From assembly GCA_019358895.1 (NCBI GenBank), contig JAHHIG010000003.1, positions 62,001 through 126,000 on the forward strand: a DNA stretch of 64,000 nt. Direction: 5' to 3'. The position numbers and the translations under genes were made by a program. The DNA is from Tildeniella nuda ZEHNDER 1965/U140 (GTDB lineage Bacteria > Cyanobacteriota > Cyanobacteriia > Leptolyngbyales > Leptolyngbyaceae). Of this stretch, positions 1 through 64,000 are shown one piece after another; position 1 is the first letter of the stretch; each line of letters starts with the position of its first letter. The notes beneath the pieces are model-generated. The model saw only the letters and a list, made by a program, of their open reading frames with translations. It was not told the origin of the DNA and did not search any database.

Positions 1-549
1 GTTCACCCAACGATCCATTGCGCCGTATTCAACATTGCCAACAATGTGATCAACACGTGTTAACCCAACTCCATTGGTGGGCGTTGATGATCGAGCGACA
101 AAACCCGGTGCAAAATTATCAAGATAGTCGCTGCGATCGATAAATTTAACTAAGACATCCCCAAACGCACGAATGGCAGCATAGCGTAAGACACCATATT
201 CGTCTTCGTGGTCAGTGGGCGGAATGGCTCCGATCGCGCCACGAGCCACTGCTTGCTTGTAGGCACTAGTTACATCTGAGACTTGTAAAGCAATGACAGC
301 AACGGTATCTCCGTGCTTCAAAACGCTCTGCGCGATCGCGTACTCTGCACTCAACGCTGAGCTTAAGACAAAGCGAATATCTCCCTGTTCCAGGAGATAA
401 GATGTCACTTTACGATCGCCTGTCTCCAACCCTCGATAAGCAGTGGTTGTAAAGCCAAAACACTTAGAGTAAACAAGCGCTGCTTGCTTAGCATTGCCAA
501 CATAAAACTCCAGATGATCAAGCCCTTTAATTGGATAATTATCGTTCAT
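1..549 (-). CDS. 4-hydroxyphenylpyruvate dioxygenase-like protein, 5' part only
   Basis: The gene starts at 549 on the minus strand and runs off the left edge, leaving 183 codons. The translation begins MNDNYPIKGLDHLEFYVGN and reaches DHIVGNVEYGAMDRWV, which is the second vicinal-oxygen-chelate repeat of the HPPD family. The His of DHIVGN is the first Fe(II) ligand in this family. HPPD converts 4-hydroxyphenylpyruvate to homogentisate for tocopherol and plastoquinone synthesis. The close relative HmaS makes 4-hydroxymandelate for peptide antibiotics, and the residues that separate the two lie in the missing C-terminal half. The gene is divergent from the NRPS gene at 1339, so a role in supplying its substrate is possible but unproven. 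Confidence 0.88.
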   Translation of the reverse strand, partial: MNDNYPIKGLDHLEFYVGNAKQAALVYSKCFGFTTTAYRGLETGDRKVTSYLLEQGDIRFVLSSALSAEYAIAQSVLKHGDTVAVIALQVSDVTSAYKQAVARGAIGAIPPTDHEDEYGVLRYAAIRAFGDVLVKFIDRSDYLDNFAPGFVARSSTPTNGVGLTRVDHIVGNVEYGAMDRWVN

Positions 550-1338
550 AGTAGTTCTTTCTGCGATGATAGAAAAAGCCTTTAAGTCAACCAAGCCTCA
601 GGACTCATTTCGAGTTTTATCGACTTGATTGCATCACTCTATTTGCTCCCTCAAGGAAGCGCCTAGTGTAACTACTCAGTCTTCATCAAAAAGTAAGGCT
701 TTGTGAAGATTGACTAAAACCCATGTTTGACAGCAGTTTGGGCTTATTTGCAAAGAGACATAAAGTTTGGTGTCCTCAATTTGGGACAGTTTCGACCGAG
801 AATTTACAGAAAGTTTAAATCCAATCACCTCAGTATTATTACTGACAAGTCAGCAGAAGCTGTATGGTGTCTGCGATCGCCGCTGCGCTTCGTTTTACTT
901 CCTGATCACACAACCAGCAACTTGTATTGTCCTGATGAACTTTCTGAAGAACAGTGGCTGCTGCAAATAAAGTCATGTTAGCTTCCATGAATTGTGATTG
1001 ATCCCCCCAATATCATCTACCCAGCTACGCTTGGAAAGCTGTTGCTGTGATAGCTGTCTATTTCTTACTAAGCTTTAAACGCTGATGTCAGCTATTAGCT
1101 AAGGGTGCTTTTTGCCGCGATCGAGCATTGATGTGAACGCTTAAGGTCTAACAATGTTGCCGATTGCCAGAGCTTCATACATCGCTTATCAATTTTAGGG
1201 AATTTTAATAGTTTGAATGACAATGCTCCACTGATTCAGGGCTAAGTCTAAAACTTGCAATTGTTGGAAATTAAGCACAATTCTTCATTCGTGTGAGCAC
1301 GTTTGAACAGCTTGCTGTGTACATTTAGGAGTCTTATT
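550..1338. other. Divergent intergenic region between the HPPD-like gene and the NRPS
   Basis: About 790 bp separate the two divergent starts, so both promoters should lie here. The region is AT-richer than its flanks. A possible 84-codon frame at 727-981 shows no family resemblance and no clear ribosome binding site, so I do not call it a gene. I found no convincing operator or riboswitch. Confidence 0.5.
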
Positions 1339-4300
1339 ATGGTTGCCACTAACGAAAGATCGGTTTCTTTAACTGAAAATTTAGTAATCAAGCCTGAACC
1401 AACCTCAGTACCGATAGATTTACTAACGGTAAGCGCGCCAACGCAACCATCAATTCTTATTCAAGACGACGATCGCCAAACTGTTCCTCAGCAAAAAATT
1501 GTTTTAGAAAAAACGGATGACCGCGACCACTCGGTGGTACAGTTGCCCAGCGATTTTCTCAAAACGCCTACAACAACCTATCAACCCAAATATTGTGCGC
1601 TCACTTTACCTGATCAATTGATTAAGGCTTTGCAAGCGCAGGCGCAACACGATGATATTGATGAGCGATCGTTCTTACTGGCAGCATTCAATGCCCTACT
1701 GTACCGCTACACACAGCAGGAAACGATTGATCTGGAATTAACACTTCCCATTAAGAAAACTAACGGCACTGACACAGTAGAAATTTGCTCGCAGCTCCAT
1801 AGTGAATTAAGTGTTCATGCACTCATTGGGCAAATCTCGACGACACTCAATGACGTTCAATATTCACTCAACACGCCGTCACTTCAAGCTCAACCTGATG
1901 CACCATTCAACGCCCGTAGATCATTACCAATTGCGGTTACGTTCGTTGAAGATTTTTTCCGCATCGAAGGTAAAGAACAGCTAGTGTCAGAGTTTCAGCC
2001 GCAAACGTCTGTAGCGTCTGATTACCCTGATTTACATTTGATTATTCTTCAGCAAGAAAACAGCGTTTCAGGACTGTTGCAGTACAACGCCAGCCTCTTT
2101 CAAGCAGAGACAATCCAGCGGTTAGCTGGGCACCTTCAACTGTTGCTGCAAGGCATGGTGGACGATCGGGATAGCTCGATCGCGCAACTGCCGCTGTTGA
2201 CGCAAGCAGAAAGGCAACAATTAGCGGGATGGCAAAGTACCACCGTTTCGCATCCTCAAACGCCAATTCATCAATATATTGAGGCTCACGCCATTCAACA
2301 ACCGGAGGCGATCGCGCTAAGGTTCAAAAACCAGCAGTTGACGTATGCAGAACTCAATCAGCGTGCCAACCAACTGGCTCATTACCTCACTCAAATTGGC
2401 GTTGGTGCCGAGGTGCGAGTGGCGGTTTGTGTGGAACCGTCATTAGACGTTGCGGTGAGTTTACTTGGCGTTTTCAAAGCAGGTGGTGTGTATGTGCCGC
2501 TTGATGCAACCTATCCGACTGAGCGGTTAGCTGCCATTCTAGAAGAAACTCAGCCCAAAGTGCTGCTGACTCAAGCGCATCTCTTACCGCAATTACCAGC
2601 ACTGGCAGAACACAGCCTTTGTCTTGATCGAGATTGGGCAACATTGCATCCGTTTCCAACTCATAACCCCGCCAGCGAAATCAACCTCAACCAAACATCT
2701 CATTTGATTTATACCTCTGGTACAACAGGTCAGCCGAAAGGCGTTGCTACCAGTTATGGCAATTTGGTGCAATACATTTTGGTGGCACAAGAACGCTTCG
2801 GCTTTGATCAGCATGACGTGATGCCTGCGATCGCTCGCTTTACCTTCAGCATCACTATGTTTGAACTGTTATCACCATTGGTTGCAGGTGGCACACTCGT
2901 CTTGCTGGAACGAGAACATATTTTGGATTTCAAGCGTCTGACGCAAACGCTGGCGCAGCTAACCGTTATCCATACATCGCCGAGTTTGTTGCAAAAACTT
3001 CTGGCTTATATTCAAGACAATCATTTAGACCTCAAGCTGTTCCAACACCTCAAGCACGTTTCTACAGGAGGCGATATGGTGCCTGCCGCTTTGCTAGACA
3101 CGATGAAAAGGGTGTTTCAGCAGGCAGAAATTTATGTGATTTACGGCTGTAGTGAAGTCAGTTGTATGGGCTGCACCTATCCCGTTACTAGAGATCAGCA
3201 GGTCACTAAAAGTCGGGTTGGCAAGCCGTTTCCAAATGTTGTTGTGCGTCTGTACGATGCCCATCAAAAGCAGGTACCGATCGGTATTCCCGGTGAGATT
3301 TATATTGGTGGGGCAGGCGTAACAAAGGGGTATTTACAGCGAGAAGCTTTAACCCAGGAGAAGTTTGTCACGATCGAAGGGCAACGGTTTTACCGCACGG
3401 GTGATTTGGGTCGGCTTGATGCTGATGGCAACCTGGAAATGCTGGGTCGCACTGATTTTCAGGTTAAACTGCGCGGCATTCGTATTGAGTTAGGCGAGAT
3501 TGAAGCCACGCTGCGCCAGGTGCCAGGTGTGCGCGAAGGCATTGTCACGGCACGCGAACTGTGGAACGGAGAAAGAGGTCTTGTTGCTTATGTGGTGCTG
3601 GATCACGATCAGCCATTGGTTGAAGAAATTCGCCGCTTCCTGCAAACAAAACTACCGGATTACATGATTCCGGCTGCCTTTGTGGTGCTAGAGGCAATGC
3701 CTGTCAACATCAATCAAAAGGTCGATCGGTGTGCGTTACCAGCACCAGATTTTGTCGGGACTGGATTGGATAATGCTTCTTATATCGCACCCAGAAACCC
3801 TCTAGAGACCCTGCTGAGTGACATTTGGGCAAAAACGCTTGGCTTGGAACAGATCGGCATTCAGGATGACTTTTTTGCGCTGGGCGGACACTCACTGCTA
3901 GCCGCTCAGATGATTGCTCGGTTGCAGTCCGCCGCAAGCCTGGAGCTTTCGATTAGCCGCTTGTTTGAATTTCCAACGATCGCGGCTTTGGCAGAGCACC
4001 TTGCGCCAGACGGACAGATCGATAGTACTGCCTGCGCCGTCGTAGATCCAATCGTCCCTACATCACGGGAAACCGATCTACCCCTCTCTAGCTCCCAAGA
4101 GCAGCTATGGTTTCTGAGCCAATTGGAAGGCGGAGGCGTTGCTTACAATATTCCTTCTGCCTTCAAGCTAGTAGGGGCACTACATCTAACTGCACTGGAA
4201 CAGGCTCTTACGGAAATCCTACAGCGTCACGAATCCCTGCGGACAACCTTCCCGATCGTGAATGCGGCTCCCGTCCAGCGAATTTTGCCACCACAGCCCT

Positions 4301-7300
4301 TTCCTTTACCAGTGGTAGACTTACAAACCCTGCCAGAGTCAGAACAGATGGTAGCGGTTGACCGCCTGATTCGTGAGGATGCACAATGCCCCTTCCGGTT
4401 GGCAGACGATGTACCACTACGGGGTAAGTTGCTGCGCTTGAGCGAAACAGCTTATATCTTGTTGCTGACGATGCATCATATTGCCTCTGATGGTTGGTCA
4501 CTCGCGGTTTTTCGGAGAGAACTTGCCGCACTCTACACGTCCTTTTCACAGGGACTGGCATCCCCTCTGGAAGCACTGCCCATTCAGTATGCTGACTTTG
4601 CAGATTGGCAACGGCAATGGCTACAGGGAGATTCTCTGAGTCAGCAAGTAGTCTACTGGCAGCAGCAGCTAGCGGGGGCTCCGACGCTCTTGGAGTTACC
4701 CACCGATCGCTCTCGCCCACCCATGCAATCCTTCCGAGGTGGCACAGAATCGTTTGTTCTGGATGCAAAACTGACTCACCAGCTCAAAACGCTCAGCCAG
4801 CGTAGTGGAGCAACTCTGTTCATGACTCTGCTGTCAGCCTTTGCAGTTCTACTGTCGCGCTACAGCGGACAGCATGACATGGTAATCGGGACTCCAATCG
4901 CAAATCGCAAGCGGAGTGAAATTGAGCCGTTGATTGGTTTCTTTATTAACTTGCTGTCTCTGCGCGTTAATTTGACAGGCAACCCAGGTTTCCTGGAGCT
5001 ACTCAAGCGCGTGCGTCAGGTCTCTCTGGATGCCTATGCTCATCAGGACGTGCCTTTTGAGCAGGTTGTAGAGGTCTTGCAGCCAGAACGGAATCTGAGC
5101 TACAGCCCCCTGTTTCAAGTGCTGTTGATCTTGCAGAACACCCCAGCAGAGCCATTAGACTTACCGGATTTAACACTGACTCCGCTCAAAGTCGATAGCG
5201 GTGTTTCTAAGTACGATCTCACTCTGATGCTGGAAGAGACTGAAGCAGGCTTAGTGGCGGAGTTTGAGTACAACGGTGATTTGTTTGATGCGACGACGAT
5301 CGACCGCATGATTGGTCACTTCAAAGTGTTGCTACAGGCGATCGTGACCCATCCAGAACAGCCCATTGCTGCCCTACCACTGCTGACCGAACCAGAGCGC
5401 GATCAACTCTTGACAACATGGAATCATACGCCTTTAGCGTATCCTCAAGCGCAGTGCATTCATCAGTTGTTTGAGGCACAGGTGGAACAAACTCCTGAGG
5501 CGATCGCTGTCGTCTTCGAGCAGCAGTCTCTGACGTACCGAGAACTGAACTGTCGGGCAAATCAGCTAGCTCACTATCTGCAAGCGCTAGGCGTGGGACC
5601 GGATGCGCTAGTTGGTATCTGTGTCGAACGCTCCCTTGAGATGGTTGTGGGCTTACTCGGTATTCTCAAAGCGGGTGGCTCGTACGTGCCGCTTGATCCT
5701 GCTTATCCCAAAGATCGTCTGACCTTCATGCTCGAGGATTCACAGTTGCCCTTACTCCTCACGCAACAAACGCTCTGTGATCAGTTCTCGGAGCAACCTG
5801 TACAGGTCATTTGCCTCGATACCGATTGGGAGGCGATCGCGCCACATGGCACTGATAATCCAAACAGCACCGTCGCTCCTGAACATCTGGCTTACACAAT
5901 TTATACATCAGGCTCCACTGGTAAACCGAAAGGGGTACAAATTCCCCATAGCGCAGCCGTTAACTTCCTAAACTCAATGCGCCAGCAGCCAGGGCTGACA
6001 GAACACGACATCCTGCTGGCAGTGACGACCATTTCGTTCGATATTGCTGTTTTAGAGCTGTACTTGCCACTGATGGTGGGCGCTCGTATCGTCCTGGTCA
6101 AGCGTGAGGATGCTGCTGATGCCGCTCAGTTGACCAAGCTGTTGGCATCCTCAAACGCAACGTTCATGCAAGCGACTCCAGCAACCTGGCAGATGCTGAT
6201 TGCTCACGGTTGGCTGGGCGATCGACGACTCAAAATGCTCTGTGGCGGAGAGGCAATGCCCCGTGAAATGGCTAATCAACTATTGGCACGCGGCGGCTCG
6301 CTTTGGAATATGTATGGTCCCACAGAAACGACCGTCTGGTCATCGGTTTCTCAGGTCGAACCCGGCAGTGGTTCGGTGCCAGTGGGAGGACCGATTGCTA
6401 ATACCCAAATCTATGTGCTAGAAGCCCCAACTGATACTCAACAAGGTTCAATGAGACCCGTTCCCATTGGCATACCAGGGGAGGTGCATATCGGTGGCGA
6501 TGGTTTGGCTCGTGGCTACCTCAATCGCCCCGAACTGACTCAAGAGCGGTTTGTTGCTGATCCGTTTAGCGCCAAACCTGGAGCACGCCTTTACAAAACT
6601 GGCGACCTGGCACGCTATCGACCCGATGGTACCCTCGAATTTCTGGGGCGGCTTGATCATCAAGTCAAACTGCGCGGCTTCCGCATTGAATTGGGAGAAA
6701 TAGAAGCGATCCTCAACCACCACTCTGCGGTCAAACAGGCTGTGGTCGTGGTGCGAGAAGATACCCCAGGCGATCAACGTCTGGTTGCCTATTTAACAAC
6801 TCAGAGCAAGGTTGTGCCTACAGCACTAGAACTACGCCACTTCCTCAAGGAACAACTGCCAGGGTATATGGTGCCTGCCACCTTTAGTACTCTAGAGGCA
6901 CTACCGCTGACACCGAATGGTAAGGTCGATCGCCGTGCTTTACCAGTTCCAGCCATGTCCACTGAGGAACAGGATTGCCGCACCTGTGTTGCTCCTAGAG
7001 ATGAGGTTGAACGTCAGTTGATTGAAGTTTGGCAGGACGTGTTGAACATCAAACCGATCAGCATTAAAGATAACTTCTTTGATCTCGGTGGGCACTCCCT
7101 GTCAGCCGTTCGCGTCTGTGCTCAGGTTGAGAAAGTGTTTGGCAAAAGCCTTCCCATCACAACGCTGCTGCAATCTCCTACTGTTGAAGAGATTGCCACC
7201 ATTCTTCGCAAGACCGAAACAGAGGAAACAGAGGAAAGCGTCGGTGATTTGGTACCTCTACGAGCTGGGGGCAGCAAACCACCTCTGTTTTGCATCTACG

Positions 7301-8058
7301 GTATTTTGCTCTATCGGGATTTGGTGGATCAGCTCGACGTGGATCAACCTGTCTATGGTGTTTACTTGCAGGAAGAAGTAGATCTCCTGAAACCAGACAA
7401 CATTGACGAGCGAGCTGCCATCTTTTCCAGTGTTCCTGCGATCGCCGCCCGTTATCTGCAAGTTATTCGCACACTTCAGCCGCATGGTCCTTACTATCTA
7501 GCAGGAGAGTGTTTTGGCGGTATCGTTGCTTTTGAGATGGCTCACCAGTTGACGGCATTAGGAGAAGAGGTTGCCTTGGTCGGCTTGTTAGATGCTTGGG
7601 CTCCTAATAGTCAGATAGCACTCTCACTGCTCCAACGGCTCACCCTACACGGTCAATTGTTACTTAGACTCGGACTCCCTTATGCTTTGGAGTTACTGCA
7701 ACAAAATCTGGAGGAGTTAAAGCTTCAGGTTAAGGCTCGCCTCTACAAACTCCGTGAGCAGCTACCGTTCGCAGGAAAGGTACCAGAGATGTTGTCTGAA
7801 TCAATGCAACGATCCATCAGCGGTGAAATGCGCCAGCAAGCGATACAGTCGTATGTTCCTAAGCCGTATGCAGGTCGAATGGTATTGTTTCGAGCTACAG
7901 AGCGAGATGTGTTTGAAAAAGACGATCGCGATATGGGCTGGACCTCTCTCGCCGCTGGAGGCTTGCAGCTTTTCGACGTACCCGGCGATCACCTTGGTAT
8001 TCTCAAAGCTCCTAATGTCCAAGTGTTGGCAAATCAACTACGGTCGTTTTTGGGCTAA
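1339..8058 (+). CDS. Two-module nonribosomal peptide synthetase ending in a thioesterase
   Basis: A 2239-residue enzyme. The ATG at 1339 is preceded by AGGAG at 1327-1331, which favours it over an in-frame start 12 codons upstream. Approximate domain order: residues 70-290, C-terminal lobe of a condensation domain without HHxxxDG; A1 310-800 (IYTSGTTGQPKG near 455, YRTGDLG near 684, NQKVDR near 791); carrier T1 (GGHSLL near 849); complete C domain (HHIASDGWS near 1045); A2 1370-1870 (IYTSGSTGKPKG near 1520, NMYGPTETT, NGKVDR near 1859); carrier T2 (GGHSLS near 1916); thioesterase 1970-2239. A1 reads FSITMFE where amino-acid-activating domains read FDxxxxE, so the Asp that binds the alpha-amino group is absent. 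By hand alignment the A2 code is DILQLGMVWK, a known glycine code. The thioesterase motif is GECFGG with Cys2058 as apparent nucleophile and a GDHLGIL histidine. Product unknown, perhaps a short acyl-glycine compound. Confidence 0.93.
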   Translation: MVATNERSVSLTENLVIKPEPTSVPIDLLTVSAPTQPSILIQDDDRQTVPQQKIVLEKTDDRDHSVVQLPSDFLKTPTTTYQPKYCALTLPDQLIKALQAQAQHDDIDERSFLLAAFNALLYRYTQQETIDLELTLPIKKTNGTDTVEICSQLHSELSVHALIGQISTTLNDVQYSLNTPSLQAQPDAPFNARRSLPIAVTFVEDFFRIEGKEQLVSEFQPQTSVASDYPDLHLIILQQENSVSGLLQYNASLFQAETIQRLAGHLQLLLQGMVDDRDSSIAQLPLLTQAERQQLAGWQSTTVSHPQTPIHQYIEAHAIQQPEAIALRFKNQQLTYAELNQRANQLAHYLTQIGVGAEVRVAVCVEPSLDVAVSLLGVFKAGGVYVPLDATYPTERLAAILEETQPKVLLTQAHLLPQLPALAEHSLCLDRDWATLHPFPTHNPASEINLNQTSHLIYTSGTTGQPKGVATSYGNLVQYILVAQERFGFDQHDVMPAIARFTFSITMFELLSPLVAGGTLVLLEREHILDFKRLTQTLAQLTVIHTSPSLLQKLLAYIQDNHLDLKLFQHLKHVSTGGDMVPAALLDTMKRVFQQAEIYVIYGCSEVSCMGCTYPVTRDQQVTKSRVGKPFPNVVVRLYDAHQKQVPIGIPGEIYIGGAGVTKGYLQREALTQEKFVTIEGQRFYRTGDLGRLDADGNLEMLGRTDFQVKLRGIRIELGEIEATLRQVPGVREGIVTARELWNGERGLVAYVVLDHDQPLVEEIRRFLQTKLPDYMIPAAFVVLEAMPVNINQKVDRCALPAPDFVGTGLDNASYIAPRNPLETLLSDIWAKTLGLEQIGIQDDFFALGGHSLLAAQMIARLQSAASLELSISRLFEFPTIAALAEHLAPDGQIDSTACAVVDPIVPTSRETDLPLSSSQEQLWFLSQLEGGGVAYNIPSAFKLVGALHLTALEQALTEILQRHESLRTTFPIVNAAPVQRILPPQPFPLPVVDLQTLPESEQMVAVDRLIREDAQCPFRLADDVPLRGKLLRLSETAYILLLTMHHIASDGWSLAVFRRELAALYTSFSQGLASPLEALPIQYADFADWQRQWLQGDSLSQQVVYWQQQLAGAPTLLELPTDRSRPPMQSFRGGTESFVLDAKLTHQLKTLSQRSGATLFMTLLSAFAVLLSRYSGQHDMVIGTPIANRKRSEIEPLIGFFINLLSLRVNLTGNPGFLELLKRVRQVSLDAYAHQDVPFEQVVEVLQPERNLSYSPLFQVLLILQNTPAEPLDLPDLTLTPLKVDSGVSKYDLTLMLEETEAGLVAEFEYNGDLFDATTIDRMIGHFKVLLQAIVTHPEQPIAALPLLTEPERDQLLTTWNHTPLAYPQAQCIHQLFEAQVEQTPEAIAVVFEQQSLTYRELNCRANQLAHYLQALGVGPDALVGICVERSLEMVVGLLGILKAGGSYVPLDPAYPKDRLTFMLEDSQLPLLLTQQTLCDQFSEQPVQVICLDTDWEAIAPHGTDNPNSTVAPEHLAYTIYTSGSTGKPKGVQIPHSAAVNFLNSMRQQPGLTEHDILLAVTTISFDIAVLELYLPLMVGARIVLVKREDAADAAQLTKLLASSNATFMQATPATWQMLIAHGWLGDRRLKMLCGGEAMPREMANQLLARGGSLWNMYGPTETTVWSSVSQVEPGSGSVPVGGPIANTQIYVLEAPTDTQQGSMRPVPIGIPGEVHIGGDGLARGYLNRPELTQERFVADPFSAKPGARLYKTGDLARYRPDGTLEFLGRLDHQVKLRGFRIELGEIEAILNHHSAVKQAVVVVREDTPGDQRLVAYLTTQSKVVPTALELRHFLKEQLPGYMVPATFSTLEALPLTPNGKVDRRALPVPAMSTEEQDCRTCVAPRDEVERQLIEVWQDVLNIKPISIKDNFFDLGGHSLSAVRVCAQVEKVFGKSLPITTLLQSPTVEEIATILRKTETEETEESVGDLVPLRAGGSKPPLFCIYGILLYRDLVDQLDVDQPVYGVYLQEEVDLLKPDNIDERAAIFSSVPAIAARYLQVIRTLQPHGPYYLAGECFGGIVAFEMAHQLTALGEEVALVGLLDAWAPNSQIALSLLQRLTLHGQLLLRLGLPYALELLQQNLEELKLQVKARLYKLREQLPFAGKVPEMLSESMQRSISGEMRQQAIQSYVPKPYAGRMVLFRATERDVFEKDDRDMGWTSLAAGGLQLFDVPGDHLGILKAPNVQVLANQLRSFLG

Positions 8059-8130
8059 TGACGCGCCGATGGTTAATTGATGCATCACTAGCCCAAAGAT
8101 GAGCGAGAGCAACAAGTGATACTTAAACAG

Positions 8131-8154
8131 GCTCTTTTTTGTGAGTTAAAGAGC
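8131..8154. terminator. Hairpin between convergent genes
   Basis: GCTCTTT (8131-8137) pairs with AAAGAGC (8148-8154) across a short loop. It lies between the convergent NRPS gene and the 261-residue protein gene. There is no strong T-run after the stem, so terminator function is only suggested by position. Confidence 0.4.
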
Positions 8155-8200
8155 AAACGTGTTGTGTCGGATCTTCTGCTTAAGTTTGAGCGATCGAAAA

Positions 8201-8986
8201 CTACTCCAGCGACTTGCCTGTCTTGCTGAGCAATTTACCAAACTTCTGAATCGGACCTTTGAGACCCCGGTGAGCTTCTGAAGCTGCTTCAGTAGTTTGT
8301 TCGCCGATTTTGGTCAGCGCTTCAGCAATGTCAGATGCACTTGCATTTTTGCGCTTGAGGGTTTGCTTCAGTTCCTTCAACCCGTTGGAAATTTCTTTCA
8401 AACTCTCGTTGTCGGATTTGTGCAACAGACTGTACCAATGATCGATCGCGCCAATGGCAGTATCAGTATCAACCTTAGTCAAATCACCTTCTAGCGTTTC
8501 GCTTAAGGACTCAATTTGCTCGGCTGCTTCCTTGTCTTCTGCCTTACCGAGTGCTTGCCCTGCTTTAGATAACTGCTTGCCCAACTTCTGGAGAGGCGTT
8601 TTCACGCCTTTATCAGCATCAGAGGCAAGGTCGCTGGTTTGATCGCCAATGTGGGAAAGCACTTCGCCGAGATCGTGACCAGTCGCTTTGCCGCCCTTTA
8701 AAAGTTGCTTGAGTTCTTTCAAGCCATTGGCAAGTTCCTTAATCTCTGGCTCTTTTGACTTTTGCAATGTACTGTGCCATTCGTCGATCGCGCCTAGAGC
8801 AGCATCGGTATCGATCGCGGTCAAATCGCCGTCTAGTGTTTCCAGTAAAGAGTCCAATGCTTGAGTATCAGTGCTGGCATCCTTATCAGCGGCAACCGCT
8901 TTAGACGCAGCATCGCTTTGCTTGTGTTTTTGCTCATCTTCTTGAGAAGCAGTTTGCTTACTTTTAGAGTCTTGCTTACTAGCCAT
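8201..8986 (-). CDS. Hypothetical protein made of two tandem copies of one ~100-residue helical domain
   Basis: A 261-residue soluble protein with no recognised family. After a Lys/Gln/Asp/Ala-rich tail (residues 1-42) come two clearly homologous blocks, about 43-150 and 158-261. They share LxSLxETLxGDL, DTDxAxGAIDxW, NGLKELKQ, IGxQTxxxASxAxxG and PxQKxGKxLSKxGxxL. The heptad pattern and absence of Cys, TM segment or signal peptide suggest a cytoplasmic helical bundle, perhaps a scaffold or stress protein. It stands alone between the NRPS gene and a divergent DUF2993 gene, with no operon partner to hint at function. The internal duplication was read directly from the sequence; any function is unknown. 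Confidence 0.75.
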   Translation of the reverse strand: MASKQDSKSKQTASQEDEQKHKQSDAASKAVAADKDASTDTQALDSLLETLDGDLTAIDTDAALGAIDEWHSTLQKSKEPEIKELANGLKELKQLLKGGKATGHDLGEVLSHIGDQTSDLASDADKGVKTPLQKLGKQLSKAGQALGKAEDKEAAEQIESLSETLEGDLTKVDTDTAIGAIDHWYSLLHKSDNESLKEISNGLKELKQTLKRKNASASDIAEALTKIGEQTTEAASEAHRGLKGPIQKFGKLLSKTGKSLE

Positions 8987-9449
8987 AATGTTGATTGGGT
9001 GACAAACAAACGATGTACACGCGTCAGTCTATAAAGCGCATGGCACAGTTTCCTCACACTAAAGACCAATGTCTGCGCTTAGTGCAGTGTGCTGAGATGA
9101 TTCGATCGAAAGAGGTCTCATTCTGTTTTTCAACCTATGTGTTGCTGATGAATTTGCAACGACAGCGTTGGTGTGTTAGGTCGATGCTCACCACAGCCGT
9201 CCCAAATCAGTTGTGAGCGGGACTGAATCATTGAGCGGTCAGCCAGCCTTTCTCTAATTGCTGACCGCTGACTGCTAAGAGCTGATAGCCATATTGCTTC
9301 TCACAATTCGTTGAGGATTGCTACAGGCAAGACTTGTGAATAGTTGCGCTAACACATATGGTTTGTCGATAGCGTCTGTCGCACTGTTGATGCGTGGTTC
9401 CTTTGCAGCTCTTACAGTATCAGTATTGAAATGCAAAGCGCTTAGAGCC
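8987..9449. other. Intergenic region with a heptamer-repeat hairpin
   Basis: About 460 bp between divergent genes, which should hold both promoters. A 73-codon frame at 8995-9216 looks like chance. The inverted repeat AGCGGTCAGC (9234-9243) / GCTGACCGCT (9260-9269) is followed by more GCTGAC-type units to about 9285. It belongs to the repeat family found at 15681, 38805, 49633 and 60868. Confidence 0.6.
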
Positions 9450-10190
9450 ATGTCGCAAGAACCACGCTTGGATGAACAAGTTATTTCACAGGCGGCTCTA
9501 GCAGGCTTGTCTACTCAGCTAGAGTCAGCAGAAGATATCCAGGTTGACGTGCGCACAGATGTTTTGAAAGCCACTCAGGGCAAGGCAGATTCGGTATCGG
9601 TGAGCGGTCAAGGTGTGGTTGTACAGGATGTGCGAGTGCAGGCAGTGACGGTACAGACCGATCGCCTTTCGTTCAATCCATTGAGCATTTTGCTGGGGCA
9701 GTTAAAGCTAGACCAGCCACTAGAGGCAACGGCTCAGGTTTTCTTAACTGAAGCAGATTTAAATCGGGCAATGCAGGCAGAGGCAGTCACCAGCAGGCTG
9801 CATGCGTTAGAACTGAACGTTGAAGGAGAGTCCGTCACTGTGGAGCTTGTGCATCCCTTAGCAGTAAAGCTACCTGCTGACGGCAAAATTGCGCTTGACG
9901 GTACTGCCCTGCTGCGCGGACGGGAAGCCGTTCGACAGGTTCGGTTTGCAGTGGTAATTATTCCTCGTACGGATGAACAGCCTGTGCGACTGGAATCGTT
10001 TGTTTGTGACCCAGGAGACGCGATCTCGATCGAGTTTGCGATCGCTATTCTGCAAAAGTTTAAAGCATTATTGGAGCTACCGTATGTAGCGATCGAAGGT
10101 ATGGCAATTCAAGTGAAGCGTTTGAGGATTGAATCGGGCAAACTGATGATTGAAACGGAAGCGCATGTTCCCCAAATTCCTTCGCTGTAA
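9450..10190 (+). CDS. DUF2993 (LmeA-like) domain protein
   Basis: 246 residues from the ATG at 9450. An in-frame start at 9318 would add 44 residues without family resemblance. The body has the features of cyanobacterial DUF2993 proteins: an early segment LDEQVISQAALAGLSTQLESAEDIQVDVRTDVL, then alternating beta-strand and amphipathic segments, and a C-terminal block with VAIEGMAIQVKRLRIESGKLMIE. DUF2993 proteins are related to tubular lipid-binding folds and may handle lipids at membranes, but the cyanobacterial members are uncharacterised. No signal peptide is evident with this start. The gene is monocistronic and convergent with the rluD-like gene. Confidence 0.8.
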   Translation: MSQEPRLDEQVISQAALAGLSTQLESAEDIQVDVRTDVLKATQGKADSVSVSGQGVVVQDVRVQAVTVQTDRLSFNPLSILLGQLKLDQPLEATAQVFLTEADLNRAMQAEAVTSRLHALELNVEGESVTVELVHPLAVKLPADGKIALDGTALLRGREAVRQVRFAVVIIPRTDEQPVRLESFVCDPGDAISIEFAIAILQKFKALLELPYVAIEGMAIQVKRLRIESGKLMIETEAHVPQIPSL

Positions 10191-10298
10191 CAGTGCCATC
10201 TTTCAATACAAACGAACTGATTGCAGAGAAAGGTGCAAATGGAAGACACCACGCTTTATTTATGTCTTTCTGAGATCGCTTTGAACGTTCTTATTGGC

Positions 10299-11270
10299 TC
10301 ATTTTCTCAGCGTTGACGAGGCATTGCGGCGGCGTAGAATTTCAACCAGGGTTAAAAAGGCAGTGGGTATCGGTGCAACGGCAACGATCGTGGTTCCCGA
10401 TACAGGATGTTCTAACTGCAATCGCCATGCATGAAGCGCCTGCCCCGCCAGTTTGACCCCAACGGCTCGTCCTGCACCATAGACCGGATCGCCGACGATC
10501 GGATGTCCCATCCTGGCACTATGAACCCGAATTTGATGGGTACGTCCGGTTTCTAAGGCAAACTGCATCAGCGTATAGTTTCCCATGCGCTCTTTGACTT
10601 GCCAATGGGTTACAGCACGGCGACCCCCTTTTTCTTCGGGGATAATTGCCATCTTTTTGCGATCGAGCAAATGACGACCGATCGGCAGGTCGATCGTGCC
10701 ACTCTCAGCAGCAGGCGCACCGTAAATCACCGCTAGATAATCGCGTCGCGCTGTTTTTGCTTTCAGTTGTGCCTGTAAGTGCTGGTGTGCCTGATCGGTT
10801 TTGGCAACGGCGATCGCGCCACTGGTATTTTTATCGAGCCGATGCACAATACCTGGACGCTGGACACCGCCAATGCCCGCCAAGCGATCGCAGTGTGCCA
10901 GCAGCGCATTGACCAGTGTGCCCCCTTCATGACCTGGAGCCGGATGCACGACTAATCCCACTGGTTTGTTGAGAATCAGCAAATGTTCGTCTTCGTAAAG
11001 AATATCGAGCGGAATATCTTCTGCCTGAAGGTCAAGCGGCTGGGCATCGGGAACGGTGAGGTGAACGCGATCGCCCGTCTGCACCATCGCTTTTTTGGAC
11101 GTACACACCGCTCCATTCACCTCTACCTGCCCTTGTTCAATCAGCTTCTGGGCACGCGATCGCGAGACTTCAGGCAGTGCTTCAGAAAGGTAGCGATCGA
11201 GGCGTTGATGTGCCTTCTCTTCGGGCGAATCGCCCAAGGCTTTAATCTGTAGTGCAATGTGTGAGGACAA
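10299..11270 (-). CDS. RluD-family 23S rRNA/tRNA pseudouridine synthase
   Basis: 323 residues. An N-terminal S4 RNA-binding domain (about 22-75, RLDRYLSEALPEVSRSRAQKLIEQG) is followed by a catalytic domain with GIVHRLDKNTSG, whose Asp146 is the catalytic residue of this superfamily. GRTHQIRVHSARMGHPIVGDPVYG near residue 255 is the RluA/RluD C-terminal signature. The enzyme isomerises uridine to pseudouridine in structured RNA. The exact target site cannot be told from sequence, so no specific symbol is given. Length matches the family. The gene is monocistronic here. Confidence 0.93.
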   Translation of the reverse strand: MSSHIALQIKALGDSPEEKAHQRLDRYLSEALPEVSRSRAQKLIEQGQVEVNGAVCTSKKAMVQTGDRVHLTVPDAQPLDLQAEDIPLDILYEDEHLLILNKPVGLVVHPAPGHEGGTLVNALLAHCDRLAGIGGVQRPGIVHRLDKNTSGAIAVAKTDQAHQHLQAQLKAKTARRDYLAVIYGAPAAESGTIDLPIGRHLLDRKKMAIIPEEKGGRRAVTHWQVKERMGNYTLMQFALETGRTHQIRVHSARMGHPIVGDPVYGAGRAVGVKLAGQALHAWRLQLEHPVSGTTIVAVAPIPTAFLTLVEILRRRNASSTLRK

Positions 11271-11452
11271 TTTCTAACCCTTGCTCAAGAAACTCAACGA
11301 TGTCGTCTGCGCGTTCAAGCAGTACAACTATCCAACCCGTTTGAAAACTGGTGATAACGGTTGTTACTTAACCCTAATGTATCCTACAGCAAACCCAAAA
11401 CTGTCCATGTTAGACTTCGATCGACATGACGTACCTAAGCCAGGTGATTGTG

Positions 11453-11917
11453 ATGACAGCGAAACATCCCGAAACGTCTGCTCCCAGTCCGCAGCTTTAC
11501 GATCGCGATTTCTATCTCTGGCTTCAGGAAACCGCCCGATTATTGCGAGACGGCGAGTTTCAAAAGCTTGACATCGAAAATCTGGTGGAAGAAATTGAGA
11601 GCATGGGTAGGAGTGAAAAACGGTCAGTTAAAAGCAATCTTGAGATTGTTTTAATACACTTGCTGAAGTACAAATATCAGCCAGAGCGACGCTCCAACAG
11701 TTGGCGGTTAACGCTCTTTGAGCATCGCGATCGCCTGGAAGCAGAGTTTCTCGACAGCCCAAGCTTGCGCCCTTACTTTGCGACTGGGTTTGAGGACTGC
11801 TACCGAAGCGCTCGGAAAAAAGCGTCCATTGAAACTGGCTTACCGATCGCAACCTTTCCCCCAGACTCGCCTTTTACACCCGAACAGGCGCTCAATGAGG
11901 ATTATTTGCCAGAATAG
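11453..11917 (+). CDS. DUF29 family protein
   Basis: 154 residues from the ATG at 11453, which has AGGTGA about 6 bases upstream; the frame opens nine codons earlier. It has the DUF29 pattern: YDRDFYLWLQETARLLRDGEFQKLDIENLVEEIESMGRSEKR, then LIHLLKYKYQPE. The family is small, helical, multicopy in cyanobacteria and of unknown role. Its end overlaps the end of the convergent cobA gene by 16 bp. Confidence 0.88.
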   Translation: MTAKHPETSAPSPQLYDRDFYLWLQETARLLRDGEFQKLDIENLVEEIESMGRSEKRSVKSNLEIVLIHLLKYKYQPERRSNSWRLTLFEHRDRLEAEFLDSPSLRPYFATGFEDCYRSARKKASIETGLPIATFPPDSPFTPEQALNEDYLPE

Positions 11918-12690
11918 GGTTCAGCTTGTGCGATCGCTACAGGGCGGTAGTCAGAAAGAATCTCGTGGAGGTTGACGACTGAGCCGATGACCGCGATCGC
12001 GGGTGCCTCAAACTTTGCCATTTCAACCTGTTGGACAATGGTTTCTAGAGTGCCGATGAGTTCTTCCTGTTCGGGTCTTGTGCCCCAACGTACCAGCGCG
12101 ACGGGTGTATTGGGAGCCAATCCTGCAAACTGAAGTTGTTCTGTGATGTAGGGCAAATTGTGGATGCCCATGTAAACGACGATCGTTTCTGAACCATGCG
12201 CGATCGCCTGCCAGTTAACGGCTGGACGATACTTCCCCGCACCCTCATGCCCTGTGACAAAGGTTACTGATGAACTGTAGGCACGGTGCGTCAGCGGAAT
12301 GCCCGCATAGGCAGTCGCCGCAATACCTGACGTAATTCCTGGCACCACTTCAACTGCAATGCCCGCCTTCACCAGATCTTCCATCTCCTCGCCACCGCGA
12401 CCAAAGATGAAGGGATCGCCACCCTTTAGCCGCACGACGATCGCGGCTGCTTGCGCCTTCTCCATCAGCAGTTGCGTAATATCCGTCTGTAAGAGCGAGT
12501 GCGCTCCCCGACGTTTGCCAGCATTGATTTGCTCTGCTTGTGGATTAATCATTGCCAGCACAGGCGGACTCACCAATGCATCGTAAACCACGACATCCGC
12601 GCATTCCAGCAAGGTCTTGCCCTTCAGCGTCATCAAACCTGGGTCACCGGGACCCGCGCCGACTAAGTAGACTTTGCCTGAGTGGTGCAT
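11902..12690 (-). CDS. cobA: Uroporphyrinogen-III C-methyltransferase
   Basis: 262 residues. The N-terminus VYLVGAGPGDPGLMTLKG is the SAM-binding start of the SUMT family; LKGGDPFIFGRGGEE, VVPGITSGIAATAYAGIPLTHR and PVALVRWGTRPEQE are its other signatures. It methylates uroporphyrinogen III at C2 and C7 to precorrin-2, the branch point to siroheme and cobalamin. The gene is not fused to uroporphyrinogen synthase or CysG. A sirohydrochlorin chelatase gene lies 260 bp upstream on the same strand, so the two fit one pathway, although repeats separate them. Confidence 0.95.
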   Translation of the reverse strand: MHHSGKVYLVGAGPGDPGLMTLKGKTLLECADVVVYDALVSPPVLAMINPQAEQINAGKRRGAHSLLQTDITQLLMEKAQAAAIVVRLKGGDPFIFGRGGEEMEDLVKAGIAVEVVPGITSGIAATAYAGIPLTHRAYSSSVTFVTGHEGAGKYRPAVNWQAIAHGSETIVVYMGIHNLPYITEQLQFAGLAPNTPVALVRWGTRPEQEELIGTLETIVQQVEMAKFEAPAIAVIGSVVNLHEILSDYRPVAIAQAEPYSGK

Positions 12691-12865
12691 GGGAAAGAAG
12701 GAGAGGAGTGAGGAGTGAGGGGAAGTAGGGATGGGGCAAGGGGAAGCGGAGGAGGCAGGGGAAGCAAAGAAGGGAAGCGGAAGATGGGGAACCGAGGCGG
12801 CAAGAGAAAAGGCTTAAGTTGTGTTCTTCTTGAGTCAAACCGAAGGAGCTTTGATTTTTGCATTG

Positions 12866-12953
12866 CTCCCTCTGCCTCCCCTGCTCCCTCTGCCTCCCCT
12901 GCTCCCTCTGCCTCCCCTGCTCCCTCTGCCTCCCCTGCTTCCTCTGCCTTCTA
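12866..12953. repeat. 18-bp tandem repeat (CCCTCTGCCTCCCCTGCT units)
   Basis: About five copies of an 18-bp unit built from TCCCTCTGCC and TCCCCTGC lie between cobA and cbiX and run into the last codons of cbiX. The polypurine/polypyrimidine strand bias continues to about 12690. Reading frames through it (repeating GRQREQ or ASPAPS) are artefacts of the repeat. Confidence 0.9.
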
Positions 12954-13823
12954 CTGTCTTCCTTCATCCTGTGCCAAATCGATAAGCAGATCTGTTAATT
13001 CTGAACTTGCGGCGAGGGGTGGGGCAAGGTGCAGCTTGAGGGCTGGAAATTGCTGGGAGAGGGTTTGAACGGTTTGGGCGATCGCATCGGTAATGCCGCC
13101 AGCAAATAAGAAATAGGGCAGAATCCCGACATGGCGAATGCCAAGCTGCGACAGTGCTTGCAAGCGGGATTCAAGACTAGGCGGCACAGACCAGTAGGCA
13201 GATATAGCACCCAAACGCTCTGCCAACTCTTCTACAGGTTGGTTGGCATCCAGGCGACGGCTACCATGCGCTAGCAAGATCCACGCTTCGACGGGCTGCG
13301 TTGCCATGCATTCTGTCACCAAACGGTGTAGTCCAGAATGAGAACCGATCGCGGGACGGAGGTCAAGCTCGATCGACGCTCCTAGCGCTTGTTGTGCCAG
13401 CGCGATCTCCTGTGGAATATCTTCCATGACATGCACACCGGGCAACAGAAAGAGTGGCAGAATCACAAGTCTGTAAGGCTTTGCAATGCCAGCGCTTTCG
13501 GTGCCGAAGGATGCCTGTAACGCGAGATTAAACTGCTCAATTTGCTGGTGTAAGGGTAGGGAATGACATTCTAGATAGGCTGTGCCGACTGGCGGTTGTC
13601 CATGCTCAGATGCTGCACCTTGATGAGGAGGCGTTAAGACGGCAGTTTCGGTTGCGACGCGTTCTTCGACGATCGCGCCGTCTACTCTCGCAGTGGCTAA
13701 AGGCTCTAAGCCAGCGTAGGAGATTTTTTGAGCAAAGCGCTCAGCGAGTATAGCCATTGTCTCTTGAGGACGTGGATCGCGGCTCCCGTGAGCGATGAGC
13801 AAATAAGCAGAGGGGTAAGACAA
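12951..13823 (-). CDS. Sirohydrochlorin cobalto/ferrochelatase, CbiX family
   Basis: 290 residues with two related halves, as in the long CbiX form. The first half opens YLLIAHGSRDPRPQET and contains LVILPLFLLPGVHVMEDIP. The second contains AWILLAHGSRRLDANQPVEEL and VGILPYFLFAGGITDAI. The histidines of the two AHGSR motifs are metal-insertion residues in this fold. The product inserts Co2+ or Fe2+ into sirohydrochlorin, one or two steps after CobA, whose gene follows. Between the halves is a poorly conserved stretch (about residues 60-90). The C-terminus abuts the 18-bp repeat. Confidence 0.9.
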   Translation of the reverse strand: MSYPSAYLLIAHGSRDPRPQETMAILAERFAQKISYAGLEPLATARVDGAIVEERVATETAVLTPPHQGAASEHGQPPVGTAYLECHSLPLHQQIEQFNLALQASFGTESAGIAKPYRLVILPLFLLPGVHVMEDIPQEIALAQQALGASIELDLRPAIGSHSGLHRLVTECMATQPVEAWILLAHGSRRLDANQPVEELAERLGAISAYWSVPPSLESRLQALSQLGIRHVGILPYFLFAGGITDAIAQTVQTLSQQFPALKLHLAPPLAASSELTDLLIDLAQDEGRQ

Positions 13824-13939
13824 GGGGCAGGAAAGTTTGCTGGTGGTGAGCTATTCAGATTCTATCGCTGATTACATGGTTCGTTGGCAAGGCACCGAGT
13901 GATCGCACCAGAGACAGGTTGATCACACAAGGGCACTAT

Positions 13940-14179
13940 TCAAACATCGGTTTTGCGATCGCGCAATGATGCGACACGAGCGTTGAACTCTGCTTCTGAA
14001 AGGCGTTGTACATTCTTGCCTGGTTCAAAGCAGTAGGCGAGGTACTCCATATCGCGTTCGAGTTTTCCGGTTGCTGGATTGGCAATCAGCACATCCATGC
14101 CACCGCTCGGAGTAGCGATGACTTTGACGGGGCGATCGTCGATCGTGAAATACCAGGGAAAGCTAGAAGCTTGAGTCAT
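13940..14179 (-). CDS. Small hypothetical protein
   Basis: 79 residues, beginning MTQASSFPWYFTIDDRPVKV. It has the look of a real conserved small cyanobacterial protein: a compact beta-rich start, then PATGKLERDMEYLAYCF, and ending in a charged helix (LSEAEFNARVASLRDRK). No known domain, TM segment or metal site. It is divergent from a small membrane-anchored protein gene. Confidence 0.65.
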   Translation of the reverse strand: MTQASSFPWYFTIDDRPVKVIATPSGGMDVLIANPATGKLERDMEYLAYCFEPGKNVQRLSEAEFNARVASLRDRKTDV

Positions 14180-14267
14180 ACCATTCTCTAGGATTTGATT
14201 GATGAACTAATCAATTTTTAGCTTAGATTAGGTGAAAGCCGTCGCTCAAGTTGGGTACTCTGTGGCA

Positions 14268-14486
14268 ATGAAACCATCAACCGTAAAAAAGAAGCTCATT
14301 CTCCTTGCGACTGGCTTGGGCGTATTGATGGCTGGGACAGCCGTCGGCTACTGGCAGCACAGCCAGCGCGAATGGTGCGTACAGTTCACTGCGGGCAGCG
14401 GGCAAGAGGTGACCTACAGTCGGGGTTGCCTCAACCGTCAGCGCTACAAGAAATGGACGCTAACTGCTTTGCGGACTGAGATTTAA
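14268..14486 (+). CDS. Small hypothetical single-pass membrane protein
   Basis: 72 residues from the ATG at 14268 (MKPSTVKKKLILLATGLGVL); an earlier in-frame start at 14232 is possible. A positively charged N-terminus precedes one hydrophobic segment (about 9-27), then a periplasmic-looking tail with two cysteines (EWCVQF and RGCLNR) that could pair. No family recognised. Confidence 0.5.
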   Translation: MKPSTVKKKLILLATGLGVLMAGTAVGYWQHSQREWCVQFTAGSGQEVTYSRGCLNRQRYKKWTLTALRTEI

Positions 14487-14519
14487 TCAGCGGTCAGCCT
14501 TGAGTTTGTAGCTGATAGC

Positions 14520-15620
14520 TCAACACCGACTAAGAGAAATCAGATCTGGAAAAACCTCTTGTACGGCTGGATGCACTAGCTGATGCTGGTGAACGTTTAG
14601 CCCATGAGCAAGTGCAGGGTTGCGATCGAGCGCTCCCACTCCCTCATTTGCCAATTGCAGCACGTAAGGTAGCGTGGAGTGATTGAGTGCCTGTGTCGAT
14701 GTCCACGGTACCGCTCCAGGCATATTGGGTACCCCATAATGCACCACGCCTGCTTCAACATAGGTCGGGTGAGAATGCGAGGTCGATCGCACGGTTTCGA
14801 TACATCCACCCTGATCAACTGCTACATCGACAATGACGGAGCCGGGGCGCATTTGCTGCACGACCTGACGCGAAACGAGTACAGGCGCTTTTTTTGCCAG
14901 TACCAACACGGCACCAATCAGCAAATCGGCTTTGGGCACAACAGCCTCGATCTGGCTGGCACTGCTGTAGAGTAACTCGACTCTGGAGCCAAACAGGGTT
15001 TCCAGATAGGAAAGGCGATCGACATTCACATCTAAAATTTGCACCTGGGCACCCATACCAACGGCAATGCGGGCAGCTTCAGTACCCACAACGCCACCAC
15101 CCAAAATCACGACTTGACCAGGCTTCACGCCAGGAACACCGCTGAGAAGCACCCCACGACCGCCTTGCTGCCGCTCTAGAAAGCGTGCACCAAATTGCAC
15201 CGCCAATCGTCCGGCAATGATGCTCATCGGAGCCAGAAGCGGCAGGCGCTTGTCAGGCAGTTCAACCGTTTCGTAGGCGATCGCCGTAGTGCCAGAATCC
15301 AACAGTGCTTGAGTGAGGGTGCGATCGGCTGCCAGATGGAGATAGGTCAACAGCGTTTGTTCTTTTTGGAGATACGAATACTCGGCTGGTAGGGGTTCTT
15401 TCACCTTCACAACCAGAGCGCGATCCCAGGCTTCTGCCGCCTGTAATGCCAGCTTTGCACCCGATTGGAGATACTCATCGTCAGTAAAGCCAGAGCCTTC
15501 GCCCGCACCCGTTTCGACAAAGACGGTGTGCCCCCGATCGGTCAGGCTCCGCACACTATTAGGACTCAACCCCACTCGATATTCCTGATCCTTCGTCTCT
15601 TTGGGAACACCAACTTCCAT
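14520..15620 (-). CDS. ald: Alanine dehydrogenase
   Basis: 366 residues, the usual length. MEVGVPKETKDQEYRVGLSPNSVRSLTDRGHTVFVETGAGEGSGF is the family N-terminus. LLTYLHLAADR holds the catalytic His region, and VVILGGGVVGTEAARIAVGMGA is the NAD-binding Rossmann motif. YGVPNMPGAVPWTSTQALNHSTLPYV is the conserved C-terminal signature. It reversibly deaminates L-alanine to pyruvate and ammonia with NAD. The gene is single and a heptamer array lies just upstream of the start. Confidence 0.96.
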   Translation of the reverse strand: MEVGVPKETKDQEYRVGLSPNSVRSLTDRGHTVFVETGAGEGSGFTDDEYLQSGAKLALQAAEAWDRALVVKVKEPLPAEYSYLQKEQTLLTYLHLAADRTLTQALLDSGTTAIAYETVELPDKRLPLLAPMSIIAGRLAVQFGARFLERQQGGRGVLLSGVPGVKPGQVVILGGGVVGTEAARIAVGMGAQVQILDVNVDRLSYLETLFGSRVELLYSSASQIEAVVPKADLLIGAVLVLAKKAPVLVSRQVVQQMRPGSVIVDVAVDQGGCIETVRSTSHSHPTYVEAGVVHYGVPNMPGAVPWTSTQALNHSTLPYVLQLANEGVGALDRNPALAHGLNVHQHQLVHPAVQEVFPDLISLSRC

Positions 15621-15680
15621 CAGAACCTCATTGATAGCCGCTAGTTCTAGCTTACGTCGGCAGCAGCAAAACTGGGTTTC

Positions 15681-15754
15681 AGCTATCAGCGGTCAGCTAT
15701 CAGCGGTCAGCTATCAGCTATCAGCGGTCAGCTATCAGCTATCAGCTATCAGCC
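15681..15754. repeat. Heptamer tandem repeat (AGCTATC / AGCGGTC)
   Basis: Ten consecutive 7-bp units mixing AGCTATC and AGCGGTC lie between the ald start and the thiS stop. This is the short tandemly repeated repetitive (STRR) type known from filamentous cyanobacteria and matches repeats elsewhere in the window. Confidence 0.92.
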
Positions 15755-15766
15755 TTCTGCCTTCTT

Positions 15767-15979
15767 CTAGCCACCACCTACAATCGTGACAATCTCCAGG
15801 CGATCGTCCGTCTGCATTTCGGTTTGCTCCCAGAACTGACGGTGCAAAATTTCGCCGTTGTATTCCACCGCGACGAGACGGGGATTTAAGCCAAGCTGCG
15901 TTAAAAAAATGGGTAGAGAAGTTTTGGAGTCACAGGTGCGAAGTTCACCGTTGACTTGTAACGTGATTTGAGCCGACAT
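15767..15979 (-). CDS. thiS: Sulfur carrier protein ThiS
   Basis: 70 residues: a short ubiquitin-like protein opening MSAQITLQVNGELRTC and ending DRLEIVTIVGGG. The C-terminal Gly-Gly is the site of thiocarboxylation; the extra final Gly is a small deviation. It donates sulfur for the thiazole ring of thiamine together with ThiG. No thiG or thiO is next to it, and no TPP riboswitch was seen upstream. Confidence 0.88.
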   Translation of the reverse strand: MSAQITLQVNGELRTCDSKTSLPIFLTQLGLNPRLVAVEYNGEILHRQFWEQTEMQTDDRLEIVTIVGGG

Positions 15980-16114
15980 GAGTGGAAACTGAAAGATTTC
16001 TAACGCTGTGATGTGGTGCTCTCAACAATCAGTCGAGTGTATTTTGAGTGTATCTTTCTGAAGTGCGCGCGACAAACTTTCTTAAGCAGTGCCCCAGTTC
16101 ACTGAGTGCTGAGT

Positions 16115-17377
16115 ATGACCCAACTACCCGGAATTACCCTTCGTCCTGCTGAGGCTGGCGACTTAGCGCAGATTGTGAACCTCGATCGCCTGTCCTTTGC
16201 ACCGTTAAGTACCAATGCCGAAATTGAGCGGGAATGGTATGGGCAGGGGTTGGATTTGCCCGATCGCTCACTTTTTATTGCCGAACAAGGAATGACGGGG
16301 CTTGCAGTGGGCAGCTACGCTCAGCTACGTCTGGGCATTTGCTTTGAAGGGCAGGTGCTGCCTGCAATGGGCATTTCAGCCGTAGCAGTTGCGCCTCACT
16401 TTCGGGGGAAAAGGCTGGCACAGTTGCTGGTGGAACATGCACTTGAAACGGGACAGGCACAACAGCTTCCTTTGATGATGCTCTATCCCTTTCAGCATGG
16501 CTTTTATCGCAAGTTGGGTTGGGCATGGGTGGGGCGATCGCACCAGTATCGCGTTGCTGCACGCCATTTGCCGGGTTACACAGAGCGATCGCACATCGTC
16601 CCCTATGATCCGTTTCAGCACGAGCCAATGCTGCAAGCAATTTACCAGAGGCAGGCGTTGCAGCACAACGGTTGGTTAAAACGGTGGGATTGGCAGTGGC
16701 AGTCTCGTGTAAAGCCTGTCACCGGACGAGAAATTTACTGTTATGCCGAAGCAGGAGAGCCGTTGGGTTATGTCGTGGTGCAGTTTGCTCGACTGGAACC
16801 ACCGCAGAACATACTTGCGGCGATCGTGCAGGAATGGGTTGCCACTACGCCTGCCGCCTATCGAGGCATTTTGGGCTTTTTAGCATCGTTGCGTGACCAG
16901 GTTTCCACGATCGTCTGGAACACGTACGCGGACGATCCGTTTCCCCATCTGCTGCGCGAACAGCGACGTGACCCTACCTTACTATCAGTGCCGTCTGAGT
17001 TTGGCTGGACGCATCGTTTTGGCACAATCAATGCTGGTTTTATGTGGCGCTTGGTTGATCTGGAAGCGGCATTTCGCTTACGCCCGATCGCTGCTCACTC
17101 GTCATTCAAACTGACCTTTCAGCTTACCGATCCCATCCTGGACGATCGCACTATTACCGCTGACTTTGCAGATGGGAAAATGCATCCAGCGTCTCAGCCT
17201 GCCTCAACCGTTATCACAACGTCGATCGAGCATTTAACTGAGTTATTTTGCGGCTTTCGACGATCGCGTGATTTGCTGTGGACTGGAGAACTTGAGGTAG
17301 AGGGCGATCGGAGCTTGCTAGCAAATCTCGACAGCGCCTGGGCAGCGACTTCCCCCTTTTGCTGGGATTTTTTCTAA
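16115..17377 (+). CDS. Eis-like GNAT N-acetyltransferase
   Basis: 420 residues from the ATG at 16115; another start lies three codons upstream. An N-terminal GNAT domain has the acetyl-CoA loop AVAPHFRGKRLAQLLVEHAL (R/QxxGxG/A type) and LMMLYPFQHGFYRKLGW, typical of Eis. A second degenerate GNAT half (about 160-290) and a C-terminal SCP2-like domain (about 300-420) complete the three-part Eis architecture. Eis of mycobacteria acetylates aminoglycosides at several amines; the cyanobacterial substrate is unknown. It is a single gene upstream of arsR, with no obvious link to it. Confidence 0.85.
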   Translation: MTQLPGITLRPAEAGDLAQIVNLDRLSFAPLSTNAEIEREWYGQGLDLPDRSLFIAEQGMTGLAVGSYAQLRLGICFEGQVLPAMGISAVAVAPHFRGKRLAQLLVEHALETGQAQQLPLMMLYPFQHGFYRKLGWAWVGRSHQYRVAARHLPGYTERSHIVPYDPFQHEPMLQAIYQRQALQHNGWLKRWDWQWQSRVKPVTGREIYCYAEAGEPLGYVVVQFARLEPPQNILAAIVQEWVATTPAAYRGILGFLASLRDQVSTIVWNTYADDPFPHLLREQRRDPTLLSVPSEFGWTHRFGTINAGFMWRLVDLEAAFRLRPIAAHSSFKLTFQLTDPILDDRTITADFADGKMHPASQPASTVITTSIEHLTELFCGFRRSRDLLWTGELEVEGDRSLLANLDSAWAATSPFCWDFF

Positions 17378-17601
17378 CTGACTTCAAAAGTGGCTTCAAA
17401 AGTGGCAATCGCCTGCGTTCCAGAAGACCGCTTTCTCTTTCGCCTAGATTTGACCGTTAAAGCAAAACGCTCGATGTTTCGAGTTCTCAACCCTAATGAT
17501 TGAGCGAATTTCCCGTTCGACCTGATGCTCTTGGCTTTGTCCGTAGTCGCATTGCAGCCAACCACTTTTAGCTACAATGAGGCATCGCTTCAATAAAGTT
17601 G

Positions 17602-17931
17602 ATGACTTCGATCGCCACTACTGCATCAGAAAAAATTGTTTTAGGCTTTCATGCCCTCTCCGAGCCACTCAGAATCAAAACGATCGAGCTGCTGCGTGAA
17701 AAGGAGCTGTGCGTCTGTGATTTGTGCGAGATTCTAGGCGTAACCCAATCAAAGCTGTCGTTTCACCTCAAGAACCTGAAAGAAGCGGGATTGATTAGAG
17801 GTCGGCAAGAAGGACGTTGGATTTATTACAGCCTTGATCTCGCTCAATTTGTTGCCTTAGAACAATATCTGGCAGAGTTCCGTCGCTTCAGCCCCATGCT
17901 GCCTGCACGCCCTTGTAAGGACGATCGCTGA
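17602..17931 (+). CDS. arsR: ArsR-family arsenic-responsive repressor
   Basis: 109 residues from the ATG at 17602. A winged-helix protein with ELCVCDLCEILGVTQSKLSFHLKNLKEAGLI. The cysteines of the ELCVCDLC motif (Cys37, Cys39, Cys42) form the As(III)/Sb(III) sensor in the alpha3 helix of classical ArsR, and QSKLSFHLKNL is the DNA-recognition helix. It should repress the ars genes until arsenite binds. The gene stands 450 bp upstream of arsC, with two operator-like palindromes between them. Confidence 0.95.
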   Translation: MTSIATTASEKIVLGFHALSEPLRIKTIELLREKELCVCDLCEILGVTQSKLSFHLKNLKEAGLIRGRQEGRWIYYSLDLAQFVALEQYLAEFRRFSPMLPARPCKDDR

Positions 17932-17976
17932 TCACCATTTCCTAGCCTTACTTGACTAATCAACACGAAAAATCAC

Positions 17977-18005
17977 TTGACAAATCAATTTTATTTGAAA
18001 TGATG
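17977..18005 (+). promoter_or_regulatory. Possible promoter with degenerate ArsR-type box
   Basis: TTGACA (17977-17982) overlaps TCAA-N7-type dyad DNA: TCAA at 17985-17988 and TTGA at 17995-17998 flank TTTTAT. The -10 region is weak. It resembles the stronger operator at 18326 and could drive a leader transcript toward arsC. Confidence 0.4.
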
Positions 18006-18325
18006 GAAGTGTAGTGTTTAAAGCACTCCGAAATGCAACTGGCGATCGCGGCGTTCAGGTTGCGATCGTGCGAACTGTCCATCGCCTGTCATGTTGATTT
18101 TGAGAATGCCTTAGGAGTTGTACAGAAACAGCATGGTCTGTAGCCGTCAGCGAAAAGCTGATAGCTGATCAAAAAGTGTGCAGTTATTTTTTAGCAAGCT
18201 CTTAGCTCAGGGCATGATCGCAAAATGGCTATTGAACCAGGTTCGTCTAAACCAAGTTGAAGTAGCGCTGGCTTAGATAACAAAAGCTATCTTTTCATCA
18301 CATTGCGGTTCGTTTTGGCAAATAC

Positions 18326-18341
18326 ATCAATTTTTCTTGAT
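18326..18341. promoter_or_regulatory. ArsR-type operator
   Basis: ATCAA-TTTTTC-TTGAT is a perfect 5-6-5 inverted repeat, the form bound by ArsR/SmtB repressors. It lies about 40 bp upstream of the arsC start, where it could block a promoter for the arsC-acr3-phosphatase-arsH transcript. Confidence 0.75.
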
Positions 18342-18381
18342 TCAATGTTGGCTGAAGTAGTCATAGCAGGAGTCCGTTTTG

Positions 18382-18801
18382 ATGAAGCGCGTCATGTTCG
18401 TTTGCAAGAAGAACTCTGCCCGATCGCAAATGGCAGAGGGGTTTGCCAAAACATTTGGTGCAGGAGCCATCAATGTGACTAGCTCTGGGCTGGAAGCCAG
18501 TCAAATCAATCCAGGGGCGATCGCCGCCATGAACGCAGTTGGCATCGATATCACAAACCAGGTTTCAAAGCCATTGAGCGACTTCAAACCAGACGATTTT
18601 GACATCGTGATTTCGCTGTGCGGTTGTGGTGTGAACTTGCCAACCGAATGGGTGTTGCGAGAGGTCTTTGAAGATTGGCAATTAGACGATCCGGCAGAGC
18701 AACCAGAAAGCTTTCCTAGAGTGCGCGATGAGGTGAAAGAGCGCGTGGTGAAGCTGATAGCCACACTAACTTCAACATCTGCCGATCAGCCTGCGGGTTG
18801 A
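18382..18801 (+). CDS. arsC: Arsenate reductase, Synechocystis type
   Basis: 139 residues from the ATG at 18382, with GCAGGAG at 18366-18372. A low-molecular-weight phosphatase fold: the P-loop is C8-KKNSARS, and the pair Cys80/Cys82 sits in ISLCGCGVNLP. This C8/C80/C82 arrangement matches the Synechocystis enzyme, which reduces arsenate to arsenite using glutathione and glutaredoxin. Arsenite is then exported by the Acr3 pump encoded 72 bp downstream. An ArsR-type operator lies just upstream. Confidence 0.94.
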   Translation: MKRVMFVCKKNSARSQMAEGFAKTFGAGAINVTSSGLEASQINPGAIAAMNAVGIDITNQVSKPLSDFKPDDFDIVISLCGCGVNLPTEWVLREVFEDWQLDDPAEQPESFPRVRDEVKERVVKLIATLTSTSADQPAG

Positions 18802-18873
18802 GCCGATCGATATTACCTGATCGGTTTTCACCATCGTCATCACACAGCCACGAATTATTCTATTGAGGCATCT

Positions 18874-19956
18874 ATGAGGCAGGCAGCTTCTCAACCGCAA
18901 CCCCTTGCAAAACAACTATCATTCCTCGATCGCTTCCTGACTCTGTGGATCTTTCTGGCAATGGCGATCGGAGTTGCGATCGGCTACTTCGTTCCATCTG
19001 TTGATGCGTTGATTAATCAGTTTCAGGTGGGAACGACAAATATTCCCATTGCGATCGGCTTGATTTTGATGATGTATCCACCGTTAGCAAAGGTGCGCTA
19101 CGAAGAGTTAGGCGATGTGTTTCGTAACGGCAAGATCTTAGGCTTATCTTTGCTTCAGAACTGGGCGATCGGTCCGATCCTGATGTTTCTGTTAGCAATC
19201 ACCTTCCTGCGTGGCTACCCGGAATACATGGTGGGACTCATTCTCATTGGGTTAGCCCGTTGCATTGCAATGGTTGTCGTATGGAGTGACCTGGCGCGAG
19301 GCAATACAGAATACACGGCTGGTTTAGTTGCCTTCAACAGCATTTTTCAAGTCATCTTCTACAGCCCCTTTGCCTGGTTTTTTATCACTATCTTGCCGCC
19401 GCTGTTTGGCTTACAGGGCAGTACAGTGAATGTGAGCATTGCCGAAATTGCCAAAAGCGTGTTCATTTATCTTGGTATTCCTTTTCTGGCTGGCTATTTC
19501 ACCCGGTTCTTTTTGGTGAAGGCGAAAGGGAGAACCTGGTATCACGAGGAGTTTGTACCCAGAATTAGTCCCATCACCCTGATTGCCTTGCTGTTTACGA
19601 TCGTCGTCATGTTCAGCCTCAAAGGAAATTTGATTGTGCAAATTCCGCTGGATGTGGTGCGAATTGCTATCCCGATGATCATTTACTTCGTGCTGATGTT
19701 TTTGACCAGCTTTTACATGGCGTGGCGCATTAAGGCAAATTATGCCCAGGCTGCAAGCGTCGCGTTTACCGCTGCTGGCAACAATTTTGAACTGGCGATC
19801 GCGGTTGCCATTTCAGTCTTTGGCATTAATTCGGGTGCGGCATTTGCGGCTGTAGTAGGACCGCTTGTGGAAGTGCCCGTGCTCATTGGTCTGGTGAATG
19901 TGGCGTTCTGGTTGGAGAAACGCTATTTTCCGGAGAAGGCGGCACAATCCCTCTAG
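18874..19956 (+). CDS. acr3: Arsenite efflux transporter, ACR3 family
   Basis: 360 residues and about ten hydrophobic segments. The N-terminal start [27 protein letters not shown] is characteristic of Acr3. [22 protein letters not shown] contains the cysteine needed for As(III) transport in Acr3, and [18 protein letters not shown] is the conserved second half. It expels arsenite across the plasma membrane. It is followed 22 bp later by the phosphatase-like gene, so the two are probably co-transcribed. Confidence 0.95.
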
Positions 19957-19978
19957 TTTTGATGGAAGGTTGAAACCA

Positions 19979-20455
19979 ATGGAACAGCAAGTGATTCAAC
20001 CCATTGCAGAGAATGTTTGGTGGGTACTTCCCGGTAAACTGGCAGGCATTCGCAAACCCACAGCAGACGAGCTTCCAGCGTTGCAAGCAAGTGGCATTGG
20101 CGCGATCGTATCTGTACTGGACGATCCATCTAACCTGGATGTGTATGAACAGGCTGACATTCCTTGCCTGTGGCTACCCACTAAAGGCGGCACCGCACCC
20201 AGTCAGGAACAAATTCAGGATGTACAAACTTTTATTGACCAACAAAATTATCTGGGTAATGGGGTTGCTATTCATTGCACGAACGGCAAACGGCGAACAG
20301 GGACGATGCTCGCGGCGTACTTGATTCAATCTGGTTTATCTTACGACGAGGCAATGCAAACCATTGCGATCGCAAACCCCGATCTCGAATTGCGAGAGGC
20401 ACAGACGACTTTTCTACGAGCGTTAGCAGGAGCATCATCACGTGAAAACGTTTGA
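19979..20455 (+). CDS. Cys-based protein phosphatase-like protein (PTP/DSP fold) in the ars operon
   Basis: 158 residues from the ATG at 19979, with GGAAGG at 19964-19969. The motif [19 protein letters not shown] is the CX5R phosphatase loop (C-T-N-G-K-R-R-T), with the usual His before Cys and Thr after Arg. [24 protein letters not shown] resembles the N-terminal part of cyanobacterial and archaeal dual-specificity phosphatases. A candidate general-acid Asp is not obvious. It could dephosphorylate proteins or reduce an arsenic species using the P-loop cysteine; the latter is speculation from context. Its stop overlaps the arsH start by 14 bp. Confidence 0.85.
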
Positions 20456-21140
20456 TCATCCCCCTCGCGTTTTGTTTTTGTATGGTTCGTTGCGCGATCG
20501 CTCCTACAGTCGTCTGGTGGCAGAGGAAGCCGCCCGCATCATGCTGGAATTTGGGGCAGAGGTGAAGTTTTTTGACCCACGTGAGTTGCCCATCTACGGC
20601 AGTGTGTCTGATACCCATCCTAAAGTGCAGGAGTTGCGAGACTTGAGCCTGTGGTCGGAAGGGCAAGTTTGGTGTAGCCCAGAACTGCACGGGCAAATCT
20701 CCGGCATTATGAAAAATCAGATTGATTGGATTCCGTTGAGTATTGGAGCAGTGCGCCCCACACAAGGCAGAACCTTAGCCGTAATGCAAGTAAGCGGTGG
20801 TTCTCAATCGTTCAATGCAGTTAACACGTTGCGACTTTTGGGGCGGTGGATGCGGATGTTCACCATTCCCAATCAATCGTCTGTAGCAAAGGCATATCAA
20901 GAGTTCAATCAGGACGGTACGATGAAGGATTCGCCCTACCGCGATCGCGTGGTTGACGTGATGGAAGAACTTTACAAGTTCACTCTGCTACTGCGTGAAC
21001 AAGTAGATTACCTGACCGATCGCTACAGTGAGCGCAAAGAACAGTCAGCCAAACGTATCCTTGAGGTCACCAGTCGCGCACTTGCTACTGATTCTAGCCA
21101 AACGAATGAACCGCTCCTCACTCAACAAAGCAAGGTCTGA
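20442..21140 (+). CDS. arsH: ArsH NADPH-dependent FMN reductase
   Basis: 232 residues. A flavodoxin-like fold with the FMN phosphate loop [22 protein letters not shown], then [14 protein letters not shown] and [22 protein letters not shown]. The segment [28 protein letters not shown] is diagnostic of ArsH. ArsH oxidises trivalent organoarsenicals and reduces quinones or metals in various bacteria. It is the last gene of the ars set and overlaps the phosphatase gene, implying translational coupling. Confidence 0.95.
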
Positions 21141-21165
21141 TTTTAAGGTGTTCATACACTAAAGG

Positions 21166-21411
21166 TCACTCATCTGGTAGGGCTAAAATCTCATCTTCAA
21201 TGAGTGCTGGTAGGTCTTCGGTGTGGACGTGCAAATGAGTCACTGCACCTGTGAGTTCAGCGAGAATGTCTCCTTTTTGATCATCCGTTAGGCTGGAAAG
21301 CTTGAGCTGAGTGAGCAAAAACAATACCTTTTCACATTCTTCACCAAGTTCATTCAGCAATGTAGAAAGGGTTGGGTTGACGTTTATGGATTGTTCGATT
21401 TTAGAAATCAT
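21166..21411 (-). CDS. Small acidic helical hypothetical protein
   Basis: 81 residues, Leu/Glu rich: MISKIEQSINVNPTLSTLLN, then helical segments ending IEDEILALPDE. The ATG overlaps the stop of the upstream 63-residue gene by 4 bp (ATGA), so the two are likely translated together. No domain recognised. With the Phd-like antitoxin 220 bp upstream it could be part of a small conflict-type module, but it has no toxin signature. Confidence 0.6.
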   Translation of the reverse strand: MISKIEQSINVNPTLSTLLNELGEECEKVLFLLTQLKLSSLTDDQKGDILAELTGAVTHLHVHTEDLPALIEDEILALPDE

Positions 21412-21599
21412 GTGCCTCGCCTCAATCGTTTTTCTGCTCTCGCTAGACTTTTCTCTAAACCTGCAATTTCTTTACGCCAGTATTTGATGAGATTTTCATC
21501 GGGAACTGGCTTTTCTGCCTCACTGGCAATTTTCTGGTGGTGATTTTCAATTTGCCATCGAATGCTGTCAACTGATTTGCGAAATTTCTTTTTTGACAA
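21408..21599 (-). CDS. Small basic coiled-coil hypothetical protein, TTG start
   Basis: 63 residues starting from TTG at 21599 with AAAGGA about 9 bases upstream. It is very Lys/Arg rich: MSKKKFRKSVDSIRWQIENH, then a helix AGLEKSLARAEKRLRRG. The basic charge contrasts with the acidic downstream partner, as often seen in interacting pairs. No family recognised. It follows the antitoxin-like gene by 31 bp. Confidence 0.55.
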   Translation of the reverse strand: MSKKKFRKSVDSIRWQIENHHQKIASEAEKPVPDENLIKYWRKEIAGLEKSLARAEKRLRRGT

Positions 21600-21630
21600 T
21601 GCTCTATCCTTTTGCCTCGACTCTCCGTTT

Positions 21631-21807
21631 TTAACTAAGGCGATGTTTCATTGTTTTCAGGCTAATCGGCGTTTCATCTCGACGTGCAGCAACGACGGTT
21701 AGATCGTGCAAATCTTCGAGTAATTGCTCGTACTGTTCAATCGAGAGAACGACTGCCGTTTTGTTGCCGTCGGCATCGACGATGTAGTGTGCTTGTGAAA
21801 GGCTCAT
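21631..21807 (-). CDS. Phd/YefM-like antitoxin (orphan)
   Basis: A 58-residue gene found by reading the minus strand: ATG at 21807, stop TAA at 21633-21631, with AAGGAG about 11 bases before the start. The protein (MSLSQAHYIVDADGNKTAVV, then LSIEQYEQLLEDLHDLTVVA) has the short beta-strand/VLSIEQYEQLLEDL pattern of the prevent-host-death antitoxin fold. No RelE, ParE or Doc toxin follows; the next genes are the basic/acidic pair at 21599-21166. It may be an orphan, or those genes may stand in the toxin position. Confidence 0.7.
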   Translation of the reverse strand: MSLSQAHYIVDADGNKTAVVLSIEQYEQLLEDLHDLTVVAARRDETPISLKTMKHRLS

Positions 21808-21878
21808 GGCTCACGGTTCTCCTTGATGGGTGCTGCTTTCATGATGCTCAATTTTTACCTTCTAGAACTGACGGAAAA

Positions 21879-21937
21879 ATCCCCGACTTCTACAACGGGC
21901 AGGCTTGATTGCTTCGTTTTAATCAGAAGTCGGGGAT
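21879..21937. terminator. Long stem-loop, repeat-type terminator
   Basis: ATCCCCGACTTCT (21879-21891) pairs perfectly with AGAAGTCGGGGAT (21925-21937). The right arm contributes the last codons of the TIR-STAND gene (LRSPTSD). This AAGTCGGGGAT hairpin is a common dispersed cyanobacterial repeat and probably ends that transcript. Confidence 0.7.
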
Positions 21938-24804
21938 CTAAGCCCCTCGTGCTCAATTTCCACCTTCAATGCCTCACAATCTTTGACCAGAGGAATGCCT
22001 AACTCGATCGCAAGTGCCAACGCTGCATCGCAATACTCGCGCGCCCGATCGGGCTGACCTGTTTTGTGATGGAGTTCTGCAAACCTCAAGCAGGCTTCCG
22101 CTTCATTTGCTCTGTCGCCCAGCGCTTTGAAAATCTCCAGGGATGCTTGTAAGTGGGGTTGAGCGTCTGTATACTGCTCAAGCTTGAGCAACGTTGCGCC
22201 CCAATAAACCAGTGCACTACCTTCGCCCTGCCGATTGCCAATCTCGCGTCTAATAATTAAACTTTGCTGCTGGTACTCGATCGCTTGCGGATAGTTGCCC
22301 AGAGCATCATAAGCAATACCCAGACTGCCTAAGTCCTGCGCTTCCCCTAAGCGATCGCCAATTTCTCGGCTAATAACTAAAGCTTGCTGATGAGACTCGA
22401 TCGCTTGCGGGTAGTTGCCCAGGGATTGATAAGCATTGCCCAGATTGCCCAGTGCAGCGCCTTCGCCGTGACGATCGCCAATTTCGCGGGCAATGGTCAA
22501 CTGTTGCTGATGGGACTCGATCGCCTGTGGGTAGTTGCCTAGAGAATCGTAAGTAAGTCCCAGATTGCCCAGTGCAGCCATTTCTCCGTGGCGATCGCCA
22601 ATTTCGCGGGCAATGGTCAACTGTTGCTGATGGGACTCGATCGCCTGCGGGTAGTTGCCCAAAGAGCGGTAAGCATTTCCCAGAGTGCCCAGTGCAGCCA
22701 TTTCTCCGTAGCAATCGCCAATTTCTCGTGCGATTGTTGCACTTCGCTGGTGATATTCAATTGCTTGAGCATAGTTGCTCAGATTTTTAGCAGCATTGCC
22801 TAGCATTCTTAAGCAAATAAGTTCTGTGCGCGGCGCGGCTTTACCTAAAAGCCGACTGGCAAGGGCAATCATTTCCTGGTAGCAGTTCCAGGTGAGTAGT
22901 TGAACGCGAAATTCCTGCTTGTGAATGATGTTGCTAGCGGCTGTCCAGTCCTCTAGTTCGCAGAAGTGGTGGAATGCCTCCAGGGAGCCGCGTAGGGTTT
23001 CCAGATTCGGGGCATCGAGGGCAGGTTCGTAGGCGGTCTGCCAGAGGTGAGCGGCGGTGCGGTGGGCATCGTTCCAGGCGGTAGGGGCAGCTTGCATGCG
23101 ATCGCCTGCCACGCGCCGGATCAGGTTGTGTTGGCGCAGGAGGGGCACGGCATGGTTGGTGCCTACGTCCAATTCTTCCTCTGCCAGGTTGTGAGACTTC
23201 AGCACCTCCAGGGCATTCCACTGACGGTCTTCGGGCAGGTCTGCCAGCATTGCCAGCCAGAAGGTTTCGGGCACCGGACGACGATAGACGGCGCTGCGGC
23301 AGAGCAGGTTGCGGGCATCCACAGGTAAGCGCTGCAAGGATTGCTCGACTCGCTGCATGACGCGGAGTTGCAGGGCGCGCGGGGCATTGCGTCGGTGGGG
23401 TCGATCGCGCTCCAGGGCATCAAATTCTGCCTGGTAGCGCTGCCAGTATTGGAGAACATTGCCGTGAAAGGGGCGATCGAGAATGTCTTTGGCAATCACC
23501 TGGAGGACGAGGGGATGTCCGGCGTACAGTTTGCCGAGCCGTTTCAGGTAGTCGATCGCGATCGCATCTGGCTCCAGCCCATTTTTCTGAAAGATCTCTA
23601 GCTGTTCGGTCTCGCTGAGTCCGTCCAACTCCTGACGGTGCCAGCAACGGGGATAGCGATCGGCGGCAATCTCCAGCGCTTCGGGTAATGCCTGGGAGGT
23701 GAGGATGAACTGACTCTGGCAGTCGTCTCCTGCCAGCAGTTGCTGGAAGAAAGACAGCCATAGCTCGTCCTTAAAGGTCGTCCAGCCTTGTTCGTCGTCG
23801 CCTTCCAGCAGCATTTCGAGGGAGTCGATCTGCACCAGGTAGGGCGTGGTGCGCAAAATTTGCAGCAGACGCGCCAGCAACCGCTGGGGATCTTTCTGGT
23901 CGTCGGGAGTGGTGGAGTGTCCGAGTTTGGGCAGCAGGGTCGTGGCGGCGGTGATGAAGTCGTGGGGGAGGGCGCGATCGTCGAAGTTAAGGCGGGTGAA
24001 ATGGGGAGTGGGGAGTGGGGAGTGGGGAGTGGGGGATGAGGAGGGGGCAGGGGGGGCGGAGGGAGAGGGGGGAGCAGGGGAGAGGTGATCAACCACTAAG
24101 CGTTCGGCGAGGGCGGTTTTGCCGATGCCTGTGATGCCGATGATGGCGAGGATGCGGAGGGGGGTGCGGAGTTTTTGGGTGAGGGTGGCGATGAGGGGGT
24201 GGCGACCGACCCAGGTGGATGCGTCGTAGGTGGAGAGGGATGGGGGGATGGGGTGTGGGGTGTGGGGTGTGGGGTGTGGGGGAAGGGGAGCGGAGGAGGC
24301 AGGGGGTGCGGAGGGGGATTTGAGGGAGGGGATGAGGGTGCGGAGGTGTTGGGTGATGTGGAGGAATGCCTCGTCGCGGCTGTCCCAACGAGTGATGGGG
24401 GTTTGGTTGTGAGGGAGGGGTTGGAGGGTGCCGAAGGGGGCGCTTTGCCAGTCTACGGGGCGGAGGAGGATGGGGATGACGCAGGTTTTTGCGGCAGTGT
24501 GGCGGGTCATTGCCTGACCGACGATGTTCCAGTGGTCATCGGAGGCAAGGAAGTCGGGGCTGATGAGGAGCAGGATGATGTGGGCGGCGTTGAAACGATC
24601 GCTGATCTCGCTGGCACGATCGCTCCCGGCGGTAAGTTGGCGATCGCACCAGTCAGCGATGACACCTTCGCGTTTCAGCAGGCTCAGGTGCTTGCCCAAT
24701 TCGTCTCTCAAGGCTTCGTCCTGCGGTGCGTAGGAGACAAAAACTTCAATGGCTTCGGGCTGGGGATGCGTCACGGTGGATGACCAGTGAATCTCTCTGT
24801 TCAT
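21919..24804 (-). CDS. TIR domain-STAND NTPase-TPR protein
   Basis: 961 residues from the ATG at 24804 (MNREIHWSSTV). The open frame continues 50 codons upstream through repeat DNA, which I exclude. TIR domain about 18-160 (EVFVSYAPQDEALRDELGKHL, VIPILLRPVDW); NTPase with Walker A GITGIGKT (223-230) and Walker B YLVQIDSLEML; a winged-helix-like region with LLCRSAVYRR; then at least six TPR units of about 40 residues (GNYPQAIESHQQQLTIAREIG). This is the architecture of cyanobacterial NLR-like sensors. The TPRs would sense a ligand, the NTPase oligomerises, and TIR may act as NADase or signalling module. The usual TIR Glu after the DFLxSD segment appears absent. Pro/Ser/His-rich linkers (163-190, 242-268) are encoded by heptamer repeats. 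Confidence 0.9.
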   Translation of the reverse strand: MNREIHWSSTVTHPQPEAIEVFVSYAPQDEALRDELGKHLSLLKREGVIADWCDRQLTAGSDRASEISDRFNAAHIILLLISPDFLASDDHWNIVGQAMTRHTAAKTCVIPILLRPVDWQSAPFGTLQPLPHNQTPITRWDSRDEAFLHITQHLRTLIPSLKSPSAPPASSAPLPPHPTPHTPHPIPPSLSTYDASTWVGRHPLIATLTQKLRTPLRILAIIGITGIGKTALAERLVVDHLSPAPPSPSAPPAPSSSPTPHSPLPTPHFTRLNFDDRALPHDFITAATTLLPKLGHSTTPDDQKDPQRLLARLLQILRTTPYLVQIDSLEMLLEGDDEQGWTTFKDELWLSFFQQLLAGDDCQSQFILTSQALPEALEIAADRYPRCWHRQELDGLSETEQLEIFQKNGLEPDAIAIDYLKRLGKLYAGHPLVLQVIAKDILDRPFHGNVLQYWQRYQAEFDALERDRPHRRNAPRALQLRVMQRVEQSLQRLPVDARNLLCRSAVYRRPVPETFWLAMLADLPEDRQWNALEVLKSHNLAEEELDVGTNHAVPLLRQHNLIRRVAGDRMQAAPTAWNDAHRTAAHLWQTAYEPALDAPNLETLRGSLEAFHHFCELEDWTAASNIIHKQEFRVQLLTWNCYQEMIALASRLLGKAAPRTELICLRMLGNAAKNLSNYAQAIEYHQRSATIAREIGDCYGEMAALGTLGNAYRSLGNYPQAIESHQQQLTIAREIGDRHGEMAALGNLGLTYDSLGNYPQAIESHQQQLTIAREIGDRHGEGAALGNLGNAYQSLGNYPQAIESHQQALVISREIGDRLGEAQDLGSLGIAYDALGNYPQAIEYQQQSLIIRREIGNRQGEGSALVYWGATLLKLEQYTDAQPHLQASLEIFKALGDRANEAEACLRFAELHHKTGQPDRAREYCDAALALAIELGIPLVKDCEALKVEIEHEGLRSPTSD
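24003..24034. repeat. Heptamer repeat inside the TIR-STAND coding region (GGGGAGT units)
   Basis: Four exact GGGGAGT units (24003-24030) plus a degenerate one lie within the STAND gene, encoding part of the Pro/Ser/Thr-rich stretch just after Walker A. Unit length is not a multiple of three. Confidence 0.92.
24254..24281. repeat. Heptamer repeat inside the TIR-STAND coding region (TGTGGGG units)
   Basis: Four exact TGTGGGG units encode the HPTPHTPHP linker between the TIR and NTPase domains. This is the same unit, reversed, as the long array at 51297. Confidence 0.92.
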
Positions 24805-24933
24805 CACTATAATCGCGTGGGTTGGCAAGTGGTAGGAAAGGTGTTGCTGGGGAAGGAGGGTGTGGGGTGTAGGGTGTGGGGTGTGGGAGATGCGAATGAT
24901 CGATCGCTGAGGGAGAGCGATCGTGTTTTTGGC

Positions 24934-24963
24934 TGTAGAGACGTGACATGTCACGTCTCTACA
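24934..24963. repeat. Perfect 30-bp palindrome upstream of the TIR-STAND gene
   Basis: The half-site TGTAGAGACGTGACA is followed directly by its exact reverse complement. GTAGAGACGT-type palindromes are widely dispersed in cyanobacterial genomes. It lies about 130 bp upstream of the TIR-STAND start, so it could affect that promoter or simply be a repeat copy. Confidence 0.85.
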
Positions 24964-25135
24964 AATGGGTTCAATGTCACTACAGATTGATCTAGCTGGG
25001 TGGATTCTGACTTGAACAAGATGCTTCGACTTCTGAGGTGCAATGTTCTGATTTTGAATGGGAGCGATCGCCCTCTGAGGTAACCAGGTCTAAGAAAAAC
25101 TTAGAGCATTCTTGCTTAAAGTCGCAATTTTCTTA

Positions 25136-25471
25136 TCTCAAACAGGAATGTTCTCGTTTCAAATAGGAGTGTTCTCACTTCAAGTAGGAACGTTGCCGTT
25201 TGAAACAGGAATGGTCTTATCCTAAACAGGAGTGTTCTTGTTCCGAACAGAACCGTCCCCCTTTGAAACAGCAACGGTTTCACTTTAGAAGGGAGTGTTC
25301 TCGTTTCAAACAGGAATGGTCTCACTTTAAGTAAGAACGTTGCTATCTAAAACAAGAATGGTCTTATCCCAAACAGGAGTGCTTTTATTCCGAACAGAAT
25401 CGTTTCCGTTCGAGACAGGAATGATCTCACTGCAAGCAGAAATGGTCTCACTTCCAGTAGGGACGTTGCAA
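25136..25471. repeat. 21-bp tandem repeat, 16 diverged copies without indels
   Basis: Sixteen consecutive 21-bp units with consensus close to TTTCAAACAGGAATGGTCTCA. Units 2-7 correspond one-to-one with units 9-14, showing an older seven-unit (147-bp) duplication. On the plus strand each unit reads as a heptapeptide like FQTGMVS, but units 5, 8 and 10 contain stop codons, so no protein is claimed. An extra degenerate unit may precede (25115-25135). It lies between the TIR-STAND promoter region and ftrV. Confidence 0.92.
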
Positions 25472-25557
25472 CACTCCTCACCTTCCCTGAGTTCGCATAG
25501 ACGGGACTTGGTGCTTATAGCTGCGGTTTTCTCCATTAGACACCGTTCAAACAACCG

Positions 25558-25797
25558 CTAAATCTGCTCTAGCTCGTTTTGGTGAAAATGTGCCCGAAAT
25601 TTTTTATCAAACTTGATCAGATAAGGCAGATTGGCGCTGATTGGTTTACCGTTCAGCTCTCGAATCACCTGAAGCACCTCCCCTTCCTGCCCCTTCAAGT
25701 CGAAGGGGTTGTTGCGATGATCCGGGTGATGATACACGATGACAGATGCTGCCACACGGACGCGACTTCCAGCCGGAAACGTTTCACCAACTTGCAT
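25558..25797 (-). CDS. ftrV: Ferredoxin-thioredoxin reductase, variable (alpha) subunit
   Basis: 79 residues: MQVGETFPAGSRVRVAASVIVYHHPDHRNNPFDLKGQEGEV, then PISANLPYLIKFDKKFRAHFHQNELE. This matches the small SH3-like variable chain of FTR, which clamps the catalytic FtrC subunit with its 4Fe-4S cluster. The heterodimer transfers electrons from photosynthetic ferredoxin to thioredoxin in the light. ftrC is not in this window. The length is typical. The gene follows the PP2C gene on the same strand by about 90 bp and may be read with it. Confidence 0.95.
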   Translation of the reverse strand: MQVGETFPAGSRVRVAASVIVYHHPDHRNNPFDLKGQEGEVLQVIRELNGKPISANLPYLIKFDKKFRAHFHQNELEQI

Positions 25798-25889
25798 AAC
25801 TCAGACTTCCTGTATAACAGCCGTCTCCGCTGTCAGTACAATTCAATGCTTTAGACGATGCTTTATCTTTGCATAAGACTGTACCCTTC

Positions 25890-27788
25890 CTACATTCCTG
25901 GCAACACTCGCTCACGAAATTGCTGAAAGCCTGTAGGATTGAGCCGAGACCAGGTAACAAGCCCAACGCCGCCAAGTAACAGAACAGCTATTAAACTTCC
26001 TATAACCAGGAGTTTGCGCGATCGACGGTCTCTAGCAGCACCCTCTGGCTGTTGAGCAGCGGGTTTGTCTTGTAGCAGTGCTCTAGAGGCGGGCGACCAT
26101 GCAGATTCACTTCTCCGGCTGGCTGGCAGCAAGGGTTCTGGCACAACAGACGAGACAGTACAGCGGAGGAGCACGACGGATGCGTTGTCATGCCCGTTTT
26201 TCTGATTTGCCAGATCAATCCAGGTTTTAGCTGCCAGTTCCAGTGAGTGTTTGCCCTTGAGAATGGCATCTGTGTACGCTGCCCAGGATTGTTCAACCAG
26301 ACCCCGATCGCTGAGTCCATCGGAGCAAAGCAGCAGGATGCCATCTTCTTCCAAGATCAGGCGTTGGACAGTGGGTCGCAAGAATTCGGCATCGCGTGTG
26401 CCGATCGCTTGAGTGAGTGCGCCAGCATCGGGGCGCTGCAATGCCTCACGATAGAGCGATCGTCCCAGTCGCACTTCCCGCGCTGCCACATCGTCATCGA
26501 CCGTCAGTAAATGACAGTAACGGGGAGTCATCCAGTAGGCGCGGCTATCACCGACGTTGATGAGATAAAGCTCGTGCCCATTGCCATTAGAGCCGTTTAC
26601 CGTGGCTCCGTCTGCTGTAGTCAAGCGCTGGGGCACCTGTAGCGCCATCACCAGCGTTGTGCCCATGCGACGACGCTCTTCTCGTCCCTGCGTGTCATTT
26701 TGACTGGCGATCAGGTTGTTGACCACGCGCACCGATGCCTCTAGCTGCTGCATCAACAGGTCGGGAGAGACTAGCTCTGTTTGTGCCTCAACCTCTGCCA
26801 ACAGCGCCTGTGCTTGCAATTTCAGCGAGCGCACAGCCGTCTGACTTGCCACCTCGCCCCCTTCATGCCCACCAATGCCATCACACACGATCGCCAGATG
26901 GGATGCTAACGCCTCTGGTCGGGCTTTACTGGGAGGATAGCAAGCATCTTCATTGTGCGATCGTTGAGGTCCCGTGTCGGTTGCGCTCACGATTTGCACT
27001 CGCAGCGGTAGTGGCGCGGCTTGTTCTAGCAGCAATTGATTGAGCTGAGTTGCGATCGTGCCCAGTTCACTACCGTCTTCTCGCATCTGGTAGCAAATTG
27101 CTTGCAGCCGCTGTGCAATCTCTGGCTTGGCGCTGGTAACCCACTCTAGCCAGCGGTTGGCGAGATCTGCCAGTGTGGGTATCACTACGTCTGCCGCATC
27201 TGATCCCGCTAAAACATCAGCATCATCAAAGAGTTGGCAGAGCCGCACGCGCCATCCTTCGATCCGAACATTGTTCGCCGACAGCAGGCTGGAAGCAACA
27301 CCCTGTTCTAGCAGGGGTGTCCAGAGCTGAAGTAGTTGCCACAGCCAGTAGACCTGACGCAGGGCAGTTGCCTGTGCCCAGGCTTGCGCGATCGGGGGAT
27401 ACAGCTTGCCCTTTTCATCCAGCGGCATATTCTCCAACAGAAAAAAGGCAGCCTGAGCGTCGTCTGTCTGCGGGCAAAAGCCATACACTTCTGGAACGTG
27501 CAGCCGCTGCGGATAGAGATGCAAATACGGCAGCACCTCATCTGACCAATCAGTTGGCACATCGGGCGGTAGGCTGGGCTGCGTATCAAGCCAAATTTGG
27601 GGTGCGGTCACGTAGTAGCGACCTGCTACCTGCGTCCCCACAGGCGGATGTTCCGTGCGCCCAACTGCCCACAAGTAGCGGTAGACGAGCGGTGTTTCAC
27701 ACGCAACGCAGACAAGAGTCCCCAGGGTATTCAGGGGAGCGGCACAGTCTGGGTTGGGGCAACAAAGCTGCGGCTTAGAATCACTCAT
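25890..27788 (-). CDS. PP2C-type Ser/Thr phosphatase with zinc-ribbon and pseudokinase-like N-terminus
   Basis: 632 residues. Residues 8-35 hold four cysteines (CCPNPDC, CVAC), a zinc-ribbon pattern. Residues about 50-255 resemble a degenerate kinase: LLENMPLDEKGKL, then GVASSLLSANNVRIEGWRVRLCQLFDD where HRD and DFG would lie. The PP2C domain is about 265-535: DTGPQRSHNEDACYP, IVCDGIGGHEGGEVASQ, NVGDSRAYW, LLCSDGLSDRG and HDNASVVLL give all the metal-binding acidic residues. A C-terminal TM helix (LLVIGSLIAVLLLGGVGLV) anchors it with a short extracytoplasmic tail. It should dephosphorylate Ser/Thr phosphoproteins at the membrane. ftrV lies downstream. Confidence 0.92.
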   Translation of the reverse strand: MSDSKPQLCCPNPDCAAPLNTLGTLVCVACETPLVYRYLWAVGRTEHPPVGTQVAGRYYVTAPQIWLDTQPSLPPDVPTDWSDEVLPYLHLYPQRLHVPEVYGFCPQTDDAQAAFFLLENMPLDEKGKLYPPIAQAWAQATALRQVYWLWQLLQLWTPLLEQGVASSLLSANNVRIEGWRVRLCQLFDDADVLAGSDAADVVIPTLADLANRWLEWVTSAKPEIAQRLQAICYQMREDGSELGTIATQLNQLLLEQAAPLPLRVQIVSATDTGPQRSHNEDACYPPSKARPEALASHLAIVCDGIGGHEGGEVASQTAVRSLKLQAQALLAEVEAQTELVSPDLLMQQLEASVRVVNNLIASQNDTQGREERRRMGTTLVMALQVPQRLTTADGATVNGSNGNGHELYLINVGDSRAYWMTPRYCHLLTVDDDVAAREVRLGRSLYREALQRPDAGALTQAIGTRDAEFLRPTVQRLILEEDGILLLCSDGLSDRGLVEQSWAAYTDAILKGKHSLELAAKTWIDLANQKNGHDNASVVLLRCTVSSVVPEPLLPASRRSESAWSPASRALLQDKPAAQQPEGAARDRRSRKLLVIGSLIAVLLLGGVGLVTWSRLNPTGFQQFRERVLPGM

Positions 27789-28198
27789 GCGTTTATGACA
27801 ATATCTATAGAGTTTTTAAATGACTCACTGGTTAAGCCCACCTGATGTTACGTTCATGCTGTGACTCTCCAGGCGACGCGCGATCGAGATTAGACTGGTG
27901 ATAGAAATCAGGGTTCTGAGCACTTCTTGAATCGCGATCGCTGATTGTTACCCCAAGGCTGATTGTTACCCAAGAACGTCTCAGTTGCATTCTTCAAAGT
28001 TTTAGGGAACTCTGTCAATAGCGCGTCTTTGTCGATTGAGACCAATTGCCTATCAACTATAGGGGTGAAAGCGGCAAACGCGCTCGATCAGTTTCTTAAG
28101 AAATCTATCGCTCTGGTGATCCGAAATGCGCTCCGTGCATTCTGGATCTACCCGTAGCGATCGCATCCCTTTCATTCACGTCTTCAGGAATTCGTTAC
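27789..28198. other. Intergenic region between divergent PP2C and nfeD genes
   Basis: About 410 bp that must hold both promoters. A short direct duplication of GCTGATTGTTACCC occurs around 27940-27975. A 64-codon frame at 27963 is judged random. No clear operator. Confidence 0.5.
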
Positions 28199-28633
28199 AT
28201 GGCGCTGAGTCCTACGCTGATCTGGCTACTGGTTGGAGCGATTCTGTGTCTCGTTGAGTTTATCGTGCCAACGGCGTTTATCGCGTTGGTCATGGGTGTC
28301 AGCGCCCTGATTGTCGCTGCTGCCTCTACCATCATCCCGCCAGGTCTGCAAATCGTGCTCTGGATGGTGCTGTCTCTAGCACTGACAGTTTACTCGCGTC
28401 GTTTGGTGCAGCAAAAGACGACCCGTAAGCTAGACGCAACCGAAGCCGAAACCCTGACCGAGATTCTGCCCGGAAAAATCGGGCGTGTACGCTACGAAGG
28501 CAATTCCTGGGCGGCTCGTTGTGAGGATCATACGCTGACGATCGCCCCTAATCAGACGGTCTATGTCGTCGCGCGGAAAGGCACCACGCTTTCGGTAATG
28601 CCAGAGCACCTGCTGCACTCCGAAGACGTTTAA
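28199..28633 (+). CDS. NfeD family membrane protein
   Basis: 144 residues. Two or three N-terminal hydrophobic segments (LIWLLVGAILCLVEFIVPTAFIALVMGVSALIVA and LQIVLWMVLSLALTVY) precede a soluble OB-fold domain (about 78-140: GKIGRVRYEGNSWAARCEDHTLTIAPNQTVYVVARKGTTLSV). This is the short NfeD form that works with SPFH/stomatin proteins in membrane microdomains. The SPFH gene follows 54 bp downstream, the standard gene pair. Confidence 0.92.
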   Translation: MALSPTLIWLLVGAILCLVEFIVPTAFIALVMGVSALIVAAASTIIPPGLQIVLWMVLSLALTVYSRRLVQQKTTRKLDATEAETLTEILPGKIGRVRYEGNSWAARCEDHTLTIAPNQTVYVVARKGTTLSVMPEHLLHSEDV

Positions 28634-28687
28634 CGATCGCAAAATCAACACAACGCATTAGTAAACACAACTAAGGAGACAATCGCC

Positions 28688-29638
28688 ATGTTTGGCTGGT
28701 TTATCGCACTGTTAATTGGTGGTGGTGGGGTCGCGCTTTCGTCCGCCAAAGTAATTCAGCAAGGAAATGAGGCATTGGTTGAGCGATTGGGTGTGTACGA
28801 TCGCAAGCTCGAACCCGGACTCAAATTTGTGATTCCAGGCATGGAGCGCATTGCCTATCAGGGCACCATTCGAGAGCGAGTGCTGGATATTCCGCCACAG
28901 CCTTCCATTACCCGTGACAACGTGTCCATCACCGTAGACGCTGTAGTGTACTGGCGCATTATTGATATGGCGAAGGCGTACTACAAAGTCCAGGATCTTC
29001 AGTTTGCGATGGTCAATCTCGTGCTGACTCAGATCCGGGCTGAAATGGGCAAGCTAGAACTGGATGAAACGTTTACTGCCCGATCGCAGATCAACGATCT
29101 TTTACTACAAGAACTGGATGAAGCCACCGATCCCTGGGGCGTAAAAGTCACACGGGTAGAGCTGCGAGACATCATCCCCTCACAGGCAGTGCAAGAATCG
29201 ATGGAACTGCAAATGTCCGCCGAGCGGCGCAAACGAGCAGCCATCCTGAACTCTGAAGGCGAACGCGAAGCGGCGGTAAACTCTGCCAAAGGTAAGGCAG
29301 AAGCGCAAGTCCTGGATGCCGAAGCGCGTCAGAAGTCACTCATTTTACAAGCAGAAGGCGAACAGAAAGCGATCGTCCTTCGCGCTCAGGCAGAACGGCA
29401 AAATCAAGTCCTGAAGGCACAGGCAACCGCTGAGGCAATCCAGATTGTGAATCAGTCCCTCAAAGCCGATCCCCACGCACCTGAAGCAGGCAAAATGCTT
29501 TTGGCGCTGAACTATCTAGAAATGGGCAGCACGATCGGCAAGAGCGACAGCAGCAAAGTCATGTTCATGGATCCGCGCAGCATTCCAGCCACCTTACAAG
29601 GCATGTTGTCGATCGTGGACAACGGAAAGGAAGGATAG
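28688..29638 (+). CDS. SPFH/Band 7 (stomatin/QmcA-like) protein
   Basis: 316 residues; ATG at 28688 has AAGGAGA at 28673-28679. A single N-terminal hydrophobic segment is followed by the SPFH domain ([44 protein letters not shown] region, [20 protein letters not shown]). Then comes a long Ala/Glu/Lys/Gln helix (about 180-265) that drives oligomerisation. The protein forms large membrane-associated rings and is thought to organise microdomains and protease quality control with its NfeD partner encoded upstream. Confidence 0.94.
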
Positions 29639-29647
29639 GGAAAGGAT

Positions 29648-29690
29648 AAGGGCTAAAGGATGAAGGCTAAAAAATCATCCCTTAGCCCTT
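29648..29690. terminator. Stem-loop of the GGCTAAAGG repeat family after the SPFH gene
   Basis: AAGGGCTAAAGGATGA (29648-29663) pairs with TCATCCCTTAGCCCTT (29675-29690) with one mismatch; GTTTT follows at 29696-29700. It ends the nfeD-SPFH transcript and belongs to the same repeat family as 34300-34351 and the rnpB insert. Confidence 0.8.
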
Positions 29691-29738
29691 AGCCCGTTTT
29701 CATTCAAGCTTAATCGCGCTACAAAAGGGGCGGTTGTA

Positions 29739-30110
29739 CTACAGTAGAGTCGTAATTTTCACCATACCGCCAGCTCTTCCTTCGATCTCTAACTTGTAGT
29801 CTTCCAGTAATCCCATGCCAACCAAGGACTCTGTTTCCGATACGTTGACCTCAACCCTTCGGACTTGCCCATCCCAAATTACAGCACTAGCGTACATTTC
29901 AAACATTTTGAGGCTACCATCGCCGAGGATTGCACTCTGTATACCTCGGAGGGTTAACTTTAACTCATCAACGATCGCCCTCGGTAGCATTAAATCGCCT
30001 GTGTAACCTGTATCAATAATCGTTCTCACGCTTTTGCTTCGCCTGCCATCGTTCAAAACAGCAATCTGGATCATTGCCTCACGATTTGCGTTGACACTGC
30101 CTAAAATCAT
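29739..30110 (-). CDS. Clan AA retropepsin-like aspartic protease
   Basis: 123 residues from the ATG at 30110; the frame opens 22 codons upstream. The active-site motif is IIDTGYTGDLMLP (D-T-G), followed by a flap-like segment and LVGMGLLEDYKLEIE, where LVGMGLL is the usual hydrophobic-Gly motif. Like viral proteases it should act as a homodimer. Its start overlaps the upstream gene's stop as ATGA, so the two are translationally coupled. Confidence 0.88.
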   Translation of the reverse strand: MILGSVNANREAMIQIAVLNDGRRSKSVRTIIDTGYTGDLMLPRAIVDELKLTLRGIQSAILGDGSLKMFEMYASAVIWDGQVRRVEVNVSETESLVGMGLLEDYKLEIEGRAGGMVKITTLL

Positions 30111-30382
30111 AGGGACATGGTTGAACCAGCCAAACCAATACGATGAACGGCTCGGTGTCCAACTCGCACAAACCAAATTTGAGCCTTTGGATGTTGAGCT
30201 AACAGTTGATCCGAAGCAGTGAGACTATCTTTTGCAACTTCAAAGGCTCCAGTTTCAATGTCGATCGCCACGATCTTCCCATGATTGCCTGCTTCGACTT
30301 GGGCACGCACCTGCGATTCGTAGATCTCATTGCCGCGTCGAGCAAATTCTTCTTTGCTATAGCGAGGTTGTCGAGCTGTCAT
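30107..30382 (-). CDS. Small hypothetical protein coupled to the aspartic protease
   Basis: 91 residues: MTARQPRYSKEEFARRGNEIYESQV, GNHGKIVAIDIETGAFEVAKDSLTASD and IWFVRVGHRAVHRIG. This kind of protein repeatedly precedes retropepsin-like genes in cyanobacteria in my recollection; its role is unknown, perhaps a chaperone, inhibitor or antitoxin-like partner. It ends in ATGA overlap with the protease gene. Confidence 0.8.
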   Translation of the reverse strand: MTARQPRYSKEEFARRGNEIYESQVRAQVEAGNHGKIVAIDIETGAFEVAKDSLTASDQLLAQHPKAQIWFVRVGHRAVHRIGLAGSTMSL

Positions 30383-30490
30383 TGGATTAATTTCGCTTCA
30401 GTTATTCTGTTTCATTTTAACCTGGGCGATCGCGCTACTTCAACCGACAGACGATCGTTGCAATGTCTGTGGGAGTTGGGTTTCTTGCGC

Positions 30491-31060
30491 TCAACTCAAT
30501 CTATGGCAAGGGGCGATCGTACTCAACAACCATGCCTCTGTCATTTCAGGAGATTGTAAATGCACAACAGATAAATGTGCATACTCCGGTTGCTGTAGCA
30601 ATATGGGGTACTCTTGACGATTCCGTCGATAAGTCCGTAACATCCATAGCACGATGGAATCCTGACTTAAAAATGATGTTCGTAGATCTTCACGATTACC
30701 GTTCCAAAGTTCTTCCCGTTGCAGCGATCGTCGTAATGTTCGGCGTAGAAGCCGCCCGATAATGAGCCAGAAAGAGTAGTCAAGAAAGACAACTGTGTCA
30801 GCTTGAGTCCAAACAATATCTCGCACTGCGCTGTAATTGCCATCTATAACCCAGCGATCGCCACTCAAAGCATCAGTCACTCGATTACGAAATACCTCAA
30901 GTGGGGCGGCTGTCCAATGCGGCTCCCAATGTAGTGCATCTAATTCGATATGAGGAATCTGGAAGTGTTGAGCAACTGATCGTGCCAGAGTTGTTTTACC
31001 TGACCCCGTTGTCCCAACAATAGAAATCCTCTGACCACAATGTTGGAAACCTTCTTGCAT
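30491..31060 (-). CDS. P-loop nucleoside/adenylate-kinase-like protein (FlaR/topology-modulation type)
   Basis: 189 residues. ISIVGTTGSGKTTLARSVAQHFQIPHIELDALHWEPHWTAAP carries Walker A GTTGSGKT and the LDALHWxP motif typical of the FlaR-like family. WVIDGNYSAVRDIVWTQADTVVFLDYSFW is the second family signature. These are small kinase-like P-loop proteins of uncertain substrate, annotated in other genomes as DNA topology modulation proteins on weak grounds. Just upstream lies a gene-end fragment (31068-31164). Confidence 0.88.
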   Translation of the reverse strand: MQEGFQHCGQRISIVGTTGSGKTTLARSVAQHFQIPHIELDALHWEPHWTAAPLEVFRNRVTDALSGDRWVIDGNYSAVRDIVWTQADTVVFLDYSFWLIIGRLLRRTLRRSLQREELWNGNREDLRTSFLSQDSIVLWMLRTYRRNRQEYPILLQQPEYAHLSVVHLQSPEMTEAWLLSTIAPCHRLS

Positions 31061-31067
31061 AAACCCC

Positions 31068-31164
31068 TCAAGCGTGTCCGATCGCCTTAATTGCCGCTTC
31101 TAGCTCAATCGCCACACGTGTCCAGTGAGCGCTGCCTTGACAGAAAACGGTATACGGTTCTCGT
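31068..31164 (-). pseudogene. Orphan 3' end of a methionine gamma-lyase-like gene
   Basis: On the minus strand this reads R-EPYTVFCQGSAHWTRVAIE, LEAAIKAIGHA then TGA. It aligns without gaps to the last 32 codons of the intact gene at 32081-32177, about 80 of 97 bases identical by eye. Homology stops abruptly at 31164. No start or other part of the gene is present, so it is a displaced or remnant 3' end. Confidence 0.88.
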
Positions 31165-31174
31165 ACTATTATTA

Positions 31175-31594
31175 TCATGTCCAATTTTCGATCGACAAAC
31201 CAGTAATCTGACTAAAGTCAGCACTGTTCCGGGTCAACAAAATGGCTTGATTCACCAACGCAACCGATGCAATTTTCAAATCCATTGTGCCAAGTCTGGG
31301 ATACTCTTTCCTGAGACGTTGGCATTTTTGAGCAGCTTGTTCATCGAATTCAAGCACTGGAATCGTGCAGTAGTTTGTCAATTGCCGTTTTAACTGCTTA
31401 TACGCTTCAACCTGCTGTTCAATAGTCTGGGCTTTGGTAATGTAACTCAACCATCCCCGCGTTTGCTCTTCATAGCTAATAATGCTGGCTGCTACGTGAG
31501 TGGAACTGGCGCTTCCCAATCTTTGCATTAATCGTTGAGCTTTCACCCCTCCACGATCTAAAACACTGAGATGATCCGTGTCGAGAATGTACAT
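31175..31594 (-). CDS. vapC: PIN-domain toxin, VapC type
   Basis: 139 residues. MYILDTDHLSVLDRGG holds the first acidic residues of the PIN site, and YEEQTRGWL, GTMDLKIASVAL and TRNSADFSQITGL hold the rest. PIN toxins are Mg2+-dependent ribonucleases, often cutting tRNA or rRNA. The antitoxin gene ends one base before its start, the normal vapBC order. The pair lies between two copies of the same gene end, suggesting it was inserted. Confidence 0.92.
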   Translation of the reverse strand: MYILDTDHLSVLDRGGVKAQRLMQRLGSASSTHVAASIISYEEQTRGWLSYITKAQTIEQQVEAYKQLKRQLTNYCTIPVLEFDEQAAQKCQRLRKEYPRLGTMDLKIASVALVNQAILLTRNSADFSQITGLSIENWT

Positions 31595-31810
31595 CTACTC
31601 ATCTGGCTCTACAGAATTTGTGCGGAGAGAGTCACGATATTCGCGTCCCAATTGCATCGCCTCATCATAGGCTGAGTTATCAGCAAAGGTTCCAGCGATT
31701 TTTTCCCACCAGGGTTTCAAGGGTACACCACTCTCCACCTTGCTTTTAAGCTGCTTAACTTCAGCTTCTAAAGAAGCTACCCGTTCTTCTAGCTGTTTTG
31801 GCATTGGCAA
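31595..31810 (-). CDS. VapB-like antitoxin
   Basis: 71 residues. The N-terminal coiled coil (LEERVASLEAEVKQLKSKVE) could dimerise; the C-terminal part (KPWWEKIAGTFADNSAYDEAMQLGREYRDSL) is the segment that usually blocks the PIN active site. This DNA-binding-poor coiled-coil type is common beside cyanobacterial PIN toxins. It directly adjoins vapC. Confidence 0.85.
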   Translation of the reverse strand: MPMPKQLEERVASLEAEVKQLKSKVESGVPLKPWWEKIAGTFADNSAYDEAMQLGREYRDSLRTNSVEPDE

Positions 31811-32080
31811 TAGACCTCATTTGAACTCAAATTCTCATTTAATCGTAGGTCACGGCTTCAGATTTTGCACCTTGATAACTGCCAGGAAAGCAGCTTTGAA
31901 GAACTCCTAAGTTCTACAACTGAAGCAGTACAACACCTTGCTCTCCTAAAAACTTCGGTATAACGCCTAGTTTGAGGGCACTTGTACCTAAAGGCTTCGG
32001 GGTGATTCACCCTCTGCGCTCATTATCTTGAAAATTTTTGTATAAATTCAGCACGATCGCCCCTCATACAAAATTCTCAC

Positions 32081-33310
32081 TCAAGCATGACCGATCGCCT
32101 CAACTGCCGCTTCTAGCGCGATCGCCACATGCGTCCAATGAGTACCGCCCTGGCAGAAGACCGTATAAGGTTCTCGTAAGGGACCATCGGCGGAGAATTC
32201 TGAGGTGCTGCCGTCGATAAAGGTGCCGCCCGCCATCACCAGTTGGCTTTCGTAACCAGGCATGGTAGCAGGGACGGGGTCGAGGTAGGAGCCGATCGGA
32301 GAATGTTGTTGAATAGCACGGCAGAAGGCGATCAGTTTTTCAGGTGTGCCAAGCTGAATTGCCTGAATGACATCACGTCGAGGCGCATTAGGCAAGGGAT
32401 TTACCGGATAGCCCAGTTGCTCAAAGACATGAGCCGTGTAGTGATTGCCCTTCATGGCTTCGCCAACCATCTGTGGCGCGAGAAACAAGCCCTGAAAGAG
32501 CAGCCGATTTTGGTCAAAGGTTGCGCCGCCTGCACTGCCAATGCCGGGAGCGGTGAGACGACAGGTTGCCATTTCCACCAGATCGGCACGTCCTGCTACA
32601 TAGCCACCTGCGGTAACGATCGTCCCACCAGGATTTTTAATTAACGAACCTGCCATTAGATCGGCTCCGACAGCAGTTGGCTCTCGGTCTGCTACAAATT
32701 CGCCATAGCAGTTATCGACGAAGCAAACCGTGTTGGGGTTTTGCCGCTTGACGATCTGGACGATCTTTTCGATGTCGGCGATCGCCAAGCTGTCACGCCA
32801 GGAATAGCCACAGGAACGCTGAATCAGCACCATACGTGTTTCTGGCTTGATCGCAGAATCCAGTGCCTGCCAATCGATCGTGCCCAATTCGGTCAAGGCT
32901 AACTCCCGATAGCGAATGCCAAACTCTGCGAGGGAACCCTGATGTTGTCCGCGTACACCAATCACTTCTTCTAATGTGTCGTAAGGAGCGCCTACCACCG
33001 CTAACAGTTCATCGCCTGGTCGCAAAATGCCGTAGAGAGCGCAGGCGATCGCGTGGGTTCCCGACACAAACTGCACACGTACAGCAGCGGCTTCTGCGCC
33101 GACAATGTCTGCAAAAACCTGATCCAGCACCTGCCGCCCCAAATCGTCGTGACCATAGCCTGTCACACTACTAAAGTGATGTACACCGACTCGATGGTTG
33201 CGATACGCCGTAAGCACTCGTCGCAAATTTTCCTTGACCTGTGCGTCAATTCCAGAAAAAATCAGGGATAGGGTTTGCTCTACTTCACTTGAAAGATGAA
33301 AGCTGCTCAT
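32081..33310 (-). CDS. Methionine gamma-lyase family PLP protein (aluminium-resistance type)
   Basis: 409 residues. Fold-type I PLP enzyme: VQFVSGTHAIACALYGILRPGDELL, VCFVDNCYGEFVADREPTAVGADLMAGSLIKNPGGTI (with the PLP-binding Lys in SLIKNPGG), and SAGGATFDQNRLLFQG. This matches the Met_gamma_lyase (PF06838) family, annotated as cystathionine beta-lyase-like or aluminium resistance; the real reaction in cyanobacteria is not settled. Its last 97 bp recur at 31068-31164, separated from it by the vapBC pair. Gene is monocistronic. Confidence 0.92.
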   Translation of the reverse strand: MSSFHLSSEVEQTLSLIFSGIDAQVKENLRRVLTAYRNHRVGVHHFSSVTGYGHDDLGRQVLDQVFADIVGAEAAAVRVQFVSGTHAIACALYGILRPGDELLAVVGAPYDTLEEVIGVRGQHQGSLAEFGIRYRELALTELGTIDWQALDSAIKPETRMVLIQRSCGYSWRDSLAIADIEKIVQIVKRQNPNTVCFVDNCYGEFVADREPTAVGADLMAGSLIKNPGGTIVTAGGYVAGRADLVEMATCRLTAPGIGSAGGATFDQNRLLFQGLFLAPQMVGEAMKGNHYTAHVFEQLGYPVNPLPNAPRRDVIQAIQLGTPEKLIAFCRAIQQHSPIGSYLDPVPATMPGYESQLVMAGGTFIDGSTSEFSADGPLREPYTVFCQGGTHWTHVAIALEAAVEAIGHA

Positions 33311-33474
33311 GGATGTCTCATTATTTTCTAGAATACGCTAGGTGCTTATTCACAGAGGCACTGTTTCGCAGAGGTGCTGTCGTTGCATGCAGTCTCAGCT
33401 TGCATCCACTCCTCTAAAATGAGCGAAGTTTATTGTCGCGCAAATTGGTACCCTATCCACATTGAGATGAATGA

Positions 33475-34293
33475 ATGACTGTTGCAACTTCTAAAAAATT
33501 AAACTTTGACTTGCCCGTGATTCTGTTCATGGCGATCGTCCATGGAGGCGCACTCTTTGCCCTCTTGCCTGCAAACTTTAGCTGGGCGGCGATCGGCATC
33601 GCAGTCTTTTTACATTGGGTGACGGGTGGCTTGGGCATCACGCTCGGCTTTCACCGTCTTTTAACTCATCGCAGTTTTCAAGCTCCTCAGTGGCTAGAGT
33701 ATTTCTTTGCCTTCTGTGGCACGATGTCTTGCCAGGGTGGCGTAATTGACTGGGTAGGAATGCACCGCCTCCATCACCTGTATTCTGACCAGCCCTCCGA
33801 TCCGCATGACTCTAATCGCGGGTTTTGGTGGAGTCACATGGGCTGGATGCTGCGCGAAATTCCCTCACGCGATCAGGTCGATCGCTTCACCAAAGACCTT
33901 CACGATGACCCGTTTTATCAGTTCTTAAACAAACAATTTATTCCCTTGCAGCTCTTGTTAGCATTGGGGCTTTACCTGCTGGGCGGCTGGTCATTTGTGG
34001 TTTGGGGCGTTTTTGTGCGTCTCATTGCTGTCTTCCATTGCACCTGGTTGGTCAACAGCGCTACGCATCAGTTTGGCTATCGCACCTACGAGTCAGGTGA
34101 TCATTCCACCAATTGCTGGTGGGTTGCCCTCATGACCTATGGTGAAGGCTGGCACAACAACCACCACGCCTTTCAACATTCTGCCCGTCACGGCTTGCAA
34201 TGGTGGGAGTTTGACCTGACCTGGATGACCATTCAGCTACTGCAAACTCTGGGGCTGGCAAAAAAGGTAAAGCTAGCAGAGAAAGAGGGATGA
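33475..34293 (+). CDS. Acyl-lipid fatty acid desaturase (delta-9 type)
   Basis: 272 residues. The three histidine boxes are present: HRLLTHRS, HRLHHLYSD and GEGWHNNHHAF, which bind the di-iron centre. Hydrophobic segments around 16-50 and 155-190 make it an integral membrane enzyme. Length and the WVGMHRLHH context point to the delta-9 (DesC) class, which introduces the first double bond into stearoyl chains of membrane lipids using ferredoxin. Convergent with the proA-like gene. Confidence 0.93.
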   Translation: MTVATSKKLNFDLPVILFMAIVHGGALFALLPANFSWAAIGIAVFLHWVTGGLGITLGFHRLLTHRSFQAPQWLEYFFAFCGTMSCQGGVIDWVGMHRLHHLYSDQPSDPHDSNRGFWWSHMGWMLREIPSRDQVDRFTKDLHDDPFYQFLNKQFIPLQLLLALGLYLLGGWSFVVWGVFVRLIAVFHCTWLVNSATHQFGYRTYESGDHSTNCWWVALMTYGEGWHNNHHAFQHSARHGLQWWEFDLTWMTIQLLQTLGLAKKVKLAEKEG

Positions 34294-34299
34294 ACGTAT

Positions 34300-34351
34300 A
34301 AAGTATGAAGGCTAAAGGCTGAGTAGAACGACTTTTTAGCCTTCATACTTT
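34300..34351. terminator. Bidirectional terminator, GGCTAAAGG repeat family
   Basis: AAAGTATGAAGGCTAAA (34300-34316) pairs perfectly with TTTAGCCTTCATACTTT (34335-34351), a 17-bp stem between the convergent desaturase and proA-like genes. T/A runs flank both sides. Its sequence is shared with the rnpB insert. Confidence 0.85.
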
Positions 34352-34367
34352 AGCTTTTATACTTCTC

Positions 34368-35633
34368 TCAAAACTGTCCTGTGCCTTGCACGATATGCTT
34401 GACGGTGGTCAGGGTTTCGAGGCTAATCAAGCCGCGCCGCTGACCTTTCTGGTTTGACATGCCGAGAAAAATCGAATCGCCTCGTTTAGGGTTGCGGGAG
34501 AACCGGGGCGAGGCGTTGATGTAGGTTGAGGCACTATTCACACCGAGCGCAAACTGACGGCTCTCTTGGTAGGATTCCGTCACTAAACAATCGGCATGAC
34601 CGCTGCTGTAGAGGTTGATCCAGGAGATAGCGGCTTCTAAGCTGTCGACAACTTTAAAGGCTACAACCTTTGCCAGATATGCCTGCCGCCATTCTACTTC
34701 TTCGGTTCGCTTCAGATCTGGAAATTCTGCAACCAGTTCGGCATCACCTCTAATCTCAAAGCCTTTTTCTCTCAAACTGTTCCACAGCATCGATAGAGAT
34801 GAGAGATTTTGTTGGCGATGGATCAAGACTTTTTCGATCGCGTTCACTGGGTCAGGTTCGCTCTGATGGCTATCCAAAATGATCCAGCGTACAGCGTCTA
34901 AGCTGCCAGAGGGTGACCAGTACAGGTAGCAATTGCCCATTGCCGACTTTAAAACGGGCGCGGTTGACTGGCGCACGATTTGCTGTACTAGATTGGGTCG
35001 TCCATAGGGAATGACCAGGTTGATGTATTGGTCTTGAATAATGAGGTCACGCACTGAGGCACCCTGGTCAGACGGCAATGCCTGAAAGCAGCCATCTGGT
35101 AAGCCAGCGCGTTCGATCGCCCCATGCAGCGCCTGAGCAATCACTAGATTAGAGTTGCTGGCTTCGCTGCCGCCCTTGAGAATCAAGCTGTTACCCGTCT
35201 TAACACAGAGTCCAGTCGCGATCGCGGCTAATTCTGGAAAGGCTTCATAGATCAGCACAATCACACCCAAGGGCATGAGCTGTGAGTAGGTCTGGCAGTG
35301 ATCAACCTGATAGGTTGCGTTCATTACGCGACCAATGGGATCAGGCAATTCGCTCAAGCGCTGCAAAATCTGAATGGCGGCTTGCAGTCGCTCTGGCGTG
35401 AGTTTCAACCACTCCAAAATCAGGTCAGGAATTGCCATTTCGCGGCTGGCTTCCAAATCCAGCGTATTGGCATCCAGGATATCGTCCTGTTGTTGCTTCA
35501 ATGCTTGAGCCATTGCTTGCACAGCATGCCCTCGCACCGACCCTTTGGTCGTTGCCATCTCTACAGAGGCTTGATGAGCGCGGTGGACAGCAGCGACTGG
35601 ATCAAGGGACGGGCTAAAAGAATCGGTTGTCAT
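34368..35633 (-). CDS. ProA-like protein lacking the catalytic cysteine
   Basis: 421 residues, normal for glutamate-5-semialdehyde dehydrogenase. Family features are clear (LPLGVIVLIYEAFPEL region, SLILKGGSEASNSN, SASTYINASPRFS). However, where ProA reads RPGVCNAxE this protein reads EPDPVNAIE, with Val263 at the position of the catalytic Cys. The substrate and NADPH loops IYEARPNVT and IPRGG are also altered (IYEAFPELA, IPYGRPN). The protein is therefore unlikely to reduce gamma-glutamyl phosphate. It may be a regulatory or structural paralogue, with a true ProA elsewhere in the genome. Cyanobacteria often carry two ProA homologues. Confidence 0.88.
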   Translation of the reverse strand: MTTDSFSPSLDPVAAVHRAHQASVEMATTKGSVRGHAVQAMAQALKQQQDDILDANTLDLEASREMAIPDLILEWLKLTPERLQAAIQILQRLSELPDPIGRVMNATYQVDHCQTYSQLMPLGVIVLIYEAFPELAAIATGLCVKTGNSLILKGGSEASNSNLVIAQALHGAIERAGLPDGCFQALPSDQGASVRDLIIQDQYINLVIPYGRPNLVQQIVRQSTAPVLKSAMGNCYLYWSPSGSLDAVRWIILDSHQSEPDPVNAIEKVLIHRQQNLSSLSMLWNSLREKGFEIRGDAELVAEFPDLKRTEEVEWRQAYLAKVVAFKVVDSLEAAISWINLYSSGHADCLVTESYQESRQFALGVNSASTYINASPRFSRNPKRGDSIFLGMSNQKGQRRGLISLETLTTVKHIVQGTGQF

Positions 35634-35637
35634 TGCG

Positions 35638-36054
35638 CTAACGTCTATAAGCTAGCAAGACCATAAGTGCCGGAAGCAGTGCTAGCAGGAGCAGCACAAC
35701 TGCCCAAAAAACCATTCCAGCATTGGCTGAGGCATTAAGCGCCAGAAGAAAGCCGATGATTAACAGTACCAGAATCACTCCCAGCACGATCGACAGATAG
35801 CTTTCGCCAAACCCAGAGGTTGCCCCGTTCCACTGATGCCCATTCCAGCGCCAGGTTCGTTTGTAGCGGTGGCTGGTAGAAAGCTCCTCCAGGACATAGC
35901 CACCTTCTTCAACGACAAAAATCTGCTGACAGCGGTTACACCCAAACGCTTCGGTCAACGCAATCTGAGTGAGCTGCCCCCGACGGCGACAGGGGCAGGG
36001 GTAGTTTTGAGTTAGGTCAATCTTTTGGGCTTTTTGATGTTGCACAGGCGGCAA
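35638..36054 (-). CDS. Hypothetical zinc-ribbon membrane protein
   Basis: 138 residues. An N-terminal Cys4 pattern (CPCRRRGQ and CNRCQQ) suggests a zinc ribbon. A WRWNGHQWNGA segment follows, then two C-terminal TM helices (ILVLLIIGFLLALN and MVFWAVVLLLLALLPALMVLLAY). The stop lies 4 bp from the upstream start of the proA-like gene, so co-transcription is likely. Known as a conserved cyanobacterial protein of unknown role. Confidence 0.8.
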   Translation of the reverse strand: MPPVQHQKAQKIDLTQNYPCPCRRRGQLTQIALTEAFGCNRCQQIFVVEEGGYVLEELSTSHRYKRTWRWNGHQWNGATSGFGESYLSIVLGVILVLLIIGFLLALNASANAGMVFWAVVLLLLALLPALMVLLAYRR

Positions 36055-36352
36055 GGAAGGACTGCTGGCAAAGATGAGGCAAAAATCCAGGCTAGGACAG
36101 CGCCGATGCTTCAGGTTATGCTGATAACCAGAGAACCAAGCAATCTGCGTTTAGTCTACGTCTCTCTATGTTATCGAATGATATGAGGGGGCATCTGGAG
36201 CTTAATGCAAATATTACCATTCTCGCCCTCTCTTGCACCTGGACTTTAGAGGCGCGTATGCTCGAAGGCAGCGTCTATTATTTGGCGTTCTTCAAACCTC
36301 ATCACGATCGCCCATACTCGTCGTCACGCAGCCACTCCAAACAACTAAATTT

Positions 36353-37618
36353 ATGCCACGCTTTCTCCATGTATCAGATATTCATCTAGGGTTCGATCGC
36401 TACGACAGTAAAGAGCGCACGTTAGATTTTTACCGAGCGTTTCGGGACGCGCTGGAGAAATATGCGATCGTTCCCCAGGTCGATTTTGTGGTGTTGGCTG
36501 GCGATCTGTTTGAGCATCGCCATATTCAGCCGAATATTCTCAACCAGGCGCAGCTTTGCTTGCAGGCGTTGCAGGAGGCGGGTATTCCCGTGCTGGCGAT
36601 CGAGGGCAATCATGACAACACGCCCTACGGCACTAAAACGAGCTGGCTCCGCTACTTATCTGATTGGGGTCTACTGCACCTGCTAGAACCAAGCACTCCC
36701 AATGCAGGCAACGCGCTCTACGAACCGTGGGATGAGGGCGCGAAGCGAGGTGGCTACATTGACCTGGCTTGTGGTGTGCGAGTGCTGGGATCTTGCTGGT
36801 ACGGGGCATCAGCACCCAACGCGATCGCCACTCTCGCTGACGCGATCAAAACCCTTCCTCCTCCTCCTGCTCACACTGTAATGCTGTTTCATCATGGGCT
36901 AGAAGGGCAAATCGCCCGTTACCAGGGGGCGCTACGCTATAACGATCTACTGCCGCTGAAAGAGGCGGGCGTGGATTATCTGGCGTTAGGTCATATCCAC
37001 AAAAACTATACGGTGGAGGATTGGATTTTCAACCCTGGCTCTGTCGAAGCGAATAACGTTGAAGAAAGTCAGTTCGATCGCGGCGTGTATTTAGTAGAAC
37101 TCAATGCCTCTGGCATCCGGGCAGAGCTAAAGCGTGACTACACTCAGCGGACGATCGTGCGCTTAAAGGTCACAGCACGGGGGCAAGAAAGCCAGGAAGA
37201 GCTGGAGGCTGCCGCGATCGCAACGGTACAGCAGGCGATGCAGTCGGGAAAAATTCAAGCAGCGGCAGCACCCATTGTAGAACTGCGTCTTGAAGGGCAA
37301 GTAGGGTTCGATCGTCTGGAGCTGGACACACGCAAACTTCAGCAGCAACTGCAACAGTTGACTGGCGCACTCATTTTTCTACTGCGCTACAACGTTGACA
37401 CCGTGGAATATGCCACGCATCTGACCGAGGAAGCCAGTCGCTTTCAGGTGGAGCGTGAGGTCTTTATGGATTTACTGGTGGCGCACAATACCTATAAAAA
37501 ACAAGCACCGGAGCTAGCGCAAGGCTTAATTGACCTGAAAGATCAGCAAATACAAGGGCGATCGGAGACTGAACTCTACCAATTTGTGCAGCATCTTTTG
37601 GTCGAATCGGTTGACTGA
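36353..37618 (+). CDS. SbcD/Mre11-like DNA repair exonuclease
   Basis: 421 residues from the ATG at 36353 (MPRFLHVSDIHLG). The open frame extends 40 codons upstream through non-family sequence. Metallophosphoesterase motifs are all there: DIHLGF, LAGDLFEHRH, EGNHDNTPYG, LFHHGLEGQ and LALGHIHKNYTV, forming a di-Mn site. The C-terminal part (about 290-420) is a capping domain. Mre11-type nucleases process double-strand break ends with a Rad50/SbcC ATPase, which is not encoded next to it. Confidence 0.92.
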   Translation: MPRFLHVSDIHLGFDRYDSKERTLDFYRAFRDALEKYAIVPQVDFVVLAGDLFEHRHIQPNILNQAQLCLQALQEAGIPVLAIEGNHDNTPYGTKTSWLRYLSDWGLLHLLEPSTPNAGNALYEPWDEGAKRGGYIDLACGVRVLGSCWYGASAPNAIATLADAIKTLPPPPAHTVMLFHHGLEGQIARYQGALRYNDLLPLKEAGVDYLALGHIHKNYTVEDWIFNPGSVEANNVEESQFDRGVYLVELNASGIRAELKRDYTQRTIVRLKVTARGQESQEELEAAAIATVQQAMQSGKIQAAAAPIVELRLEGQVGFDRLELDTRKLQQQLQQLTGALIFLLRYNVDTVEYATHLTEEASRFQVEREVFMDLLVAHNTYKKQAPELAQGLIDLKDQQIQGRSETELYQFVQHLLVESVD

Positions 37619-37676
37619 ATCCATCAACGAATCGGTATTACTAAAAAGCAGGATGAATTGAGACGAACCAATTACC

Positions 37677-38129
37677 TCAAGCGGGGTTTCTCAAGGCATC
37701 CTGCAGTGTTTGTTGCGTTGATTCAGGGAGAGGTGTCCGTATTACGTCTCCTCCTACATCAGCTAACGCTGCCAAAACCACTTCTGCTCCAGTCGATCGC
37801 ACCAAGACAAACAGGGCTGACGAATTAGGCTTGAGGGATGCTTCAACACTGGTCAAGAAGTCGGGATCGAATACGCCTTGGGCAATCTTCAGTTCACTGT
37901 GAAAGACAACACTGCTAATAATACCGCCCCAAAGCTCATTTCCCAACTCAGGAACAGGTTCAGTTAAATCGTGGTATGCCTTGGCTCTAATTTTGCCCTC
38001 AGCATTTTTGGTCACAACAACGGCATCGTCTAGAGCCAGCAAACTTTCTTGCTCAAGCTTCAGCAGGCTCAAGAGGGCATCTTCAGCCTTAAACTTGCCA
38101 TCGAAACCTACTACAACTAATTCACTCAT
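37677..38129 (-). CDS. DUF1269 family protein
   Basis: 150 residues: MSELVVVGFDGKFKAEDALLSLLKLEQESLLALDDAVVV, NELWGGIISSVVF and SSALFVLVRSTGAEVVLAALADVGGDVIRTPLPES. This is the DUF1269 pattern; such proteins often have a glycine-rich hydrophobic centre and appear in stress or storage contexts, but function is unknown. The usual central TM stretch is short here. Single gene. Confidence 0.85.
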   Translation of the reverse strand: MSELVVVGFDGKFKAEDALLSLLKLEQESLLALDDAVVVTKNAEGKIRAKAYHDLTEPVPELGNELWGGIISSVVFHSELKIAQGVFDPDFLTSVEASLKPNSSALFVLVRSTGAEVVLAALADVGGDVIRTPLPESTQQTLQDALRNPA

Positions 38130-38409
38130 GGCTTAATTCTTGCGATTTATCTGGCTTCAACGCAAATTACCACCTTTCTAACCCGCCTTTGGTAAAGTCT
38201 GCATTAAGGATTTTACATCGACCCGCAAGCCGAAACTGTGCTGCTTCTCGAACTGATGGACGCAACCGACATGGAAGTCAACACTTTTAAGGCAATAATT
38301 TGCTGCGATCGCCTCAACTCGGAGCGCTGAATAGTACAGTCACACAAATTCTGACGGCAACTGACTCAAGCATTGCTAACTAACAGCACGAATAACTTCC
38401 CATACCACA

Positions 38410-41079
38410 CTACACGTCGTCTGTGATGTGATCAGTTGTCAGTCCATCAGTTGTCGGTTCATGAGGGCTATCCTCAAAACCATCCTCTTCCCCCGTAGAG
38501 AGAGGCACCAGTGCAACCGCCGCGATCGCATCGTCCTCATCTAACCGCTGGACACGCACCCCTGTTGCCGATCGTGATTGGGATGAGATCGCGTCTACCG
38601 ACTGGCGAATGATGATGCCCCGGTTCGTCACCATCATCAGTTCTGCCCCTTCATTCACGATGCGGAGAGCCGCCAGACAATCGCCCTTCTTGCGGAACTT
38701 CATGGCAACCAAGCCCATACCAGCACGATTTTGCAGGCGGAACTGGGAAACAGGAACGCGCTTACCATAGCCGCCCATCGTCACCACCAGAATCCAGGGA
38801 CCAAGCTGACCGCTGACCGCTGAGGGCTGATCGCCTTCCCCCTCGCCACTCTCAACTAGTTCGCCGTTCAGTTCCTCCGTTTCGGGTTCCGCATCCGATT
38901 CTAAAACCTGAGCCAGATCTGCCACGATTTGGCTGGGCAAAATGTCCATCCCAATTAAGCGATCGCCTTCGCGCAAAGACATCGATCGCACACCCCGCGT
39001 TGCCCGACCTAGGGGACGTAATTGCTCATGACTGGCGCGGAAGTGAATCGATCGACCCAGACTAGAGCCAATAATAATACTGTCATCCACCCGCGCACGA
39101 CGCACCCAGCGCAGTTCGTCACCGTCTTCCAGGGAGATGGCAATCAATCCATTCGCACGGATATTACTGAACGCGGTCAGTGCAGTTTTTTTGATGTAGC
39201 CGTTGCGGGTCAGCATCACCAGATAGTCGTCGGCGCTGAACTCGGTAACGGAAATAAACGCGGTGATTTTCTCTTCGCGAGGAATCGGCAACATTTGGAC
39301 GATCGGCGTACCCCGTGACGTGCGCGAACCGATGGGAATCTGGTATGCCTTCAGCGCATAGACAACGCCACGATCGCTGAAGAACAGCACACTGTCATGA
39401 TCGCAGCAGGTGAGAAAATGCTCAACTCCATCATCTTCCTTCATGCGGGCACCCGCTTTGCCCCGCGTTGCACGACTCTGAGATTCAAAGGTATTGACAG
39501 GCATCCGTTTGAGGTAGCCCTGCTCGGTCAGCAGAATGACCGCTTTCTCGTTAGCAATCAGGTCAATGTCGCCCAGTTCGTCTTCCGATTGTTCAATGAC
39601 GGTACGACGGGGTGTGGCGTGCTTGGTGCGGATTTCGGTGACTTCGGTAACGATGATTTCAAGAATGCGTTCGCGCCGTGCCAGAATATCGCGCAAATCG
39701 GCGATCTGGATTTGCAGATCTTCGTGTTCTTTTTGAATCTTTTCAGCTTCCAGTGCGGTCAAACGGCGGAGCTGCATTTGCAGAATCGCGTCTGCCTGCG
39801 GCTCTGACAGCCCATAGGTATCGATAAGTTCCTGTTTTGCGGTCGGCGCATCGGCAGCGTGGCGAATCAAGTTGATGATGCCATCCAGGTTGCCGAGGGC
39901 AATCAGCAAGCCTTGCAGGAGATGATCGCGCTCTTCGGCTTTCCGCAGGTAGTAGCGGGTACGACGCGTAATGGCATCAATGCGGAAGTCGAGAAACACT
40001 TCCAGGAAGTGCTTCAGCGTCAAGAGCTGTGGTTCTCGGTTGACCAGCGCCAGCATGTTCGCGCCAAAGTTTGCCTGTAGCGGGGTCTGCTTGAATAGGT
40101 TGTTGAGGACGACGCGAGGGTAGGCATCACGCTTGAGTTCGATGACGATCCGCATTCCGTCTCGATCGCTCTCATCCCGAATGTCCGAGATCCCCTCCAA
40201 CCGCTGCTCGTTGACCATTTCAGCGATTTTCTCGATGAGCGCCGCCTTATTCGTCTGGTACGGCAACTCTGTGATGATAATGGCTTCACGATCGGGTCGT
40301 CCGCGGTGCTCGATCGTTTCAATCTGCGCCACGCCTCGCATGATAATGGAGCCGCGCCCAGTCGTATATGCCTCCCGAATGCCGGTTCTGCCGAGAATTT
40401 GCGCGCCTGTTGGAAAATCGGGTCCTGGAATGTACTGCATCAACTCCAGATCCGTCAGATCGGGATTTTCAATCAGCGCTATGAGACCATCCAGCAGTTC
40501 GCCCAGATTATGCGGTGGAATGTTGGTCGCCATCCCGACTGCGATACCCGACGAGCCATTTAGCAGCAGTTGCGGAATACGCGCAGGCATCACCAACGGT
40601 TCTTGCTGCGACCCGTCATAGTTTGCGCCAAAGTCAACGGTTTCTGCCTCAATGTCTTGCAGCAGCGCATCGGTGGTGAGCGACTGCAAGCGACATTCGG
40701 TATATCGCATGGCGGCGGGTGGATCGTTGTCTACCGAGCCAAAGTTCCCGTGACCGTTGATGAGGGGCGATCGCATCGAAAAATCTTGCGCCATCCGCAC
40801 TAACGCGTCATACACCGCTGTATCACCGTGAGGATGGTATTTACCGATGACATCCCCCACCACGCGGGCGCATTTACGGAAGGGGCGATCGGGCGACAAA
40901 CCCAGTTCGTGCATGGCATAGAGAATGCGACGATGCACGGGCTTCAGACCATCGCGTGCGTCAGGCAGCGCCCGCCCCACAATGACGCTCATTGCGTATT
41001 CCAGGTAAGAACGGGACATCTCGTTCCGCAAGTCTGTCGGCACAACCCGATCGTGCGGGGTATCCTGGGAGAAGGTCAT
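38410..41079 (-). CDS. gyrA: DNA gyrase subunit A
   Basis: 889 residues from the ATG at 41079 ([17 protein letters not shown]). An earlier ATG eight codons upstream is less likely. The catalytic tyrosine is Y126 in AMRYTECRL. The winged-helix DNA gate holds [12 protein letters not shown], with Thr where E. coli has Ser83, a common natural state in cyanobacteria. The C-terminal beta-pinwheel carries a degenerate GyrA box ([10 protein letters not shown]). Near residue 750 a stretch encoding [10 protein letters not shown] derives from a heptamer-repeat insertion. With GyrB it introduces negative supercoils. Long intergenic DNA on both sides indicates its own promoter. Confidence 0.97.
38805..38832. 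repeat. Heptamer repeat inside gyrA (GCTGACC units)
   Basis: Four 7-bp units (GCTGACC, GCTGACC, GCTGAGG, GCTGATC) lie in the C-terminal domain region of gyrA, followed by a short Glu/Gly stretch. This is the same family as the 49633 array. Total length 28 bp, read as an extra loop. Confidence 0.88.
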
Positions 41080-41103
41080 AGGGTGAAAAGCTCCAAAACG
41101 CAA

Positions 41104-41431
41104 GCCTGTAGCCGCTGTGGGAATGCTGCATACTCCCCAATCACGCGGCTGTCACATCGTTGCCGACGAGAACACTTATACTTCCTCATTCTATCACTGT
41201 TCACCCATTTCAGCCGCTTAAGCGTTTTCAGTGGTTTGAGCCAAAAAGCTTGCTGGTTAAGCGTTTCAAACTACACAGTCGTCCTTAAATCGTCTTGATC
41301 TAAGACTCGACTTGAGACTAAAGCGTTAGTGCAGCAGGAAAAAGTTTTGTCAAAACCTATAATCGCCCTCTTCATTGAACAAAAGGGCGATCGGTAAGCG
41401 CTAATTGACCAGGCTTGTGATTGTCAGTCCG
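41104..41431. other. Intergenic region upstream of gyrA
   Basis: About 330 bp between the gyrA start and the stop of the DUF4386-like gene. Probably the gyrA promoter region; I see no clear operator, hairpin or gene. Confidence 0.45.
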
Positions 41432-42157
41432 TTAGGCTTTGGACATCAAACGCTGTTGGGGCACGCGCAGCAGCGACACTCCCACGAGCAGTAGCCAGAT
41501 TTCCCATAAGATGAACCCCGTAACCGTGGTTTTCAGTACAGGCATTGTAGGCATTACCGTTGCTAGTGGCTCACTTTGCCCCACCAGCAAGAGCGGCACT
41601 GTCATCAAACCAAACCAGATTACCCATGTTGGGAACAGCGGTGAGCGGCGCATTGCCATACCAACTCCCAGCGTCCAGCAGGCGAGTAGGGTTTGTCCCA
41701 GATGTTCGCCCAGCGCCACTCCACCATACTGATGAACGGACTGATAGACAACGCTGACAGCCTCGCGTGTGGCTTCACTGGCGGTTACATCGGTGTACAG
41801 ATTTGCCAGGATTGGTATGACAAAGACCCAACGCATCAGCCCCACTGCTTGCAACGCTCCCGAAAGCACACCCATTGCTGTAGCAACTGCTAGATAGGGG
41901 GTGTCTTCACGGGCAATGATTGGGTGTAACAACACGCTGACTGGAATGAAGAGCAAGGCGGCTAGCCCAAAGCTAAACCAGGTAAGAATCAGCCCAACAC
42001 CGCCCGCATGAAACTGAGTGAGCACATAGCCGACAGGCTTGCGAAGAATCGCGTCATACTCAAAGTTTTGAATCAGCAGTGTGTAGGGAATGTTCAGCAA
42101 GACGACTAACGAAATGAACGAAAGACCCGTGATTCTGACTAACTGTAAACGGCTCAT
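41432..42157 (-). CDS. DUF4386-like multipass membrane protein
   Basis: 241 residues with about six to seven hydrophobic segments, e.g. LVRITGLSFISLVVLLNIPYTLL, GVGLILTWFSFGLAALLFIPVSVLL and YLAVATAMGVLSGALQAVGLMRWVFVIPILANLY. ATREAVSVVYQSVHQYGGVALGEHLGQ and PTWVIWFGL follow the DUF4386 pattern. No transport signature. The DUF1772 gene lies upstream on the same strand with 150 bp between. Confidence 0.75.
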   Translation of the reverse strand: MSRLQLVRITGLSFISLVVLLNIPYTLLIQNFEYDAILRKPVGYVLTQFHAGGVGLILTWFSFGLAALLFIPVSVLLHPIIAREDTPYLAVATAMGVLSGALQAVGLMRWVFVIPILANLYTDVTASEATREAVSVVYQSVHQYGGVALGEHLGQTLLACWTLGVGMAMRRSPLFPTWVIWFGLMTVPLLLVGQSEPLATVMPTMPVLKTTVTGFILWEIWLLLVGVSLLRVPQQRLMSKA

Positions 42158-42307
42158 GAGAAATTCCCACCCATAGGATTAGTGTAGTAAGCAAGAATGC
42201 AGCGTCGATCGCCCGATGTAAATGATTCATTTGGTGTTACACCAGAGAGTGTTATGTCAATACTTAAACAGCGATCGACCTGCCAAAAAACGCTTGAGCT
42301 TAACGAC

Positions 42308-42766
42308 TTACGAAAGCTGGCAAGCAGCCGTCAAGCTGATGAACGCCACGACAAGGAAAACGACTCGAACTGCGTGAAGCTGATCCCATTGTTTTCTAAG
42401 TTCTTTCCAGTTGTCGGGCAATTCTTCTAAGTTCAGTTGAGCAATCTGGTTGTTGATTGGCACTAACCTGATAAGGGTGAATAGAATGACTAGAACCCAT
42501 ATAAGTGAGGCGATCGCAGCAAGCAGAAATGCCGTTCTATTTGGTTGGATGATGAAAGCAGTGCCGAGCGTAAGCGCAAGCGTCAAGGCATACCAAAATG
42601 GCATAATGCTACCGTAAGTACGAGCAAGCGCTTGCGCTGAAGCCGCATGACATTCATCCTTTAACTGACACAGTTGTGGATGCACAAAGGCACTAACAGC
42701 AAGCTCGTTTCCAACCATTAGCCCAGCAACAAGTAGAACAATTGTTTGAAGTGTAATCGATTGCAT
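42308..42766 (-). CDS. DUF1772 membrane protein
   Basis: 152 residues and four predicted TM helices. VGNELAVSAFVHPQLCQL, MPFWYALTLALTLGTAF, ASLIWVLVILFTLIRLVPINNQIAQLN and the C-terminal WDQLHAVRVVFLVVAFISLT match the DUF1772/anthrone-oxygenase-like family. NNQIAQLN is the strongly conserved segment. Some fungal members act in polyketide oxidation; the bacterial role is unknown. A MITE sits directly upstream of the start, within the likely promoter. Confidence 0.85.
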   Translation of the reverse strand: MQSITLQTIVLLVAGLMVGNELAVSAFVHPQLCQLKDECHAASAQALARTYGSIMPFWYALTLALTLGTAFIIQPNRTAFLLAAIASLIWVLVILFTLIRLVPINNQIAQLNLEELPDNWKELRKQWDQLHAVRVVFLVVAFISLTAACQLS

Positions 42767-42785
42767 GATGGTGTTTTTCCTTTCA

Positions 42786-42907
42786 GAGGATGTCTAAGAA
42801 GTCCACTGGACGACGTTTCAGCTACGAAGGAATCAGCGTTTTAGACATTGTGCCACAACGAAAGAATAAGGGTTTCAGCTCTTTCGGTTACCTTTTAAGA
42901 CATCCTC
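42786..42907. mobile_element. 122-bp MITE with IS5-like ends
   Basis: GAGGATGTCT (42786-42795) and AGACATCCTC (42898-42907) form perfect 10-bp terminal inverted repeats, extending to 16 bp with two mismatches. The element is flanked on both sides by TCA, fitting the TNA target duplication of IS5/IS1031-type elements. No ORF inside. It lies just upstream of the DUF1772 gene. Confidence 0.8.
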
Positions 42908-42964
42908 TCACTTTCAAAACTAAAAGTTGAAGTTGGTCAATTAAATGCCAAGCATTTAATGACG

Positions 42965-43561
42965 TTAACGCCAATATTTGAGGAGCGATCGCTCTGTTTT
43001 CAATAACCGAGCCAGCCGCACCAGGGTTCCCACAACCAGCCGTTGCACGGTGGATGGCAACCTAACCAGCACAATGTCACCATGCTTCAGCAATAGCGCC
43101 AGATGCAGCAGATTGGTGGGCATCCCATGGTGGTTCACCTTGCCATCAGTAGCGAGACCAAACATGCCTCGAATAAACTGCTCAAAGCCTTCAGAAGGAC
43201 GGTTCTCGCTGGTAAACGTGACCCATGCATTGGAGGCATTACGAAAGCTGTGATGCATCCCCGGAGGCACATGCAGGCTATCTCCTGCCTGTAAGGTGCG
43301 GTAGTTGCCCTTGCGACCCACTTCCATTTCGAGGCAACCTGCCAGTACGGTAAAGGTTTCGCTCATGCGCGTGTGGTAGTGCAAAGGACTACCGCTAGCT
43401 CCGGGCGGCAGGTCAAACCGAAACTTGGCGTAGGTGCCACCGCTGGTCTCAGAAGAGTGCAGAATGGTCATGCGATCGCCCGTTACAGGGTTCAGAATGA
43501 CTTCAGGCGATGCAGGGGCGATCGCGGGGTTGGACAACGTTTGAGCAGAGATAGGTTTCAT
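42965..43561 (-). CDS. Cupin domain protein
   Basis: 198 residues from the ATG at 43561, with AAGGAG close upstream (the frame opens 42 codons earlier). The cupin motifs are PPGASGSPLHYHTRMSETFTVLAGCLEME and AGDSLHVPPGMHHSFRNAS, giving His/His/Glu/His metal ligands. The C-terminal tail has a hydrophobic/basic stretch. It may bind a small metabolite or act as an oxygenase. It is divergent from an AraC-type regulator, which suggests regulation by that protein. Confidence 0.85.
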   Translation of the reverse strand: MKPISAQTLSNPAIAPASPEVILNPVTGDRMTILHSSETSGGTYAKFRFDLPPGASGSPLHYHTRMSETFTVLAGCLEMEVGRKGNYRTLQAGDSLHVPPGMHHSFRNASNAWVTFTSENRPSEGFEQFIRGMFGLATDGKVNHHGMPTNLLHLALLLKHGDIVLVRLPSTVQRLVVGTLVRLARLLKTERSLLKYWR

Positions 43562-43744
43562 GGTAAAAATCTCCTTGAAGGTATAGGTGCAATGCCCTGC
43601 AACAGTGGCTTTTAGCAGTCGTGCTGTTGCTTGCGGCATCGCTGTTTGTCTACCTCTCAACGATATGATTTCGGCATTGTGCTGCATTGACGGGTGCCGC
43701 CAAGAAATTGACCGATCGTGCCGTTCTCGACAACTGATTCATTC
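43562..43744. promoter_or_regulatory. Divergent promoter region of cupin and AraC genes
   Basis: 183 bp shared by the two divergent genes. Regulators of this layout usually bind here. I could not pick out a convincing operator by eye. Confidence 0.45.
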
Positions 43745-44773
43745 ATGAAAGAAGCCACGTTTTCTATCTATATTGCTCGCGGTATTGTGCAATTTGCCGC
43801 CGCAAAGTATGGCGTTGAGGTCGATCGCCTCTGTGCTGCTGCGGGGCTGGAGCCAGACACCCTCAAACTGCCCGATCAGCAAATCACGGGCACCGTGCAA
43901 AGTGCCCTCTGGCGAGAAGCGGTCAGGCTCACAGGCGACGAGAATCTGGGCTTACATCTGGGCGAAGTTTTCAATCTGGCAACCTTCGGCATGGTGGGCT
44001 ATGTGCTGGTCAATTGCCAAACCTTTGAGGAGGTGCTGCACAAGCTGTCGCGCTACACCCGGTTGTTTAGTCAGGGCGCACAGATTCACATCTCGGTTTC
44101 AGAGGGCTTTGTGTTTTGTGACTGCATCATCGTGGAGCATCTCAAAAACTACCTGATGGACACTCCCCAACACGCGATCGAAAGTACGTTTGCCTCCTTG
44201 ATGACCGCCACGATCGCGCTCACGGGCAAACCCCTTCGTCCTCACGCCGTCTGGTTTCAACATGCGCCCCCAGCCGATACCACAGAACATCAGCGCCTCT
44301 TTCAGACGGGGCTTCATTTCTCCATGCCCACCAATCGCATTATTTTCGCGGCTGATCGCCTGCAATGGTCGGTACTCTCCGCGAATGCAACCCTACTCTC
44401 AGTCTTTGAGCAACACGCAGAAGGAATGCTCGCAGCACTGAATCGCGGGGATGATTATACGAAACAGACGGTGCAGGCGATCGCTCAACACTTGAAAGGG
44501 GAACTGCCGACGATTGATGCGATCGCCCACAGTTTAACCATCAGTGTCCGTCAGCTACAGCGAGAGCTACAGACTGAAGGCACAACGTATCAACAGCTAT
44601 TAGATGAAACGCGTCAAGCACTTGCCCAACGCTATTTGAGCAATCCAGCTACTCCCATTCATGATGTGGCGTTTTTGCTGGGCTTCTCGGAACCCAGTGC
44701 GTTTCATCGGGCGTTTAAACGGTGGACAGGACAAACGCCACGAGCCTATCGCTTAGCAGCTGGGAAGGGATGA
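43745..44773 (+). CDS. AraC-family transcriptional regulator
   Basis: 342 residues from the ATG at 43745 (MKEATFSIYIARGIVQFAA). An N-terminal ligand-binding domain of the Arabinose_bd type (about 15-195, GEVFNLATFGMVGYVLVNCQTFEEVLHKLSRYTRLF) is followed by a C-terminal double HTH (IDAIAHSLTISVRQLQRELQTEGTTYQQLL, then PIHDVAFLLGFSEPSAFHRAFKRWTGQTPRAYR). The second HTH matches the AraC signature well. It likely controls the divergent cupin gene and itself. Confidence 0.94.
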   Translation: MKEATFSIYIARGIVQFAAAKYGVEVDRLCAAAGLEPDTLKLPDQQITGTVQSALWREAVRLTGDENLGLHLGEVFNLATFGMVGYVLVNCQTFEEVLHKLSRYTRLFSQGAQIHISVSEGFVFCDCIIVEHLKNYLMDTPQHAIESTFASLMTATIALTGKPLRPHAVWFQHAPPADTTEHQRLFQTGLHFSMPTNRIIFAADRLQWSVLSANATLLSVFEQHAEGMLAALNRGDDYTKQTVQAIAQHLKGELPTIDAIAHSLTISVRQLQRELQTEGTTYQQLLDETRQALAQRYLSNPATPIHDVAFLLGFSEPSAFHRAFKRWTGQTPRAYRLAAGKG

Positions 44774-44843
44774 GGGCGATCGCTCAAACCACCGTCTTTG
44801 TTAGCATAGAGCTACTTCCTCTAAAGTTGATAGCAGTAAGCCT

Positions 44844-45536
44844 GTGACACCCGAAGAGCTAAAACACCAGATAGAACGCCTGAAGCAAAATGATCCTGAC
44901 GAGCGAGAAGATATTCTGTACACATTAGCCAAGGCTGGTAGCGGTGAGGCAATTGAGGCAATGTTGGCAACGTTAGACGAGCTAGAACAAGAACTCTCCC
45001 TTTATGAAGCTGCTGCAATTGTCTTTCAAATCTTGCCGTTACCAGCAATTGGTTTACCACCTTTAATTGCTTATTTGGATAAATCGCCGCTCTCAACTGC
45101 TGGGCGAGAGTGTGCTTATATATTGGGCGACATTGCTTCTTACTATCCCAAATGGCATCAAGGGGAGAACCCTGATTCTCGTATTCTCCCCGCTTTGCTT
45201 CGTGCTGCTGAAACTGCTTTACAAAACCAGAGTTTTCGTGCTTTTGGCATGTGTCTTTATGCCCTTCGAGAGTGCGTCCGGTATGGTTCTATACCTGAAG
45301 CAGAGAGACTGCTAAGATCCGCGCTTCTGTTAATGGATCAAGGGGACACATTGGATGAGATGGGTGAATTGGCTCTTTATCATTTGCTAGAGATCCTTTA
45401 CGTGAATGCCAAAGATAAAGAGGGATTTTTCATAGAATTGAAAGCTATGCTTGCAAAACTACAGTCCGAACACGATTTTGCTGCTTGTCTCGAAGAGTTT
45501 CTAGATAAGAAAAGACAAGGGGATGTGTGGTGGTAA
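44844..45536 (+). CDS. Hypothetical HEAT-like helical protein
   Basis: 230 residues from the GTG at 44844. Regular amphipathic helices in pairs (EDILYTLAKAGSGEAIEAMLATLDE, ECAYILGDIASYY, ILPALLRAAETALQ, LYALRECVRYGSIPEAERLL) suggest a HEAT-like solenoid that may bind proteins. No catalytic motif. It ends DKKRQGDVWW. Single gene. Confidence 0.7.
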   Translation: MTPEELKHQIERLKQNDPDEREDILYTLAKAGSGEAIEAMLATLDELEQELSLYEAAAIVFQILPLPAIGLPPLIAYLDKSPLSTAGRECAYILGDIASYYPKWHQGENPDSRILPALLRAAETALQNQSFRAFGMCLYALRECVRYGSIPEAERLLRSALLLMDQGDTLDEMGELALYHLLEILYVNAKDKEGFFIELKAMLAKLQSEHDFAACLEEFLDKKRQGDVWW

Positions 45537-45559
45537 GTTTATCGAGAATTAGGACTTAC

Positions 45560-45630
45560 GCAAACCTCGGAGGTTTTAACCCAGGACGGATATCGTGACT
45601 CACATAACGGCTTAAACCTCCGAGGTTTAA
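45560..45630. repeat. Two nested palindromes AAACCTCGGAGGTTT / AAACCTCCGAGGTTT
   Basis: The two palindromes (45561-45576 and 45615-45629) are each self-complementary and are also reverse complements of each other, about 35 bp apart. They could form alternative hairpins downstream of the HEAT-like gene. Confidence 0.8.
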
Positions 45631-45640
45631 GCTTTTGTAG

Positions 45641-45708
45641 AATGTGTTAGGCGCTAGCCGTAACGCATCACACCCACAGACGATGCGTTACGCTGCGCTA
45701 ACACATCC
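45641..45708. repeat. Long stem-loop repeat (TGTGTTAG...TAACACA)
   Basis: ATGTGTTAG and GTAACGCATC on the left pair with GATGCGTTAC and CTAACACAT on the right, separated by a loop around CACCCACAGAC. This TGCGTTACGCT-type palindrome is a dispersed intergenic repeat of cyanobacteria. Confidence 0.78.
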
Positions 45709-45837
45709 TACTGGCTGCTAACGACATTCAACAGGCACGACAAGAATACAGCCAAAGTGAGGTTTTAATAGCCGATCGGGTCTTTAGTTGAGCCAATGGA
45801 ATTGTTTCAGGTTCTTTTTTCTAAGCAGGCACAGACT

Positions 45838-46110
45838 TCACAGATGCTTCAGTAGAGCGTCATAGTTACTGTGAGAGCCAATCCAGAACCACACGATTGT
45901 TTCTGTATCTTTCATAACTCCTACTGCCCGCCAGCCAATTCCAGCCCTAACTGAGTAAACAGGCTGTTTCGTCTTGAGCTTCTTGAACTCTAAGCTTGGG
46001 TGATCAGAATTTTGTTGCCAAAGTTTGTAATTTTTCCGTGCGGTCTTTTGAACTCTTTCAGGCAATTTTGCAAAACACTGAATAAACTCATCAGTCAATT
46101 CTGACTTCAT
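45838..46110 (-). CDS. RelE/ParE-superfamily toxin
   Basis: 90 residues: FIQCFAKLPERVQKTARKNYKLWQQNSDHPSLEFKKLKTKQPVYSVRAGIGWRAVGVMKDTETIVWFWIGSHSNYDALL. The arrangement of two helices and a four-strand sheet with YSVRAGIGWRAV and WIGSHSNYD fits the RelE/ParE/HigB fold; members cleave mRNA on ribosomes or poison gyrase. The antitoxin gene overlaps its start as ATGA. Confidence 0.88.
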   Translation of the reverse strand: MKSELTDEFIQCFAKLPERVQKTARKNYKLWQQNSDHPSLEFKKLKTKQPVYSVRAGIGWRAVGVMKDTETIVWFWIGSHSNYDALLKHL

Positions 46111-46328
46111 AGTTCATCAAAACCCATGATTTTGGTCTTCCCTTGTAATGAGTTATTTAGCGCTTGAGCGGCTAGATCATCAAGTAAAGAGTTTTGTGGT
46201 TCAGTGAATTGCTGTTGCCATTGCAGCTCGTACTCAATATCTTCAATCAACTGTTCGGCAAGCTCATTTTGCAGATGCTCAGGTAAGTTCTGCGCTTTTG
46301 TAAACGCTTCTGTTAATAAATTAGTCAT
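46107..46328 (-). CDS. Antitoxin partner of the RelE/ParE-like toxin
   Basis: 73 residues: MTNLLTEAFTKAQNLPEHLQ, NELAEQLIEDIEYELQWQQQF and LAAQALNNSLQGKTKIMGFDEL. The LPxxxQxxLAxxLIExIExE pattern is typical of small antitoxins that precede RelE/ParE toxins in cyanobacteria. It overlaps the toxin gene by 4 bp (ATGA). Confidence 0.85.
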   Translation of the reverse strand: MTNLLTEAFTKAQNLPEHLQNELAEQLIEDIEYELQWQQQFTEPQNSLLDDLAAQALNNSLQGKTKIMGFDEL

Positions 46329-46499
46329 ATATTGCCCGTACGATCGCCTACATTTCTAAACTGTACCAGCCGCGGAGCGTTGCTGCTAACTAGCTGCTAC
46401 CAGTCATGATGGTTTAGAGACCACGAAAATGACGCTCTCAACAATCAGGCGACTGGCGATAGGTTCAACCACGCTATAACGCTCCAGGCTGATATGACG

Positions 46500-47798
46500 C
46501 TAACTCGGCACAAAGAGATTTTTCGGCACAGCGGCGTGGCATCCCTGGCGAATATCCACCACCTGCGTCACGCCAAAGTCAACGCCGACTGAAATCATGG
46601 AGTATGCCTCATCGGCACTCATCTTGCGTTTGGTGGTGAGGAAGTCCAGCATCTGATCGGCGGCTTGACGCATTGCCTTGTTCAAGTCCTGGTTGAAGCC
46701 GTGGGTGATCCAGTGCGAATCGGTTTCCAGAATCGGGTTGGTGATGGGGAAATCTTTCAGCACGAAGATCTGGATGTAGGAATTCATCGAGGCTTCGATC
46801 GCCGTGCCCGCCAATTCTGCATCGCCCTGCGCCATGTGACTATCGCCCACAAAGAAATTTGCCCCTTTGTTGAACACGGGATAGTACATCGTCGCGCCTG
46901 CCCCAATGCGCCAGTTGTCGATATTGCCGCCAAAGGGTCCCGGCGGAATGCTGTTGATGCGTCCGCTTTCCTGGGGTGCCACGCCCATTACGCCAAAGTG
47001 GGGACGCAGGGGAATCGACACCTTCATCTTGATTTTCTCCCGTGATGCGGGGTCGGGAGCGGTCACAAACCCCGGTTTATCGTACTTGGGTCGCCCTTTA
47101 AAGTCGTAAGCAAAGGCGGGATAGGCGAGTGCCGCTTCCATGTCGATTTTGTAGATGGTGATGCGCTCTTTTTTGAAGGCATCGTAGAGGTAGCCCCAGT
47201 GTGCGGCAATGTTACTGCCATACTTAAGCCGGGGTTCCGTTTTGAGAATGCGTACCATGAGCGTGTCGCCCGGTTCGGCTCCGCGCACCGCGATCGGTCC
47301 CGTCATGATGTGAACACCGGGACCGCGATCGGTCACCTTATCGTAGACCGCCTTCACACCTGCATCCATCAACAAATCGGGAGCATCGCCTGCATGATGC
47401 GTCAGCGCTTCAATGTAAACAATATCGCCCGGATCAACGGTCATCACGGGAGGCTGCGTTTTGTCGAAATAGCCCCAAAAACAGGTTTCGGGCGTGGCTT
47501 TCAGGACGTGAATCTTTTTCGCATCCCGGATCATGTCTGCTGCCATGAGGGTTTCAGACTTCGCCTCAGCTTTATCACCTCGTAAAAAGCTGACCGCAAA
47601 GTTTGACCCCAGCGCCGCTGCTGCTCCAGCAGATGCTAGAAAGGCTCGTCGTGACTGCTGTGAAAGATAGGTTGGATGCTTCTTGAGGAACTCTGTTTCC
47701 GTTACATCGGGGGATGGACTACTACGTTCGCTTTCACTGGCGGCATCATGGTCGTGGTGATGCTCGTTATGATCGTGGTGATGGTGCTGCTCAGTCAT
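46500..47798 (-). CDS. Tat-exported acetamidase/formamidase family protein
   Basis: 432 residues. The first 20 residues hold nine or more His plus Asp (HHHHDHNEHHHDHD), then a Tat signal (SRRAFLASAGAAAALGSNFAVSF, 49-71). The mature part has FmdA/AmdA features: DPGDIVYIEALTHHAGDAP, GPGVHIMTGPIAVRGAEPGDTLMVRI, GRINSIPPGPFGGNIDNWRI, and FFVGDSHMAQGDAELAGTAIE. The family hydrolyses formamide or acetamide to ammonia and an acid; the substrate here is unknown. The His-rich tail lies upstream of the twin arginines and would stay in the cytoplasm, perhaps binding Ni or Zn. Confidence 0.9.
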   Translation of the reverse strand: MTEQHHHHDHNEHHHDHDAASESERSSPSPDVTETEFLKKHPTYLSQQSRRAFLASAGAAAALGSNFAVSFLRGDKAEAKSETLMAADMIRDAKKIHVLKATPETCFWGYFDKTQPPVMTVDPGDIVYIEALTHHAGDAPDLLMDAGVKAVYDKVTDRGPGVHIMTGPIAVRGAEPGDTLMVRILKTEPRLKYGSNIAAHWGYLYDAFKKERITIYKIDMEAALAYPAFAYDFKGRPKYDKPGFVTAPDPASREKIKMKVSIPLRPHFGVMGVAPQESGRINSIPPGPFGGNIDNWRIGAGATMYYPVFNKGANFFVGDSHMAQGDAELAGTAIEASMNSYIQIFVLKDFPITNPILETDSHWITHGFNQDLNKAMRQAADQMLDFLTTKRKMSADEAYSMISVGVDFGVTQVVDIRQGCHAAVPKNLFVPS

Positions 47799-48034
47799 GA
47801 ATTGTCTTTACCCTGTGCCAGTTTACTGTGACAGGCAAAATCCTAATGATTGCACAGAGGTTCATTTGTATAGGTCATTACATCGATACGTTACTTAATC
47901 GCTTGAGATATCCTGTTACACATGCCTATCAATGCGTCTACAGTTTGCAAAACCTGCGATCGGTTTCCGTAGTGCAATGTCTGTTAGCCTGAGCAGAAGA
48001 CTGTTAGCCTGGTCAGAAGGCATTAAGCAAAACC

Positions 48035-48817
48035 ATGGAACGCTACTGGAAAGTGTTGCGGTTGTTTTGGGCAACGGCGATCGCGGCAGAACTGGAATAT
48101 CGGCTGAACTTTCTGCTGGCAGCACTCAGCAGTTTAGGTGGGTTAGCAGGCAGTCTGTTTGGGCTATTTCTGTTCTACCGCACAGGCTACTCGTTTCAAA
48201 ACTGGAGTTGGGAGCAGGCGCTCATCGTTTTGGGCATTTTTACCATCCTGCAAGGGTTCTCCAGCACCTTCCTGGCACCCAATTTGAATCGCATCGTGCG
48301 GCACATTCAGCAGGGCACGCTGGATTTTGTGCTGCTGAAGCCCATTAGCTCACAGTTCTGGCTTTCAACACATACCCTTTCGCCGTGGGGCGTACCGGAT
48401 CTGGTATTTGGGCTGGTTGTCGTCGGCTATGCAGGGGCACAGTTGAGGCTACAGGCAAGTGATTATTTGCTGAGTTTGGTGCCGATCGCCTTTGGCTTTT
48501 TGACGCTCTACAGTCTCTGGTTCATCTTGGGTGCAATGAGCATCTGGTTCGTCAAAATTTATAACGTGACGGAAGTCTTACGGGGACTCCTGGAAGCAGG
48601 ACGCTATCCGATGGTGGCATACCCAACGGCGTACCGTTTCTTCTTTACTTTCGTGGTTCCCGTCGCCTTTTTAACCACCGTTCCCGCAGAAGTGATTCTT
48701 GGTCGTGGTGAATGGGGTTGGACAGTGGCAGCAGGATTGTTGGCGATCGCGCTCCTCTTCGCATCGGCTGCCTTTTGGCGGTTTGCGCTGCGCTTTTATA
48801 CGAGTGCGTCGAGCTAG
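48035..48817 (+). CDS. ABC-2 type transporter permease
   Basis: 260 residues and six hydrophobic segments. AELEYRLNFLLAALSSLGGLAGSLFGLFLFYRTGY and NRIVRHIQQGTLDFVLLKPISSQFWLS are typical of the ABC-2 permease family PF06182. FFFTFVVPVAFLTTVPAEVILGR is a conserved late segment. The ATPase and second permease subunits are not adjacent in this window. Often two such permeases and one ATPase export lipids or glycans. Confidence 0.9.
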   Translation: MERYWKVLRLFWATAIAAELEYRLNFLLAALSSLGGLAGSLFGLFLFYRTGYSFQNWSWEQALIVLGIFTILQGFSSTFLAPNLNRIVRHIQQGTLDFVLLKPISSQFWLSTHTLSPWGVPDLVFGLVVVGYAGAQLRLQASDYLLSLVPIAFGFLTLYSLWFILGAMSIWFVKIYNVTEVLRGLLEAGRYPMVAYPTAYRFFFTFVVPVAFLTTVPAEVILGRGEWGWTVAAGLLAIALLFASAAFWRFALRFYTSASS

Positions 48818-48983
48818 TTGCTGGTTGTTGGTTGTTAGTTGTTAGTAAAGAGGCAGAAGGCAGGAGGCAGGAGGCTAAAACTCAAAACTCTCTAGCGAAC
48901 AGCGCTATTCAAAACTCAAAACTCCCTTCGGCTTGAGCTCAGGTCGAAAGCAAAACTCAAAACTTTCCCCTACCCCTTACTCC

Positions 48984-49604
48984 TCACTCCTCACTCCTCA
49001 CTAAACCTGTCAGGTCTTGAGGTGTGTTGCAGTTGAAGAGCATGTGATGGTCGTCGATTGGGAGTTCTTTCACTGATTCTTGCGCCAGCCAACGTTGAAA
49101 GGAACGATCGCCCCGCTCGATCGCTGCCTGCAACCTGGACAAACAACTGGTTCGATAGAAGCCACAGAGTGGTTCCCAGCCTTTTTGAGTGCGGGGAAGA
49201 AGGGCGATCGCATCGCCTACGTGCTCCAGTTTGTTGACCCAATGTTGCAACGTTTCACCTGAGAGACAAGGCATATCACACGCCAGCAGCAACACCCAAC
49301 AGGTTTGTACAGTCTCTCGTTGCAAATGCTCTAATGCTTGAGCAAAGCCGATTAGTGGTCCATGCGACTTGGTTTCACCGAGGAGTGCATACTCTTGAAT
49401 GAGATGACAGTGCAGCGGCAACAGCGATCGATACTGTTCTGGACGAAAAGTGATGACATAGACGATCGGTGTACATCGCAACGCCACATCGCAAACTCGC
49501 CGGAGTAGCGGCACCCCCTCGATCGCAATCAAGGCTTTGTCCCGTCCCATGCGCCTGCTCTGCCCACCAGCAAGAACGATCGCGGCTAATGATGGCGTTG
49601 GCAT
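48984..49604 (-). CDS. mobA: Molybdenum cofactor guanylyltransferase
   Basis: 206 residues. LAAIVLAGGQSRRMGRDKALIAIEGVPLL is the GTP/molybdopterin-binding signature; LLLACDMPCLSGETL contains the conserved Asp that binds Mg. MobA attaches GMP to the molybdenum cofactor to make the dinucleotide form used by nitrate reductase and similar enzymes. Other moa or mob genes are not near. The C-terminus abuts a GAGT/CTCC heptamer patch. Confidence 0.93.
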   Translation of the reverse strand: MPTPSLAAIVLAGGQSRRMGRDKALIAIEGVPLLRRVCDVALRCTPIVYVITFRPEQYRSLLPLHCHLIQEYALLGETKSHGPLIGFAQALEHLQRETVQTCWVLLLACDMPCLSGETLQHWVNKLEHVGDAIALLPRTQKGWEPLCGFYRTSCLSRLQAAIERGDRSFQRWLAQESVKELPIDDHHMLFNCNTPQDLTGLVRSEE

Positions 49605-49631
49605 ACTTTAGTAACGTTGAGAACCTGGATT

Positions 49632-49740
<109 letters not shown>

Positions 49741-49752
49741 AGTAAGCTCTTT

Positions 49753-50970
49753 CTACTTACAGTCTTGTTCAGTCTCATCCTGCTTAAACGGCAAGCCCTG
49801 GTTGATGGCATCCATTTCGCGCTGTTCCATTTCATTCACCTGACCAATGTAGGAACGAAACACTTGCATCAGTCGGGGATCGTAGAAGCGATGAAGCGAA
49901 TGATTGGGAGTTGCTGGAAAGCCACGTCGTTTTTTGTGTCGTCCACCCGCACCAGGGTCGAAGGTTTTAATGCCTTTGGTAATTGCCCACTCGATCGGCG
50001 TGTAGTAGCAAGCATCAAAGTGGAGACAGTCAATATCCTGGAACGATCCCCAGTAGCGCCCGTAGAGGTTGGTGCCTTTTGTGAGGCAGAAAGACATCCC
50101 GATCGGTTGTGGACTCTTCTCTTCATAGGCGGCGACAAAGACCACGCGATCGCGATAGTTGGGATAGAGTTGCTCAAAAAATGCAGGCGTTAAATATTTG
50201 CTGCCCCACCAGCCAAACTTGTCGCAGGTATCGCTGTAAAAGCTGTACATCAACGGGAATAAGGATTGCGGGATGTCGTCACCTGTCAGTGTGCGGATAG
50301 TTAATCCTGCTTTTTCGACGGCTTTACGTTCGCGCTTGATGTTGCGGCGTTGATTCGCGTTAAAGGCACCTAAATAATCATCAAACGTCTGGTAATCCTG
50401 GTTTTGCCAGATAAAGCTGTGGTGTAGCCAACTGAGAAAGCCGTGACGCTCCATTGTTAAGCGCCATTCTGGGTCGGCATACAGAAAATTGCAGCCCGAA
50501 ATGTTGTTACGAACGCAAAACTGGTCGATCGCGCTCACCATCAGCTCGGTTAGCGCCTCCTCGTCCTCTCCCGGTGCGATCAAAAAACGGTAGCCTTCTG
50601 CGGGCGTAAAGGGCGACATACCCAACAGTTTGGGGTAATACTCGATACCCATACGGGTTGCCACATCTGCCCATTGGTGGTCGAACACGAACTCGCCGTA
50701 GCTGTGACCTTTCACATACAGCGGTGCAGCGGCAATCAGGCTAAGTTGGCGATGCCCCTCCAACGAATGCTCGCGCCAGACGGTAAGGTGGTTGGGCAAC
50801 CAGCCAGACTCAGCGGTAGTGCTACCCGATGTTTCCATATTGTGCAGCCACTCCCACTCAAAGAAGGGGGTTTGCAGCGGCATTGCGAGTGCATCCCACT
50901 CTGCTTGGGGAACGTCGTCAAGGGAGTTGATCCAGGCGATCGAGTAGCGAGGCTTCAGTGGTTCCACCAT
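49753..50970 (-). CDS. FemAB/GNAT-like acyltransferase (PF04339 type)
   Basis: 405 residues. Two GNAT-like halves: early WDALAMPLQTPFFEWEWLHNME and later FNANQRRNIKRERKAVEKAGLTI, GMSFCLTKGTNLYGRYWGSF, LHFDACYYTPIEWAI and FDPGAGGRHKKRRGFPA. The RNIKRERK and PGAGGRHKxxRGF motifs are signatures of the PF04339 family, annotated as peptidogalycan biosynthesis or N-acetyltransferase proteins. The substrate is unverified. Confidence 0.9.
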   Translation of the reverse strand: MVEPLKPRYSIAWINSLDDVPQAEWDALAMPLQTPFFEWEWLHNMETSGSTTAESGWLPNHLTVWREHSLEGHRQLSLIAAAPLYVKGHSYGEFVFDHQWADVATRMGIEYYPKLLGMSPFTPAEGYRFLIAPGEDEEALTELMVSAIDQFCVRNNISGCNFLYADPEWRLTMERHGFLSWLHHSFIWQNQDYQTFDDYLGAFNANQRRNIKRERKAVEKAGLTIRTLTGDDIPQSLFPLMYSFYSDTCDKFGWWGSKYLTPAFFEQLYPNYRDRVVFVAAYEEKSPQPIGMSFCLTKGTNLYGRYWGSFQDIDCLHFDACYYTPIEWAITKGIKTFDPGAGGRHKKRRGFPATPNHSLHRFYDPRLMQVFRSYIGQVNEMEQREMDAINQGLPFKQDETEQDCK

Positions 50971-51099
50971 ACGAGGGCTTGAAGGACTTCATACAGCGTA
51001 ATACATTGGCGAATGAGTGAGGCAGAAGGCAGAAGGCAACACTTTAGGTTCCACTCTCCGACCTCTAAGCGTTCCCTTCTAAGCCTTGAGCATGACACT

Positions 51100-51296
51100 C
51101 CGAGTTCAGACCTCGACACTCCGAGTTCCAAGCTCCACCTTCCGAGTTCAGACCTCGACACTCCGAGTTCCAAGCTCCACCTTCCGAGTTCCAAGCTCCA
51201 CCTTCCGAGTTCTAAGCTCGACCTTCCGAGTTCAGACCTCCACCTTCCGAGTTCAGACCTCCACCTTCCGAGTTCTAAGCTCGACACTCCGAGTTC
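51100..51296. repeat. 21-bp tandem repeat (CCGAGTTCAGACCTCGACACT type), 9.4 copies
   Basis: Nine full units and part of a tenth, of two alternating forms (CAGACCTCGACACT and CAAGCTCCACCTT endings), lie between the FemAB-like and RibD-like genes. Same period as the 25136 array but a different sequence. Frames reading STLRVPS or LEVGRW are repeat artefacts. Confidence 0.93.
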
Positions 51297-51392
51297 ACCC
51301 CACACCCCACACCCCACACCCCACACCCCACACCCCACACCCCACACCCCACACCCCACACCCCACACCCCACACCCCACACCCCACACCCC
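51297..51392. repeat. Heptamer tandem repeat (ACCCCAC), about 14 copies
   Basis: A pure array of 7-bp ACCCCAC units joined directly to the 21-bp array, ending at the stop codon region of the RibD-like gene. Complementary units occur inside the TIR-STAND gene at 24254. Confidence 0.95.
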
Positions 51393-52115
51393 TCACCCCT
51401 TTTTCACCTTGTAGTGCAAAAACACTTCATCGCTGATCGATCGCACCTCCAAAAGCTGCAAGCGGGGTGCTAGTGCTGCCATAATCCCAGCGCCATCAAC
51501 AGGCGTAGGCGCATCCACTCCACCTAAAAGCAGTGGGCAAACCGTTAGCCACAGTTCATCCACTAAGTTTGCCTCCAGCAAGGATGCTACGAGTGCGCCA
51601 CCACCCAGCACCGCAAGGTGTTTTAGCCCAGATGCCCAAAGTTGCTCAAACGCTGCTTGCCAAGCAATTTCGCCAGTGGCTGTCTCGACAACAAAAATTC
51701 GCTCAAACGCTTCTCCTTCCTGCCATTGCCGTGAACCGATCGTGGTTGTCAGCAGCCAACGCGGTACGGGCTGCTGGAAAAAGGAAAGTTGGGGATTAAT
51801 GACTGCCGATCGCGAACACACAATCTGCACAGGCTGTAGCGCTTTGTCTCGCTGCTGGCGCTGCACCAACCATTCTGGTTGCACTACCCGCAACGTTGTA
51901 CCATATGCTCTCAACGTACCTGCGCCAAGCAGCACACCGTCTGCCTTTGCGACCTGTTGCTCTAAATGGGCTTTGTCGAGGGCAGACCCAAAGCGCGCAG
52001 CCGCGCGGCTGCGATCGGCAATTTTGCCATCAGCACTCATGGCGAGGATCACCGTTGTGGTCGGGCGATCGCCCCGTTCATCTGCCTCAGCTTTGATATT
52101 TAAATCCGCTTCCAA
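51393..52115 (-). CDS. RibD C-terminal domain (pyrimidine reductase) protein
   Basis: 240 residues: TTTVILAMSADGKIADRSRAAARFGSALDKAHLEQQVAKADGVLLGAGTLRAYGTTL, then LAVLGGGALVASLLEANLVDELWLTVCPLLLGG. This matches the DHFR-like reductase domain of RibD/RibG (NADPH-dependent reduction of the ribosyl side chain in riboflavin synthesis). No deaminase domain is fused. Whether it acts in riboflavin synthesis or on another substrate is open. Its end runs up to the ACCCCAC array. Confidence 0.9.
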   Translation of the reverse strand: MEADLNIKAEADERGDRPTTTVILAMSADGKIADRSRAAARFGSALDKAHLEQQVAKADGVLLGAGTLRAYGTTLRVVQPEWLVQRQQRDKALQPVQIVCSRSAVINPQLSFFQQPVPRWLLTTTIGSRQWQEGEAFERIFVVETATGEIAWQAAFEQLWASGLKHLAVLGGGALVASLLEANLVDELWLTVCPLLLGGVDAPTPVDGAGIMAALAPRLQLLEVRSISDEVFLHYKVKKG

Positions 52116-52283
52116 CTGGAATAATCGGTGTAACCGTTGTAATAATTGTGGATAGTTCTTCTTTAACCGCAGCTTAGCTGCATCACTAGCGACCGTGGCG
52201 CACGTGGATGGGTGTGAAAGAGCAGAGCAGTCTCTCGTTGATCGTGGTTGCTATTGGGTATCGCACTTCAGTTTAAACGTCCT

Positions 52284-54323
52284 ATGGCTAAACCAGGTCA
52301 GTCTTCGTTTCGCCGCATCCTTTTGTCGCGTATTTTATTGCTGAGCATTCCCGTCTTGATAACGGGTGAGCTGGTGGCATACAAAAAAGTACGCGACAGT
52401 ATGCTGGCAACGGCTCGCCAAAACCTGACCGAGAGCGCCGTCAGAAAGGGAGAAAATATCCGCGACCTGATCGAAGTTATGCGATCGAACCTGGTCATTG
52501 CCAGCGAAGACTTTTCAACCAAGCTTGACCAGTCGCAGGACGCGCAAGAGTTTGTGACGCGTATCAATCGCTGGTTGCCGAAAGGTGTTCAATGTGTCCA
52601 GCTCATCAACGTCCAAACGGGGCAAATTGACGGTAGCACCTGCGGCAATCGCTCCATCAGCCAGGTGCTCGATAACCTTTGGTCAGCTCAAAGCCAGTTC
52701 ATGCGTGCGCCCCTTGCCAGTGTCCGCGTTTCACCTGTCAGCCGAGCCACAGCAGCCAAGCAATCCACCCCTTTACGACAGCTTGACCGTGTGTTTAGCG
52801 CACCTGTCTATGACTCTTTTGGGCGGTTACGCTATGCGTTGAGCATTCAATGGGCGGTTTATCGCCAAGAAACCAGCCAGCCAGGATCGCTATCTGGCTA
52901 CACAGTCGTCATCGACGAAGATGGCACGATTCTGGCTCACCCCAAAGCCGATCGCATCGGTCGTAATATTCAGCAGGAAGCAGATGCCGATCGCCTACAG
53001 GCAATTGTCAACAGCGCGATCGCTGGCAAAGAAGACTTTTTCCACCTCATCTCCTTTGAAGACAGTCAGACCGAATGGCTGGCAGGCTACAATCGCCTTC
53101 AGATTTCTGTTACCCCCGGTGAAAGTCGCACCTGGGTTGTGCTCGCTGTCGCCCCTCTCGAAAATGCCCTCTCTGGGCTAGAAGACATTAAGCAAGTGCT
53201 CCTGATTCTCACCATAGGGCTGCTAAGTGCGAATTTATTAGCCACTATTTATATTGCCCGTGATCTCGCCCGCCCACTCGAACAACTCGGTGGCTACGCT
53301 CTCCATATTTATCAACGTCAGCTCTCTCATCAAGCACCCAAAAACTTTCAGATTAAAGAAATCAATCAACTCGCTGAAGCACTCGACAACATGGTCGAGC
53401 GCTTAGAAGAACGGGCGGAAGAACTAGAAACAGCCTGGCAGGAAGCACAAGCCGCAAACCAGATGAAGAGCGAGTTTCTAGCGACCACTTCCCACGAACT
53501 GAGAACGCCTCTAAACGCCATTTTTGGCTGCATTGGACTGGTTAAAGATGGCTGCTGTGACAGCCGCGATGAAGAGCTAGAACTGTTACAGCAAGCAGAT
53601 GATTCAGCCAAGCATCTGCTGAACATCATCAATGATCTGCTGAACATCGCCAAAATTGAAGCGGGTCAACTTGAACTCAGCCTGCAACCAGTTTCCGTAC
53701 AGGATTTATGTCAGGAGTGCTTGAAAATGGTGCAGCCAGCCGCCGAGAAGAAGCGCTTATCGCTTTCGATCGAGGTCGAAAAGCATCTCAGTCGAGTTGT
53801 ACTCGATCAACTACGAGTGCGTCAGATGGTGATTAACCTGCTATCGAATGCGGTGAAATTTACGCCAGAAGGCGGACACGTCAAATTAAGCAGCCGCATT
53901 GGCTATGGTCATCAGCTAGAGCAGGATGCTCGCCCCGATCGCAGCCCTGTGAATGCCAACACGCCCTATCTCTGCCTTGAAGTTGCTGATTCTGGCATTG
54001 GCATTCCACCCGAACGATGGCATCTCTTATTTCGCCCCTTTCAACAGGTCGATTCGTCTTTGACACGCAGACATGAAGGCACTGGGTTAGGTTTAGCCCT
54101 GACAAAACGGTTCGCTGAATTGCATGGCGGCACCGTTTCATTTCAATCGACACTTGGTAAAGGCAGTACGTTTCGGATCTGGTTGCCATCGAGTGAGACC
54201 AGTTCATCAGTCGAACTAGACAGCAGCCATGACTCGCCTTCTCCTAATGGTCACAATCGAGACACCACAGGCACCACGCTACCGCAAGATATCTCTGATC
54301 ACTCCATCTCCTCAGTTGGATAG
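52284..54323 (+). CDS. Membrane sensor histidine kinase with extracytoplasmic Cache-like domain
   Basis: 679 residues from the ATG at 52284 (MAKPGQSSFRRILLSR). TM1 about 12-32; sensor region about 35-290, Cache-like, with YTVVIDEDGTILAHPKADRIGRN typical of dCache; TM2 about 300-325; HAMP-like linker about 330-385 and a short coiled coil. The dimerisation domain holds SHELRTPLNAIFG with phospho-acceptor His404. The ATPase domain has NLLSNAVKFTPEGG (N box), DSGIGIPPERWHLLFRPFQQVDSS (G1, F) and GTGLGLALTKRFAELHGG (G2). No response regulator gene is adjacent. Input signal unknown. Confidence 0.94.
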   Translation: MAKPGQSSFRRILLSRILLLSIPVLITGELVAYKKVRDSMLATARQNLTESAVRKGENIRDLIEVMRSNLVIASEDFSTKLDQSQDAQEFVTRINRWLPKGVQCVQLINVQTGQIDGSTCGNRSISQVLDNLWSAQSQFMRAPLASVRVSPVSRATAAKQSTPLRQLDRVFSAPVYDSFGRLRYALSIQWAVYRQETSQPGSLSGYTVVIDEDGTILAHPKADRIGRNIQQEADADRLQAIVNSAIAGKEDFFHLISFEDSQTEWLAGYNRLQISVTPGESRTWVVLAVAPLENALSGLEDIKQVLLILTIGLLSANLLATIYIARDLARPLEQLGGYALHIYQRQLSHQAPKNFQIKEINQLAEALDNMVERLEERAEELETAWQEAQAANQMKSEFLATTSHELRTPLNAIFGCIGLVKDGCCDSRDEELELLQQADDSAKHLLNIINDLLNIAKIEAGQLELSLQPVSVQDLCQECLKMVQPAAEKKRLSLSIEVEKHLSRVVLDQLRVRQMVINLLSNAVKFTPEGGHVKLSSRIGYGHQLEQDARPDRSPVNANTPYLCLEVADSGIGIPPERWHLLFRPFQQVDSSLTRRHEGTGLGLALTKRFAELHGGTVSFQSTLGKGSTFRIWLPSSETSSSVELDSSHDSPSPNGHNRDTTGTTLPQDISDHSISSVG

Positions 54324-54390
54324 GTGGCAACGGTTAGCACGGCTTCTCACCTGTAGCCTATCTAATGCTACTGATGTTGGCTATAGGCTA

Positions 54391-55110
54391 CTACAAGCGT
54401 TTGCTGACCAACGTAAACGCAACTTGGGCGGCGGCTTGCTCTGCTGCTTTGATCGATCGTCCGCTCCCTTGCCCCAGACATTCATTTTGCAGCCAGACTT
54501 CAGCCGTAAAACGCTGACCCTGATCTTTGTCCTGAACCTGCCTTGCTTGAATCACTCGATACTCTGGTAGCGTCTTGTAGTGACCCTGACTCCACTCCTG
54601 AAGCGCCGCTTTGTAATTTTGGCGAGCGGGGTCGTTAAGGATCTCGGTCACTAACTGTTGAAAGTGATGATCCAGACAGGGACGCACCAATGTCAGCGTC
54701 TGTGTACTCAGGTAAAGAGCCGCCAACACCGCTTCAAATGAATCCGCTAGACGCGATTCTTGACCAAGCTTATCCTTCAAGGCGCTATCCGAAACCAGCA
54801 AATAATGTTCTAATCTGTACTTAGCAGCAAGTTGTGCCAGAATGCGATCGCTCACCAGCACCGATCGAATGGCTGCAAACTCTCCCACTGGCAGTTCAGG
54901 ATAGGTTTCTAGTAAGAAAACAGCTGTCGCCAGACGTACGACGGCATCACCCACAAACTCAAGCTGCTCATAGTTTGCAGTCGCCGAGACGGTGGAATGC
55001 GTCAGCGCCAGATCGAGTAGCTGCCATTGAATCGGCGTTTGCTCAGGCAAGCCTAGCTTTTGCACCAGATTTTGCAGTTGTTTCTGGCGGTGGGGGTACT
55101 GGAGTGTCAT
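54391..55110 (-). CDS. rnc: Ribonuclease III
   Basis: 239 residues. The RNase III domain has LTHSTVSATANYEQLEFVGDAVVRL (catalytic Glu and Asp of the signature) and RLADSFEAVLAALYLS (second Asp-x-x-Glu). A dsRNA-binding domain follows: NYKAALQEWSQGHYKTLPEYRV, ending GSGRSIKAAEQAAAQVAF. It processes rRNA precursors and other structured RNAs as a dimer. Cyanobacteria often have several RNase III proteins; this is a full-length one. Downstream of a hypothetical gene on the same strand. Confidence 0.95.
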   Translation of the reverse strand: MTLQYPHRQKQLQNLVQKLGLPEQTPIQWQLLDLALTHSTVSATANYEQLEFVGDAVVRLATAVFLLETYPELPVGEFAAIRSVLVSDRILAQLAAKYRLEHYLLVSDSALKDKLGQESRLADSFEAVLAALYLSTQTLTLVRPCLDHHFQQLVTEILNDPARQNYKAALQEWSQGHYKTLPEYRVIQARQVQDKDQGQRFTAEVWLQNECLGQGSGRSIKAAEQAAAQVAFTLVSKRL

Positions 55111-55176
55111 GCCTGATAGTTTATCAGGTCTCTGAGAATCAGCACGATACGACTGGTCTGGTTGTCTATCAACACA

Positions 55177-55788
55177 TTAGTCGCTGCTAGGGACGTTATA
55201 GAGCGCTTCTAAAAAGCTGGCGCAGGTTTTAGTTGATGGCTGGCTGCTAGCGTAGAGCGATCGCGAATTCAACCTTACAGAGCTGAATTTTATCGGTTCA
55301 TACGCTGGTGGCAGATCTAGTGCATCCAGTTGTTCTGGCAGACGATAGTGTAACCGTACGGTAGCAATCGTCGACGGCAACACGCCAATCAATAAAGCCA
55401 GTACCTCATCGGCTAAACCCGTCAGCGCTTGAGCACCAAAAAACTCTTCAAAGCTGGCAAACAGTTTCTCGGCTCTCTGTATCGGGTCTGTATGTTCTGT
55501 AATCTTTTGCAACCAGCGATTCCATTGAATTCTGCGGCTGTAAGCGGTCTGACGTTGTTGATGTGTGACGACTGGTATGATTTCAGGTGCACCGATCGCA
55601 ATGACGTTCACGCAGGCTTGCTCTACTAGCGTACCGACAACGGCACCAGGACCTGCGAACTCTGCATGATAAGCCTTACAGATGATTAAACCGCTTCGCT
55701 TATGCTCACCTACCGCTAGTAGCTGCTGACCACTCAACACTATTTTTGGTTCACTTGCCACTACAATCTGGGAGGTCTGGTTACTCAC
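55177..55788 (-). CDS. Hypothetical protein next to rnc
   Basis: 203 residues, soluble. Opens MSNQTSQIVVASEPKIVLSG; central part ERAEKLFASFEEFFGAQALTGLADEVLALLIG is helical; the rest is beta-like. No recognised domain. 66 bp separate it from the rnc start, so the two may share a transcript. Confidence 0.7.
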   Translation of the reverse strand: MSNQTSQIVVASEPKIVLSGQQLLAVGEHKRSGLIICKAYHAEFAGPGAVVGTLVEQACVNVIAIGAPEIIPVVTHQQRQTAYSRRIQWNRWLQKITEHTDPIQRAEKLFASFEEFFGAQALTGLADEVLALLIGVLPSTIATVRLHYRLPEQLDALDLPPAYEPIKFSSVRLNSRSLYASSQPSTKTCASFLEALYNVPSSD

Positions 55789-56013
55789 ACCATTGCCCTA
55801 TAAACGCTGCTATGAAACCCTTTGATGCCTTGGTGCATTCAACAACATCGATTCAGTAACGTTCGTCACTGATGCCATCATCGTAGTGCAGGTTCAAAGT
55901 GGCGTACAGCCTACTCAAGCCGCTTTGCTGAATCTATATATTCCTTTGTTGAATCAACAAGGTTCGATAAAACTAAGCAGCGAGTCTGTTCGATATGGGT
56001 GGGTTTCGGGAAT

Positions 56014-56496
56014 AGGGGAGAGCAGGACATAAGCCGGGTTCTGTTGCCCTAAACGCTGTGCATTCAAGACGGCAGTTATCTATCTGGGACACTTGTTACC
56101 AAGCACCTCAAGCGGACGGGCAGAAACAGGATTTCTCCTTTTTCTACGTGGAACGGGTAAAAGACCAACCGTTGTTCCGCAGCCTTGCTTCCAACCGGGG
56201 TTTACCGAGCCAGCACCTCTCGATGCTGCTGGTGCGCTCTTACCGCACCTTTGCACCCTTACCTTGAAAGGCTAAAGGATAAAGTATGAAAGATAAAAGC
56301 TTGTTTTAGCCTTTAGCCCTCAGCCTTTAGCCTTTTCATTGGCGGTATTTTTCTGTGGCACTATCCTCACGGTCACCCGCACTGGGCGTTACCCAGCAAG
56401 TCTGGTCTTTGGGAAGCCCGGACTTTCCTCGGATTGCAGCCTTGAGCACATGGCTTTTGACTACAGTCCGCAACTGCCTGCGCCTACTCTCCCCTC
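56014..56496 (-). ncRNA. rnpB: RNase P RNA (bacterial type A) with repeat-bearing P12
   Basis: On the minus strand the 5' AGGGGAGAG (near 56494-56486) pairs with the 3' CTCTCCCCT (near 56012-56020), forming P1. Signature segments: GGCGCAGGCAG just after the 5' end, GAGGAAAGTCCGGGC (about 56440-56425), the universally conserved P4/CR-I region, and the 3' ACAGAACCCGGCTTATGTCC (CR-V). The RNA removes 5' leaders from tRNA precursors. Between about 56267 and 56335 the P12 position is filled by a long hairpin made of GGCTAAAGG-type repeat DNA. End points are good to a few bases. Confidence 0.95.
56267..56335. repeat. GGCTAAAGG-family hairpin inside rnpB (P12)
   Basis: AAAGGCTAAAGG (56267-56278) pairs with CCTTTAGCCTTT (56324-56335), with AAAGTATGAAAGATAAAA and GTTTTAGCC in between. 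The same words form the terminators at 29648 and 34300. Confidence 0.9.
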
Positions 56497-56533
56497 TGAT
56501 CAGTCTAGTCGTTAGAGGGCATGGGAGTGCCCT

Positions 56534-57253
56534 TTACTTTTTGGGATTCCAGGGTAAGCCAGCAGTCCAGGGGAGTTTGTGCATGACAAATTTGCAGAGG
56601 ACGTAGACCCGATCGCCCCCGATCGAGCGGTTGGGTCCTACAATGCGGAACGCCAGCCCTAGAAAAAATTCCAGATCGGCATAGCGCTTCATAAACTTAT
56701 CGCTCTTTTTTAGTGCGGCAGGATCAATTAGTGGTTTGGTGATTTCCACTTCCAGATTGAGTGGCGAAGCGGTATCGAGTTTGTCAGCCTTGCGATCGCC
56801 TTTGCGTTGCAGCAGATCTTCGGCTGTAATGGCTTCTTTGAGTGTGGTGCTGGGGGCGATCGTGCTAAAGACCTGAGTTTGAAACAGATCAACCGTTGCA
56901 CCGGGCATTAAGCGAGTGACGCGGCGCGATCGACCCTCCAGATCGGTGAAGGCGCAGTAATCCCAATCCACGTAGATCGAAATGCTGTATGGCTTGTCAT
57001 CTGTTTTTTCGTGGCTTGCTTTGTTGCTGATGCTAATTGCCAGTTGTTTTAGTTTGTCAAATTCATAGCGGCTATCAAATTTGAAGCTAATAGCAAGTAA
57101 ATCCTGTAGATTTTGTTCGGTGAGCTGAGTGCTGAGGAAATCCGCATCCAAACGAACTGTGAACTCGTCGTTGAACGCATCAACAATGAGGTACAAAAAA
57201 TAGGCAATACACAGCAAATATGAAGTTAAAATAATCGGATCAACAACGTTCAT
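56534..57253 (-). CDS. Hypothetical membrane-anchored protein coupled to corA
   Basis: 239 residues. One N-terminal TM helix (IILTSYLLCIAYFLYLIVDAF) then a cytoplasmic or lumenal domain rich in beta-strands (YSISIYVDWDYCAFTDLEGRSRRVTRLMPGATVDLFQTQVFSTIAPSTT) and a C-terminal segment DLEFFLGLAFRIVGPN. Its ATG overlaps the corA stop (ATGA), which implies coupled translation and perhaps a role as a CorA accessory. No known domain. Confidence 0.75.
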   Translation of the reverse strand: MNVVDPIILTSYLLCIAYFLYLIVDAFNDEFTVRLDADFLSTQLTEQNLQDLLAISFKFDSRYEFDKLKQLAISISNKASHEKTDDKPYSISIYVDWDYCAFTDLEGRSRRVTRLMPGATVDLFQTQVFSTIAPSTTLKEAITAEDLLQRKGDRKADKLDTASPLNLEVEITKPLIDPAALKKSDKFMKRYADLEFFLGLAFRIVGPNRSIGGDRVYVLCKFVMHKLPWTAGLPWNPKK

Positions 57254-58455
57254 CGGCGCAGTGAAGAATGGAGCGATTTTTGATCGGGAGAGGTGTCTTT
57301 AGCTTTCACGGTTGAGAAGTTTTCAAACCATCCTCGCCGCCAAAAAAGGAAGACCATACCAAAGGCAATTAGTGCCATGAATCCCATCGCCAATGGATAG
57401 CCCCAGTACCAATTGAGTTCAGGCATGTTGAAAGGCGATTTTTCAGTATTAAAGTTCATACCATAAATTCCAGCAATAAATGTTAGAGGAATGAAGATGG
57501 ACGAGATTACGGTTAAAAGCTTCATGATCTCGTTCATTTTGTTGCTGACTGATGAGAGGTATACGTCCATCAAACTAGCAGCTAATTCTCGATAGGTTTC
57601 CACCATATCAAGTACCTGAATAGCATGGTCGTAGCAATCTCGTAGATAGATCGTTACATCAGGACTAATCAAAGCATTGCCATCACGAATGAGTGCATTG
57701 ATCGCATCACGTTGGGGCCAAATGGCACGCCGTAAACCTAACAATTCGCGTTTGATGGCGTGAATTTTTTCTAAGGTTTGACGCGACGGGTTTTCAACCA
57801 CTTCAGCTTCCAGGTCTTCAATCTTTTCACCATATTCTTCTAAAACTGGAAAAAACCCATCAATAATTGAGTCCAATAAGGCATAGGCTAAATAGTCTGC
57901 GCCGTGCTTACGAATAGTGCCTTTATTGGTACGAATACGTTCGCTAACGGGACCAAAGCAGTCGTAGTCTGGCTCCTCCTGCACAGTCAATAGGTAGTGT
58001 CGCCCCAATACTAGACTTACCTGTTCGCTAACAAACCCATTGCCGGATGACTTCATCGTGACCATCCGCGCAATGATCAGCAGTTGCTCATCGTATTCCT
58101 CAATTTTAGGTCGCTGCGGGACGTTGACAATATCTTCGAGCACTAGAGGATGAAGGCTAAATACTTTCCCCAAACGGCGCAGCACATCTTCGCTTCCCAA
58201 ACCTTTGACATCAACCCAAGAGACGGATTCGGTATCCAGAAAAGGGATGCAGTCTTCGGGCGTTTCAACCTCCTGCCGTTCGGCTTGCTCTTCGTTGTAG
58301 TCGATCAGCACAATGACAGGCAAGGAGGCATCTGATTCAATGTTGAGCGTGCCTGGCATACTGCCTGGTATGTCGTAGAAGTAGTCGAGGTAGGAACCGT
58401 CGTCGAGTGCTTTGTTGGACCGTGGCATAGTAGTTGGGAAGCGATGCTCGACCAT
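57250..58455 (-). CDS. corA: CorA-family magnesium/cobalt transporter
   Basis: 401 residues. A long N-terminal cytoplasmic domain (LHPLVLEDIVNVPQRPKIEEYDEQLLIIARMV is a family signature) is followed by a stalk helix and two C-terminal TM helices with the YGMNF selectivity loop (IPLTFIAGIYGMNFNTEKSPFNMPELNWYWGYP). It forms a pentameric Mg2+ channel. Followed with ATGA overlap by a membrane-anchored hypothetical gene. Confidence 0.95.
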   Translation of the reverse strand: MVEHRFPTTMPRSNKALDDGSYLDYFYDIPGSMPGTLNIESDASLPVIVLIDYNEEQAERQEVETPEDCIPFLDTESVSWVDVKGLGSEDVLRRLGKVFSLHPLVLEDIVNVPQRPKIEEYDEQLLIIARMVTMKSSGNGFVSEQVSLVLGRHYLLTVQEEPDYDCFGPVSERIRTNKGTIRKHGADYLAYALLDSIIDGFFPVLEEYGEKIEDLEAEVVENPSRQTLEKIHAIKRELLGLRRAIWPQRDAINALIRDGNALISPDVTIYLRDCYDHAIQVLDMVETYRELAASLMDVYLSSVSNKMNEIMKLLTVISSIFIPLTFIAGIYGMNFNTEKSPFNMPELNWYWGYPLAMGFMALIAFGMVFLFWRRGWFENFSTVKAKDTSPDQKSLHSSLRR

Positions 58456-58649
58456 TCGGAGTTACCTCATTGACGACTAAGTTAAGGTCTTCCCCAATTT
58501 AATCGACTTTGCTCAGCAAACGCTCTTTTTTGTTACTCGATCGCGTCCAAAAACCGTTCTGTGCCAACCACTTTCAGAGACATACTTTCAGCGAGAGCGC
58601 TACAACCCACCGGTCTTCTGTGAACGTCTGAGAGGCAAACCCCACTGGT

Positions 58650-59462
58650 TTAGGCGTTATTCTCAGTTGTCCACGTTACCCAAGTTTGACTGAACTGTTG
58701 CAGAGAGAGTAGATGTATTTGTGGCTCGTGTATCACAGAATCACGTTCTGCTGGGGTGTTATAGCCCCAATCGGCTAAGAACAGTTTGACATTGCTTAAA
58801 TCCGACTGCTGGCGGACGGCTTGTAGTGTTTGCAGGCGATCTTCGACAAACCAGAAGGTTGCCGTGCTGTTATGGGATGCGCTGTTATGGTCTGCGATGA
58901 GCGATCGCAGTGTTTCTGGCTTGGAGCGCTTCACCTCTTTGCCAAAAATTTGCAGCCGCGTAAAATCAACGTTTTGCTGCCGCAGGAGTTGCTGGATGAA
59001 ACGCCCTTCTTTGGTGCTGATGATAACCACCTGTAGAGAAGTGGTCAACCATGCCTGAAGTTGCGGAATAACACCGGGGTAAAATTTTTGCTCTGCCAAC
59101 CAGCTATCAATATCCTTGTTAATCCAGCGATCGCGGACTCCATCGACTTCAGCGGCGAGTCGAGCAGGCTCTATACCGTCTGTTGCTGCCTGTTGTTTGG
59201 CGATCGTAGTCCAATGTAGCAGAATGTCAGCTTCAGGGGTGTCGAGTAGAAGCGATCGTAGCAGTAGGGGCATTTCCCAGCCCGTTTCGACGACTGGACG
59301 AGTGCGGTAGAAGCGCTCCGCTAATTCACCTGGTAATGTTGTGTCGTCTGGTTGCCAAATGTTGCAGTAGGCACGCCATGCTGTCTGAAAGTATTCTTTC
59401 ATGCCATTGCAAAGGACACCATCAAAATCGAGCGCAAGTACGGTGGGAGCATTGACAGACAT
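58650..59462 (-). CDS. HAD-superfamily hydrolase
   Basis: 270 residues. ALDFDGVLCNGMKEYF contains the nucleophile Asp12 and general acid Asp14. A helical cap (about 20-130) precedes VVIISTKEGRFIQQLLRQQNV (motif II Thr/Lys region) and FGKEVKRSKPETL (motif III Lys), and FVEDRLQTLQAV (motif IV acidic pair). Cyanobacterial phosphatase-like HADs of this type have unknown substrates. A heptamer array lies upstream of the start region. Confidence 0.9.
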   Translation of the reverse strand: MSVNAPTVLALDFDGVLCNGMKEYFQTAWRAYCNIWQPDDTTLPGELAERFYRTRPVVETGWEMPLLLRSLLLDTPEADILLHWTTIAKQQAATDGIEPARLAAEVDGVRDRWINKDIDSWLAEQKFYPGVIPQLQAWLTTSLQVVIISTKEGRFIQQLLRQQNVDFTRLQIFGKEVKRSKPETLRSLIADHNSASHNSTATFWFVEDRLQTLQAVRQQSDLSNVKLFLADWGYNTPAERDSVIHEPQIHLLSLQQFSQTWVTWTTENNA

Positions 59463-59550
59463 GGCTGCGGAAGTTTCAACGACATTGCTTACCCTACCGC
59501 AACTGGCTCAATGTAGATGCAGTGTGAGGCACAGAGGGTCGCTGTGGGAA

Positions 59551-59606
59551 GGCAGAGGGCAGAAGGCAGAAGGCAGAAGGCAGAGGGCAGAAGGCAGAAG
59601 GCAGAA
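59551..59606. repeat. Heptamer tandem repeat (GGCAGAA/GGCAGAG), 8 copies
   Basis: Eight consecutive 7-bp units between the HAD gene start and the nSTAND gene stop. Same class of repeat as elsewhere in the window but a different unit. Confidence 0.93.
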
Positions 59607-59612
59607 ACATTT

Positions 59613-62600
59613 TTAGAGACTGACTTTTGTCTTGTGTATGGTGAACCCAAAGATGATGTGTTTTTGGGAAGCTTGGCTAAACGCAGGCTGCTTTTGGTGG
59701 TTAATTTCGGCAAGTGTGTAAACGTCGTCTACCTCCACTCTTCTGTGCTTCTGTGCCTCTGGTCGTGGCTTGGAGCCAAACGTCAGAACAATGACCAGTA
59801 GCGCTGAGAAAACGATTAGCAGCAGTGAGGGTACGAAAGTGTCAACGGAGCGAAGTTGTTTGAGTTTGGACTTAAGGAAGACGTTTTGCCGTCGTAGGCT
59901 GATGAGCCGCTTGACAACAGGTTCTGATTCTGGCTCCTCTGGCGAGTAGCGATCGTGCTGTTCAGAGCCAGCAACGGTTTCGCCTTCCTGCTGGCGAATG
60001 AAGCTCACCAGATAATCATGCACAAGCTGATAGCGACTGGCAGGATTTTCGGGTACGAGAAACAGCAACCCAGAACCAACAAGGACTTCTAGCACGAGAT
60101 CGAGTTTATTGATTTCAGCGGTCAAGCCCAGGTCTACCAGATCGGTTTCCAGATCATCGCGGCTTTTGAGCGGACGAGTGCCGTTTTCGTTAGTTAGCAA
60201 AAAGAGCACAATCCGCGCGGCATCTTCGTTCTCAGGACCACAGTCTTCGATCACATTTTCGAGCGATCGGGCAACCAGTTTCTCCTTTGGTCCTTTCTGA
60301 CGATACTCTGTGAGTGTGGTAATGCCTTCGGTTTGCAGTTGAGCGCCCACTGCTTGCAGTTCGATCGCCCGCACTTCGCCTCCTTCACCTGCCAAATCGG
60401 TGACTAACGCATCGACTAGCGCGTCATCCAGGTAAAACTGAGCGCGATCGGTCAGGCTTTTGATAATCGATCGGGCATCGGCTACCGAAAAATCTCCCAG
60501 CGGGTAGCGCACATCTTTACCCAGAATGTCGTTGATGCTGTCCAGGTTAATGTTGTCTCGACTGGCAAGACGCTGAAACTCTAGCAGATAGTGGAGATAG
60601 TCTTCCCGCACTGTGAGGACGACTTTGACAAAATCAAGATTCAGGCAGTCGCGCAAAAATTCATAAAACGGACGACGCTCCGGCAACGTTTCGTGAACAA
60701 AGAAAAACTCCTCAAACTGATCGAAGATGAGGACAGGCGTGAAGTTGAGGCTAGTGGCTTGGCGAAGTTGGGTGAGGAGGGGATGAGGAGTGTAGTTTGC
60801 TTCCGCTTCGCGGTGGGGTGAGGAGTGAGGGGCGGATGAGGGATGAAGGATGAAGTTCGGATCTGATGGCTGACGGCTGACGGCTGACGGCTGACGGCTA
60901 ACGGCTAACTCCTGACTGCTCGACGCTTTTGCCAGTTTTGCTTCTAATGTCGCTTGCCAATCTGTATAAAGATCCAGCAGGATGGGCAAGGCAATGCGAT
61001 CGCCAATCACCCGATCGTGCAGAGCTGGGACTAACCCCGCATTGACAATCGAACTTTTGCCCACCCCAGAAGGACCGTGGATCACAGTCAGCTTAATATC
61101 GTTACGTCCCATGCGGAGGACTAAACGATTAACATCCTGCTGGCGACCAGACGCTCTGATTTCTTGTGCCAGGGGCGCTTCTGGTGGTTGTTGACCGGGA
61201 ATGAGAGTGAGTAGAGATTGCTGGGGTTCCAGACGGAGTGCGCCAATGAACGCACGAAAGCCATATTGATGTTCGAGCGATCGCCGCATTTGCTTTGTGT
61301 GAAACGCTTCTCGATAGCGTCCCTGCTGGAAGTAAAGATCGCGCAACGTTCGGAGGATGGTGATATAGAGCTGAGGATCATCAGGCGGATAGGTTTGGTT
61401 TTGAGCAGTTTCCAGGTGAACGATCGCGGTTTCTACCTGTCCCAGCTTTGCTTCTGCTTTAGCGAGCAGCAGCAAATACCAACCGTGATGATAGCGCCAC
61501 GCCACGTCCAGACTGTATTCCAGATGGGGAGTGGATGGATCAGTTGTCTGTTCTAGCTTCGTTGTGGATGACGTTAAAATTTGGAGCGCCAGTTCCACTT
61601 GCTGCTTTGCCTCTACCCAGGCAGAACGGGCTAACGCAACCTCTGCCAGAAAGCCGTGATCACGAGCCTGTCGGACTGGATCGGCATAGAGCTTATGCAG
61701 TACTAGCGCGTGTTTGGTCAACGTCTCCAGCTCATGCCACTGCTGGAGTTTCTGCAATGCTTCTGCCTGCGGAATGATGAATCGTGCAACGAGATCCTGA
61801 CGGTTTGCCTGCTCAAACACTTGCAGCCCACGTCGAAAGTAGTTTCGTGCTTGTTGACAGGCGTAAGCATAGGCTGTGCGCTGCTGCATTGCCTGCGATC
61901 GCCACCACAGCCCCAAATGAACCAGTACACACGCCGCCCGTTCACTGGCAGACGGCAACAGCACAAACGACTCTGATAGCTTTTGCGATCGCTGTCGCTG
62001 ACTTTCTTCGCGCCAAAACGCCAGACTGTGTTCGTAGCAAGTTCGTGCGGTCTCCAATTCACCATGTGCGTGAGCATCCTGCCCTAGCAAGAAATCGAGG
62101 CTTGCCTGTAGCGCTGGATGGAGGGTTTGACCACTACTTAGAATGCGATCAAACGCAAATTCCAACTCTGTGCGTCGGAGTGAATTGGTACCCCAGAGGC
62201 TGTTATTGCTTTGCTGAAGCAATGCCCAGTTCGGTAGAAACTGCTCATCGCCTGCATCCAGAATCGATGTGAACAGGCGATCGGTGTGCTGATGCAATGC
62301 TTTAATCAGGTCGGCAGTCCCCAGTTCAAAGGAAATAACAGTATTGCCTGCCCAACTCTTTAAATCCGGTGCCAGCCGATCGAGCTTCGCCAGAATGCGA
62401 TCGTTCATCCACAGCACCAGCGGAAACGGAAATTTTTTGCCCAGTTCTTCGCGTACCAGATTGGTCGCTAACAGTACCTGATCGATTGCCGTCACCGACT
62501 CTAACCCGTAGATCATGAGGGCGTTGGGAGGCTGACACTGTGATGAAGAATTTTGAGTTGGAGCAGTTTTTAGTTGTTGGTTGTTCGCTGTTAGCGGGTT

Positions 62601-62918
62601 GTCTTGAGCCTCGACTCCCGACTCCCGACTCCCAACTCCCGACTCCCCCTCCTCACACTCCTGCCCAGTCTCCCTCATCTCTGTCCGAATGCTGGTGTAT
62701 AGGGTCGTCGCGCTTTCGGGCAGAGTGTATTCATGAATGGGAAGCGGACAGCGTGCTTTGAGCTGCTGCACCATGCGATCGCGCAATTGAGTATAGTTAC
62801 AGCGTACTAAAATGAGCGCAAACTGATGCTGCGATAGCGTGATAGCGCGAATCAGCGTATCCAGCGATCGTTCATTCTCTCGTTCCACATCTTGTTGGGG
62901 TTGCTCGGTCGTACTCAT
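59613..62918 (-). CDS. TPR-nSTAND ATPase with C-terminal membrane anchor
   Basis: 1101 residues. N-terminal region (about 15-230) resembles a degenerate P-loop/effector-associated domain (LIRAITLSQHQFALILVRCNY, ALMIYGLESVTAIDQVLLATNLVREELGKKFPFPLVLW). A helical TPR-like part spans about 275-560. The nSTAND ATPase follows from about 595: Walker A GPSGVGKS (615-622), VLIFDQFEEFF (Walker B), VLTVREDYLHYLLEFQRL. The winged-helix region and a C-terminal TM helix (SLLLIVFSALLVIVLTF, about 1030-1050) end the protein. nSTAND ATPases are signal-dependent oligomerising switches in conflict systems. Heptamer-encoded linkers occur at 88-130 and about 672-718. It follows a partner ATPase gene upstream. 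Confidence 0.88.
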   Translation of the reverse strand: MSTTEQPQQDVERENERSLDTLIRAITLSQHQFALILVRCNYTQLRDRMVQQLKARCPLPIHEYTLPESATTLYTSIRTEMRETGQECEEGESGVGSRESGVEAQDNPLTANNQQLKTAPTQNSSSQCQPPNALMIYGLESVTAIDQVLLATNLVREELGKKFPFPLVLWMNDRILAKLDRLAPDLKSWAGNTVISFELGTADLIKALHQHTDRLFTSILDAGDEQFLPNWALLQQSNNSLWGTNSLRRTELEFAFDRILSSGQTLHPALQASLDFLLGQDAHAHGELETARTCYEHSLAFWREESQRQRSQKLSESFVLLPSASERAACVLVHLGLWWRSQAMQQRTAYAYACQQARNYFRRGLQVFEQANRQDLVARFIIPQAEALQKLQQWHELETLTKHALVLHKLYADPVRQARDHGFLAEVALARSAWVEAKQQVELALQILTSSTTKLEQTTDPSTPHLEYSLDVAWRYHHGWYLLLLAKAEAKLGQVETAIVHLETAQNQTYPPDDPQLYITILRTLRDLYFQQGRYREAFHTKQMRRSLEHQYGFRAFIGALRLEPQQSLLTLIPGQQPPEAPLAQEIRASGRQQDVNRLVLRMGRNDIKLTVIHGPSGVGKSSIVNAGLVPALHDRVIGDRIALPILLDLYTDWQATLEAKLAKASSSQELAVSRQPSAVSRQPSDPNFILHPSSAPHSSPHREAEANYTPHPLLTQLRQATSLNFTPVLIFDQFEEFFFVHETLPERRPFYEFLRDCLNLDFVKVVLTVREDYLHYLLEFQRLASRDNINLDSINDILGKDVRYPLGDFSVADARSIIKSLTDRAQFYLDDALVDALVTDLAGEGGEVRAIELQAVGAQLQTEGITTLTEYRQKGPKEKLVARSLENVIEDCGPENEDAARIVLFLLTNENGTRPLKSRDDLETDLVDLGLTAEINKLDLVLEVLVGSGLLFLVPENPASRYQLVHDYLVSFIRQQEGETVAGSEQHDRYSPEEPESEPVVKRLISLRRQNVFLKSKLKQLRSVDTFVPSLLLIVFSALLVIVLTFGSKPRPEAQKHRRVEVDDVYTLAEINHQKQPAFSQASQKHIIFGFTIHKTKVSL
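60868..60909. repeat. Heptamer repeat inside the nSTAND gene (GGCTGAC units)
   Basis: Six consecutive 7-bp units (GGCTGAC x4, GGCTAAC x2) encode the SRQPSAVSRQPS-type linker in the ATPase region of the nSTAND gene. Confidence 0.93.
62613..62647. repeat. Heptamer repeat inside the nSTAND gene (GACTCCC units)
   Basis: Five 7-bp units (GACTCCC, one AACTCCC) encode the GESGVGSRESGVE stretch near residue 95 of the nSTAND protein. Confidence 0.92.
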
Positions 62919-62976
62919 AACTGGTACAGCCCTTTGGATACCCTATATGTTCCACGTTACACGCTGGAGTGAGAAT

Positions 62977-63046
62977 GGGGAGTTGGGAGTCGGGAATGGG
63001 GAGTTGGGAGTCGGGAATGGGGAGTCGGGAGTCGGGAGTTGGGAAT
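62977..63046. repeat. Heptamer tandem repeat (GGGGAGT/TGGGAGT/CGGGAAT), 10 copies
   Basis: Ten 7-bp units in the 240-bp gap between the partner ATPase gene and the nSTAND gene. Further CACTCCT heptamers near 63160 run into the partner's last codons. Confidence 0.92.
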
Positions 63047-63155
63047 GGGAGATAGATTCCAGCTTGCAGATAATGCAGTAGACTGCCCGTGCCAAGCTGA
63101 TAGTTCCTCATCTTCTCATTCCACCACTCCTCCGCCTCTGCTTCCCCTTCACCCC

Positions 63156-64000
63156 TCACTCCTCACTCCTCACTCCTCTCTCCCCTCTCCCCTCCGCCCA
63201 CGCCTGATACCGTTTCGTCTCCACCAACATAGGGTTAATGCCAAACCAGCCGCCCTGCTGATCCTGATACTCGAAGATAAACATGCTGCGAAGAAGCGTC
63301 TGGTACTCAACTTCGCCTCTGGCGCTTTGCTGTTCAACGACCTGAAAGATCAGTGCCCATTCGCGATCATCGATCGTCCTCACCAGTGCATCGCGTTGCC
63401 CACGAATAACATGCTCTATAGCATCGTGAGAAAAGGGTGGATCGCCCTGCTGAACGCAGTTACGCAGCAAACCCAGTAGGTTACGGACGTGACCACCACT
63501 GACGAGACAAAGGCGATCGAGGGTTTCCACGCGATCGAACACGTCCTGGCTACGGGCAAGGCGTTGAGCAGCATCAATGTTGGGGAAAGCCCTTGCTAAG
63601 ACCATTTGCCGTAGCAGCGCAATACCCTCGTTACAATGGCTGCCATCACGGCGGCGGACAGGCACCATCGGCAGAATTTTGGGCGACACACCACCACCAA
63701 ACCATTGTTTCAAAATCTCGACTTCATTGGAAAAGACCAATGCAAGTGGAATGGTATAAACGACATGGCAGTTGAGTTTGGAGAGTTGTTCTCCCCGATC
63801 GACAAACAGATATTCTGGCTGTGTTCGTCCTGATGGTAGTTGGCGGGCATCGACGCGATCGAGGTTGTCAATGATTACCACCAAGCCCTGGTTACCACGC
63901 TGCTTGAGTTGCAGGTTTGCCTGTCCCAGCAGCTCAGTGTTCAGCGATTGCAAAATACCATTAGTGCGCGGTTCCATGTATTGCCGAAGCTGGTTTCGTA
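63156..64000 (-). CDS. Partner AAA/STAND-like ATPase, C-terminal part
   Basis: At least 281 codons; the frame stays open to the right edge, so the true start and Walker A lie outside the window. GNQGLVVIIDNLDRVDAR is a Walker B segment; VYTIPLALVFSNEVEILKQWFGG and the segment FDRVETLDRLCLVSGGHVRNLLGLLRNCVQQ look like the sensor and lid of KAP/Orc-like ATPases. The end runs out through a repeat-derived tail. It probably works with the nSTAND protein encoded next, 237 bp downstream on the same strand. Confidence 0.78.
   Translation of the reverse strand, partial: RNQLRQYMEPRTNGILQSLNTELLGQANLQLKQRGNQGLVVIIDNLDRVDARQLPSGRTQPEYLFVDRGEQLSKLNCHVVYTIPLALVFSNEVEILKQWFGGGVSPKILPMVPVRRRDGSHCNEGIALLRQMVLARAFPNIDAAQRLARSQDVFDRVETLDRLCLVSGGHVRNLLGLLRNCVQQGDPPFSHDAIEHVIRGQRDALVRTIDDREWALIFQVVEQQSARGEVEYQTLLRSMFIFEYQDQQGGWFGINPMLVETKRYQAWAEGRGERGVRSEE

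Follow-up and report, generated by a model that had tools for sequence, protein, structure and literature searches.

A near-palindromic 21-bp tandem repeat that keeps its register is over-represented on the 5′ side of NLR/STAND-type genes in the genome of Tildeniella nuda

A tandem array in the cyanobacterium Tildeniella nuda ZEHNDER 1965/U140 consists of near-palindromic 21-bp units, and it is one of a large set of arrays that nearly always keep a 21-bp register, are conserved column by column, change more slowly than other DNA at one orthologous locus and, in this genome, lie beside NLR/STAND-type genes more often than expected. The array was found in a stretch of 64,000 nucleotides (contig JAHHIG010000003.1 of assembly GCA_019358895.1, positions 62,001 to 126,000; hereafter the window). 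We tentatively propose that such an array could be a helically phased lattice of candidate dyad sites for an oligomerising DNA-binding protein, probably one that regulates the neighbouring gene. Throughout, G000 denotes the genome of the window, L-numbers denote loci, f1 is the window's family, and f24 and f32 are other families. The coordinates of the principal features are given in Table 1.

Table 1. Position, strand and supporting evidence of the array, its internal blocks and the adjoining features (positions within the window)
Feature	Position	Strand	Evidence
21-bp palindromic array, full extent	25103..25467	none	Cyclic-profile Viterbi, score 309.6, 17.4 units, 0 indels
Sixteen 21-bp units of the initial annotation	25136..25471	none	Direct reading of units
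Units 2-7, first copy of duplicated block	25157..25282	none	15-18/21 identity to units 9-14; TRF period 147 over 25145-25431
Units 9-14, second copy of duplicated block	25304..25429	none	Pairwise identities and TRF
TIR - weak AAA_16 - TPR protein (NLR/STAND-like)	21919..24954	-	Pfam TIR_2 3.1e-10, AAA_16 7.6e-5 (below cut-off), TPR_12 9.3e-43
79-aa gene	25558..25797	-	ORF; 80-90% identical in 6/6 other genus genomes
PP2C-type phosphatase	25890..27788	-	PP2C_2 7.4e-8
Synteny break at 3′ end of ftrV-like gene	25548..25564	none	Homology with six other genus genomes stops

The initial annotation of the window had described sixteen consecutive 21-mers, and direct reading of the units bore this out; a gap-allowing cyclic 21-column profile widened the array to the full extent listed in Table 1. 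Identity at a lag of 21 bp is 0.58-0.597, versus a mean of 0.253 and a maximum of 0.352 among 2000 shuffles. Neither a 7-bp nor a 14-bp sub-period is present in the array (identity 0.21 at lag 7 and 0.22 at lag 14), and for lack of a 7-bp signal we rejected an origin of the 21-bp unit from heptamers. The seven-unit superstructure, which had been read as the duplication of a 147-bp block, likewise holds up, as unit pairs 2/9, 3/10, 4/11, 5/12, 6/13 and 7/14 share 18, 17, 18, 17, 17 and 15 of 21 positions, respectively, and TRF reports a period of 147 bp (2.0 copies, 82% matches, 0% indels). The kinship claimed among units 2, 9 and 15 (2/15, 14/21; 9/15, 17/21) and among units 3, 10 and 16 (3/16, 17/21; 10/16, 16/21) is evident as well. 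The assertion that the array contains no indels stands for the gapped cyclic profile, which needs no gap, but not for the alignment that TRF makes at period 21 (15.7 copies, 61% matches, 3% indels). Elsewhere in the window, at 51094-51399, TRF detects a second 21-bp array (TCCGAGTTCAAAGCTCCACCT, ~9.5 copies, 63-bp superstructure) that is unlike the palindromic family in sequence and runs directly into ~15 copies of the heptamer CACCCCA. The window further holds heptamer-based arrays at 15679-15753, 24002-24085, 49632-49740, 59548-59606, 60863-60925 and 62966-63051 (TRF), several of which have 14- or 21-bp superperiods and resemble STRR-type repeats.

A DNA search of G000 returned 11 matches, and a three-unit profile made from sequence only (R1) returned at least 151, with 150 of 1265 candidates scored; the R1 matches group into 17 arrays and one 3-unit fragment. 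A one-unit pattern with at most 3 mismatches matched G000 62 times, versus once for the reversed control, and because only 2 of the 62 matches fall outside known arrays the G000 catalogue is probably near complete. No array was present in a spread-out 400 kb sample of G000. The R1 profile has matches in 13 genomes out of 39 in the relatives set, and among 388 genomes sampled from the class 41 have profile matches, in 23 of 160 genera; in both cases the own genome is counted and some E-values are weak. A strict pattern scan of named genomes matched Myxacorys californica WJT36-NPBG1 and Nostoc sp. TH1S01. Since Myxacorys belongs to Leptolyngbyaceae and the flanks of L026 are identical to those of G008, f1 is the family of Myxacorys; f24 and f32 are probably Nostoc-type, judging from the gene similarity of L027 to L042 and L058. 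For comparison we used 41 further arrays in 40 loci, which with the 17 arrays of G000 and that of Nostoc L027 make 59; L026, whose record is identical to L074, and the 3-unit fragment (L035:2812-2874), which carries a 1-bp insertion, were left out. The arrays are 100-540 bp long, with about 5-25 units arranged head-to-tail, and those of G000 occupy long intergenic regions of 446-1082 bp. In the 25.6-unit array at L034:3757-4293, beside a NACHT gene, a three-unit (63-bp) superunit is repeated several times. Neither the window array nor the L074 array matched any plasmid record, the L074 array gave one 33-bp Listeria phage match that we take as chance, and viral contigs contained no exact match to one strict pattern; on these results we rejected spread by phages or plasmids. 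A literature search of titles and abstract openings, with subscription papers mostly outside its scope, found no description of the 21-bp repeat.

A point that goes beyond the original observation is that the unit is near-palindromic. In the window array, columns j and 6-j (mod 21) are complementary at 0.49, versus 0.15-0.35 at the 20 other phases. The unit consists of TTTSAAA plus CAGGAACGTTCCTG, which constitute two dyads 10.5 bp apart, and the consensus over many loci, TTTSAAACAGGAACGTTCCTG, is identical on both strands. The profile is common to G000 and families f24 and f32 (r 0.94 direct, 0.94 to the reverse complement and at most 0.35 at other phases), and units that score higher on the opposite strand do so at spacings of 28 and 35 bp, that is, in a register common to both orientations. 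The initial annotation had offered a fixed helical phasing of the DNA as one source of constraint, and this idea fits: each 21-bp unit has two dyads, and summing the twist over the window consensus gives 720 degrees per unit (718-722 degrees for three consensus variants), both twist and curvature having been computed from wedge values. Intrinsic curvature averages 39 degrees per 105 bp over 55 arrays, versus 29 for shuffles and flanks; as a general feature it was rejected because the window array itself has 28 versus 29 degrees.

Conservation is distributed unevenly over the unit. Across 672 units from the 59 arrays, a set in which gapped arrays were cut at fixed 21-bp steps without re-phasing, information per column ranges from 0.05 to 1.60 bits and peaks at columns 1, 5, 11 and 16, which hold T, A, A and T at 0.89-0.94, or about one near-invariant A-T pair per half turn. 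Columns 0, 6, 7 and 20 hold a purine/pyrimidine class rather than a base (94-96% in G000 and the genus groups, 84-99% in two others), and the shared column pattern is partly circular because every array was found using the sequence or profile of the palindromic family. The other source of constraint put forward in the initial annotation was a heptapeptide-repeat protein (FQTGMVS-like) now broken by three stop codons. The three stops in that frame are there, 21 is divisible by 3, one of the minus-strand frames of the window array runs for 111 codons with only one stop, and some arrays do have one stop-free frame, but no frame is open in all arrays. In 20 arrays (the 17 of G000 plus the 3-unit fragment, L026 and L027) the six frames contain 49, 59, 86, 42, 99 and 115 stops, about the numbers obtained by column shuffling (means 62, 72, 85, 49, 82 and 109; s.d. 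7-9), and the register is conserved modulo 21, not merely modulo 3. We thus find the coding idea unsupported, and a coding relic or heptapeptide-repeat gene scarcely credible.

The length constraint suspected at the outset is supported by the register of the arrays and by one orthologous pair. Under a strict gap cost, 56 of the 59 arrays keep their net register in exact multiples of 21, L042, L054 and L077 being shifted by 1 bp; with a permissive cost, some net shift appears in 23 of 59, chiefly in end units where the alignment enters the flanks. At the amidase locus shared by L036 (G000) and L080 (G003), 392 bp align with 77 substitutions, of which 62 (81%) are transitions, and 0 gaps, versus 189 substitutions (102 transitions) and 8 indels in 518 bp from three stretches of ordinary intergenic DNA of the same genome pair, and 812 substitutions in 3157 for its coding DNA. 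The array therefore changes less than either, with a lower substitution rate (Fisher p 3e-8) and a higher transition share (p 5e-5) than intergenic DNA and somewhat fewer changes than coding DNA (p 0.009). The chance of seeing 0 indels is 0.002 by length, 0.04 by substitutions and 0.008 with the rate pooled over six genome pairs, at what is the sole orthologous locus with a long indel-free alignment, picked because it aligned end to end. The L036 array (L036:3796-4187) lies between convergent genes, and by eye its halves are oppositely oriented, forming a giant inverted repeat.

Length change in other genomes, which the initial annotation had named as a sign against constraint, does occur, but in whole units. 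In particular, one of two near-identical loci, L046 and L049, is longer than the other by 21 bp, or one unit, and a shared pantothenate-kinase locus holds 25.6 units in L034 versus 13.0 in L066. A shared methyltransferase locus has 13.9 (L029), 14.7 (L062) and 12.8 (L069) units, and at both of these shared loci the units lack a confident one-to-one matching. Such variation in unit number, the one-unit difference between L046 and L049, the 147-bp block duplication in the window, the 63-bp superunit in L034 and the long intergenic regions that the G000 arrays occupy would all suit a neutral or selfish minisatellite, spread and partly homogenised by slippage or recombination in the manner of STRR/LTRR and gathering in long plastic intergenic regions; the register would then be kept because units are copied whole. 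We regard this as a possible, if somewhat doubtful, account. The units of the window array are just ~60% alike and are still in register, so that homogenisation must be slow, and the account sits uneasily with the column-specific conservation, with a palindromic profile common to several families and with an L036/L080 array that has 0 indels and a slower rate of change than ordinary intergenic DNA.

A further alternative is that the array acts as RNA, in which case it would be transcribed and its palindromic units would pair as long hairpins that serve as a terminator, an mRNA stabiliser or a processing substrate. Relative to dinucleotide shuffles, folding of the window array is better on both strands (z -2.7 and -6.7), and the transition excess at L036/L080 is of the kind that G-U pairs would permit; against column shuffles, however, the window array gives z +1.7 and -0.2, and values close to 0 are found for most of the 18 arrays. 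Better folding than column shuffles was seen for L036, between its convergent genes, on both strands (z -4.8 and -5.4), for L028 on one strand (z -3.7) and weakly for L026 (z -2.4 and -2.7) and L027 (z -2.2 and -1.5), and better folding than unit-order shuffles for L034 minus (z -3.9) and for L031 minus, L028 minus and L040 plus (z -2.1 to -2.4). Slight covariation was seen in two of ten dyad pairs, 2/4 (z 4.9) and 11/16 (z 3.5), but it amounts to only 1 to 5 percentage points, pair 12/15 is opposite in sign (z -2.9) and the remaining dyad pairs are within z 2. No Rfam family was matched at its curated score; for 24000-26500 of the window, the one match up to E 1 scored 14.8 bits versus a gathering score of 39 and lay outside the array. 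Because L036 and a few others fold better, we retain the RNA reading as a minor and unlikely rival to a site for protein binding.

In G000 there are 9 NB-ARC, 14 NACHT and 14 TIR matches, the union of which is 32 ORFs, and arrays are over-represented on the 5′ side of these NLR/STAND-type genes. Specifically, 6 of the 17 arrays adjoin one of the 32 ORFs, and in all six cases the array is on the 5′ side of the gene: the window array (TIR-TPR), L028 (TIR-NB-ARC-TPR, with the array also 3′ of a TIR-WD40 gene), L034 (NACHT), L037 (TIR), L039 (TIR, then NB-ARC-TPR) and L040 (NACHT-NCH2). Under the harshest null, in which two long intergenic regions flank every NLR-type ORF, the association has a p value of 0.005; under a likelier null the value is ~3e-5, and 20-30 such regions of an estimated 638 give 9e-6 to 9e-5. 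On the minisatellite account, the long plastic intergenic regions in which arrays gather would be where NLR-type genes live too; at array-less NLR-type loci, a length of 400 bp or more was found for 11 of the 37 flanks examined. No array was nearby for 21 of the 29 NLR-type ORFs examined out of the 32 (twenty further loci and a weak NB-ARC match inside the window). Eleven of the 17 arrays have no adjoining NLR-type gene, and three G000 arrays lie between convergent genes. A seventh array, L032, precedes an ORF without known identity and then a TPR protein, the L031 array is 5′ of a TPR protein, and other neighbours include methyltransferase, DUF2887/ABC, serpin/JAB, binding protein, amidase, Uma2, SnoaL and hydrolase/SDR genes. 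That most G000 arrays have such ordinary neighbours again speaks for a minisatellite. The gene association suggests that the arrays may control immune-type genes; because most arrays are elsewhere, a general role, for example in nucleoid architecture or insulation, or a minisatellite in which only changes of whole units are tolerated is also conceivable.

For the other genomes, we ran Pfam on 63 of the 82 neighbours of the 41 arrays, the gene background having been measured in G000 only. TIR, NB-ARC, CHAT or caspase genes adjoin 9 of the 41 arrays (L045, L050, L051, L054, L058, L062, L065, L067 and L069, with L062 and L069 being one orthologous locus), and at L064 and L074 such a gene follows after one small ORF. 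Among these eleven loci the array is 5′ in nine and 3′ in L054 and L058, where it follows an NB-ARC or CHAT gene; in Nostoc L027 it is 3′ of an NB-ARC-TPR gene. The arrays of L042 and L078 are 3′ of TPR genes, and that of L068 is 5′ of a weak AAA_16 gene. The L051 array (f24), which is also 3′ of a second TIR gene, lies 130 bp upstream of a gene for a 42% identical relative of the window TIR-TPR protein; a relative of the same protein in G000 (L086) has no array. At L062, L067 and L069 the array is on the 5′ side of caspase-like (Peptidase_C14) genes, one of which is fused to GUN4.

The window array itself occupies the 5′ side of the TIR-TPR gene, whose start is more likely the ATG at 24804, and is 3′ of the 79-aa gene, which we take to be that for the ferredoxin-thioredoxin reductase variable chain (ftrV). 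Inside the TIR-TPR gene, at 22209-22778, 120-bp repeats that are ~80% alike represent duplicated TPR units (TRF). The PP2C and ftrV-like genes are kept in 6 of 6 other genus genomes, and since homology ends just at the 3′ end of the ftrV-like gene, the array and the TIR gene are both on the lineage-specific side of a synteny break. The G001 contig stops right after the ftrV-like gene; in the five relatives that can be checked, no array was found past this gene in the 2-11 kb examined, and this absence (5/5) speaks for a minisatellite. The sequence that follows ftrV in the relatives is found in this genome at G000:C9:604924 (L118), where no array was present in the 3.9 kb examined, on which ground we rejected an array-mediated rearrangement at ftrV. 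The joint placement of array and TIR gene beyond the break is also compatible with a mobile palindromic element (REP/MITE-like) with tandem units, as are the dispersed, intergenic occurrence of the arrays in many copies per genome and the short stretches shared directly beside arrays of different genomes (102 bp in L047/L058, 62 bp in L059/L060 and 61 bp in L027/L047). Such an element is nevertheless quite improbable in our view, as most long flank similarities map by position to orthologous or NLR/TPR genes, several arrays are at the same locus between species and no array lies across the break in the 3.9 kb examined.

Another recurring neighbour is A2, a ~170-aa cyanobacterial family without known domain whose 3′ end faces the array at several loci. 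Relatives of A2 occur in 66 of 291 genomes, many in multiple copies (up to 11 matches per genome). Arrays are present at 10 of 30 examined A2 loci, a ranking that favours array-linked loci because the A2 profile was built from array-linked rows; all ten lie within ~300 bp 3′ of A2, they come from families f1, f24 and f32, and three of the ten A2 copies carry stops. The order A2, array, NLR/STAND/TPR-type gene, either directly or after one ORF, is found at 7 of 9 testable loci in the three families (L139, L140, L141, L142, L143, L144 and L148). The exceptions are L154, with a Na/H exchanger beyond the array, and L145, with no ORF of 100 aa within ~1.4 kb; at L146, which is outside the nine, a contig end cuts the far side. 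We rejected A2 as a binder of the array, as five copies had no Pfam match, NCBIfam matches were far below the cut-off and the one PDB match had an E-value of 0.48.

Taken together, the register, the palindromy and the column-wise conservation with little covariation point to DNA that a dimeric or oligomeric protein reads from one side. In the protein-binding reading that we favour, each 21-bp unit offers two dyads, TTTSAAA and CAGGAACGTTCCTG, separated by one helical turn, so that all dyads lie on the same helix face along 100-540 bp. An oligomerising DNA-binding protein of filamentous cyanobacteria would presumably coat the array as a nucleoprotein filament, and this putative filament might set, and most likely restrain, transcription of the neighbouring gene, which is an immune gene of the TIR/NB-ARC/NACHT type oftener than chance predicts. 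Arrays would grow and shrink in whole units by slippage or recombination, and changes that break the register would be removed.

Conflict systems, including STAND NTPases, are reported to be concentrated in multicellular bacteria, of which cyanobacteria are one group (PMC7159879). A bolder and rather unlikely extension of the protein-binding reading is that the arrays are a chromatin-like control element of NLR-type immunity in multicellular cyanobacteria. The protein lattice would silence suicidal TIR/NB-ARC/NACHT/caspase operons and be released once the protein is stripped off or titrated during infection; array, neighbouring gene and immune receptor would thereby make up a single heritable module. 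To our knowledge, the means by which bacteria silence potentially lethal NLR-like genes are poorly understood, and a cis-element that recurs beside such genes would give a direct handle for seeking a candidate binder. The arrays would, in addition, exemplify DNA in which constraint acts on pitch and on the purine/pyrimidine pattern more than on the precise bases.

Several known repeat systems invite comparison. STRR, which are heptamer tandem repeats, and LTRR, which have 37-bp units, occur in filamentous cyanobacteria. The arrays described here are likewise tandem, intergenic and from filamentous cyanobacteria, and the window holds several heptamer arrays besides; however, the 21-bp unit is palindromic, lacks a 7-bp sub-period, is strongly diverged and is locked in register. 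The window array was set apart from STRR by its lag identities (0.21 and 0.22 at lags 7 and 14, versus 0.58-0.597 at lag 21), from LTRR by a unit of 21 rather than 37 bp, and from CRISPR, whose near-identical repeats alternate with unique spacers, by units that abut without spacers and differ in sequence. Iteron and centromere arrays are bound by ribbon-helix-helix proteins such as ParR or omega2. Like the present arrays, they have repeated sites in helical phase, which would allow cooperative coverage by a protein, whereas the arrays here are chromosomal, exist in many copies and have no plasmid-record match. REP and GTAG-tagged palindromes are short palindromic intergenic repeats that occur in cyanobacteria as well, the GTAG/CGTC REP being a 20-40 bp palindrome one end of which carries a fixed tetranucleotide (PMC3733652). 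The present arrays too are short palindromic intergenic repeats, but they run head-to-tail at a fixed 21-bp pitch, and folding is no better than the column profile in most arrays tested; we rejected membership in the GTAG/CGTC class, as the consensus has no fixed end tag and GTAG appears in some units only. HIP1 (GCGATCGC) is a single octamer spread genome-wide (PMC4390886). Many of the 21-bp units contain CGATCG-like halves that recall it, but whereas HIP1 is a lone octamer, the repeat described here forms 21-bp tandem arrays.
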